Of a stretch of 36,387 nucleotides of DNA, positions 1-36,387 are shown in pieces. Source of the stretch: Opitutaceae bacterium (GTDB lineage Bacteria > Verrucomicrobiota > Verrucomicrobiia > Opitutales > Opitutaceae); assembly GCA_024711005.1 (NCBI GenBank), contig JANJTQ010000246.1, positions 1-36,387 on the forward strand. Reading direction: 5' to 3'. The stretch's first letter is position 1. Each line of letters begins with the position of its first letter. Both the position numbers and the translations under genes were made by a program. The notes beneath the pieces are model-generated. The model was given only the letters and a program-made list of their open reading frames with translations. It was not told the origin of the DNA and did no database searches.

Positions 1-1110
1 GGGATCCACGGCGCCAACCTTCAGGTCAACACCCTTCGCCTCTTCTACAACAAACGCCTGCTCAAGGAAGTCACCGGAACCGACCAACCGCCCGCCGACT
101 ACGCCGCCCTGCGCGCGCTCGAAGACCAGGTCGCACGCTACAACGAGTCCCGGGGTCTCCGTCTCGTCCCCATCGCCTCCTGCGGGCCGTATGCCCAATA
201 CCTGTTCGAACGCCTGCTCCCGTCCCAAACCCAAAAGCTCGCGATCGAACTCAGTCCCGCGCACAACTTCCAGGTCCCGTCGATCGAACTTGCCCGGCTG
301 ATGCTCGACGGGCGCCTCTCGTTTCGCACCACCCCCGAGTTCCAAGCCAGTCTCCGCCTCCTGCGGGACGTGAGCTCGTTGATGACACCCGGCTACGAAT
401 CACGCCAGCGCGACGATGCGCTTTTCGATTTCCTTCAGGCCAAGGCCGTCATGATCTGCGCCGGCAGCTGGGACTACGGTGTATTTGAACGCGACGGCGA
501 TTTCCCGGTCGGCATCATGCCCGTGGTACTGCCCTCGGCGGACGATCCCGACTACGGGCGTTTTGTTCTTGGACTCGCCTCCGAATCCAACGGCTCGCCC
601 GAGGCCACGCTGGGCATCGTGCGCACCGGCAAGCATCCGGAGATCGCGCTCGATTTCCTGCACTTTCTTACCAGCCGCGACATTGCCCAAAAATTCTCGG
701 AGCGCAGCCTGCGCATGTCCGCCATCGCCGAAGTGGCCCCGCCCGCATCCGCCCCCGAACTGGCTCCGCGCCTCGACGGCGAGATCGCCGGCTTCATGCC
801 CGACTTCAACTCTCTTGGCGGCAACAACGCCAACATGGTGTTCAGGCGCAATCTCCACCTCCTCATGGGCCCTTCCGGCAGCGTAGACGCGTTCGCCGCC
901 AAGCTTGATGCCGACCTTCCCCGCGCCCTCCGACAAGACATCGGACTGCACTTAAACCGAGTTCGCCGCGACATCCAGCGTCTCGACGCGCACCTCGGCC
1001 TGCTGCTCACCCAGCCCGAAGCCGATCGATCGCAAACATGGACGCGCACGCTGGAGACCCGCCACGCCCGCCAGTCCGAGTACCTTCTTTACCGCCCGCT
1101 CGCCCGGTAG
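1..1110 (+). CDS. ABC transporter extracellular sugar-binding protein, 5' end missing
   Basis: The frame is open from base 1 to the TAG at 1110 (369 visible codons), so the N-terminus and any signal peptide lie outside the window. The segment around base 20-130 (NTLRLFYNKRLLKEV followed by PPADYAAL) matches the 'YNK.lfke.G...PP.tW' stretch of family 1 solute-binding proteins. The later segments with the pattern ALFDFLQAKAVMICAGSWDY and FPVGIMPVVLP fit the part where these proteins close the ligand cleft ('F..GkaAM...G.w'). The likely role is periplasmic capture of a mono- or oligosaccharide for an ABC importer. No permease or ATPase genes follow, so they would have to be upstream. The last 50 residues are charged and helical and extend beyond the usual fold. 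The family call is good; the ligand is unknown. Confidence 0.8.
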   Translation, partial: GIHGANLQVNTLRLFYNKRLLKEVTGTDQPPADYAALRALEDQVARYNESRGLRLVPIASCGPYAQYLFERLLPSQTQKLAIELSPAHNFQVPSIELARLMLDGRLSFRTTPEFQASLRLLRDVSSLMTPGYESRQRDDALFDFLQAKAVMICAGSWDYGVFERDGDFPVGIMPVVLPSADDPDYGRFVLGLASESNGSPEATLGIVRTGKHPEIALDFLHFLTSRDIAQKFSERSLRMSAIAEVAPPASAPELAPRLDGEIAGFMPDFNSLGGNNANMVFRRNLHLLMGPSGSVDAFAAKLDADLPRALRQDIGLHLNRVRRDIQRLDAHLGLLLTQPEADRSQTWTRTLETRHARQSEYLLYRPLAR

Positions 1111-1174
1111 GAACTCGGCTCAAGCGTAATTCAAGCCGCAGTCGTTTAGTTGGAGTTCGCCGCAGGCATCCGTC

Positions 1175-1191
1175 ATTCTCCAATGAGAAAA
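1175..1191 (+). promoter_or_regulatory. Putative LacI-family operator, copy A
   Basis: ATTCTCCAATGAGAAAA. The inner 14 bases (1176-1189) form an inverted repeat TTCTC-N4-GAGAA. The same 17-bp pattern appears at 8546, 8606 and 11409, always in a gap upstream of a gene. This copy ends 94 bp before the prepilin-like gene. The regulator is inferred, not shown. Confidence 0.5.
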
Positions 1192-1285
1192 CTGCGGCCC
1201 TTGAAGGTGCGAAACAGTACCGGTTACATGTGGACGTTCAGTCCTCCCCATGCCCGTTCCCACAAATACCTCCCGCGGATTCTCC

Positions 1286-1978
1286 ATGCACTCCGATCAT
1301 CCGGTTGCTTCGACGGAAAAGTGCACCGCCTTTACGTTGACCGAGCTACTCGTTAGCATCGCGATCATCGGTATCCTCGCCGGGGTGGTCCTCTCGATCG
1401 TCGGTCTGGTCAGAGGCAGGGCGACGACAGCCCAATGCAGCAGCAACCTCCGCCAGTGCGCCATGGCGATAAACCTCTACGCTGCCGAGCATCGCGGCAT
1501 GGCTCCCAGCACCACCTGGACCTTGGAGATCCAGCCCTATATCAGCGCCTTCAACGTGAAGAGCGGCACAAACCCCGACTTGGCGTTTCCCATCAGCTGC
1601 CCGAGCCTGCCTTACGATAGTTCCAAATACGGCCGTTCCACCTACAGTATGAACTCCTGGCTGGATACGGATCATTCCAACCAGAACACCGGCGCGAACG
1701 GCAAGGTCAGCTTCGGCTGGTCCATGCCTCTGCGCAACGTCGAGGCGCCCGCCCGCAAAATCATGCTTTTTGACGGCAGGCTCGCCAGCACTTCACCCGA
1801 CGGCAGTCAGTGGGCCTTCAACGCGGTCAAGGGCGCCGAATACATCGATTTTCGCCATCAGGGAAACGTTGCCAACATCCTCTTTGTCGATGGCCATGTC
1901 TCCGCGCTTAAATTGGCCGATATCCACGAAGGAATGTGGGACTGGGAAGGCGGCGGCGGGCGTCCGGCATCGCCTTGA
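1286..1978 (+). CDS. Prepilin-like protein with N-terminal cleavage/methylation signal and C-terminal DGHV motif
   Basis: This 230-residue protein carries a type IV prepilin-like leader: a short charged start, then CTAFTLTELLV followed by about 20 hydrophobic residues (roughly 14-38). The predicted PilD-type cut is just before F, with the invariant Glu at +5. The C-terminal part has RHQGNVANILFVDGHV, the 'H...N..F.DGHV' signature of the large family of such proteins in Verrucomicrobia and Planctomycetes. In this copy ten rather than nine residues separate His from Asp-Gly. Members are probably displayed on or secreted through a pseudopilus and are frequent beside carbohydrate genes, but their exact role is unknown. 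I chose the ATG at 1286 because it puts the leader near the N-terminus; an in-frame ATG at 1250 would add 12 residues. A putative operator lies upstream at 1175. Confidence 0.85.
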   Translation: MHSDHPVASTEKCTAFTLTELLVSIAIIGILAGVVLSIVGLVRGRATTAQCSSNLRQCAMAINLYAAEHRGMAPSTTWTLEIQPYISAFNVKSGTNPDLAFPISCPSLPYDSSKYGRSTYSMNSWLDTDHSNQNTGANGKVSFGWSMPLRNVEAPARKIMLFDGRLASTSPDGSQWAFNAVKGAEYIDFRHQGNVANILFVDGHVSALKLADIHEGMWDWEGGGGRPASP

Positions 1979-2117
1979 GCCAGCCCTCGGCGCATTACGC
2001 CGACCCACGTCCATCTCTCACCGAACGCAGGTTTCGCGTGGCACGGGCAACCGAGTTGGGAAAATCGGAGTGTTCACCACGAAACAAGAAAGGCCGAGAC
2101 GCCGAACAACATCCAAA

Positions 2118-4580
2118 TCAGACTGGAAAATAAAGTGCCGCGGACACCGGCGTCTTGGAAAATGAGATGCTGTTCATTCCAGGAACGAGGCTCCGCGAGC
2201 AGCCCGACCATACCAGCGTCCCCGTGATCCCTGCGGGCAAACAAACCCTAAAATAGCATTCCGCGGATCCGGATACGTCACGGCGAAACCCAACTTTGAT
2301 GCGACCGCGCGGATGCACACAGACAGCATCGAAATGATCAAGTCCTCCGGGCATGGGCGCAATTCTCACCGTCGCGAAGCCCGGGGAATCGGGGCGTATG
2401 CCGGCGATACTCGCCAGTGTGTGCCAGGCCGGATGAGCGCCCCAGGCATGCGCATCGCTGCGCGAAGGTTCAGGCCCTTCCGGGGTCGAGGTGAAGCCCT
2501 GATCGGGTAGCACACGCCAGAACTGGAGCCGACGATGAAATTCACCTTCGCGTCCGTGCTGATACAGGACATCCAGTAGGAAAAAAGAAAACGCGATCGT
2601 GCTCTTGGCGAGCCCTTGCGCCATGCACAAAGCCGAAAGACATCGCTCCGTTTTTTCCGGATCCAGCAGTCCGGTGAGCAACGCCAGCACCTGCGCATGT
2701 TCGCTGCATGCGATCGAACCTCGGCTGTCGAGCAGCAGGCCTCGCCCCTCATCCCAATAGCGCGTTACCACCAGATCGAATACGCTTCGGGCCAGCCGGC
2801 GGTCACGCGTGCCCAACAGAGGGTCGCCGTGGGCCTCTTCGATTTGCGCGGCGGCGAGCAACGCAAGCACCCAGTGGAGGTTTACTATGCTCGAGTCGCC
2901 TTCAGCGACGCCCGGTCCGTAGCCGTGACAAGAAGGCGCCGTGCTCCACTCCGACACCCAATCAACAAACGGCCACCCCGGAACCTGATGAAGCAGCCCG
3001 TCCTCGCACATTCCCTCGAATTCGGCAAGAACGCTACGGATGCCGGGCAGCATTTCGCGGACAAACAGCGGATCGTCGCGCCACCATGCATAATCGCGCA
3101 CCATTCGAGGCCAAAGGAGTGAATAGGTGGCGCTTTCCTGCCGCTGTCTGGACGGATACCGCTCCGCGACCAGCCCCGAGAAACGGCGCGACCACTCAAA
3201 AAGTCGAATGGCACGGCGGCTCAGCCTATCGTCGGCAAACCATGCGTAGTTTGCGGCGGCGTGCATGAGGGTGTCGCCGACGTAACACATCTGCTCGTAG
3301 TAGGGCGTGTCCGTCCATGTCTCATGGGCCGAGCACTGGAATGCATGGATAAAAAGCGACGTCAGGCGATCCCAGCAGCTGTCCGATGACTTCCAGCTTC
3401 CCGCCAGCCGCAACGGATAGCCTGTGGTAATAACGCTCAGCCGAGAGATAACCAACGGGGTTTCCTCCGCCTTGATGCGCAGCCGCACGTAGCGGCCGGC
3501 GCGCCACCACAGCGACGGGGATGTCTCGTGAAACGCCATCCCGACCTTCCAACGGTCACCCATTCCAACGAATACCTTGCCTTCGATCCGGTCTCGTTGC
3601 CCTTTGCTGGATTTATCGGTCACCTTCGTGGGATCGACTTCTTCATAGAGTGCCTCCGCCCAACTCCATTCGATGACACTGCCATCGCCATCGGCGGCTT
3701 CCACCACCGGGTATCCACAGTGATAATTTTCAAAATCCCACAGAACCGTCACCAGCGAGTGCGCGGGCACGGAGAGCGTCGTGCCTTCCGTGATCAAGTT
3801 CTGCCACGCCGAAATCTCAGCCGATCGTGTTTCGTCGCCGGTGAAGGGCTGGTTTCCCCACCCCCCCCGAAAGGCCCGGATACGTCCGCCTCGCCATGGC
3901 TCCCGACTTTGTTCGGGAAGCTCGGCCGGATACAAGCACCAACCCGGACGACGAAGCCCGAATGCATTGGACTCCAGCGGCGGCCGGATGATTTTCGCGT
4001 TTTTGTTTTCGCGCAGCGGCCACCGGACCATGTCGAATTCAAAGCAGGGCCCGACATCGTGATAATTGGGAAGCCGGGGCATTCCCATCCCCACCGCGTC
4101 CGTTAAATCATCGACAAGCCAGCGCGCCGACCCGGTGTTCAACCGCGCATCGCCCGCCTCCTCCGTGTGGAGCAAAAAGCCCCCTCTCCACGTGACCTGA
4201 GCCATCGGAGGGGAAACCGCGTCAAGACATGTGTCCGTTGGCGGCGCGATCCACCACGCCAGCACTTCGAACTCATGGGCCCCCGACGCCAGCTCAAGCC
4301 GGAGACTTTGAATCGTCCAATGGTCCAGATCGCAGCGGTCGGGTCCGAAGCTGACATCCCGACCATCGCAGCGAAACTGGAATCGCTGGTCTGCGGTGAT
4401 GTGAATCAGCGGATTGATTTTCTTCGATAAGTGAAACTCCAGCCGGAAGCGAAGAACCGCCGTCTGCAGCGCGGATTTTTCGGGGTGCCATATCCAGGCA
4501 CCCCGTTCCGCGGGGTGACGCAGCAAGGCATTACCATCCGGAAGAGATTTTGGAGCGGACAGAAATACGCGCTCGGCCAT
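2118..4580 (-). CDS. GH78-type alpha-L-rhamnosidase
   Basis: This 820-residue protein has N-terminal beta-sandwich-like regions (about 25-390) and then a six-hairpin (alpha/alpha)6 domain. The key stretch DTPYYEQMCYVGD at 424-436 matches the GH78 motif 'DCPxxExxxxxGD'. It has Asp424, Glu429 and Asp436 at the same spacing (+5, +12) as the catalytic-site Asp, Glu and Asp of characterised family 78 enzymes. The C-terminal part (AWGAHPAWHTLASIAGI and PGFATVRIAP) fits the end of the hairpin domain and the following beta domain. Such enzymes release terminal alpha-L-rhamnose by inversion. No signal peptide is seen, so it may act in the cytoplasm or leave by another route. It begins 49 bp after the stop of the lyase-LamG gene on the same strand and is probably cotranscribed with it. 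Confidence 0.85.
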   Translation of the reverse strand: MAERVFLSAPKSLPDGNALLRHPAERGAWIWHPEKSALQTAVLRFRLEFHLSKKINPLIHITADQRFQFRCDGRDVSFGPDRCDLDHWTIQSLRLELASGAHEFEVLAWWIAPPTDTCLDAVSPPMAQVTWRGGFLLHTEEAGDARLNTGSARWLVDDLTDAVGMGMPRLPNYHDVGPCFEFDMVRWPLRENKNAKIIRPPLESNAFGLRRPGWCLYPAELPEQSREPWRGGRIRAFRGGWGNQPFTGDETRSAEISAWQNLITEGTTLSVPAHSLVTVLWDFENYHCGYPVVEAADGDGSVIEWSWAEALYEEVDPTKVTDKSSKGQRDRIEGKVFVGMGDRWKVGMAFHETSPSLWWRAGRYVRLRIKAEETPLVISRLSVITTGYPLRLAGSWKSSDSCWDRLTSLFIHAFQCSAHETWTDTPYYEQMCYVGDTLMHAAANYAWFADDRLSRRAIRLFEWSRRFSGLVAERYPSRQRQESATYSLLWPRMVRDYAWWRDDPLFVREMLPGIRSVLAEFEGMCEDGLLHQVPGWPFVDWVSEWSTAPSCHGYGPGVAEGDSSIVNLHWVLALLAAAQIEEAHGDPLLGTRDRRLARSVFDLVVTRYWDEGRGLLLDSRGSIACSEHAQVLALLTGLLDPEKTERCLSALCMAQGLAKSTIAFSFFLLDVLYQHGREGEFHRRLQFWRVLPDQGFTSTPEGPEPSRSDAHAWGAHPAWHTLASIAGIRPDSPGFATVRIAPMPGGLDHFDAVCVHPRGRIKVGFRRDVSGSAECYFRVCLPAGITGTLVWSGCSRSLVPGMNSISFSKTPVSAALYFPV

Positions 4581-4629
4581 CGGATTTTATATCAAGATGC
4601 CGGAGGCCATTACTGGCGGACGAGGGCTT

Positions 4630-7134
4630 TCATTGGACCAGTTGAGACACCTCCGCGGCGGAAAGCGCCCGGTTGTGGAGGGTTACTTGATCGAGACGAC
4701 CCTGGAGCGATTCAGTGGAGGAGGTTTGGTCCGTGCGCGTGCCCAACACAAGCGGACCGGAGCCCGCCTGAATGGCCGACAACGCCGCCATGGAGACATT
4801 GGGATCCTCGACACCGTTTACGTAGAACCGAACCGTGACCGTGCCAGCGGTGAAGCGGATGACGGCTGCGACGTGCGTCCATTGATCAAGACCCACCGCT
4901 TGCGTTCCGTTGAACTGGTTGGGGCTCGCGGTGCCGTTGCCCAGCAGGAGATTGAGGGTGCCGTTGGTATTAAAACGCAGGCGATAGCCGTTGTTGAAAC
5001 TCTTGGCGATGATGTTGGGTCGATTGGTAAACGACGAAGACTGAACCTTGACCCACGCCGCGAGCGTGGTGTCGCCGGTGAGACTCAATGACGTGCTGTT
5101 GGGCGCAACCACACGACCGCCGGAGCCGTCGAACTGTCCCGACCCGGTATCTTCCATCGCATCCGACGAATAAGTGAAACCGATCTTGGGCGTCCCGTTG
5201 TTTCCCAGCCCTGAGTCATCGTCCATCGCTTGCTCGAATCTATAATAGCCGACCAGTCCCTGCGCGGGAAAAAGCGTCTCGGGCGGGAGTCCCTGATGCA
5301 GCAGAGACTCCCAGTTCATGTGATAATATTGCTGTCCCCAGAGCCCGGTCACGAAGAGCCCACCGAACAATTCCTTCCACGTGGTCGCACCGCTTTCAAA
5401 GGTCGCGTTGCCGAGCCGGTTGGTGCCGCCGGAGACGCCGAGGAACAGGTCGTCGACATAAATCGTCCCGCCTGTGCCGTAGGCGTCGACGACCTGCAGG
5501 GTCACCTGCTTGTAAGCGCCGGTGTTGAAGACGGGCGTGGTGAATTGCTGCCAGATCGACGTCGCGTCGCAACGGAGCGAGGCCAGGGTGGTGCCGAGGG
5601 TGCCGCCTTTCACGAGTAACTGGACCGAGCCGGTGCCCTTGAGCCAGAGGCTGGCCACCTGGTTGGTATTGGTGGGCACGGTGACGGCCTGCCAGAAGGA
5701 TGTCTTCGACGCCGGAGAACTCAGCATGCCGCGCTGCGACCAGGTGCCCGCATGACTGTTGCCCGTCCCAAACTGGCCCATCGCCCAGTCGGCGATTCCC
5801 GTGCGATACCAAAGCTCCGTGCGGATCGTGGACAGCAGCTGCGCGGTCTTGGGCAGGTTGATGTCCAGATTGTCGTGGAATCGATTATAGGCTATTTCGA
5901 ACGTGGCCGCCATGCCGTCGCCGGGGTTCAGTATGCCGCTGCTGGTCAAGGCGGAAGGCAAAGGTTCGTAGAGACGAAAACCCGAGTGCAGCTCCATGAA
6001 CGTGGTCAGCCGCGTCGCATGGCCGGAGTACAGGTCGATACCTTGATGCCAGGCGATCTCCGCCGCGTTGATCACCGCGGCGAAGGCAAACTCCACGTGG
6101 CCAAGATCCCGAAAGGTCTCCTGGCATAAGCCGTCCACGTAGGCGGGAACGGGGTTGGGGATGCTCTTCAGCCAGGTTGGCCCCATATACCACTGGTCAG
6201 CCGGCGTGTAACCGCTGCCCGCGGGCAGAAGCATCAGCGTGCTATCGTCCGATTTCCCCGTGTAAGGCCGATTCGGATACGTCGTAGAAAAAGTGTAGAG
6301 CCAATCGGCGGCCGCCCCCTGAATCGGAAATCGATCCGTGTGCAGCAGATAATATTCGTCGGCAGTCGGCTCGGTTGAGAAATAATCGGCCCGGATCGGC
6401 GTCGCGCCGTCCGACGCGAGATAGAAGAAGCAGGGAACGTAGCTCACCCAATGGTAGAGTCCCATGTAGAGCGCCGCCTTGTCGTCGTTAAAAATGCCGA
6501 TGGCCACAAGGGCGTTGCAGACCGAAAATTCGCGGTTTCCGTAGGCGTAGCGAAACTTGAGCACCGGCAGAAACGCCCGATCGAACATGGCCTTGCACTG
6601 GGCGGTATCCGCCGCTGTCCAGCCGGGGTAGGTGTTGCGCAGCAACTCCGCCGCAGGGGCCATGATCGAGGCGCCCCAAGCGGGAGCCAGATACCAGTTG
6701 CCGATCCCGTTCCAAGACTGGACGGTCGACGACCACGCGTTGATGATCGTCCGCGCATTTTCAGCGTAGGCGACATTGTCGGTGAAGTAATACAGCAGCG
6801 CTTGATTGTAGGCGGCATAGGAGTCGCCAATCAGATCGGTTTCCTTGGTCGGGGTCGCTGACGCATGCGGAACCCACGTAAGCTTGGAGTGGCCGGGTTT
6901 GGTGAGTCGCGTGTAATACGTCGCCCACGGTTCCTCGTTGTTGGCGATTTTTCCTTTGATAAACTCCAATTGATCCAAGGTGTTCATCATGCTGCCGCTG
7001 TGACGGATGGTCATGCCTTGGATATGATCGCGCAGCTCGCTATTCAGAGACGCGGTTCCATTTACGGTGATGCCTGCCAACAACGACACGGGGATGGCCA
7101 GCAAGACGGCCAACAATCTGAGATACGTCTTCAT
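4630..7134 (-). CDS. Secreted alginate-lyase-family protein with CBM-like and LamG domains
   Basis: This is 834 residues with a clear signal peptide (MKTYLRLLAVLLAIPVSLLA, cut near residue 20). Residues 25-455 form an alginate-lyase-type (alpha/alpha) domain (PF05426-like). They include GNWYLAPAW at 145-153, YGNREFSV at 198-205 and the signature GLCQETFRDLGH at 335-346 followed by AEIAWHQGIDLY. Residues about 465-565 look like a carbohydrate-binding beta-sandwich (ends GGTIYVDDLFLG). Residues about 625-834 form a LamG/concanavalin-like domain (GLVGYYRFEQ to LHNRALSAAEVSQLV). It is a paralogue of the protein at 8669-10186, which lacks both extra domains. The expected role is beta-elimination of a uronate-containing glycan outside the cytoplasm; the true substrate may not be alginate. 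The start at 7134 is set by the signal peptide. Confidence 0.85.
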   Translation of the reverse strand: MKTYLRLLAVLLAIPVSLLAGITVNGTASLNSELRDHIQGMTIRHSGSMMNTLDQLEFIKGKIANNEEPWATYYTRLTKPGHSKLTWVPHASATPTKETDLIGDSYAAYNQALLYYFTDNVAYAENARTIINAWSSTVQSWNGIGNWYLAPAWGASIMAPAAELLRNTYPGWTAADTAQCKAMFDRAFLPVLKFRYAYGNREFSVCNALVAIGIFNDDKAALYMGLYHWVSYVPCFFYLASDGATPIRADYFSTEPTADEYYLLHTDRFPIQGAAADWLYTFSTTYPNRPYTGKSDDSTLMLLPAGSGYTPADQWYMGPTWLKSIPNPVPAYVDGLCQETFRDLGHVEFAFAAVINAAEIAWHQGIDLYSGHATRLTTFMELHSGFRLYEPLPSALTSSGILNPGDGMAATFEIAYNRFHDNLDINLPKTAQLLSTIRTELWYRTGIADWAMGQFGTGNSHAGTWSQRGMLSSPASKTSFWQAVTVPTNTNQVASLWLKGTGSVQLLVKGGTLGTTLASLRCDATSIWQQFTTPVFNTGAYKQVTLQVVDAYGTGGTIYVDDLFLGVSGGTNRLGNATFESGATTWKELFGGLFVTGLWGQQYYHMNWESLLHQGLPPETLFPAQGLVGYYRFEQAMDDDSGLGNNGTPKIGFTYSSDAMEDTGSGQFDGSGGRVVAPNSTSLSLTGDTTLAAWVKVQSSSFTNRPNIIAKSFNNGYRLRFNTNGTLNLLLGNGTASPNQFNGTQAVGLDQWTHVAAVIRFTAGTVTVRFYVNGVEDPNVSMAALSAIQAGSGPLVLGTRTDQTSSTESLQGRLDQVTLHNRALSAAEVSQLVQ

Positions 7135-7223
7135 GGAGTAATTTCGGGGTGTGGACGATGCGGGGTTGGAAAATTTTTCTGGATGGACGCAGAGAGGCGT
7201 CGCCACTGCTCGGTGACGCTTAT

Positions 7224-7250
7224 CAACCCGCCGCGACGCCGTGCGGGTTG
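7224..7250 (-). terminator. Hairpin downstream of the PEP-CTERM gene
   Basis: CAACCCGC at 7224-7231 pairs with GCGGGTTG at 7243-7250 across an 11-nt loop, 28 bp beyond the stop of the gene ending at 7279. There is no U-run, so termination is only a possibility. Confidence 0.3.
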
Positions 7251-7278
7251 GTCGGTTCAAACACCGGTGAGGAACCGG

Positions 7279-8406
7279 TCAACCACGCTTGCCGGGACGG
7301 CGACGGCGCAGGACAGCCCCCGCCAGAACGGATCCTCCGACCAACACGGCGTAGGTCGAGGGCTCGGGAATCGCCGTAAACGAAAGCTCGCCGAGAGTAT
7401 TAAGGCTCGCCTGATACGTGGCTGTGTCGAAACCGGTGAAAGTGAGACCACTCACGGTCGACGTTCCGCTAGCGAAGCCGCTGAAGAGTTGGTAGACGAT
7501 CCCGTAATCGAATCCAACGCCCAAGGTAAGCTCGAACGTGCCGCCCGTAAGATTAAGTTTCCCGGCGCCACCGCCGGTGATCTGATCGAAGCTGGTGCCG
7601 AGGTCCAACTTCAGCGTGCCTTCGGAAAACGTGAAGTCCTTTCCGTCGGCCAGCACGAGGTTGACGACGCCGGCCCCGTTCAGGTCGAGCGTTCCACCGC
7701 CCACCGTGACGGCGCCGTCTCCGAGCGCCTTGGCATTCTCCACCACAAGCGTGCCGCTGGACAGAGTGGTGCCACCACTGTAGGTGCTCGCACCGGCCAG
7801 TGTCACCGTGCCCGTGCCCTCGTGACTCAGCGCAGTGAGCGTTCCGGTGCCGGTGCCTTTGTCCGTGATGCGTCCATTGGTGCCATCCACCGTCACATTA
7901 CCGGCCCCGGCGATATGGATGGTCGAGACCGTGCCGTTCGAAATGTTGTTATAGAGAAGGTTTGTTTGAATCCGCAGGGTCCGTCCTGACGAGACGGCGA
8001 GCGTCGCCCCGCCCGCAGAGGTGCCACGCACGCGCACGGCGGCCCCCGCGTTGCTTGCCGCAATCGTGAGATTCGTCGTGGCGGCGGTCATATCAACGAC
8101 CGTGCCGTCGGTCGTGTCCATCAAGTCGAAGGTCGCGGCCGAAAGATTGATGGCAACCGCATTGGCCGGATCTTCCAGACGCAGACCCCGCGCGGTTCTG
8201 TTCGAACTCCACGAGAACGTCGCATTGTTCACCAGCGTATCGTTGAAGACGATCGTATCACTAGTGGTGCGCGTGGTCTCGGGAGTGTAGGAGGTGGCGA
8301 GCCCCAGTTCGATGGTGTTGTCGGCCTTGATGACATCGCCGGCGCGCGACTGCCATGCGGTCGCAAGGACAAGCAGCATCGCCGCACCGTGTAGCGTCGG
8401 CTTCAT
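7279..8406 (-). CDS. PEP-CTERM protein with autotransporter-associated beta-strand repeat
   Basis: This is 375 residues starting with a signal peptide (MKPTLHGAAMLLVLATAWQSRA). A long Ser/Thr/Gly-rich passenger of beta-helix type follows. It includes the repeat signature TGTVTLAGASTYSGGTTLSS followed by GTLVVENAKALG, typical of autotransporter-associated beta-strand repeats. The C-terminus is a textbook PEP-CTERM sorting tag: IPEPSTYAVL, a hydrophobic segment, then RRRRPGKRG. The tag implies export, recognition by an exosortase and surface or matrix localisation. No beta-barrel domain is present, so it is not itself an autotransporter. An in-frame ATG at 8445 would add 13 residues. It is divergent from the lyase gene at 8669, and two putative operators lie between them. 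Confidence 0.85.
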   Translation of the reverse strand: MKPTLHGAAMLLVLATAWQSRAGDVIKADNTIELGLATSYTPETTRTTSDTIVFNDTLVNNATFSWSSNRTARGLRLEDPANAVAINLSAATFDLMDTTDGTVVDMTAATTNLTIAASNAGAAVRVRGTSAGGATLAVSSGRTLRIQTNLLYNNISNGTVSTIHIAGAGNVTVDGTNGRITDKGTGTGTLTALSHEGTGTVTLAGASTYSGGTTLSSGTLVVENAKALGDGAVTVGGGTLDLNGAGVVNLVLADGKDFTFSEGTLKLDLGTSFDQITGGGAGKLNLTGGTFELTLGVGFDYGIVYQLFSGFASGTSTVSGLTFTGFDTATYQASLNTLGELSFTAIPEPSTYAVLVGGSVLAGAVLRRRRPGKRG

Positions 8407-8545
8407 TACACACAAGGAGATGGTGGAAGTGGTTTTTGTTTTCATTATCTTTGGTCGGGGTTTGGGGTGCGCCGTTCGGGCCCTTTGGGCCACAAGCACA
8501 ATGAAACCGCTGCGACAGGACCTCTCTGATGACAAGGTCCTCACT

Positions 8546-8562
8546 ATTCGCTCTGGAGAAAA
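8546..8562 (+). promoter_or_regulatory. Putative LacI-family operator, copy B
   Basis: ATTCGCTCTGGAGAAAA. The right half (TGGAGAAAA) matches the other copies exactly; the left half is diverged. It lies exactly 60 bp from copy C, in the divergent gap between the PEP-CTERM and lyase genes. Confidence 0.45.
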
Positions 8563-8605
8563 ACTCATGGCGCGGCCGCCCGCCCCCGCCTCCCCGAAGC
8601 GGGCT

Positions 8606-8622
8606 ATTCTCCACGGAGAAAA
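8606..8622 (+). promoter_or_regulatory. Putative LacI-family operator, copy C
   Basis: ATTCTCCACGGAGAAAA, with 14-bp inverted repeat TTCTCC-AC-GGAGAA at 8607-8620. It ends 46 bp before the ATG of the lyase gene at 8669, where it could overlap its promoter or leader. Confidence 0.55.
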
Positions 8623-8668
8623 CCGGCGCGATTGCCGGTGCGCCGCACGCACGGCACTCTGTTTGTGA

Positions 8669-10186
8669 ATGATAACCCCTTCGCCCACCTCTTCGTCCCG
8701 CACCGTCCGCGCATGTCCCCGAATCACCCGGGGCCTGATCACGCTCGTCGTCCTCGGCCTCTCCCTTTGCCTCCCGTCCGCGGCGGCGGATGATTCGCAA
8801 CCCCCGCCCGCCGCCGGAACGGAGAACCCGCCGCTCCGGAAGGTAAAGCTCCCGCCCCTTCCCTCCGCTTTCAAGCATCCCGGCCTGTTGCACAGCCGGG
8901 AGGAACTGGAGTTCACCAAGAATAAAATCACGGCCGGCGAAGAGCCGTGGAAAAGCGCGTTCGAGCAGATGAAGACCTCCCCGTGGGCCGACCGGGATTA
9001 CAAACCCAAAAAGGCACGTGAAACGATCCGCTCCGGCTTCAACGGCGCGGGCGCGGCCGGAGGTGGCGTCGCCGATGCGTCTCGCGACGCGAAAACCGCC
9101 TACACCCAGGCTCTGATGTGGGTTTACACCGGCGACGAACAGTATGCGCGCAACGCCACCGCCATCCTCAACAACTGGAGCATCCTCCGGGAGAACCGCG
9201 GCGGAAACTGGTATCTGCAGGCCGCATGGCTCTCCACCATGCTCACCAACGCCGCCGAAATCATCCGCTACACCTGGCCGGAATGGGAAAAGGACGAGAT
9301 CGCCCGCTTCTCGGAAATGCTCAGCGAGGCCTTCCTCCCGATTTTCCACAACCGCCCCGCCTACGGAAACCGGCTCTTCTCCGTGAGCTATGCCATGATG
9401 GCGATCGGCGTGTTCAACGAGGATCGCGCGGCCTTCACCGAGGGCGTGCACCGCTGGGTCAGTTATGTTCCGTGCTTCATCTACCTGAAGGAGGACGGCC
9501 CCGCGCCCATCCGGCCCGACTACCTGCTCACCACCCCCACCAACGACGAACTCGCCGCGCTCAACGCGAACCTCGTCCCCGACGTCAAAGCGTCGTGGAT
9601 CTATCGCGAAAAAGCCGTTCTCGAAATGATGAAGGCTAACAAACTGGGTGACGATATCTCACTCTACCGGAATCCGCATGATCCCGTGGTCGCCGACCGC
9701 CATTGGAACAACGCTCCGGCCGCGGCCTATGTGGATGGACTTTGTGCGGAAACCTTTCGCGACTTGGGCCACTGCGATCTTGCCCTCGCTGGCATCGCCG
9801 GCTCAGCCGAGATTGCCTGGCATCAGGGCGTCGATCTCTATGGACTCGAGGCCAAACGCATCGTCGCCTTCCTCGAACTGCAGGCGATGCTCCGCATCAG
9901 CGAATCGATCCCGCCCGTGTTCTTTCGAGTGAAAGGCACTCCGGCGACCACGATGGACATGGCCTACAACCATTACCAGCACCGCATGGGCATCGATCTC
10001 CCGGTCACCCGCCAATTCCTCAAAAAAGCCATCCGCCCCTGCTTGCAAAAAGAGGTTCGAGGCGCACCCGGATGGTCATGGGTTCCGGTGGAGCCGGGTG
10101 TCCGCGCGGAAAACATGGTCTGGCCGATCACCACCAACGCGGCTTGGGAAACGCTCACCCACGCGCATACCGGCGACGCCAAATAA
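8669..10186 (+). CDS. Secreted alginate-lyase-family protein (single domain)
   Basis: This is 505 residues with a rather long N-terminal signal (hydrophobic 22-40, cut near SAAA at 40) and a proline-rich linker. It then has one alginate-lyase-type domain (about 65-470, PF05426-like). Visible conserved elements are NRGGNWYLQAAW (176-187), YGNRLFSVS (232-240), WVSYVPCFIYL (263-273) and GLCAETFRDLGH (357-368) followed by AEIAWHQGVDLYG. These match the paralogue at 4630-7134 almost block for block. The His and Arg in ETFRDLGH and the Asn-Trp block are the best candidates for substrate binding and catalysis. It probably cleaves a uronic-acid polysaccharide in the periplasm. It stands alone on the plus strand behind operators B and C, and a strong hairpin follows at 10210. 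Confidence 0.85.
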   Translation: MITPSPTSSSRTVRACPRITRGLITLVVLGLSLCLPSAAADDSQPPPAAGTENPPLRKVKLPPLPSAFKHPGLLHSREELEFTKNKITAGEEPWKSAFEQMKTSPWADRDYKPKKARETIRSGFNGAGAAGGGVADASRDAKTAYTQALMWVYTGDEQYARNATAILNNWSILRENRGGNWYLQAAWLSTMLTNAAEIIRYTWPEWEKDEIARFSEMLSEAFLPIFHNRPAYGNRLFSVSYAMMAIGVFNEDRAAFTEGVHRWVSYVPCFIYLKEDGPAPIRPDYLLTTPTNDELAALNANLVPDVKASWIYREKAVLEMMKANKLGDDISLYRNPHDPVVADRHWNNAPAAAYVDGLCAETFRDLGHCDLALAGIAGSAEIAWHQGVDLYGLEAKRIVAFLELQAMLRISESIPPVFFRVKGTPATTMDMAYNHYQHRMGIDLPVTRQFLKKAIRPCLQKEVRGAPGWSWVPVEPGVRAENMVWPITTNAAWETLTHAHTGDAK

Positions 10187-10209
10187 TCCGCCCACGCCTT
10201 TTCTCCTTC

Positions 10210-10238
10210 ACGAGCGTGAAGCCCGGCTTCACGCTCGT
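10210..10238. terminator. Bidirectional hairpin between convergent lyase and lacI-type genes
   Basis: ACGAGCGTGAAGCC at 10210-10223 is followed after one base by its exact complement at 10225-10238. In RNA this would be a stem of about 12 bp with a small loop. It lies between two convergent stops (10186 and 10264). No clear U-run is seen, so the terminator role rests on position and stem strength. Confidence 0.55.
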
Positions 10239-10263
10239 TGCGTTTGCACCGGCACCGGTCGCC

Positions 10264-11331
10264 TTACTTCCGCTGCTTCGGCTTTTGCAGGCGAAGCGTC
10301 TGTCCCTCGAACCATGTGCAATCCACAAAAGTCCGAATAGGCACCCGAGGCAGCCCGGTTTCGTTGCGATGGATCATACCCACCAGCACATCCACCGCCG
10401 TCCGGCCGATCAACAGGTCGTTCTGGTCCACGCCCGTGGCGCGCGACCGACCCGGGGTCGCCGCAATGCTCACGAAGCCAATGTCGCCGGGAACCGAATA
10501 TCCGAGCCCCTCGATCCTGGACAGCAAATCGCCGAATCCCACGACGACGTCGGGTTTATTGTCCTTGATCCATTGCGCGAGGCTCGCGCGATCCAAGGCG
10601 TCGACACGCGGGAGCACGACCATCCCCTTATAGGTAGAAAGGAAGTAATTCCAGCGGGAGATCCAGGTGAAGTTGCTCCCCGAGTCGCTCTCCGGCAAAA
10701 CGCAGTATCCGGGTCGTCGATACCCCAGTCGGTAAATATTCTCGATGATCAGATCCATGATCTGCTCGTGACGGGCCGTAATCAGGTTGAGCTGCCACGG
10801 TTGCGACGAAAAGCCGAACGCCAGCGCGCAGGTCTCGGAAAAGTCGAGGCCCAGATAGTTGCCCGGGCGTTCCTGCGGCGCGACCAGCACACCGCCCACG
10901 TTCCGGGCTCTGAATATCTGCTGCATGCGCTGGGGCGTCATTCCCTTCTCGTGCATCCGAAACGTCTCAACCATGTAACCGAGTTCTTCGGCGCGGGCGC
11001 GCGCTCCTTCATAATAAGCGCTGTAGGTTGGCACCTTCAGCAGCTTGCCCTGCTCGCCTTTCCAATTGTCTATCCAGCCAATGACCGCCTGGAAAACGGC
11101 CGCATGTTTCGACTGCCGGTAGGTGTTGAGCGCCGAAAGCATAGGGTCCGGCCGATAACCCAGCCGCAACGCCGCATCGCAAATCTTCTTCTTCGTCTCC
11201 TCCCGCAGCAACGAGCTGTTGCGCAAGGCCAGGCTCACGGTCGTGTGATGCATTCCCAGCTTCTGGGCGATTTCTCGCATGGTGATACGACGCGCTGCGG
11301 ACGGGACGGCGGGGTTTTGCTGGGCGGACAT
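10264..11331 (-). CDS. LacI-family transcriptional regulator
   Basis: This 355-residue protein has an N-terminal LacI-type helix-turn-helix (about 17-38, TMREIAQKLGMHHTTVSLAL), a hinge (LGYRPDPMLSALN), and a periplasmic-binding-protein-like effector domain ending around QNDLLIGRTAVDVLVGMI. The recognition helix (HHTTVSLALRN) differs from that of the two LacI proteins at 13504-15809, so it should read a different site. It is divergent from the MFS gene. The perfect palindrome at 11409 lies in the 112-bp gap between them, which makes it the best candidate to bind the four repeated operators and to regulate itself. The effector is presumably a mono- or oligosaccharide from the glycan. The family assignment is firm; the operator link is inferred. 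Confidence 0.9.
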   Translation of the reverse strand: MSAQQNPAVPSAARRITMREIAQKLGMHHTTVSLALRNSSLLREETKKKICDAALRLGYRPDPMLSALNTYRQSKHAAVFQAVIGWIDNWKGEQGKLLKVPTYSAYYEGARARAEELGYMVETFRMHEKGMTPQRMQQIFRARNVGGVLVAPQERPGNYLGLDFSETCALAFGFSSQPWQLNLITARHEQIMDLIIENIYRLGYRRPGYCVLPESDSGSNFTWISRWNYFLSTYKGMVVLPRVDALDRASLAQWIKDNKPDVVVGFGDLLSRIEGLGYSVPGDIGFVSIAATPGRSRATGVDQNDLLIGRTAVDVLVGMIHRNETGLPRVPIRTFVDCTWFEGQTLRLQKPKQRK

Positions 11332-11408
11332 GGCAGAAATCGAACGAACCTTTGAAGGATAAATGGAGAATGCGCGGGTCGATTGGAATCAGGCGACTCA
11401 CCCCGATT

Positions 11409-11425
11409 ATTCTCCATGGAGAAAA
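11409..11425 (+). promoter_or_regulatory. Putative LacI-family operator, copy D (perfect palindrome)
   Basis: ATTCTCCATGGAGAAAA; the inner 14 bases (11410-11423) form a perfect palindrome. It lies 18 bp before the chosen MFS start and 77 bp upstream of the divergent lacI-type start. A half-site TGGAGAA is also present at 11364-11370. This is the best match to the four-copy consensus. Confidence 0.6.
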
Positions 11426-11443
11426 TGGCGCCGCTTCCTGCGG

Positions 11444-12877
11444 ATGCAACCTTCGGATTCACTGCTCCTCCTCTTCCTCGTGCTCTCCTCTCCCGCCTCT
11501 CCGCCCCCCCTCGAAACACCCGCCCGGTCCCATGTCTGGCGCGCCGGCACGCTCACTTACACGACCGGCGGTCTCGTCGCTCTTTTTCTTCTGCTCCTGT
11601 GGGGGGATTTTTGCTGGTCGATGCGTGATCGCTCCGTCGGGCCGATGGCTCAATGGTACCTCAAACACCTCGACGTTCCCAACCTGCTCTTCGCCCTGCT
11701 CATCAGCACGTTTCCCGCCGTGGTCGGCCTGTTGCTCGGACCGGTGATCAGTTACAAGTCTGATCGCCATCGCGGGCCGCTCGGACGACGGATCCCCTTC
11801 CTGCTGGTCACAACGCCCATCGCCGCCTTTGGCATGCTTGGACTCGGTCTTTGTCCGGTCCTCGGACCGATGCTGCATCAGGCCCTCGGCTTCGTTTCCC
11901 CGGGAGAAAAAATCGCGACACTCATCTGTTTCGGTCTTTTTTGGGCCGCCTTCGAGTTCGCCACCATCGCCGCCAGCGCGGTTTTCAATGGCCTGATCAA
12001 CGATGTGGTGCCCGCCCCGCTGCTTGGGCGCTTCTACGGGCTTTTCCGGGCGGTAAGCCTCCTGGACGGTATCATTTTCAACCGCTGGATATTCGGCCAC
12101 GTCGACGAAAATTACACCGTGATCCTGGTCGTAATCGCGGTCTTCTACGGAGCCGGCTTCCTGTGGGTGTGTCGCAAGGTCAAGGAAGGCGACTACCCTT
12201 CTCCTCCGCCAGAATCGAATGGCGCCCCCGGCCCTCTCGTCGGTTTTATCGGCGGTGCTCGCTCGTACTTTAGCGAATGCTTCAGGCGCCCTTATTACGT
12301 CTGGGTGTTCATGCTGCTCACGGCGGCCAACCTCTGCTTCATGCCCGTAAATACCTTCTCCATCCCCTATGCACGAAGCCTCGACATGAGCATGGAAACC
12401 TACGGCGGCTGCCTCGCACTCACGTTCACGATTTCGCTCCTGCTGGCCTACCCGCTCGGCTGGCTGGCCGATCTCTTTCACCCACTGCGCATGGGGCTCG
12501 TCTGCCTGCTCGGCTACATGGGGGTGATGGCTTGGGGCGCAGTTTTCGCCCGCGATCCACATAGTTTCGCCGTGGCCCTCGTTCTTCATGGCGTGCTCTC
12601 CGGTTGCTATGCCACCAGCGCCGCCTCGCTAGGCCTTCGATTGTTTCCAAAATCCAAATACGCCCAGTTCGCCAGCGCCGCCGGCATCATGGTTTCAACC
12701 TGCGGCATGGCGCTCGGTCCCTTGATCGGCATGCTCATCGATTTCAGCGGAAACCGCTATTATTACACGTTCACCGTCGGCTGCGCACTCAGCATGGCCG
12801 CCCTTGTGGCCGCCTGGCACGTCCACAGAAAATTCATGCGATTGGGAGGCCCGCGCAACTACACTCCACCCCTCTGA
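11444..12877 (+). CDS. MFS transporter, probable sugar importer
   Basis: This is 477 residues of mostly hydrophobic sequence consistent with about 12 membrane helices. The loop after helix 2 carries a major-facilitator motif A variant (GPVISYKSDRHRGPLGRRIP), and the N-terminus has the WRAGTLTYTTGGLVALFLLL and WGDFCW stretch seen in verrucomicrobial transporters next to glycan genes. It likely brings a product of the nearby lyases or rhamnosidase across the inner membrane. I chose the ATG at 11444. An in-frame ATG at 11363 exists, but that choice would put operator D inside the coding sequence and add a charged, unconserved-looking head. The gene is divergent from the LacI gene at 10264-11331. 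Substrate specificity cannot be read from the sequence. Confidence 0.85.
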   Translation: MQPSDSLLLLFLVLSSPASPPPLETPARSHVWRAGTLTYTTGGLVALFLLLLWGDFCWSMRDRSVGPMAQWYLKHLDVPNLLFALLISTFPAVVGLLLGPVISYKSDRHRGPLGRRIPFLLVTTPIAAFGMLGLGLCPVLGPMLHQALGFVSPGEKIATLICFGLFWAAFEFATIAASAVFNGLINDVVPAPLLGRFYGLFRAVSLLDGIIFNRWIFGHVDENYTVILVVIAVFYGAGFLWVCRKVKEGDYPSPPPESNGAPGPLVGFIGGARSYFSECFRRPYYVWVFMLLTAANLCFMPVNTFSIPYARSLDMSMETYGGCLALTFTISLLLAYPLGWLADLFHPLRMGLVCLLGYMGVMAWGAVFARDPHSFAVALVLHGVLSGCYATSAASLGLRLFPKSKYAQFASAAGIMVSTCGMALGPLIGMLIDFSGNRYYYTFTVGCALSMAALVAAWHVHRKFMRLGGPRNYTPPL

Positions 12878-12925
12878 GCGCGCCCCATCACTCCCCGCCA
12901 CTCACCTTCCAGCAGCAACGTCGTC

Positions 12926-13499
12926 GTGCGACGGCACCGGACCTTTCCTCGGACTCTACTTCGCCGACCTCGAATACCGGTTGCCCTCTCGCATCGCCCC
13001 GGGTACCTGCTTCAGGCCGACGTGCTCTCCGTCCTCGCTCCGGTTCTCAGCGCGCGCTCCGACACATCCGCACCTACGGCGTCGTGCACCACCCCGTCAC
13101 CGGCTTCGTCGAGGCCTGAGCCTAGTGCGACGCCGTCGTGCAACGTCTCCCCGACCACATCGACCCGACCGCGACAGCCGCCGCGGGCACTCCCAACGCC
13201 ACCTTCGGCCGCCGCTACCAAATCATCGGCTTCCGCTGGCTCCCCCCTGCCGACATTTGACCCTCGCCACGCATTTTTCCGCAGCGCGTTCCGGCCTCGC
13301 CCGCGGCTAAAACTTTATTCGAAGTGCTTTAACCGACGCTTGCCCATCCACCTTTTGACAACTGTTCCTGCCATACCCGCGAGCGGTCCTGACGATCGAC
13401 TACACCGCCGCGGTCGTGCCCGAACCGTCGACCTACGCCCTGCTCGGCGGCCTTATCGCATTCGGCGGTGGCCTCCTGCGGCGTCGTCGCTTGAGCTGA
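12926..13499 (+). pseudogene. Decayed gene ending in a PEP-CTERM tag
   Basis: The 626 bp between the MFS stop (12877) and the next gene (13504) have no intact gene. Fragments that read like protein appear in different plus-strand frames: GPFLGLYFADLEYRLPSR near 12945, RTYGVVHHPVTGFVEA ending at 13119, and FGRRYQIIGFRWLPPADI ending at 13259. At 13359-13499 a short open frame ends LTIDYTAAVVPEPSTYALL, a glycine-rich hydrophobic segment and RRRRLS before a stop. That is a complete PEP-CTERM sorting tag without a protein in front of it. I read this as one or two exported-protein genes broken by frameshifts. The tag is clear; the identity of the upstream fragments is unknown. Confidence 0.6.
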
Positions 13500-13503
13500 C
13501 GCG

Positions 13504-14556
13504 TCACGCGGGGATGCAGCCGCGTCGGGCCATCGCTTCCGATCGATTGGAAATCGTCGGGCCGGGCGACCATTCGCAACCGATCGAAACGCTTTTTCGA
13601 ATCTTCGGAATCCCGTATTGATTCGTGCTGAGTTCACTCGCCACCAACGCCACCGCGGACGCACCGATGCCGCCAAAATGGTGATCCACCCCGGCGATGT
13701 TTTTCGCCTGGTCCAAACGCAACAGCGCAAAGCCGCAATCCTCCGGCACACGGATGCCCGCCGACGTCATCCACTGATGGACCTCGATGAACGAGAGCAC
13801 GACATCCGGCCGGTGTTCCTCATACCAACGCAAAAATGTCTCCCGGTTCCAATCGTCGGTCAGCATCATCGGCACGCGATTCCGAGCTGGGCTCGGCTGG
13901 GTCTCCACGATTTGCGCCCCCTGCCAGCGGTGACCGCCCCGAGTGTTGTCGTTGGCGGAAACACACAAGCCGATGCGCCGGTAGCCGCAGGCCGTCAGCT
14001 CCCTCCACGCAAGGCGCAAGACCTCCCATTGATCGACGGACACCCGATGCAGCGGCGGATTGAGCAGGGAATGCCCGCAACAGGCGACGGCGAAATGCTC
14101 CCAGGCGAAACCTTCGATTTCGCCGTGCTGGAATAGCGGAGCCAGCACGATGCCCCGGATGGATTGGCTGTAGAGAATATTGCTGAGCCGCTTCGGGGTC
14201 ATCCCCGGCGTGCACAAGCTGAACTCGTCCAGCCGGTATCCCATCTGGTGCGCCTGCTCAACCGCACCTTGGTACATCTCCATCGTGCCGAGATTCGACC
14301 GCCAGCCGCCGATGGTCTTGTAGTTGGTCATCCACGCAAGCGGCTCAAGGCTGCTGGTCTTGCTCACCCGCAAACGCCCCATCAACTCCGACACGGCCGG
14401 ATCGGGCCGGTAGTCCAGTTTGTCCGCAAGCGCACGGATCTTCAGCCGGGTGGCCGGAGCGATTCCGCGCTCGCCGCGCAATGCACGGGACACGGTCATC
14501 TTGCTCACACCGGCGGCCTGCGCGAGATCGGTAAGGGTGGTGCGGGATTTGTTCAT
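13504..14556 (-). CDS. LacI-family transcriptional regulator, tandem copy 1
   Basis: This is 350 residues. The helix-turn-helix at about 7-27 reads TLTDLAQAAGVSKMTVSRAL, followed by the hinge DYRPDPAVSELMGRLRVS and a sugar-binding-protein-like effector domain. It is closely related along its whole length to the next gene at 14676-15809; blocks such as SLEPLAW, YRLDEFSLCTPGMTP, FQHGEIEGFAWEHFAVACCG and HRVSVDQW are shared. The start at 14556 places the helix-turn-helix at the N-terminus, as is normal; an ATG 20 codons upstream would add an unrelated head. The 119-bp gap to its twin shows no obvious palindromic operator. The target and ligand are unknown. Confidence 0.9.
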   Translation of the reverse strand: MNKSRTTLTDLAQAAGVSKMTVSRALRGERGIAPATRLKIRALADKLDYRPDPAVSELMGRLRVSKTSSLEPLAWMTNYKTIGGWRSNLGTMEMYQGAVEQAHQMGYRLDEFSLCTPGMTPKRLSNILYSQSIRGIVLAPLFQHGEIEGFAWEHFAVACCGHSLLNPPLHRVSVDQWEVLRLAWRELTACGYRRIGLCVSANDNTRGGHRWQGAQIVETQPSPARNRVPMMLTDDWNRETFLRWYEEHRPDVVLSFIEVHQWMTSAGIRVPEDCGFALLRLDQAKNIAGVDHHFGGIGASAVALVASELSTNQYGIPKIRKSVSIGCEWSPGPTISNRSEAMARRGCIPA

Positions 14557-14675
14557 CGCTCGTGGCAAACTGGCATGCCTGTAACGGCGTCGAATACAGT
14601 GATCGCCGGCGTTCAACGCAACTCACGTTCCACGGCCCTGGCAACCCACACCCTCGCGTCAGGGCGTCATGGCAT

Positions 14676-15809
14676 TCATCGGACGCCCGCCACGCGTCGG
14701 ACGGTGTCGAGGTGGGCCGATCCCGGATGCCTGCGAATGGTGAAACCATCCTGCCACGTGCATTCGACCGATACGCTCTTTCGAATTGCCGGAATGCCAT
14801 AGTGATTCGTTGCGAGTTCACTCACCGCCAGGCTCACGGTCGAGGCGCCGATGTCGGCGAAACGATGGTCGACTCCCGCCATGTCGGTCGCCTCTTCGAG
14901 ACGCAACAAGGCGAAACCGCAATCCTCGGGCACACGAATGCCCGAGGTGATCATCCACTGATACACCTCGCCCAAGGACACCACGACGTCAGGCCGGTTT
15001 TCGCCATACCACCGACGGAATGCCGCCTTGTTCCAGTCGTCCGTCAGCATCACGGGCACGCGATTCCGCTCCGGAATCAACCGACTCTCCACGAGCAAGG
15101 CTCCGTGCCACCGATCGCCTATGCGACGGTTGTCGTTCGCGGGAATACAGAACCCGATGCGTTCGTAGCCGCAGGCCGTCAGTTCCCTCCATGCAAGCCG
15201 CAACACATCCCATTGATCGACGGACACGCGATGCAGCCGCGGGCTAAGCAACGAGGGCCCGCAACACGCGACGGCAAAGTGCTCCCAGGCGAAGCCTTCG
15301 ATTTCACCGTGCTGGAATAGCGGCGCCACCACTATTCCGCGGATCGACTGATTATAGAGAATCGTGCTGAGCCGCCTCGGAGTCATGCCGGGAGTACAAA
15401 GGCTGAATTCGTCGAGCCGATAGCCCATGCGACGGGCCTGCTCCACCGCACCGCGATACATGTCCATCGTCCCCGGGTTCGATCGCCAGCCACCGATCGT
15501 TTTGTACGTGGTCAACCAGGCGAGCGGCTCGAGTGAGCTCGTCTTGCTCACCCGCAATCGCCCCATCAATTCGGACACCGCAGGATCGGGCCGATATCCC
15601 AGTTCCTCCGCCAGAAGGCGTATCCGCTCCTGGGTCGCCTTCGCGATACCCCGCTCACCGCGCATTGCTCGCGAGACAGTCATCTTACTCACGCCGGCCG
15701 CCTCCGCGAGATCGGCGATCGTGACGCGATCCGCTCCTGTTGACGCCGATCCACCCGATCCGCCGGAGCCTGGCGCGATTCCGGTCAATCCGGATGAAGA
15801 GGTTTTCAT
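14676..15809 (-). CDS. LacI-family transcriptional regulator, tandem copy 2
   Basis: This is 377 residues with a Gly/Ser-rich head of about 27 residues that its twin lacks. The helix-turn-helix at about 29-49 (TIADLAEAAGVSKMTVSRAM) is followed by GERGIAKAT, then the hinge LGYRPDPAVSELMGRLRVS and the effector domain. The recognition region GVSKMTVSRA-RGERGIA is the same as in the gene at 13504-14556, so the two probably read the same or very similar operators. Effector domains are similar but differ at scattered positions, which could change ligand response. The two genes point the same way and form a tandem duplication. The gap of 224 bp up to the ccoI stop (15810-16033) must hold its promoter, but I see no clear element there. 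Confidence 0.9.
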   Translation of the reverse strand: MKTSSSGLTGIAPGSGGSGGSASTGADRVTIADLAEAAGVSKMTVSRAMRGERGIAKATQERIRLLAEELGYRPDPAVSELMGRLRVSKTSSLEPLAWLTTYKTIGGWRSNPGTMDMYRGAVEQARRMGYRLDEFSLCTPGMTPRRLSTILYNQSIRGIVVAPLFQHGEIEGFAWEHFAVACCGPSLLSPRLHRVSVDQWDVLRLAWRELTACGYERIGFCIPANDNRRIGDRWHGALLVESRLIPERNRVPVMLTDDWNKAAFRRWYGENRPDVVVSLGEVYQWMITSGIRVPEDCGFALLRLEEATDMAGVDHRFADIGASTVSLAVSELATNHYGIPAIRKSVSVECTWQDGFTIRRHPGSAHLDTVRRVAGVR

Positions 15810-16033
15810 TGCACGATAAAAAAAATGCTACGCCGTGACAGGCGTGTTGGCCGCGTATCGAAAAAACGCAGGCGAGATCGGGTGTGCTTCCCACCTTAGG
15901 TTTTTACGGAACCTGATGTGGAGCGATTCCGCCCGTTACCGTAACCGTCGACCTGCGCGGCACGCCCCGACATTCCGCCTCGACGCTGATGGTCAACGTA
16001 CTTGCCCGCGACAAATGCAGTTGGCGCCGTGGC

Positions 16034-18508
16034 TTACCGCTTCCAGACGGAACGCATGCCCCAGCCCACGATCGCCAACGTCGCGAGCGAGCTCAGCGGC
16101 ATGAGAATCGCCGCGATCAACGGGTTCATCCGCCCCGACACCGCCATCCCGACCGCGAGCAGATTGTATGCGATCATGAATACCAGCAGCGCGATCTGGG
16201 TGCGATGACGCGCATCGTTGATTTCAAACAACGCCCGAATGCCCGCGATGCCGCGTCCGAGATAATAAAAGTCCGCTTTCTGTGCGAGCACGCCGCGATG
16301 CACCACGGGCGTTCCACGGCACAACGCACGGTCAAATGCCAGACTGTCGTTGGCACCGTCGCCCAGCATCAGTGCGCCGTTGTCGTTCCCGAACCAGTCC
16401 GCCTTCTCACGCGGCGAAAGTTCCGCGTGTCCGCTGTCCGGAGGCAGCCCCAACTCGGCCATCAACGACGCCACCTTTTCGCGTCGGTCACCGCTCAACA
16501 CCACAATCTCCAACCCGCGCCCCGCGAGCGCCCCCAGTTCCGTGCGCGCATCGGTCCGCGCCCTATCCTCAAACCCAAACCGCGCCACCGCCCGCCCCCC
16601 GTACGCCAACACCACATCCCGCTCCGACGTCTCCGTTTCCGCCCGACCCGGTTTGTCACTTATTAAGTGACAAACTTGGTTTGGGGTTTTTCCTCCAATA
16701 GCTTCGGCATCTTCAAAAATGCCGAATCGGGGGCGTCCCAGCGTCCAATTGCCCAACTTTACGCCTTGGCCGATCTCTTCCGTGACTTCGCCCGCCATGG
16801 GCTCGCCACCGCCTCGCGAGAGTAACGCTTCGTGCAACGATCGGCTCACCGGATGCGGATTATCCCGCACCAGCCCCAACAGCGCCGCCCGTCCTTGGTC
16901 GTCCAATGCGTCGAGCGCCTCCGGATTCTGCAGCACCGGTGTCTCCAACGTGAGCGTCCCCGTTTTGTCGAACACCACGGTGCGCACGCGCCGCAAGCGC
17001 GCCCACAAATCACCGGCCCGCACAAACACGCCGCGCCGCCGAAGCGCCACCGTCGCCGCTTCCTCCGCCAACGGAAACGCAAGCCCGAGCGCGCACGGAC
17101 ACGATACCACCAACACCGCCGTCACCACCGCGCCCGCATGCATCAGGTCGCCCGTCGCCAGCCCCCAGCCCAGCCCGGACAACGCCGCCACCGCCAGAAT
17201 CACGATAAGATAACACCGGATCACCCGCTCGATCAGCCGATGCCGGCCTTCCTCGCGCACCGCCGGTTTCAACAGTTCCGCCAGCAACGAATCGTCCCAC
17301 GCCTGTGTCGCCACCAAACGGATACAATCCAGTCCGATGTTCTGCGCCCCCGCCGGTATCCGTTGATCCGCGCGAAATGTCCGCGGCTCCGCCTCGCCGT
17401 TGATCCAGGCCAGACTCAACGCGGCCTCCGCCGTTTCCAGACGTCCCTCGACCGGAACCATCGCGCCCTTGGCGACTTCAAATCGCTGGCCGATGCGCAG
17501 GGTCTCCGGAGCCGCCTCGCTGGTCGTACCGTCTTCGGCGATCACCCGGACCCGCGGGGGCGTCGGTTGGCGGCTGAGCAACCGGCGACGATTGCGTTCC
17601 ACCGCGGCCACCTGCGCCCAACGTCCGACGAGCATCAGCACGATGAACGCGCTCACAAAATCGAAATACACATAACGCTCCTCGGAACTCAGCCAGCCGT
17701 AAAGCGATCCGGTGTACGCGCCGATGATTCCCAGCGCGATCGGCAGGTCGATATGCAGCACCCGTTCGCGCAGCGCCCGCACCGCCTTCGCGATAAAATA
17801 CCCGCCGCCGGCCAGCAGGCTGAGTGTGGCGAACGCCAGTTGCAGCGTGCCGAACAACCGCGCGTATTCATACGTGCTCTCCATGCCGAAATACGTCGGC
17901 AGCGCGAAGAGCATCACGTTCATCGCAAAGGCGGTGCACAGCCCGACGCGGCGAATCAGCACGCGGCTCTCGCCTTGCTCCGCGTCGGACAAACCGGCCG
18001 GGCCCACCAGGTAGTTGAAACGTTGCAAGGTACGCGCGCACTCGACCGCGTCGAAGCCGCCTTTCTCCCAGAACCAGCGCATTTGCCCGGTCTGCGCATT
18101 GATCTCAAGTCGTCCGGCACCGGGTTGTTTCGTGAACAATTTCTCGATCAGCCACACACAGCCGGCGCACGAAATGCCCTGCACTTCCAACACGAGAGTC
18201 GGCGCGCGTCCGTCCGGCGTCGTCGCCTCGGCCCCGCGTTGAGCCTCCTGCAACCACCCGTAGTCACGCGGTTGCAGCAGCGCGGGATCCGCCGGCACGG
18301 TCACGTCGTCCTTGATGCGATAATAGGCGTCGAGTCCTTCGTCATGCACGAGCCGGTAGACATACGCGCAACCCGCGCAGCAAAACTCGTCATGGGGCGA
18401 CGGCGCTCCGCAGTGGCGGCAAACAGGCTTTTTCGGAGCAGGAGTCCACTGCGACTCATGAGATTCGGAGGATCGGGTCTCTGAATCCTTCGTCGCACTT
18501 ACCGGCAT
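16034..18508 (-). CDS. ccoI: CcoI, copper-type P1B ATPase for cbb3 oxidase assembly
   Basis: This is 824 residues. Domains in order: an N-terminal cysteine-rich metal-binding segment (C30, C33, C43, C44, C47), a heavy-metal-associated domain with CAGC at 114-117, membrane helices from about 185, and an actuator loop with INGEAEP at 369-375. Then come the ion-path motif CPC at 470-472, the phosphorylation site DKTGT at 514-518 (Asp514), HP at 552-553 in the nucleotide domain, and GDGAND at 716-721. It exports copper towards the periplasm for CuB loading of the oxidase. Its start overlaps the SafE-type stop by 10 bp, so the two are translationally coupled. Residues about 610-621 (NQVCHLISDKPG) are encoded by a palindromic repeat inserted in frame in the nucleotide-binding domain. 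Confidence 0.93.
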   Translation of the reverse strand: MPVSATKDSETRSSESHESQWTPAPKKPVCRHCGAPSPHDEFCCAGCAYVYRLVHDEGLDAYYRIKDDVTVPADPALLQPRDYGWLQEAQRGAEATTPDGRAPTLVLEVQGISCAGCVWLIEKLFTKQPGAGRLEINAQTGQMRWFWEKGGFDAVECARTLQRFNYLVGPAGLSDAEQGESRVLIRRVGLCTAFAMNVMLFALPTYFGMESTYEYARLFGTLQLAFATLSLLAGGGYFIAKAVRALRERVLHIDLPIALGIIGAYTGSLYGWLSSEERYVYFDFVSAFIVLMLVGRWAQVAAVERNRRRLLSRQPTPPRVRVIAEDGTTSEAAPETLRIGQRFEVAKGAMVPVEGRLETAEAALSLAWINGEAEPRTFRADQRIPAGAQNIGLDCIRLVATQAWDDSLLAELLKPAVREEGRHRLIERVIRCYLIVILAVAALSGLGWGLATGDLMHAGAVVTAVLVVSCPCALGLAFPLAEEAATVALRRRGVFVRAGDLWARLRRVRTVVFDKTGTLTLETPVLQNPEALDALDDQGRAALLGLVRDNPHPVSRSLHEALLSRGGGEPMAGEVTEEIGQGVKLGNWTLGRPRFGIFEDAEAIGGKTPNQVCHLISDKPGRAETETSERDVVLAYGGRAVARFGFEDRARTDARTELGALAGRGLEIVVLSGDRREKVASLMAELGLPPDSGHAELSPREKADWFGNDNGALMLGDGANDSLAFDRALCRGTPVVHRGVLAQKADFYYLGRGIAGIRALFEINDARHRTQIALLVFMIAYNLLAVGMAVSGRMNPLIAAILMPLSSLATLAIVGWGMRSVWKR
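16651..16675. repeat. 25-bp perfect palindrome inside ccoI, shared with the 35579 element
   Basis: Arms GTTTGTCACTTA (16651-16662) and TAAGTGACAAAC (16664-16675) flank a central T. The identical 25 bp occur at 35588-35612. Flanks here are only partly complementary (CCGACCCG on the left, TTGGTTTGGGG on the right). On the ccoI strand it is read in frame as V-C-H-L-I-S-D-K. Confidence 0.85.
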
Positions 18509-19182
18509 AAAAAGTCTCCCATTCCGGCACCGCCCGGCCCCAATCGCCACATGATCACCAGCGCCGTCGTCAGCGCCAGCCCGGACTGAATGCGCGCCAG
18601 CCAGACGGGCGTGAGCTTCAAGCGAAGCCTTCCGTAGTTTGCCTGCACCAGCCAAAGCAACGGCACCGTGCCAAGACCAAAGGCCATCATAAATTCGGCG
18701 CCGCGCACCGCCGATCCCGCGAATGCCGCCATCGCGATCAGGAAGTATAGCGGTCCGCAGGGCAGCAACGGAGTCGCCGCGCCCATCACCGCCGCCACGC
18801 GCAGTCGTGAACGGCCTCGCAAGGCGTTTTGCAGTTTCCACTGCAAACGCGTGAGCATCGCGAGCCGCGGAAGACGTTTCTCCAACCTCAATCCCACAAT
18901 CACAAAAAAGATCACCAACACCCACGGAAGCACCCGGAGCGCCGCATCGCCCAAAAATGCCAGCGGCATGCCACCCAACCCGCCAGCCAAGGCACCCAAC
19001 ATGGTGTAACCGATCAGACGGGTGCCGTGATAAACCGTGGCAACCGTGAACGGATCCACGCGATCTTCGCGGGCGGGTGCCATCATGCAGGTGAGCGGAC
19101 CGCACATCGCGGCGCAGTGCAGGCTGGTAACGAGCCCGGCCACAAAAGCGGCCGCGGGGGTGTTGATTCCGGCGAGGTCCAC
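18499..19182 (-). CDS. TauE/SafE-family membrane protein of the cbb3 operon
   Basis: This is 227 residues with about six hydrophobic segments. It begins AAAFVAGLVTSLHCAAMCGP, the 'HC..MCGP' start typical of the sulfite-exporter-like proteins that sit beside ccoI, and it has LLPCGPLYFL about 110 residues later. Cys23, Met26, Cys27 and the later Cys could bind copper. The family name is historical; in cbb3 operons such proteins are thought to take part in copper handling for the oxidase. I propose the GTG at 19182, 5 nt after the upstream stop and just before the conserved part. Longer in-frame starts up to 19305 would overlap the 58-aa gene. It overlaps ccoI by 10 bp. Confidence 0.8.
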   Translation of the reverse strand: MDLAGINTPAAAFVAGLVTSLHCAAMCGPLTCMMAPAREDRVDPFTVATVYHGTRLIGYTMLGALAGGLGGMPLAFLGDAALRVLPWVLVIFFVIVGLRLEKRLPRLAMLTRLQWKLQNALRGRSRLRVAAVMGAATPLLPCGPLYFLIAMAAFAGSAVRGAEFMMAFGLGTVPLLWLVQANYGRLRLKLTPVWLARIQSGLALTTALVIMWRLGPGGAGMGDFLCR

Positions 19183-19187
19183 GGTCG

Positions 19188-19364
19188 TCAGCGAGCCTCC
19201 CGCGGCGGAAGCGGCACGTCCTCCGCCCGATGCTTTGACGCAAAAAAGAACATCGCGGCCCACGCCAATGCCATCAGCGCAAACACGACACCAACGCCGA
19301 TCCACAAGGTCGCACTCGAAGAGGATGGGGTTCCGTCCCCGCCTTTGTCTCGCGCGGAGTTCAT
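19188..19364 (-). CDS. Small single-span membrane protein between ccoG and the SafE-type gene
   Basis: This 58-residue protein starts MNSARDKGGDGTPSSSS, then has one hydrophobic helix (about 18-43, LWIGVGVVFALMALAWAAMF) and a charged tail ending PLPPREAR. Its ATG overlaps the ccoG stop in an ATGA, and its stop is 5 nt before the proposed start of the next gene, so it is tightly coupled within the operon. It is placed where fixH/ccoH usually lies but is far shorter and shows no FixH sequence features. It could be a CcoS-like or other assembly peptide. The function is not recognised; the context argues that it is a real gene. Confidence 0.6.
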   Translation of the reverse strand: MNSARDKGGDGTPSSSSATLWIGVGVVFALMALAWAAMFFFASKHRAEDVPLPPREAR

Positions 19365-20773
19365 GGCGTATCCTCTTTCAAGAGTTCCGGATCCGGCCCC
19401 ACAAAACGCACCGGGCGTTCCAGCGTAAAGGTCCCCTCCTCGTCCGTCACCCGCACCGTCAATGTGAACGAGCCCGCATAATCCGCGCGTGATATTTGCA
19501 CCACAAGCGGACGCACATCCTCGGCGAGCGGGGCGAGTTCGACCGCACCTTCAAGACCGGTGCGTTTGAGCGCCTCCGGGGCGTCCGGCAGCGTCACCAC
19601 AAATCGGACGGGCGTGTCGCGCTTGTTCACCAGGCGCACGAGGAACTGATTGCGCACCGCGTCGGTGGTCACGAAATACGGCGCCCCGGTCATCCGGGTG
19701 ATCCCCAGATTCGCCGGACGAACGGTCGAGACCGCCCACGTCGCCACAAGAATACCCACCAGCAGAAGCCCGGCATAAATCAACGTGCGCGGACGGAGCC
19801 AGCGAGTGCGTCCGCCGGCGAAACCCGCCAGCGAATCGTAACGAATGAGTCCGCGCGGACGACCGACCTTGTCCATCACGGTATCACAGGCATCAATACA
19901 GGCCGCGCAGCCAATGCACTCGATCTGCAGGCCTTGGCGGATGTCGATGCCCGTCGGGCAAACCTGCACGCAGCGGTTGCAATCGACGCAGGCTCCGGCG
20001 TCGGGTGTGTTGAGCCTGCCGCGGGGCTCGCCGCGTTTTGAATCATACCCGATCACCAACGAATGATCGTCGATCAGCGCCGACTGGAGGCGCCCGTAAG
20101 GACAGATCACGATGCAGAGCTGCTCGCGAAACCACGCGAAGTTGAAATAGAGAATACCCGTAAAAACGAAGACGAAGACGAAGGCGCCCCAGTGCGCGCC
20201 GGGAGCCGCGTGCATCATCGCCCACAACTCGGGAATCGAAACGAAGTAGGCGAGAAACAGGTGGGCGATCACCGCCGACAGCAGGAAAAAGATGAGCTGT
20301 TTCCCTCCGCGACGCAGAACCTTGGACGCTCCCCACGGCGCCGCGTCCAGCCGTCGGCGCTTGAACGAATCGCCTTCCAGCCAGCGCTCCACCCGCCGAT
20401 ACACGTGCTCCAAAAACACCGTCTGTGGACACGCCCAGCCGCACCAGACGCGTCCTAGCAGGGCCGTGATAAAAAAAAGGGCGAAGCCCAGTCCCGTGAT
20501 ACCGAAAAACATCAGCCAGGCATCCTGGAATGCCAGGGTGAAACCGAAGAGGTGGAAACGGCGCGCGGCAATGTCGAGGAACACCGCCGGATGTGCGCCG
20601 ATCGGGATCCACGGCAACGCGAGGTAGACCGCGATCAGGAACCAACCCGACCAACGCCTCGCGGTCGTAAACCATCCCTTCGCATCCGCCGGGTGCAGAA
20701 ACAACCGGGAGCCGTCCTCACGTATGGTGGTGACGGAGTCGCGATCGGGGCGGATACGGGTGGGCGTGGGCAT
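19361..20773 (-). CDS. ccoG: CcoG (FixG), ferredoxin-like cbb3 oxidase accessory protein
   Basis: This is 470 residues. Hydrophobic segments occur at about 44-63, 85-105, 158-180 and 195-213, and one near 325-345. The motif GRVWCGWACPQTVFLEH at 108-123 is the family hallmark. Two [4Fe-4S] ferredoxin motifs follow: Cys262, 265, 268, 272 and Cys286, 289, 292, 296. The last 120 residues form the Ig-like FixG C-terminal domain. CcoG is held to reduce copper(II) for delivery to the cbb3 oxidase. It follows ccoP after a 102-bp gap that contains a REP-like palindrome, and ends in an ATGA overlap with the 58-aa gene. The length is normal for the family. Confidence 0.95.
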   Translation of the reverse strand: MPTPTRIRPDRDSVTTIREDGSRLFLHPADAKGWFTTARRWSGWFLIAVYLALPWIPIGAHPAVFLDIAARRFHLFGFTLAFQDAWLMFFGITGLGFALFFITALLGRVWCGWACPQTVFLEHVYRRVERWLEGDSFKRRRLDAAPWGASKVLRRGGKQLIFFLLSAVIAHLFLAYFVSIPELWAMMHAAPGAHWGAFVFVFVFTGILYFNFAWFREQLCIVICPYGRLQSALIDDHSLVIGYDSKRGEPRGRLNTPDAGACVDCNRCVQVCPTGIDIRQGLQIECIGCAACIDACDTVMDKVGRPRGLIRYDSLAGFAGGRTRWLRPRTLIYAGLLLVGILVATWAVSTVRPANLGITRMTGAPYFVTTDAVRNQFLVRLVNKRDTPVRFVVTLPDAPEALKRTGLEGAVELAPLAEDVRPLVVQISRADYAGSFTLTVRVTDEEGTFTLERPVRFVGPDPELLKEDTP

Positions 20774-20804
20774 GAAAAAATATCGAGGACGCGTGTCTTA
20801 AAAA

Positions 20805-20866
20805 ATGTTGGGGGCGAACTTGCTCGCGGTTCGGACGATCCATCGCGAGCAACCTCGCTCCCACAT
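20805..20866. repeat. REP-like palindrome between ccoP and ccoG
   Basis: Arms 20805-20828 and 20844-20866 pair with a few mismatches; the inner 9 bp (TTGCTCGCG and CGCGAGCAA) are perfect. Read on the minus strand it contains GTGGGAGCGAGGTTGCTCGC, strikingly like the REP elements known from Pseudomonas. It may be an mRNA-stabilising or partially terminating hairpin in the operon, or a mobile REP unit. Confidence 0.65.
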
Positions 20867-20875
20867 TAAGCAACC

Positions 20876-21412
20876 TTACGGCGCATCGTGCTGGCTGAGG
20901 ATGAACGCGACCACTTCGGAGACTTTTTTCCCGCCAAGCATCGGTCCCCAACCGGGCATACCCTTGGGGAGCACGCCTTCCGTCACGGTCTTCAACACCT
21001 CGCCTGGCGTGCCTCCGTGGATCCACTCGGCGTCCACCAAATTCGGCCCGATCCCGCCGGTGAGCGCGGCATTGTGGCAGCTTGCGCAGGTGGATTGGAA
21101 TGTCGTGCGTCCCGCATCCACGAACGCGGGGTTGCGGCTCATTTTCCACAACGTGGCGTCGTCGAGCGTGGTGGACGACGCGGCGATCTTTTCGGTTTCG
21201 ATGCGCTGCAATTCGGCGGCAAGGCGCGTCTCGTCGTTGGACGTCGAGAAATGTTGCGTCACCATCCAGTAGCCGACGGCGAAGACGATACTCGCGTAGA
21301 GCGTCATCAACCACCAATTGGGCATGCGGCGGTCGTATTCGGCGATGCCGTCGAAGACGTGTTCGCGAATCGGGTCATCGCCCGGTTCCTGAACGGGTTT
21401 ATTTGGATTCAT
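20876..21412 (-). CDS. ccoP: CcoP-like cytochrome c subunit with one haem site
   Basis: This is 178 residues. An N-terminal segment typical of CcoP (EHVFDGIAEYDRRMPNWWL, residues 17-35) leads into one membrane helix (about 33-52). A single cytochrome c domain follows, with CASCH at 109-113 and a probable axial Met in KGMPGWGPM. Usual CcoP is about 300 residues with two c-type haem motifs; this one has only one, and there is no sign of a broken second domain downstream, since the 102-bp gap holds a REP-like element. It passes electrons from soluble cytochrome c toward CcoO. The start overlaps ccoQ by 14 bp. The identification is firm from the N-terminus and operon position. Confidence 0.9.
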   Translation of the reverse strand: MNPNKPVQEPGDDPIREHVFDGIAEYDRRMPNWWLMTLYASIVFAVGYWMVTQHFSTSNDETRLAAELQRIETEKIAASSTTLDDATLWKMSRNPAFVDAGRTTFQSTCASCHNAALTGGIGPNLVDAEWIHGGTPGEVLKTVTEGVLPKGMPGWGPMLGGKKVSEVVAFILSQHDAP

Positions 21413-21584
21413 CGGGAGAAACAGTGCTTTCGGATTCGAAGGGAAGACGGGCGAAGCGATCGATCTGTCCGCGCTTCATGCGAAGTGCGCGGTAGAAGAT
21501 CGTCGCATACACCGAGCCGGCGGTAATCAGGGCGATCAGTGGAAAAAGACCGACCCAGTCTTCAAAAAGGAGACGACGGAACAT
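21399..21584 (-). CDS. ccoQ: CcoQ-like small cbb3 oxidase subunit
   Basis: This is 61 residues with one hydrophobic helix (about 11-32, VGLFPLIALITAGSVYATIF) followed by a charged, Glu/Ser-rich tail. Size, topology and position between ccoNO and ccoP fit CcoQ/FixQ, which stabilises the complex. There is little sequence motif to check in this family, so the call rests on context. It overlaps the ccoP start by 14 bp. Confidence 0.7.
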   Translation of the reverse strand: MFRRLLFEDWVGLFPLIALITAGSVYATIFYRALRMKRGQIDRFARLPFESESTVSPDESK

Positions 21585-21621
21585 GGCGGGAAATTAAGGA
21601 GTGTCTTGGAGCCGCTTCGTT

Positions 21622-21706
21622 CTCTTTCTCTTAATCCTTCTCTTTCGTCAGGTCCGAAACCGGGTCCCGGAGGAGAAAGATCAAGATAAAGAAGAAAGAG
21701 AAAGAG
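21622..21706. terminator. Long purine/pyrimidine inverted repeat between ccoNO and ccoQ
   Basis: CTCTTTCTCTT near 21622 is complementary to AAGAGAAAGAG ending near 21706. The whole 129-bp gap is built of CT-rich then GA-rich tracts and could fold into one long imperfect stem in the mRNA. It may set the amount of ccoNO relative to the downstream genes. Confidence 0.35.
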
Positions 21707-21714
21707 CGGTCTTG

Positions 21715-24024
21715 TTACTTGGCGGCGGATTTGAGCGGTGCGACGATTTCGTGCTTCCCGAGTTTCTGGAGGTAGGCGATGAGCGCCACGATCTCGCGGT
21801 CCGGGGCGATGTAGACGCCCGAGGCGCGCAGGTCGTCGGCGATCGACTTGGCCTGGGTCTCCACGGCAAGGAGGAGTTCACCGTCTTTATATTCCGGATA
21901 CGGGACTCCCAGGATTCGTTGAACGGCGAGCTTGGAGTCGAGGGCGGCGACATCGGTCTTGCGTTCGAAGAGCCACGGATAGTTGGGCATGTTGGAACCC
22001 GGTGAAACTTCGCGCGGATCCATCATGTGACGATAATGCCAGACGTGCGGATACTTGCCGCCGACCCGGGCAAGGTCCGGGCCGGTGCGCTTCGATCCCC
22101 ATTGGAAGGGGTAGTCGTAGATCGATTCGCCGAGACGCGAATAATCGCCATAACGAAGCACGTCGGGAACGAGCGTGCGGATCATCTGCGAATGGCAGTT
22201 GTAGCAACCTTCGCTCACGTAGAGATCGCGTCCGGCGAGTTCCAACGGCGTGTAGGGAATCGCCCGGCGGCCTTCGACATTTTCGGCGCGGTTCACGAGC
22301 GTGGTCGGAATGATCTGGATCATACCGCCCGCCGCGACCGCGACGAAGGTGAGGATCGTGAACGGCATGGCGTTGACCAGAAGCCGATCATACCAGGCAG
22401 CCCAGCGAATGGTACGCGCGTGAAAGTGAACCCAGGCCAGCATCACACACAGCGCGGTGCCGAAGAGTCCGGCGAGCTTCAGCAGATCGCCGCCAAACAT
22501 CCACGCGCAGGCAAAGACCGTGCCCAGCGCGGCGAACATCACCGGCGGGTTGAACACCATCGAACCGAAGCCGAGTCGCTCGTCGGCGGAACGATCGGTC
22601 GCGAACACTTCCATGGTTCCATTGACGGGTCTCGCGCCGCGGACGGTGCGGTAGAGATTGTAGACAAGCAGGAGCCAACCGATGAGATAGAGCCCGCCGC
22701 CGAGCACGCGGAACAGCATCATCGGTTTGATGGCGTTGAGCGTCTCGACGAAGTTCGGGTAGGCCAGCATCGTGCCGTTCTCCGCGGTGGCGTTCAGCAT
22801 GAGGCCTTGGGTGATGCCCGAGGTCCACATGGCCGCGATGTAGAAAAGGATGCCGACGGTTCCGACCCAGAAGTGGAGGTTGGCGAGGGACGTGGAATAA
22901 AGCGGTTTGTTCCAGAGGCGCGGGAGCAGCCAGTAAATCATGCCGGCGGCCATGAAGCCGTTCCAGCCAAGCGCTCCGGCGTGGACATGACCGATGATCC
23001 AGTCGGTGTAGTGCCCGAGGGCGCTGACCGACTTGATGGAGAGAAGAGGCCCCTCGAAAGTCGCCATGCCGTAGAACGTGACGGCCGCGGCGAAGAACTT
23101 GAGAACCGGATCGGAGCGGAGTTTTTGCCAGGCGCCGCGAAGGGTAAGCAGACCGTTCAACATGCCGCCCCAGGACGGCGCCCAAAGCATAAGCGAGAAC
23201 GTCATGCCCAGCGTCTGAAGCCAGTCGGGCAGCGCGGTGTTAAGGAGGTGATGCGGGCCCGCCCAAATGTAGACAAAAACGAGCGACCAAAAGTGGATCA
23301 CCGACAGCCGGTAGCTGTAAACCGGACGCTCGGCCGCTTTCGGCACGAAGTAATACATGATACCGAGGATCGGCGTCGTCAGGAAGAACGCCACGGCGTT
23401 GTGCCCGTACCACCATTGCACGAGCGCGTCCTGCACGCCTCCAAAAACCGGATACGAATGCAGCAGGCTGGTCGGAAGGGAGAGGTGGTTGACGATGTAA
23501 AGCATCGCCACGGTGATGATCGTCGCGATGTAGAACCAGATCGCCACGTAGAGCGCGGGTTCATGACGGCGCTTGAGCGTCCAAAAAAAGTTCACCGCGA
23601 ACACCACCCAGATGAAGGCGACCGCGATGTTGATCGGCCAGATGAGCTCCGCGTATTCCTTGCCGCGGGAAAAACCGAGCGGGAGCGAGATCGCCGCCGC
23701 GACGATGATGAGCTGCCAGCCCCAGAAATGCAGCGAGGAGAGGAAGTCGCTCGCCAGCCGCGCCTTCACCAGACGCTGCGTCGAGTAGTAGACGCCCGCG
23801 AACATCATGTTGCCCACGAAGGCAAAGATGACGGCGTTGGTATGCAGCGGACGGAGACGTCCGAAGGTCAGCCACGGCAGGTCGAAATTAAGACGCCAGT
23901 AGTTGAGTTGCGATGCAACGAAGACGCCCGCCAGCATGCCCACCGCACCCCAGATAACGGAGGCGAGGAGGAACTGACGGACAACATGGTCGTTGTATTC
24001 GATCGTGATCTTACGGTCGGACAT
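21715..24024 (-). CDS. ccoNO: Fused CcoN-CcoO, cbb3 cytochrome c oxidase catalytic and haem c subunits
   Basis: This is 769 residues. Residues 1 to about 470 are the CcoN haem-copper oxidase core, with His61 (RLRPLHTNAV) as a low-spin haem ligand, His208 (WWYGHN) and the pair His258-His259 (GPHHLLN) as CuB ligands, and His346/His348 (GHVHAGALGWN) for the haems. A linker with two more helices follows, then the CcoO part from about 545 with its membrane anchor and haem c motif CYNCH at 607-611; an axial Met is in SPGSNMPNYPWL. It reduces O2 to water at high affinity and pumps protons. N and O are normally separate genes; a fused form is known in several phyla. No frameshift is visible at the joint. 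Confidence 0.95.
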   Translation of the reverse strand: MSDRKITIEYNDHVVRQFLLASVIWGAVGMLAGVFVASQLNYWRLNFDLPWLTFGRLRPLHTNAVIFAFVGNMMFAGVYYSTQRLVKARLASDFLSSLHFWGWQLIIVAAAISLPLGFSRGKEYAELIWPINIAVAFIWVVFAVNFFWTLKRRHEPALYVAIWFYIATIITVAMLYIVNHLSLPTSLLHSYPVFGGVQDALVQWWYGHNAVAFFLTTPILGIMYYFVPKAAERPVYSYRLSVIHFWSLVFVYIWAGPHHLLNTALPDWLQTLGMTFSLMLWAPSWGGMLNGLLTLRGAWQKLRSDPVLKFFAAAVTFYGMATFEGPLLSIKSVSALGHYTDWIIGHVHAGALGWNGFMAAGMIYWLLPRLWNKPLYSTSLANLHFWVGTVGILFYIAAMWTSGITQGLMLNATAENGTMLAYPNFVETLNAIKPMMLFRVLGGGLYLIGWLLLVYNLYRTVRGARPVNGTMEVFATDRSADERLGFGSMVFNPPVMFAALGTVFACAWMFGGDLLKLAGLFGTALCVMLAWVHFHARTIRWAAWYDRLLVNAMPFTILTFVAVAAGGMIQIIPTTLVNRAENVEGRRAIPYTPLELAGRDLYVSEGCYNCHSQMIRTLVPDVLRYGDYSRLGESIYDYPFQWGSKRTGPDLARVGGKYPHVWHYRHMMDPREVSPGSNMPNYPWLFERKTDVAALDSKLAVQRILGVPYPEYKDGELLLAVETQAKSIADDLRASGVYIAPDREIVALIAYLQKLGKHEIVAPLKSAAK

Positions 24025-24044
24025 GGAGGAAAAACAGCGGTGGC

Positions 24045-24347
24045 TCAGGATTTATCGGCGGCAGCGGCAGCGGCAGCGGCAGCGGCGGCGGCCTTGCGGT
24101 CCGCGCGGCGCTGGCAGGAGGAGCACGTGCCGTTTCCCCGGCAAGCATGGTTATCGGTATGGGTGTGCAAAGCGTCGGAGGAATGGCCCGTCGCACCGAC
24201 GACGCGAGGCGTCTCGTCAGCGAGCGGCAACAGCGTCTCGCTCTCCGCACCGGAGAAACGGCGACGCGAATGCTCGCGCAAGAAAAACAGAACAAAGGTA
24301 AACACCAGACAAAGGCTGATGGTGAGCGTGAGAGGAACGACAGACAT
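24045..24347 (-). CDS. Probable CcoS-like cbb3 oxidase maturation protein with poly-Ala tail
   Basis: This is 100 residues: one N-terminal membrane helix (about 4-23, VPLTLTISLCLVFTFVLFFL) and then a segment with ESETLLPLADE that resembles the CcoS/FixS pattern of acidic residues after the helix. A region with CRGNGTCSSC could bind metal. The C-terminus is a run of 13 alanines before DKS, encoded by GCAGCG hexamer repeats. As the first gene of the operon, 20 bp before ccoNO, an assembly factor is expected. The similarity to CcoS is short and weak, so I keep the symbol blank. Confidence 0.55.
   Translation of the reverse strand: MSVVPLTLTISLCLVFTFVLFFLREHSRRRFSGAESETLLPLADETPRVVGATGHSSDALHTHTDNHACRGNGTCSSCQRRADRKAAAAAAAAAAAADKS
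24061..24084. repeat. Four GCAGCG hexamer repeats in the CcoS-like gene
   Basis: The hexamer GCAGCG occurs four times in a row, followed by GCGGCGGCC. It encodes the poly-alanine tail of the protein at 24045-24347. Unit length is a multiple of three, so changes in copy number would keep frame. Confidence 0.85.
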
Positions 24348-24425
24348 GAATAGATACGTTAAACCGAAGAGCAGGTGGCAAAGATCAGCTTATCCACCTT
24401 TGAAGCGCGCCTCTCCGCGCAGTTT

Positions 24426-24455
24426 GGCGATGGCTGCGCATTTCTTGCCATCGCC
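24426..24455. promoter_or_regulatory. Inverted repeat in the divergent gap upstream of the cbb3 operon
   Basis: GGCGATGGC (24426-24434) and GCCATCGCC (24447-24455) form a perfect 9-bp inverted repeat with a 12-nt spacer, between the start of the CcoS-like gene (24347) and the divergent gene at 24537. It could be an operator for either gene. No FNR-type TTGAT-N4-ATCAA box was seen in this gap. Confidence 0.4.
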
Positions 24456-24536
24456 GGTCGTGCTTCTGCAATAGATGCGCACGGTTTGGCAACCCATGCG
24501 ATGCGAGACGCGATCCGTGCGGGCATACTTTCCCGC

Positions 24537-24989
24537 ATGACCGAGCGCTGCCTCCGCGCCCTGCAAGCCCGTCGAACCACCCTGCGTCTTCAGTGGGAGG
24601 AGCGTTTGCGCGCGTCCCCGTTTAACTCGCCCCTCGCCCACCCCGATACGCTGGTCCACTTGATCGATCGCACGCTCGATGAGGTTTTTAACGACCTGAT
24701 CCACCCCAAGGCGCGTCGACGACAAGCGCCGTTGCCGCCGGATTTCTGTCGCTGTGGTTTCAACCCGCTGATCACTTATTTTTCCACCGGGGCGTTCGCG
24801 TTTCAAACCGTGCTCGGCCAGTGCGCCGACGAGGTGCCGGTGAGTCGGGACGACGCCGACGAAGTGAAGTCCACGCTTACGCGCATCTCCCGCCGGGAGA
24901 TCATGACGTTCTGCACACTCTGCCAACGGAACCCCACCTGCCTCGCCGGGGCTCCGAAACGCGGGACAAACCCGCATCCCGAGGAATAA
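24537..24989 (+). CDS. Cysteine-rich protein of unknown function, divergent from the cbb3 operon
   Basis: This is 150 residues from the ATG at 24537. I do not recognise it. The first half (QARRTTLRLQWEERLRASP and then HLIDRTLDEVFNDLI) looks like an all-helical bundle. The second half has FCRCGFNPLITYFSTGAFAFQ and, near the end, FCTLCQRNPTC, giving five cysteines in two clusters that could hold a metal or an Fe-S cluster. The position facing a cbb3 oxidase operon suggests a link to respiration or redox sensing, but this is only inference. The same frame is open upstream to an ATG at 24375, which would add 54 residues; that segment overlaps an inverted repeat and reads less like protein, so I prefer the shorter form. 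Confidence 0.65.
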   Translation: MTERCLRALQARRTTLRLQWEERLRASPFNSPLAHPDTLVHLIDRTLDEVFNDLIHPKARRRQAPLPPDFCRCGFNPLITYFSTGAFAFQTVLGQCADEVPVSRDDADEVKSTLTRISRREIMTFCTLCQRNPTCLAGAPKRGTNPHPEE

Positions 24990-25079
24990 CCGGTCAATCG
25001 ACGGATTGCCGTCGTGCACCGAAACGCCCGCGCTCCATGCAACCTTGTCAGGCGGCGGAACCATCACCCCACCCGCGAC

Positions 25080-25985
25080 TCAGACGCCGACAGCGTGAAT
25101 ACGATCACGGTAAACCGTGGGCGCTTCGCCGGCGACTTTTCGAAACACGCGATTGAATTGGGATAGCGACTGAAACCCCGCCTCGAACGCGGCCTCGCTG
25201 ATACGCTTGTGCGGATTAAGCATGAGATTCTTCACCTTCTCGACGCGTACCCGTGCCAGGTAGTCGGTGAATGTCATGCCCGTGGCCTGCTTGAACATTT
25301 TGCAGAAATAAAACGCGCTCATGTTCACGGCCTTCGCCACTTCGCCCAAGGACAGATCGTCGGCATGCCTGTCGGCAATGTACACCCGCGCGCGATTGAT
25401 GGAAGGCGACTCGGCATTGGCCTCTCGCACGGAGAGCTGGTTGCTCAACGAAGACAAATGTTGGGCGAAAATCTCCAGCAAACGGAGAATGGACTCGTAT
25501 TGCTTGGGCGTCACCACGCGCGATTGGAAATAGGCCTCTTCCAAACGCTTCAGATCCACGATCGTGCCGAATTTGAGAATCGCCCGCGTGGTCTTCGCAA
25601 ACTGCGCCACAGTCGGCTTGTGAAGCAACACCTGTCCGGTCTGCAGAAACGCGATCAAGTTTTCGCCAACCCGGACCGGCACGGCGGAATCACATAATCC
25701 CGCGAAACACTTCAGTGTCTTCGGCTCCAAGCGCGCCTCTTCCTCGACGCGCTTCTGCAAAAGCAAACAGGCGGAGCAACTCTGGTTGCTTTGCGCCATC
25801 AGCGCGCAAAACGGATTCTCATTCGGATCGCCGCGATGAGTGAGGTCGAATGCCTCAACCGCACGCAGGCGAAACGGCAAACCCGTGGTTTCGCGAAATG
25901 CCTGTTCGTAATCGCGATAAATCTGTGAGCGCTTCAGCTGCTCAACGAATGCGCGACTGCTTTGGGCCGTTTGGTCGGACGACAT
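25080..25985 (-). CDS. AraC-family regulator with N-terminal PocR-type sensor domain
   Basis: This is 301 residues. Residues about 20-150 match the PocR sensory domain, with the cysteine pattern C60, C70, C73, C93, C98 (FCALMAQSNQSCSACLLLQ, then KCFAGLCDSAVPV). Residues about 195-300 contain two helix-turn-helix units of the AraC type (SLGEVAKAVNMSAFYFCKMFK; RISEAAFEAGFQSLSQFNRVF). PocR domains in other regulators respond to small organic molecules such as 1,2-propanediol, a product of rhamnose or fucose breakdown, but the ligand here is unknown. The ATG at 25985 is preferred; an in-frame ATG at 26036 would add 17 residues. The regulator is transcribed out of an AT-rich gap. Confidence 0.88.
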   Translation of the reverse strand: MSSDQTAQSSRAFVEQLKRSQIYRDYEQAFRETTGLPFRLRAVEAFDLTHRGDPNENPFCALMAQSNQSCSACLLLQKRVEEEARLEPKTLKCFAGLCDSAVPVRVGENLIAFLQTGQVLLHKPTVAQFAKTTRAILKFGTIVDLKRLEEAYFQSRVVTPKQYESILRLLEIFAQHLSSLSNQLSVREANAESPSINRARVYIADRHADDLSLGEVAKAVNMSAFYFCKMFKQATGMTFTDYLARVRVEKVKNLMLNPHKRISEAAFEAGFQSLSQFNRVFRKVAGEAPTVYRDRIHAVGV

Positions 25986-26384
25986 GGTGATTTGACGGTA
26001 GGACTCCGCAATTTTTGCGCAATGGATAACCAGCATCGTACGTGCGCTGATTCATTTTTCATTTTTCTTAATGACGCTTAGACATGCCTCTTCACGGCCC
26101 TGTCCATGAATATATTGCCAAAATGACAGGGGTAAATATCCACATTAGTTACTAACTATTAATAGCTTAAAACATAACTTATAGTACTTTTTCACCTAAT
26201 TAGATTAATGGAAATCGTCATATTATCGCATCTAAATAACAAGAAAAGTGCCCCCGCAGCAACTCCTCCCGCAGTCACTAAGGACATTATAATGCATTAA
26301 TTAAGGGCGCGAATCATGCTTTTTGCATTCAATTATCGCCTTCGGAGGGTGGGCGGGAGACCGGACAATCGATCAGCGGTTCCC
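25986..26384. other. AT-rich intergenic region (no gene)
   Basis: No credible gene is present in these 399 bp. Bases 26101-26220 have only about 28% G+C (34 of 120), against a GC-rich surrounding. Within the gap are an inverted repeat CCCTGTC (26098-26104) and GACAGGG (26125-26131) around an AT-rich spacer, the palindrome CTATTAATAG (26156-26165), and ATTATAAT near 26287. It lies upstream of the PocR-AraC gene and downstream of the second AraC gene, so it probably carries the promoter of the former. Confidence 0.6.
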
Positions 26385-27218
26385 TCACGCCATTCCGCCC
26401 GCCCGCCGATCCTCCGTCGCGGTGCGTCCCCAGAATTTCTTGTATTGGCCTGAAAAATACAGCGCGTCGTCGAAGCCGGTTTCCACCGCGATTTCCTTTA
26501 GCCGCAGGGCTGTCTCCTGCACCAGATAACGGGCCCTGCGCAGCCTCAAGCGGGCCAGCATCGCCTGCACCGTTTCGCCCGTTTGTCGCTTAAACAGGAG
26601 CCGAAAGTGATTCGGACTCAGGGTCACCGTCCGATAAAACGAGTCCAGCGCATGCGGCTCGGCGAAATGCTGCTCAAGCCAGGTAATCGCGCGCGCCACT
26701 TCGGGGTGCGCCGCCCGCAGGCGTTCGGTTGCCACCCTCTCCGTCTGAGCGGCCGACCAAAATCGGGCCAAGCAGGACTTTAACTCGCCTTCTTGAATCA
26801 ACGCCGTTGCGCGTTCCTTGTCGGCATCGGCGAGAACACGAACGCGCTCAAGGGCCACGACCTCGTCGGACCTTGATCTCAGCTTCCGCCAACACAGCAC
26901 GGGCGCCAATGCCACCGGTCCGGAGGAAAACTCACACCACAACAACCGGCACGCTCCCCCGCTTCGGGGAACCACCCATTCGCGACGGCTCCAGGCCGGC
27001 ACGAAAAACTGCGTGCCCGCCTCCAATCGCTGTGTCCGCCCTTCTATCGTATAATCCATCGTCCCTTTCAGAATGATCAGGAAGCGATGCGTCACGATCA
27101 CCTCGTCCCGCGTCCGCCATCCCGGAGGAAAGTCCTGGCGCTTTGCCGCCGTCACCTGCAAGGCCGCGCGAAGCAGAGCCTGCAAGGTATCGAGCCGGTC
27201 GATCGTCTCCATCTTCAT
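26385..27218 (-). CDS. AraC-family transcriptional regulator
   Basis: This is 277 residues. The N-terminal half looks like a cupin-type sugar- or effector-binding domain (VTHRFLIILKGTMDYTIEGR, then LEAGTQFFVPAWSRREW). The C-terminal 100 residues hold two AraC helix-turn-helix units (ALDSFYRTVTLSPNHFRLLFK; RLKEIAVETGFDDALYFSGQ) followed by the typical YKKFWGRT. It is divergent from the first FAD oxidoreductase gene, with nested inverted repeats in the gap, and so probably controls the FAD gene pair and itself. ATG codons at 27218 and 27212 are both possible starts. Confidence 0.88.
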   Translation of the reverse strand: MKMETIDRLDTLQALLRAALQVTAAKRQDFPPGWRTRDEVIVTHRFLIILKGTMDYTIEGRTQRLEAGTQFFVPAWSRREWVVPRSGGACRLLWCEFSSGPVALAPVLCWRKLRSRSDEVVALERVRVLADADKERATALIQEGELKSCLARFWSAAQTERVATERLRAAHPEVARAITWLEQHFAEPHALDSFYRTVTLSPNHFRLLFKRQTGETVQAMLARLRLRRARYLVQETALRLKEIAVETGFDDALYFSGQYKKFWGRTATEDRRAGGMA

Positions 27219-27229
27219 GCATCCACCAA

Positions 27230-27261
27230 GACAAAATCATGTGTTTTGTCCATGACATGAT
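27230..27261. promoter_or_regulatory. Nested inverted repeats between AraC gene and FAD oxidoreductase genes
   Basis: GACAAAA (27230-27236) pairs with TTTTGTC (27244-27250), and ATCATGT (27236-27242) pairs with ACATGAT (27255-27261). The block starts 12 bp upstream of the araC-type start and ends 71 bp before the divergent FAD gene. A regulator-binding site is likely from position alone. Confidence 0.45.
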
Positions 27262-27331
27262 GCCTTTGCTCCACCTATCGGTTCTTCAACACGAAGCCGG
27301 CATCCAAAGAATAGCCGGACCACATTTCCTT

Positions 27332-28690
27332 ATGTCGTTAATCCATGAGTCCGCCCGGGCGACGCCGGTCTGCCACGAAGCCGATCTTTGCGTCATCGGC
27401 GGCTCATGCACCGGGGTCTTCGCCGCGGTCCGGGCGGCCCGGCTCGGTCTTTCCGTCGCGCTCGTTGAGCAAAATACCCTCCTCGGCGGCATGGCGACCG
27501 CCGCCCAAGTCAACGAATGGCACTCCGTCAACGACACCTCCGGCACGCGTCGCATCATCGGGGGACTCACCCTCGAAATCGTCGAGCGCCTCCGCCATCG
27601 CGGCATCCTCCAGGAAATCGCCCCCGTCCATCGCGGACAATTCCGCTTCAACAGCGCCGAACTCGCCGTCGAACTCGACGACCTCGTACGCACCCATCGT
27701 ATTCGGGTGTTTCTCGCGGCACGTTGCGTCGCCGCCTCGCGCGTCGGATCGCGAATCACTTCCGCCATCATCGAGGATCGCTCGGGCCGGCGCGCCATCA
27801 CCGCCCCTCTTTTTATCGATGCCTCCGGTGACGGCGACTTGCTCCGCCACGCCGGTTTCGTCGCGGAAAAGCCAGCCGTTCTCCAACCCGTCAACCTCCA
27901 GGCCATCGTCGCCGGCTTCGACGCGTTGCCCTCTTTGCCCGAGTGGTCCGATCTGCAACTGTTGCTGGCCGCGCACGACTACCCGGAGGCCAACAGCCGT
28001 CCCTGGCATTTCCCCGTTCCCGGCGCGCCCGCCCTGCGCAATCTGTTCGGTGCACGCCTCAACGGCGTCGATGCCGGCGATGCCGACGCCTACACCGCCG
28101 CACTCTTCGAAGGCCGTCGCCTGCACCGCGCCTATCTCGACATCGTCCGCACCCGCGCCGCGTGCGCACCGCTGCCCGTCGTCGCCTGGGCGCACGCCCT
28201 CGGTGTCCGCGAAACCAGGCACGCCCACTGTCATCATCGTCTCACCGGTGACGAAATCCTCCACGGTCGGGTCTTCGCCGATTCCATCGCTCAAGGCACC
28301 TACCCCGTCGATATTCATTCCGTCGGCGGCACCGTCTTGCGCTACCTCGACGGATACGAAGAACGCCTCTCGCGTCACGGCACGACGACCCGGCACCGCT
28401 GGCAACCTGACGACGCGCCCGTCCCTGCCTGTTATCATATTCCCTACCGATCGCTCCTCCCGCTTGAGGCCGACAACCTCCTCGTCGCCGGGCGCCTCCT
28501 TGATGCCGATCGCGAGGCTTTCGGCGGCGTGCGCGTAATGGTCAACATGAACCAAACCGGCGAAGCCGCCGGCGTCGCCGCGGCCCTCGCTCTCCGCGCC
28601 TCCTCCGGCTTCCCCGCAGTCCCCCCCGCCACCCTCCGCGCCGCCCTCAACACCGGCGGTTCCCTACTCCTCCCCCAAAGCAAAGAGTAA
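27332..28690 (+). CDS. FAD-dependent oxidoreductase, tandem copy 1
   Basis: This is 452 residues of the PF12831 type. The N-terminus reads HEADLCVIGGSCTGVFAAVRAARLG, a dinucleotide-binding fold with GGSCTG at 23-28; the usual GxGxxG has Ser in place of its second Gly. LLGGMATAAQVNEWHS follows, and near the C-terminus are LVAGRLLDADREAFGGVRVMV and NQTGEAAGVAAALAL, the second FAD-binding region. The substrate is unknown; relatives occur beside carbohydrate genes in Verrucomicrobia. The ATG at 27332 is chosen because MSLIHESARATPVCHEAD lines up with the first residues of the next gene (MRIIQEPARDIPVIHEAD); longer in-frame starts would run through the regulatory repeats. It is paired with copy 2, 40 bp downstream. 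Confidence 0.85.
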   Translation: MSLIHESARATPVCHEADLCVIGGSCTGVFAAVRAARLGLSVALVEQNTLLGGMATAAQVNEWHSVNDTSGTRRIIGGLTLEIVERLRHRGILQEIAPVHRGQFRFNSAELAVELDDLVRTHRIRVFLAARCVAASRVGSRITSAIIEDRSGRRAITAPLFIDASGDGDLLRHAGFVAEKPAVLQPVNLQAIVAGFDALPSLPEWSDLQLLLAAHDYPEANSRPWHFPVPGAPALRNLFGARLNGVDAGDADAYTAALFEGRRLHRAYLDIVRTRAACAPLPVVAWAHALGVRETRHAHCHHRLTGDEILHGRVFADSIAQGTYPVDIHSVGGTVLRYLDGYEERLSRHGTTTRHRWQPDDAPVPACYHIPYRSLLPLEADNLLVAGRLLDADREAFGGVRVMVNMNQTGEAAGVAAALALRASSGFPAVPPATLRAALNTGGSLLLPQSKE

Positions 28691-28713
28691 CCCAATAGGT
28701 TACTCTTCGCTTT
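28677..28713 (+). terminator. Hairpin at the end of FAD gene 1
   Basis: AAGAGTAACC (28683-28692) pairs with GGTTACTCTT (28698-28707) over a 5-nt loop; with one mismatch the stem extends to 28677 and 28713. It includes the stop codon of the first FAD gene and is followed by TTTCC. It may lower readthrough into the second gene. Confidence 0.5.
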
Positions 28714-28730
28714 CCTCCCTCCCGCCGTCC

Positions 28731-30086
28731 ATGCGCATCATCCAAGAACCCGCCCGCGATATTCCTGTCATCCACGAAGCCGACGTCTGCGTCCTCGGTG
28801 GCAGTTGCACAGGCCTCTTCGCCGCCCTCCGCGCCGCCCGTCTCGGCGCCCGCGTCGTCATTGTCGAAAAGGACAATTGCTTCGGGGGCATCGCCACCAC
28901 CGCGATGGTAAACGTCTGGCACACTCTCTGGAACACCAATGGGACGAAACAGATCATCGCCGGCCTCACCGAGGAGGTCATGGATCGTCTCGACCGTCGC
29001 GGAGCCGTGCAACGTCACGAAAAGACGAATCCCTCCCGCGGGTTCACCTTCAACTCCGAAGAACTCAAGATCGAACTGGATGAACTCGCCGGTGAAGCGG
29101 GCCTGAAGATCTATTTTCACACTCAATTTGCCGCACCCGCGCCTATCATCGAAAATGGCCGTCTTGCCGCCGTCTTCGTCGAAAACAAATCGGGACGCGG
29201 CGCGATCCGCGCCCGCGTCTTCATCGATGCGACCGGCGACGCCGACCTCGTCTCCCGCCTCGGTTGCGAGACGTATTTCGCCAACCACCTTCAGCCCGCC
29301 ACCGCCTGCGCCCGTTTCAGCGGATGGAACAGCCTCGGCGAAACCGCCCGCCGGGTCGGCGAACTCATCCGTGAACACGGTCCCGCGCATCGCATCCCGC
29401 CCACCTTCTCCTGGGGCAATTACGTCCCCAACTCCGACAACTACATGCTCGCCGCGACGCGCATCCACGGGATCAACCCAGCCAATGCCGACGACCTCAC
29501 TCACGGAGAGATCGAGGGCCGCCGCCAGGTCCGCGCCATCATGGACATCCTTCGCGCCGCCGCGCCCGCAGCACGTTTCGGCCTCGAAGCCCTCCCCTCG
29601 CGCCTCGGTCTGCGCGAGTCCCGCCACATCCGCTCTCCGTATCAACTTACCGGAGACGACGTGCTCTCCGGCCGCGCCTTCGACGATACGATCGCCCAAG
29701 GCAGCTACCGCGTGGATGTGCACCACCAGAACAAGCCCGGCATCACGCTTCGCTACCTCGACGGCACCGAGGAATACTGTCAGCCCGGGGTTCCCAACAC
29801 CCGCAGCCGCTGGCGGCCCGAAACCGCGACCAACCCCACGCATTACCAAATCCCCTACCGCACACTGCTTCCTCTCAGGGGTCCGGACAACGTGATCGTC
29901 GCCGGCCGCATGCTGGACGTGGACCCGATCGCCCACGCGGCCGTGCGCGTCATGGTCAACATGAACCAGACCGGCGAAGCTGCCGGCGTCGCCGCCGTCC
30001 TGTCGCTCGAAACCAACCAGCCTCTCCGCGATCTCAACATCGACACCCTTCGCGCCAGACTCGTCGCCGGCGGCTCGGCGCTCTGA
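28731..30086 (+). CDS. FAD-dependent oxidoreductase, tandem copy 2
   Basis: This is 451 residues of the same family as the gene before it. It has HEADVCVLGGSCTGLFAALRAARLGARVVIVE with the same GGSCTG at 23-28, then CFGGIATTAMVNVWHT. The middle has FIDATGDADLVSRLGC, and the C-terminus has VIVAGRMLDVDPIAHAAVRV and NQTGEAAGVAAVLSLE. Middle segments (FTFNSEELKIELDEL, RLGLRESRHIRSPYQLTGDDVLSG) keep pace with copy 1 (FRFNSAELAVELDDL, ALGVRETRHAHCHHRLTGDEILHG), showing a tandem duplication with considerable divergence. It is probably cotranscribed with copy 1, subject to the hairpin between them. Substrate unknown. Confidence 0.88.
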   Translation: MRIIQEPARDIPVIHEADVCVLGGSCTGLFAALRAARLGARVVIVEKDNCFGGIATTAMVNVWHTLWNTNGTKQIIAGLTEEVMDRLDRRGAVQRHEKTNPSRGFTFNSEELKIELDELAGEAGLKIYFHTQFAAPAPIIENGRLAAVFVENKSGRGAIRARVFIDATGDADLVSRLGCETYFANHLQPATACARFSGWNSLGETARRVGELIREHGPAHRIPPTFSWGNYVPNSDNYMLAATRIHGINPANADDLTHGEIEGRRQVRAIMDILRAAAPAARFGLEALPSRLGLRESRHIRSPYQLTGDDVLSGRAFDDTIAQGSYRVDVHHQNKPGITLRYLDGTEEYCQPGVPNTRSRWRPETATNPTHYQIPYRTLLPLRGPDNVIVAGRMLDVDPIAHAAVRVMVNMNQTGEAAGVAAVLSLETNQPLRDLNIDTLRARLVAGGSAL

Positions 30087-30156
30087 ACCGTCAATTGAGC
30101 CAACGGGAAACAGCGAGCTTGCCCATGTTCAGTGAAGCGTCCGCAAGCGGGCCAGC

Positions 30157-30828
30157 CTACCTGCGAGCCGACCCGCCAGTCATCGCCGTTTTCATGTAGT
30201 GCTGGATCATCGCGGCACGTATTGCCTTCGAGTCCCGACCATAGATCACCTCTTCGCCAACGCGCACGCAGGGCAGATCTCTGATCCCCTCAGGAAAGTA
30301 GAGACCGCCGTCACCGGTCTTCTCCAAGCGCACCGTCACCTCGCGGCGGTTCACTTTTATGTTCTGCAAGTAGCTCCGCCACGCATCCAACTCAGCCCCC
30401 TTCTCAGACTGCATGTTCTGTCCGGAGTATTTACACCGGAACGTGTTTAACTCCGGGGCATTCAACAGCTCCACTTTCACCGCAGCCTTCGCCTGCGCGT
30501 AGAGCTCCTCCTCGAGACTCGCTTCGTTGAAATCCGCCATGGCGTGGAGCATCCGGCTACTCGGCCCGTCCAACGAACTACGGTTAATGGTAAACCGCCT
30601 CCCGTCCGCCTCGCGCACGACTTGGACAAACGGATCGCGTTTGGCCGTGACCCGACACTTCAGCGGCCGCCCTGCTTGATCGTGGATCTCGACGAAATCC
30701 GACGTTTCTCCACCTCGAAGCAACGCAACGATCGGGTTGGCGACGCCCTTTTTTCGGTCATTCCACTGCCACGCCACGATTCCGATAACCAGCAGGAAAA
30801 GGAGCAGAAGGAGCAGAAATTTGTTCAC
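30157..30828 (-). CDS. Membrane-anchored protein with SHD1-like and glutaredoxin-like parts
   Basis: This is 223 residues. One N-terminal membrane helix (about 4-21) anchors it, with the rest outside the cytoplasm. Residues about 44-97 (HDQAGRPLKCRVTAKRDPFVQVV, then GRRFTINRSSLDG) resemble the small beta-barrel SHD1-like domain frequent in Verrucomicrobia and Planctomycetes. Residues about 118-212 look like a glutaredoxin/thioredoxin fold: a strand VKVELLNAPEL, CKYSG where the active-site cysteine would be, and LPCVRVGEEVIYG with a likely cis-Pro at 186. Only one cysteine is present in the presumed active-site loop (Cys132), so dithiol chemistry is doubtful. Function is not recognised. Confidence 0.6.
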   Translation of the reverse strand: MNKFLLLLLLFLLVIGIVAWQWNDRKKGVANPIVALLRGGETSDFVEIHDQAGRPLKCRVTAKRDPFVQVVREADGRRFTINRSSLDGPSSRMLHAMADFNEASLEEELYAQAKAAVKVELLNAPELNTFRCKYSGQNMQSEKGAELDAWRSYLQNIKVNRREVTVRLEKTGDGGLYFPEGIRDLPCVRVGEEVIYGRDSKAIRAAMIQHYMKTAMTGGSARR

Positions 30829-30905
30829 GATTCCGCGATCTCACAAGAATCCCGCGTCCGACTCCAGTCAGTTGTGCAATCCGCTCACTGTTCCGTTCGC
30901 GCTCC

Positions 30906-31655
30906 TCACCGCCCCGCCATCAGCGCGTAAATCAACACCGCGCCGGCCACTGACACGTTGAGCGACTCCACGCGACCGCTACCCGGGATCGTTACCAAGC
31001 GCGTACACGCCGTCTCCACGTCGGCCGCGAGGCCATGTTCTTCGTTGCCCAGCACGACCGCCACCGGTTTTCGCACGCCTCCCTCCGCCAGCACGACCGG
31101 CTTTCCCCCGCGCGCCGCCGCGCCCGCCACGTCGTAGCCGACTGCCGCGAGTTCGCGTATCAGTTTCGCAAGGTCCGGCGTACGCCACACCTGGACTCGC
31201 TCGAGTCCGCCCTCCGACACGCGAAACGCCGCCTCACCCGGCAACGCCGCCTGCGGATGCGCAGGGATGACGATGTGCTCCACGCCAAAAAATGCCGCCG
31301 TGCGCGCGATCGCCCCGAGATTATGCGCGTTGCCGATCCGATCGAGCAACACCAGCGGCGCGCGCTGGGCGGCCCACTTCGCGACCACTTGTGAGTCCGG
31401 AGCGCGCAACTTCGGCGCCTCAATCACCGCGACAATCCCGCCGTGATGAATGCTTCCGGCGATCTTCTCCAACTCCAGGGGCGGCACGCAGCGATACACC
31501 TTCCGGGCGGCGGCGAGAGCCTTGCAGATCGCGCCGACCTTCCGTCCGGTCGGCTCGTCGAAGAACAGCCGCTTGATCGACGTCGGATCACGTTCAAAAC
31601 GCGATCGCACCGCCACCAGCCCGCACAGGTTGAGCTCTTTCGGGTTCGTGTTCAT
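30906..31655 (-). CDS. TrmH/SpoU-family RNA 2'-O-ribose methyltransferase
   Basis: This is 249 residues. Residues 1-80 are a substrate-binding domain (LNLCGLVAVRSRFERDP to GIVAVIEAP). The SPOUT domain follows with all three motifs: IGNAHNLGAIARTAAFFG at 107-124 (Arg118 catalytic), VLGNEEHGL, and IPGSGRVESLNVSVAGAVLIYAL near the end. It methylates a ribose 2'-OH in rRNA or tRNA with S-adenosylmethionine; the site is not predictable. The start at 31655 gives a family-typical N-terminus, while longer forms would run into the neighbouring gene. It starts 8 nt after the stop of the RlmM-like gene and is probably translated from the same mRNA. Confidence 0.9.
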   Translation of the reverse strand: MNTNPKELNLCGLVAVRSRFERDPTSIKRLFFDEPTGRKVGAICKALAAARKVYRCVPPLELEKIAGSIHHGGIVAVIEAPKLRAPDSQVVAKWAAQRAPLVLLDRIGNAHNLGAIARTAAFFGVEHIVIPAHPQAALPGEAAFRVSEGGLERVQVWRTPDLAKLIRELAAVGYDVAGAAARGGKPVVLAEGGVRKPVAVVLGNEEHGLAADVETACTRLVTIPGSGRVESLNVSVAGAVLIYALMAGR

Positions 31656-31663
31656 CGGCTCGG

Positions 31664-32665
31664 TCAGCGCACCTCGCCCACGATCGTGAACTCTTCGCGG
31701 TCGTGATACAGGTGACGCACGCGCACGTTGGTCGCGCAGCGCGAGAACACCGACTCCGGCGCGCGTACGTCGCGCAGCAATGCGAGCGGATCCACCCGGC
31801 CGAACTTCAGGATGATCACAAAACGACGGCACCACTTGTTCTCCAGCCACGGCTGTATCAGGTTTTCCATGACATGGTGCGGTTCTTCCACGAGATCGCA
31901 GAACATCCAATCAAAGACCTGATCCGGGGCGGGACGAAACGTGAACGCGTCCTCCATCCGATGCTCGATCTTGTAGTTGTTATATGCGCCGCCCTTCAGC
32001 GGACCATTGTCCACCGCCACGACCTTAGCCCCGCGCTTCGAGGCACTGTAGCTCCAGCCGCCCGGGGCCGCCCCGAGATCTGCGACGGTCTCCTCAAACT
32101 GCGGTTCACGTCCGAGAACGATGTAGGCCTCCTCGATTTTCAAATAGGAACGCGACGGCGCTTGTTCGTCGTCGGCCATGCGGCGCTGCCCGCCGAAAAC
32201 CGCCTCGCGCGAAACGAACGCGCGTTTGAAATCCACGAAGAACACATACAACCCGCGCACCCGCGCCACTCCGCGCGGCTTGTCCGCAACCGCCAGCCGG
32301 GCGACACGGCCCATGCGTTTTTTCAGGTTTTCGTGGACCATTTTTTCAACGCCCTTTACCCGCCGGCCCAACCCGTCGAGCTCCGCGGCTTCCTCGAACA
32401 GACACGGCCACCCGCCTTCGAAGCGCTCGGTTTTTGCGGTGGTCAGAAACAGTTCGGTGATCTTCGCCGCGAGCCCGTTGACCGAGTCGCCGGTGATCTC
32501 GACCGGGGCGAGCATCACCATCTGCGGAAAACACAGGTCCGGCAGCTCCGTCCGTTCCGCGTCGGTCCTCACCCACCCCGGCCCCTGTTCCACCGGTGCA
32601 CAGCCATGCATACTCAGTTCGCCCGCAAGCAGATCCACAAAACCGGGTTGACAGCTAAAAATCAT
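31664..32665 (-). CDS. rlmM: RlmM-like 23S rRNA ribose methyltransferase
   Basis: This is 333 residues. The N-terminal half is a THUMP-like RNA-binding region starting MIFSCQPGFVDLLAGEL. The C-terminal half is a Rossmann-fold (FtsJ-type) methyltransferase: SRSYLKIEEA at 171-180, the SAM-binding motif DLGAAPGGWS at 196-205, FCDLVEEP at 255-262 and VIILKFGR at 283-290. Lys176, Asp257 and Lys287 fit the K-D-K catalytic set of ribose methyltransferases. RlmM methylates C2498 of 23S rRNA in Escherichia coli; by similarity the same target is likely here. The start at 32665 puts the conserved MIFSCQPGFV at the N-terminus. The gene is divergent from the DUF350 gene at 32772. Confidence 0.87.
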   Translation of the reverse strand: MIFSCQPGFVDLLAGELSMHGCAPVEQGPGWVRTDAERTELPDLCFPQMVMLAPVEITGDSVNGLAAKITELFLTTAKTERFEGGWPCLFEEAAELDGLGRRVKGVEKMVHENLKKRMGRVARLAVADKPRGVARVRGLYVFFVDFKRAFVSREAVFGGQRRMADDEQAPSRSYLKIEEAYIVLGREPQFEETVADLGAAPGGWSYSASKRGAKVVAVDNGPLKGGAYNNYKIEHRMEDAFTFRPAPDQVFDWMFCDLVEEPHHVMENLIQPWLENKWCRRFVIILKFGRVDPLALLRDVRAPESVFSRCATNVRVRHLYHDREEFTIVGEVR

Positions 32666-32771
32666 TGCGCCGGAGCGTGCCCACCGGCCCGACCGCGCGC
32701 GAGAATTATTGCTCCGGACCGCGTTTGGGTTTGCGCCCATTCACCAACAGATTGCTTTTTCAGTCACCCGC

Positions 32772-33572
32772 ATGTCTCCCGACGAAATCCTCGCGCTCAT
32801 CGGTTCGGTGTTCATCGCCGCCACCATCTGGGGTCGCTGGCTGTTTCTTAAGCTCAACCTCAAACGGTTCTCGGCCACGTCGTCGCCCGAAAACATCGCG
32901 TTGTCCGTTTCGCTCGTGCTCTCAGGCGGCCTGCTGTTCTCGCTCCTCGCCAACTACGCAAGCCATGACGTGCGCGCCAGTGATGTCTACATGACGTTCT
33001 ATCTCGTGATGGGCGCGGCCGTGGACGGGCTCGGCGCGGTATTCCTCGACTGGCTCGGTCTCAGCATGCGCGACGATGTCATCGAGAGGCGCAATCCGGC
33101 GTCCGCGCTCGCCCTCGCCGGTGTTATTCCCGGGCTCACCCTCGCCTACGCCGGCGGCAACATCGGGGACGGTCCGGGATGGTGGGTCGTGGTCTTTTGC
33201 TCCGGATTGGCGGTGGGCGGATTGCTGTTCGGCTGGCTGGTGCTCGATCGCATCACCCACCTCGGCGAGACCATTTCTATTGAACGCAATCGGGCCGCCG
33301 GCGTGCGCATCGGTGCCTGGTTCATGGCAACCGGCGCGATTCTAGGCCGCGCCGCCGCCGGGAACTGGATCAATGTGAGGCACACGCTCGCCGATTTTGG
33401 CCGCATCAGTCTTGGCGCGATCGGACTGCTTGGCCTCACCCTCGCTTTGGAAATCTGGATTCGTCCACGCGTCGATCATCCACACGACCACCTCGTTCGC
33501 CACGGGCTGATTCCGGGCATCATTCTCCTATGCTTGTCGGCACTCTACCTGAACCACTACGGACGGTGGTGA
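32772..33572 (+). CDS. DUF350-type multispanning membrane protein
   Basis: This is 266 residues with about eight hydrophobic segments. Two internal stretches carry the DUF350 pattern of a charged residue pair, Asn-Ala/Arg-Ala and a glycine-rich helix: IERRNPASALALAGVIPGL and ISIERNRAAGVRIGAWFMATG. This repeated arrangement suggests an internal duplication of a four-helix unit. The biochemical role of DUF350 proteins is unknown; they occur repeatedly next to glutathionylspermidine-synthase-like ATP-grasp genes, as in the E. coli yjfL-yjfC region, and that pairing is seen here. The ATG at 32772 is preferred over one at 32709, which would add 21 polar residues. Its stop overlaps the next gene. 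Confidence 0.75.
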   Translation: MSPDEILALIGSVFIAATIWGRWLFLKLNLKRFSATSSPENIALSVSLVLSGGLLFSLLANYASHDVRASDVYMTFYLVMGAAVDGLGAVFLDWLGLSMRDDVIERRNPASALALAGVIPGLTLAYAGGNIGDGPGWWVVVFCSGLAVGGLLFGWLVLDRITHLGETISIERNRAAGVRIGAWFMATGAILGRAAAGNWINVRHTLADFGRISLGAIGLLGLTLALEIWIRPRVDHPHDHLVRHGLIPGIILLCLSALYLNHYGRW

Positions 33573-34774
33573 ACGCACCTTGGCTGGAATATCCGTCGCT
33601 TGATCTCGTCACCCATCGCGAGGTACGTGCCGCCGCGATATTCGAGTGCTGCAAATGGGACCCTCAGGTCGGCGACACGGATGTGCTGTCACGCACGCCA
33701 CTGGTGTTGCGGATGGAGGCGTGGAACGAGATCTCCGGCCTCGCTGAAACGCTCTACTCGGAGGCCTTGGGCGCCGAGCGCGCCATCTTGGAACAGCCCC
33801 GCGCGCTCGCCCATCTCGGCCTTCCGTCGGCTCTGGTGCGCACATTACGGAGAGGCGATCTCGCGCCCGCTCCGTTCCGCGTCATGCGTTTCGACTTTCA
33901 TGCCACGACCGACGGCTGGCGCATATCGGAGGTCAATAGTGACGTGCCTGGTGGATTCATCGAAGCCGCGGGCTTCACGCGCCTGGTGGCAGGGCATACC
34001 CCGGGCGCCCGACCGGCCGGCGATCCCGTGACCGAAATCTGCAATCAGTGTCGGCAACACCTGCCTCGGAGCGCACGCATCGGGCTGGTCCACGCGACGG
34101 CCTATACCGACGACCGGCAGGTGATGATCTATCTCGGACGAGCCTTGGAAAAAGCCGGCTTTCACGCGCCCTTGGCGGGCCCCGACGCGGTGCGTTGGCA
34201 AGACGGGCGCGCGCAGCTTCACGATGGAGCCGCCTGGCAAACGCTCGACGCACTGTTTCGTTTTTATCCCGCGGAATGGCTGCCCAACCTCGGCTGGTTA
34301 TCCTCGTGGAAACGCTTTGTTCGTCGAAGCGTCACGCCCGCGATCAATCCGCCGACGGGACTTGTTTCCCAATCGAAACGATTCCCCCTCGCCTGCCGCT
34401 CACTAGGCCTTTCGCTGCCGGCTTGGGATGCACTTCTGCCGGAAACACGCGATCCGCGCGACATCAACGGCCCGTCACATGAGTGGGTCTTAAAGCCCGC
34501 CCTCGGTCGTGTAGGTGAAGACGTCGGTCTTGAAGGAGTCACTCCCCACTCCTCGCTGGCTCGTATCCGACGCGATGCGAAACGGCGTCCGCACCTGTGG
34601 GCCGCACAACGTCGATTCAAAGCACTAGCGTGGCCCGCCGCGGACGGACCGCGTTTCCCCTGTATCGGAGTGTACGTGATCGGCGGACGTGTTGCCGGAG
34701 CCTACGGACGCGTCGGCACCCGGCCGCTCATCGACTCGCAGGCCCAGGACGTGGCCGTGCTCGTCGCCGACTGA
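33569..34774 (+). CDS. Glutathionylspermidine-synthase-like ATP-grasp protein
   Basis: This is 401 residues. The pre-ATP-grasp part has RVMRFDFHATTDGWRISEVN followed by SDVPGGF, matching the 'R.Df......kl.E.N.D.P' region of glutathionylspermidine synthase. The later segment HEWVLKPALGRVGEDVG fits the ATP-grasp 'KP..g..G..v' loop that binds ATP, and CIGVYVIGGRVAGAYGRVG fits the end of the domain. It should join an amine to a carboxylate using ATP, but a real polyamine substrate is unproven, and no amidase domain is present. I prefer the GTG at 33569, which overlaps the DUF350 stop by 4 bp (GTGA); an ATG at 33530 would add 13 residues and a 43-bp overlap. The third gene follows after 24 bp. Confidence 0.8.
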   Translation: MNAPWLEYPSLDLVTHREVRAAAIFECCKWDPQVGDTDVLSRTPLVLRMEAWNEISGLAETLYSEALGAERAILEQPRALAHLGLPSALVRTLRRGDLAPAPFRVMRFDFHATTDGWRISEVNSDVPGGFIEAAGFTRLVAGHTPGARPAGDPVTEICNQCRQHLPRSARIGLVHATAYTDDRQVMIYLGRALEKAGFHAPLAGPDAVRWQDGRAQLHDGAAWQTLDALFRFYPAEWLPNLGWLSSWKRFVRRSVTPAINPPTGLVSQSKRFPLACRSLGLSLPAWDALLPETRDPRDINGPSHEWVLKPALGRVGEDVGLEGVTPHSSLARIRRDAKRRPHLWAAQRRFKALAWPAADGPRFPCIGVYVIGGRVAGAYGRVGTRPLIDSQAQDVAVLVAD

Positions 34775-34798
34775 AACACTCCGTTTTTCTCACTCACC

Positions 34799-35563
34799 AT
34801 GCTCGCACGCGAAACGTTTTTTATCTGGGCGCCGCCTGAGGCCGTCTGGTCGCCCTGGGCCAAACCGGTCCTGTTCTCCGACCTGGCCGAGATGCCCAAT
34901 GGAATCCCCGGAGGCGTTCCCCCGCTTCCTTCCGAAGAGGTGCCGTGGCTTTCGGTGTTTGGCAGTCGCACTGCGTTCGTCGTCGATCTGGCCGGTGAGG
35001 CGGCGATCATTCGCGGCCTTCAACTCGCGCAACACGGCTACCGTCCCGTGCCGCTGTTTAACACCTCACGCGCCGGATCGGAAGTGGTGCCCACGCGCGA
35101 AATCATCGCCGGACTTCACACGGGCCGCGGGGTGCTGTCCTCGCTTCACCTTCCCGTTACCGCGCCGCCCGCGTTCCTGCTCGATTCGGGACGACTGCCC
35201 CACCGCATGGCCGTCTCGCCGGGTAACTATGACAACCGCTGGGTGGTGTTGCCGCAGGATTTCCCTTCGGGCGGACGCCTGCGCAAACAAGGCATCGACA
35301 CGGTGCTGCTCTGGCAGATGTCCGGTACGCAACCCCTCGATGACCTCGCGCATGTGCTGCGGCGCTGGCAGGAGGCGGGCCTGCGGGTTTTCGTTAAGTG
35401 CGGGGCACTCGCCCAGGCCCCGGAGTTGATCACGGTCAAACGACCGAGCCGTTTCCGTTCGGTGTTCCACCGTTTCTTCGTGCTGATGGGATTGCGGCGC
35501 AGCAGTGCGGGCGGCTTCGGCGCCGTCGTGCCCGAGCCATCGCGAAACCGCGGATACGGATGA
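34799..35563 (+). CDS. Unknown protein, third gene of the DUF350/ATP-grasp set
   Basis: This is 254 residues. I do not recognise a family. It is not a membrane protein and has no signal peptide. It begins with an aromatic-rich stretch (ETFFIWAPPEAVWSPWAKPVLFSD), and a central section includes VVDLAGEAAIIRGLQLAQHGYRPV and ALRPAF-like hydrophobic strands (PAFLLDSGRLPHR), followed by WVVLPQDFPSGGRLR and DTVLLWQM. It reads like an alpha/beta globular domain. The last 45 residues are basic. The 24-bp spacing from the ATP-grasp gene and a terminator-like palindrome 15 bp after its stop mark it as the last gene of one operon, so it is likely to work with the ligase, for example as substrate or partner. 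That role is inference. Confidence 0.65.
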   Translation: MLARETFFIWAPPEAVWSPWAKPVLFSDLAEMPNGIPGGVPPLPSEEVPWLSVFGSRTAFVVDLAGEAAIIRGLQLAQHGYRPVPLFNTSRAGSEVVPTREIIAGLHTGRGVLSSLHLPVTAPPAFLLDSGRLPHRMAVSPGNYDNRWVVLPQDFPSGGRLRKQGIDTVLLWQMSGTQPLDDLAHVLRRWQEAGLRVFVKCGALAQAPELITVKRPSRFRSVFHRFFVLMGLRRSSAGGFGAVVPEPSRNRGYG

Positions 35564-35578
35564 GCAAAACCGCCTGCC

Positions 35579-35621
35579 CCAATCCGGGTTTGTCACTTAT
35601 TAAGTGACAAACCCGGATTGG
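35579..35621 (+). terminator. Perfect 21-bp-arm palindrome acting as terminator; shares 25-bp core with ccoI insert
   Basis: The arms 35579-35599 and 35601-35621 are exact inverted copies around T35600; CCAATCCGGG lies at the outer end. CTTTTCC follows on the plus strand. It sits 15 bp after the stop at 35563 and before the convergent gene ending at 35664. The central 25 bp (35588-35612) are identical to 16651-16675. Confidence 0.8.
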
Positions 35622-35663
35622 CTTTTCCGTCACCAGAATCTCGTGACTCTGGATTCGAGGGGG

Positions 35664-36387
35664 TCAGACCAGTTCGCAGGCACCGCCGGCGCAGGCAACG
35701 ATGTCCTTGAGGCTGGTCTCGTCGGTGTGTTCGCGAAGCTTGGTGTAGTCCACGTGGCGCGGGCGCAGGGAGTTCCACTTGGCGATGTCGGCATCCGTCA
35801 TGACTTCCTCGCGCGGGGCCTGGGCGTACGCCTTGTCTCCCGCCTCTTGGAGCAGCGACACACCCGTAAAGAGCGCGCGGTTCGCCCAGATGAAGTCGGC
35901 CACGGCGTCCCACTCGTCGGCACGGACCGTGCACGTGTTCGACACGTTGTGGTGCAGGCCGGCGGAACGTGATTCCGGATCGCCGCCGGGGATCACCCAG
36001 GACTGCTGGACGAGCATCACCAGTTGGAGGAACTGAAGCGCGTTGAGATCCTTGCGCAGGATCGCGCCATCGGGGGCCTTCACCGGGAACGTGATCACGT
36101 CGTCGGTCTGCGGACTGTAAACCGAGGGCTCGGTCATCTGTGCGTTAAACGACTTGAAGAACGCATACACCGGCTCCTTGCGGTTCGCCTGCACGCGACG
36201 GAAATAGTTGCGCGCGTGGTGCGGGTGAATGCCGGAGGCGGCGTTGAGCAACAACGACGCGGTGCCCTCGGGCTTGCAGGTCGTGAGCTTGGCGGCGGGA
36301 CGAATGCCGATCGTTTCGGCCACAAGCCGGTTCGTGGCGCGGCAAAGGTGGGCGCCGTTGCGCAGGATCTCCGGGTCGAACAGCACG
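35664..36387 (-). CDS. Class II (B12-dependent) ribonucleotide reductase, C-terminal part
   Basis: The frame is open to the window edge, so the start is missing; about 240 residues are visible. They match the C-terminal part of adenosylcobalamin-dependent reductases: TTCKPEGTASLLLNAASGIHPHHAR (substrate-binding loop 2 region), NYFRRVQANRKEPVYAFFK, VITFPVKAPDGAI, HHNVSNTCTV, and GVSLLQEAGDKAYAQAPREEV. The protein ends CAGGACELV; a cysteine pair near the C-terminus fits reactivation by thioredoxin-type partners, although the spacing (CAGGAC) is not the usual CxxC. It converts ribonucleotides to deoxyribonucleotides. The reductase class is inferred from sequence similarity; the Cys and radical-site residues proper lie outside the window. 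Confidence 0.85.
   Translation of the reverse strand, partial: VLFDPEILRNGAHLCRATNRLVAETIGIRPAAKLTTCKPEGTASLLLNAASGIHPHHARNYFRRVQANRKEPVYAFFKSFNAQMTEPSVYSPQTDDVITFPVKAPDGAILRKDLNALQFLQLVMLVQQSWVIPGGDPESRSAGLHHNVSNTCTVRADEWDAVADFIWANRALFTGVSLLQEAGDKAYAQAPREEVMTDADIAKWNSLRPRHVDYTKLREHTDETSLKDIVACAGGACELV

Follow-up and report, generated by a model that had tools for sequence, protein, structure and literature searches.

Palindromic repeats inside genes have been described in other bacteria. According to Di Nocera 2013 (PMC3733652), REPs are found inside genes, Rickettsia palindromic elements (RPEs) lie in frame in Rickettsia conorii, Opitutus terrae has the most intragenic GTAG repeats, and the recB genes of two Xanthomonas species carry different REPs at about the same site. 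The Opitutaceae palindromes analyzed here, one of which lies within ccoI, resemble RPEs as presented there, being dispersed palindromic repeats that stand in frame in unrelated, likely functional proteins; the likeness drawn is one of behavior. They differ from RPEs in that orthologous sites are common to Opitutaceae species and genera while the palindromes at these sites differ. With the REP and REPIN elements of the GTAG and CGTC superfamilies, including those of O. terrae, they share short palindromes in tens of copies, inverted doublets 20–100 bp apart and intragenic copies, the O. terrae GTAG repeats being set beside them by description. Unlike REPs and REPINs, the Opitutaceae palindrome is of odd length and nearly perfect, has no GTAG or CGTC tag above background, and has no RAYT neighbor that we could find.

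Work on the persistence of REPINs has reportedly been published (PMC8049555). The DNA uptake sequence dialects of Neisseriaceae (PMC3630211) likewise involve a dispersed motif in a version typical of the lineage. Uptake sequences are shorter and far more numerous, with hundreds to thousands of copies, whereas the Opitutaceae palindrome is 25 bp long with up to about 100 copies. The nucleoid-occlusion sites of SlmA and Noc are palindromic, number tens per genome, and lie in and between genes but sparsely near the terminus. Our palindromes are like them in number and placement and may be like them in being sparse near the terminus, a result that is only a lead, but here the outer arms are paired, discrete classes coexist, and there is no candidate protein. 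We file the family as REP/RPE-like by its behavior and outside the GTAG and CGTC superfamilies, because tests for the tag and, in 31 Y1_Tnp loci, for a RAYT neighbor found neither. The kind is already known, since REPs and RPEs that lie in frame within genes have been published; what is unusual is the comparison of classes between species, and we found no report in the open-licence papers searched of class switching at sites shared across species or genera.

A palindrome in frame in ccoI

The window, by which we mean the whole 36,387-nt stretch of DNA that was analyzed, belongs to the source genome of this study, designated G000; the genomes compared with it are numbered likewise. Its ccoI gene (Table 1) specifies a protein with E1-E2 ATPase and HAD hydrolase domains identified by Pfam. 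As an earlier sequence-only reading had claimed, the gene contains a perfect palindrome in frame, which on the coding strand begins at the first position of codon 612 and encodes VCHLISDK (residues 612–619) plus one further base, and the same core recurs, identically, between genes elsewhere in the window. The palindrome with its outer arms in ccoI is predicted to fold at -18 kcal/mol on the coding strand and -22 kcal/mol on the other, and the intergenic copy at about -35 kcal/mol on either strand. Congener G010 has a palindrome aligned to the intergenic copy (L008/L216), the right flank alone being homologous by blast. Rfam gave no match above the gathering score in the window and eight loci.

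Table 1. Coordinates of ccoI and of the palindromes in the window.
Feature	Position	Strand	Remarks
ccoI, copper-type P-type ATPase, 824 aa	16037–18508	-	open frame and domains; stop codon 16034–16036
25-bp perfect palindrome inside ccoI, in frame, T class	16651–16675	.	center 16663 unpaired
ccoI palindrome with partly paired outer arms	16643–16685	-	43 nt, RNA folding
second copy, 43-bp perfect palindrome with identical 25-bp core (35588–35612)	35579–35621	.	between convergent frames 34799–35563 (+) and 35664–36386 (-)

In an alignment with archaeal CopA, the encoded segment falls in a loop of the nucleotide-binding domain, facing a variable stretch of that protein. A structure model of CcoI is of poor quality as a whole (mean pLDDT 57.7), its least confident block being residues 611–620, at 25. 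From the CopA alignment and this poor model we infer that the segment may form a surface loop.

Two further features of the window are recorded here. The adjacent frames 13504–14616 and 14676–15809 (both on the - strand) have a 300-nt repeat in common at 74% identity and resemble duplicated regulators (LacI-like by eye). Similar frames stand in tandem at 27341–30086, with repeats of 73–76% about 1.4 kb apart.

A dispersed family in the source genome

The proposal that the two palindromes of the window belong to a larger family was borne out. A search of the whole G000 genome (5.01 Mb, 351 contigs) with the 25-mer at up to three mismatches returned 50 forward and 52 reverse matches, far beyond the two copies of the window, while the reversed pattern gave none in the same genome and 100 shuffled windows gave none at the same threshold. 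Within the G000 loci that were fetched we distinguished 53 copies, allowing up to four substitutions over a 23-base core. Outside the core a weaker consensus extends to about ten bases outward with some pairing; at position -5, pairing was seen in 26 of 51 G000 copies against 14.5 expected after shuffling.

Copies also occur as doublets, mostly inverted and 44–76 nt apart (G000, G004, G015 and G034). A conserved doublet spacer was considered as the sign of a moving unit and set aside, since the few G004 spacers compared by eye were unalike. By eye, too, the central base showed no orientation bias in coding copies. Separately, G002 has three to four palindromes in series with a 90-nt period at C2:108235–108521 and C3:127351–127548, like a BIME array.

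Copies inside protein-coding genes

Whichever strand is read, two frames of the core are closed by stop codons and the remaining one encodes CHLISD or CHLLSD; copies in frame encode C[HN]L[IL]SD. Of the 53 G000 copies, 13, spread over 12 genes, fall within Pfam matches or between them in one open frame. These genes specify CcoI, an OGG1-like glycosylase, a YjeF/NAD(P)H-hydrate dehydratase, a DinG-like helicase, an M32 peptidase, an RsmE-like RNA methyltransferase, an HPPK-TrpE-like protein (with two copies), a histidine kinase, a class V aminotransferase, a methyltransferase, an AMP-binding enzyme and a 3beta-HSD-like protein, where OGG1, DinG, RsmE and TrpE are our own names for Pfam matches. 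The idea that such palindromes are tolerated inside proteins is thus supported, as is the likeness drawn earlier to Rickettsia palindromic elements, in so far as it concerns in-frame behavior in a dozen conserved proteins.

The count of 13 derives from frames of at least 110 aa that span a copy (63 rows, 57 distinct), 40 of which were put through Pfam together with CcoI. No Pfam family was found in 23 of these 40 frames, and many of the copies in such frames may be intergenic. Six loci with a Pfam match (L001, L003, L024, L033, L041 and L042) are not among the 13, as the palindrome lies outside the matched part; the copy in L036 was counted as internal because the AMP-binding family matched in two stretches, one of them listed.

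Two individual copies are of separate interest. At L033:1502 (G000 C218) a copy lies in another frame of an ORF with a GH20 domain, where the base that disrupts the symmetry changes the stop codon TAA to TAC, so that the frame stays open; rival frames exist at this place. At L001:979 (G000) a 17-base core of another class lies in a peptidase U32 frame, and G010 has no palindrome there and 9 nt fewer.

Distribution among relatives

A 21-base core of the T class, at no more than one mismatch, was found in 7 of the 56 genomes searched, G000 included, all of this genus. The more general core, GTNACYYANTRRGTNAC, was found in 35 of 104 genomes, again counting G000, with up to 105 copies, and 33 of these genomes are in the same family, Opitutaceae. 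The family name agrees with two of three loci matched by CcoI in a scan of genome contigs, Opitutaceae bacterium UBA4094 and Cephaloticoccus primus. The reversed control of this pattern gave 0–2 matches per genome, which places eight genomes with a single match (two outside the family and six inside) at background. Many relatives, congeners included, have no copy of the searched core. Two genomes (G057 and G080) have one exact core match each, with flanks homologous to a G000 site.

The prevailing version differs between genomes: GTCACTTAATAAGTGAC in G000, GTAACTTAATAAGTTAC in G010 and GTCACCTAATAGGTGAC in G002. At least three classes occur together in G004. A change from GTCAC...GTGAC to GTAAC...GTTAC turns the encoded H and D into N and Y; the changes take place at the DNA level, and the protein follows the DNA.

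The same positions can carry different classes in different species

At a threshold of E ≤ 1e-60, 34 of the 56 genomes searched, including G000, gave a CcoI match. Our alignment comprised 28 loci besides that of G000, with the matched genomes G009, G022, G024 and G038 left out and G001 read separately (L070). A palindrome occupies the ccoI loop in the same register in seven of the 28 loci, namely those of G004, G010 (one base off the core), G002, G012, G033, G015 (which we take to be Opitutus terrae PB90-1) and G035 (decayed), and the loop of G001 holds a palindrome of the G class. No recognizable palindrome is present in the loops of the other 21 loci, which are mostly shorter; those of G008 and G028 are long without a clear palindrome. 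In three other genera, CcoI has other palindromes (one of them decayed) in the same loop and register. The prediction of a shorter loop in orthologs that lack the palindrome therefore held for most of them, but the site is not peculiar to G000. Nor did many unrelated CcoI proteins show the same residues here, the palindromes of relatives being mostly other sequences that differ with lineage.

The M32 peptidase gene, matched in 24 of 37 genomes, has an intact palindrome at one position in seven (G000, G001, G004, G009, G010, G002 and G011), in four versions, and a decayed one in G012. The position is without a palindrome in G003, G005, G006, G007, G008 and 11 genomes of other genera. In a tree of CcoI and M32 with the loops removed, the species with the M32 palindrome and G008 form one clade with support 1.0, several inner branches being weak. 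This fits one gain at the M32 site and a later loss in G008, which has no core copy.

For the HPPK-TrpE-like gene, 14 of 26 loci were aligned. Site one is intact in seven of the 14 and site two in eight, with T, G and A classes among the species, and in G009 the gene has the G class at one site and the T class at the other. In G012 the core is broken at site one, and at site two it is intact but an arm is broken; in G008 site two has no palindrome, site one falling outside the coverage. Throughout the ccoI, M32 and HPPK-TrpE-like alignments, the register is unchanged through the class switches.

Palindromes that are perfect in G002 are found in decaying versions in its sister G012 (L149, L067 and L274), and the next relative, G008, is without a copy, so that the three genomes amount to a natural loss series.

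Site alignments can be attracted to the palindrome itself. This is avoided by a flank-only comparison, in which the palindrome and 12 bases on each side were excluded and both flanks had to be homologous at distances equal within 60 nt. Flank-only sites common to two genomes numbered 7 for G000 and G002, 10 for G000 and G004, 10 for G000 and G010, 7 for G002 and G004, 8 for G002 and G010, and 10 for G004 and G010, all of these being lower bounds, as the sites compared were 54 of 83 in G000, 51 of 95 in G004, 48 of 56 in G010 and 49 of 61 in G002. The class differs at all seven sites common to G000 and its congener G002 and is unchanged at 19 of the 20 that G000 has in common with G004 and G010; over all pairs, it is different in 22 of 22 comparisons with G002 and alike in 28 of 30 among G000, G004 and G010. 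A more permissive count drawn from alignments places a palindrome at the same place for 23 of 53 G000 sites in G010 and for 14 in G004. At alignment-shared sites, the core is 0.89–0.91 identical and the adjoining 23 nt 0.47–0.58.

With single-base variants pooled, the two arms belong to a single class at 250 of 276 sites. G004 is a genome of mixed classes, and its outer triplets agree between the arms at 42 of 51 sites, where independence would give 19.3; in the nearly single-class genomes, arm identity is only slightly above independence (G000, 47 against 43.0; G002, 45 against 44.2; G010, 39 against 35.3). Since the classes behave as units and the arms are linked in G004, exchange of whole palindromes at a standing site is favored. 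At base 3 of the core the arms are independent in the T class of G010 (29 AA, 13 mixed and 1 CC against 29.3, 12.4 and 1.3 expected), which looks like point mutation under a half-site preference and not like the copying of units. Whole-unit exchange and base-wise point mutation may both act.

The reading we prefer, with a probability of about 0.5, is that of an old REP-like family in which the sites are passed down and the units standing at them are replaced on the spot, with length and frame kept. The Opitutaceae family would consist of the GTNACYYANTRRGTNAC core of about 25 bp, extended to about 43 bp by outer arms that pair in part, and would lie between and inside genes. Many of its insertion positions would stem from ancestors of the species of the genus and some, it appears, from those of several genera. 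At any one position the palindrome would be swapped as a whole unit for one of another class in the same length and register, and each genome would drift to a prevailing class of its own. Standing, tolerated sites could thereby serve as landing places for newer copies, through self-targeted insertion or through conversion between copies, and the exchange would be carried out by some protein or replication-coupled process. Because the classes are equal in length and register, such an exchange would preserve the frame, which would explain how a palindrome can undergo renewal within a coding sequence. None of the genomes compared shows an exchange in progress.

Distribution along the chromosome

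Sampled GC skew was usable in three genomes and located the terminus at about 4.3 Mb in G015, about 0.5 Mb in G032 and, on contig C1 of G010, about 0.7 Mb; G002 gave an unclear skew, and in G072 the skew of 3-kb loci was too noisy for placement. Among the listed matches of these three genomes (48 of 56 sites in G010, 17 of 17 in G015 and 19 of 21 in G032), the terminus half holds 15 of 62 site clusters against 31 expected (combined P 2e-4), or, in the worst case, with the two unlisted G032 sites assigned to it, 17 of 64 (P 1e-3). Moving the terminus by up to 300 kb weakens the result for all three genomes (P 0.017–0.072 for G010, 0.073–0.61 for G015 and 0.019–0.073 for G032). On G010 C1 the sites leave a longest gap of 905 kb (P 0.007); those of G010 C2 and of contigs C1 and C2 of G002 are unremarkable. 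The depletion was tested after the gap had been seen, and is a lead.

The same depletion would be expected if a sequence-specific chromosome protein bound the palindromes as functional sites, as SlmA and Noc bind theirs, with the positions of the palindromes fixed by selection and their sequences following the changing specificity of that protein in each lineage. Mismatches in G000 are indeed confined to certain bases (40 in 52 copies, with 17 of 25 positions untouched; by simulation P < 5e-5, or 2e-4 without the two end positions), the independence of the arms at base 3 suits two half-sites, and at alignment-shared sites the core is far better conserved than the adjoining sequence. We nevertheless regard this reading as unlikely, given that several classes occur in one genome (G004) and two in one gene (G009), that many relatives, congeners included, are without the searched core, and that the terminus test was post hoc, weakens when the terminus is shifted and could reflect older sites vanishing faster in a variable terminus region.

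A bolder form of the idea, which we offer as a doubtful conjecture, would make the palindromes the sites of an Opitutaceae chromosome-organizing system, with positions fixed over the age of genera even in conserved proteins, sparse around the terminus, and re-written genome-wide whenever the specificity of a putative recognition protein changes. Species that lost this protein (candidates are G008 and G003) would have lost all sites, and G012 would be in the middle of such a loss.

Search for a mobilizing gene

None of 31 loci with a Y1_Tnp gene had a copy at up to one mismatch within roughly 1.5 kb on each side, 15 of the 31 coming from copy-bearing genomes, and the RAYT/Y1 transposase was on this ground rejected as a partner; a RAYT gene at a distance from the copies, or missed beyond the fetched loci, is possible. 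PF01797 does not track the palindromes, being unmatched in G029 despite 17 copies and represented by a member of 319 aa in G003, which has no copies.

Within 24 nt of the core, GTAG was found at 2 of 50 copies in G000, 4 of 48 in G010, 5 of 51 in G004 and 4 of 49 in G002, against 6, 4, 6 and 11 in windows 100 nt away; the figures for CGTC in the same order of genomes are 20, 13, 16 and 11 against 19, 17, 20 and 15. In G015, with only six copies, GTAG was found once (0 in windows 100 nt away) and CGTC five times (4).

These searches bear on the alternative that a RAYT-like transposase has inserted repeatedly and independently at the same preferred places, leaving different palindromes at the same positions. 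The REP-like doublets and arrays would suit it, as would the different REPs reported at about the same site in recB of two Xanthomonas species (PMC3733652). It would have to account for the same loci being hit among thousands of genes, with equal flank distances, in every pair of the four genomes compared, and no RAYT neighborhood was found; we hold it to be quite improbable. The possibility that the palindromes are old neutral insertions, their symmetry maintained solely by template switching inside the individual hairpin at replication, draws on the stability of both hairpins in the window and the mostly symmetric arms. If each copy is corrected only against itself, dispersed copies cannot come to agree within one genome and differ from those of another, as they do in the genome-wide prevailing classes of G000, G002 and G010, and base 3 is not corrected; we hold this account to be very improbable. 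A recent Rickettsia-like insertion peculiar to G000 would fit the restriction of the 21-base T core to this genus and is refuted as stated by the palindromes in the same ccoI loop of congeners and three other genera.

Palindromes in frame within genes are known from single genomes, whereas the Opitutaceae family can be traced from one species to another at identical codons. It thus lets one ask how a repeat changes its sequence throughout a genome without moving, and why proteins carry a palindrome.
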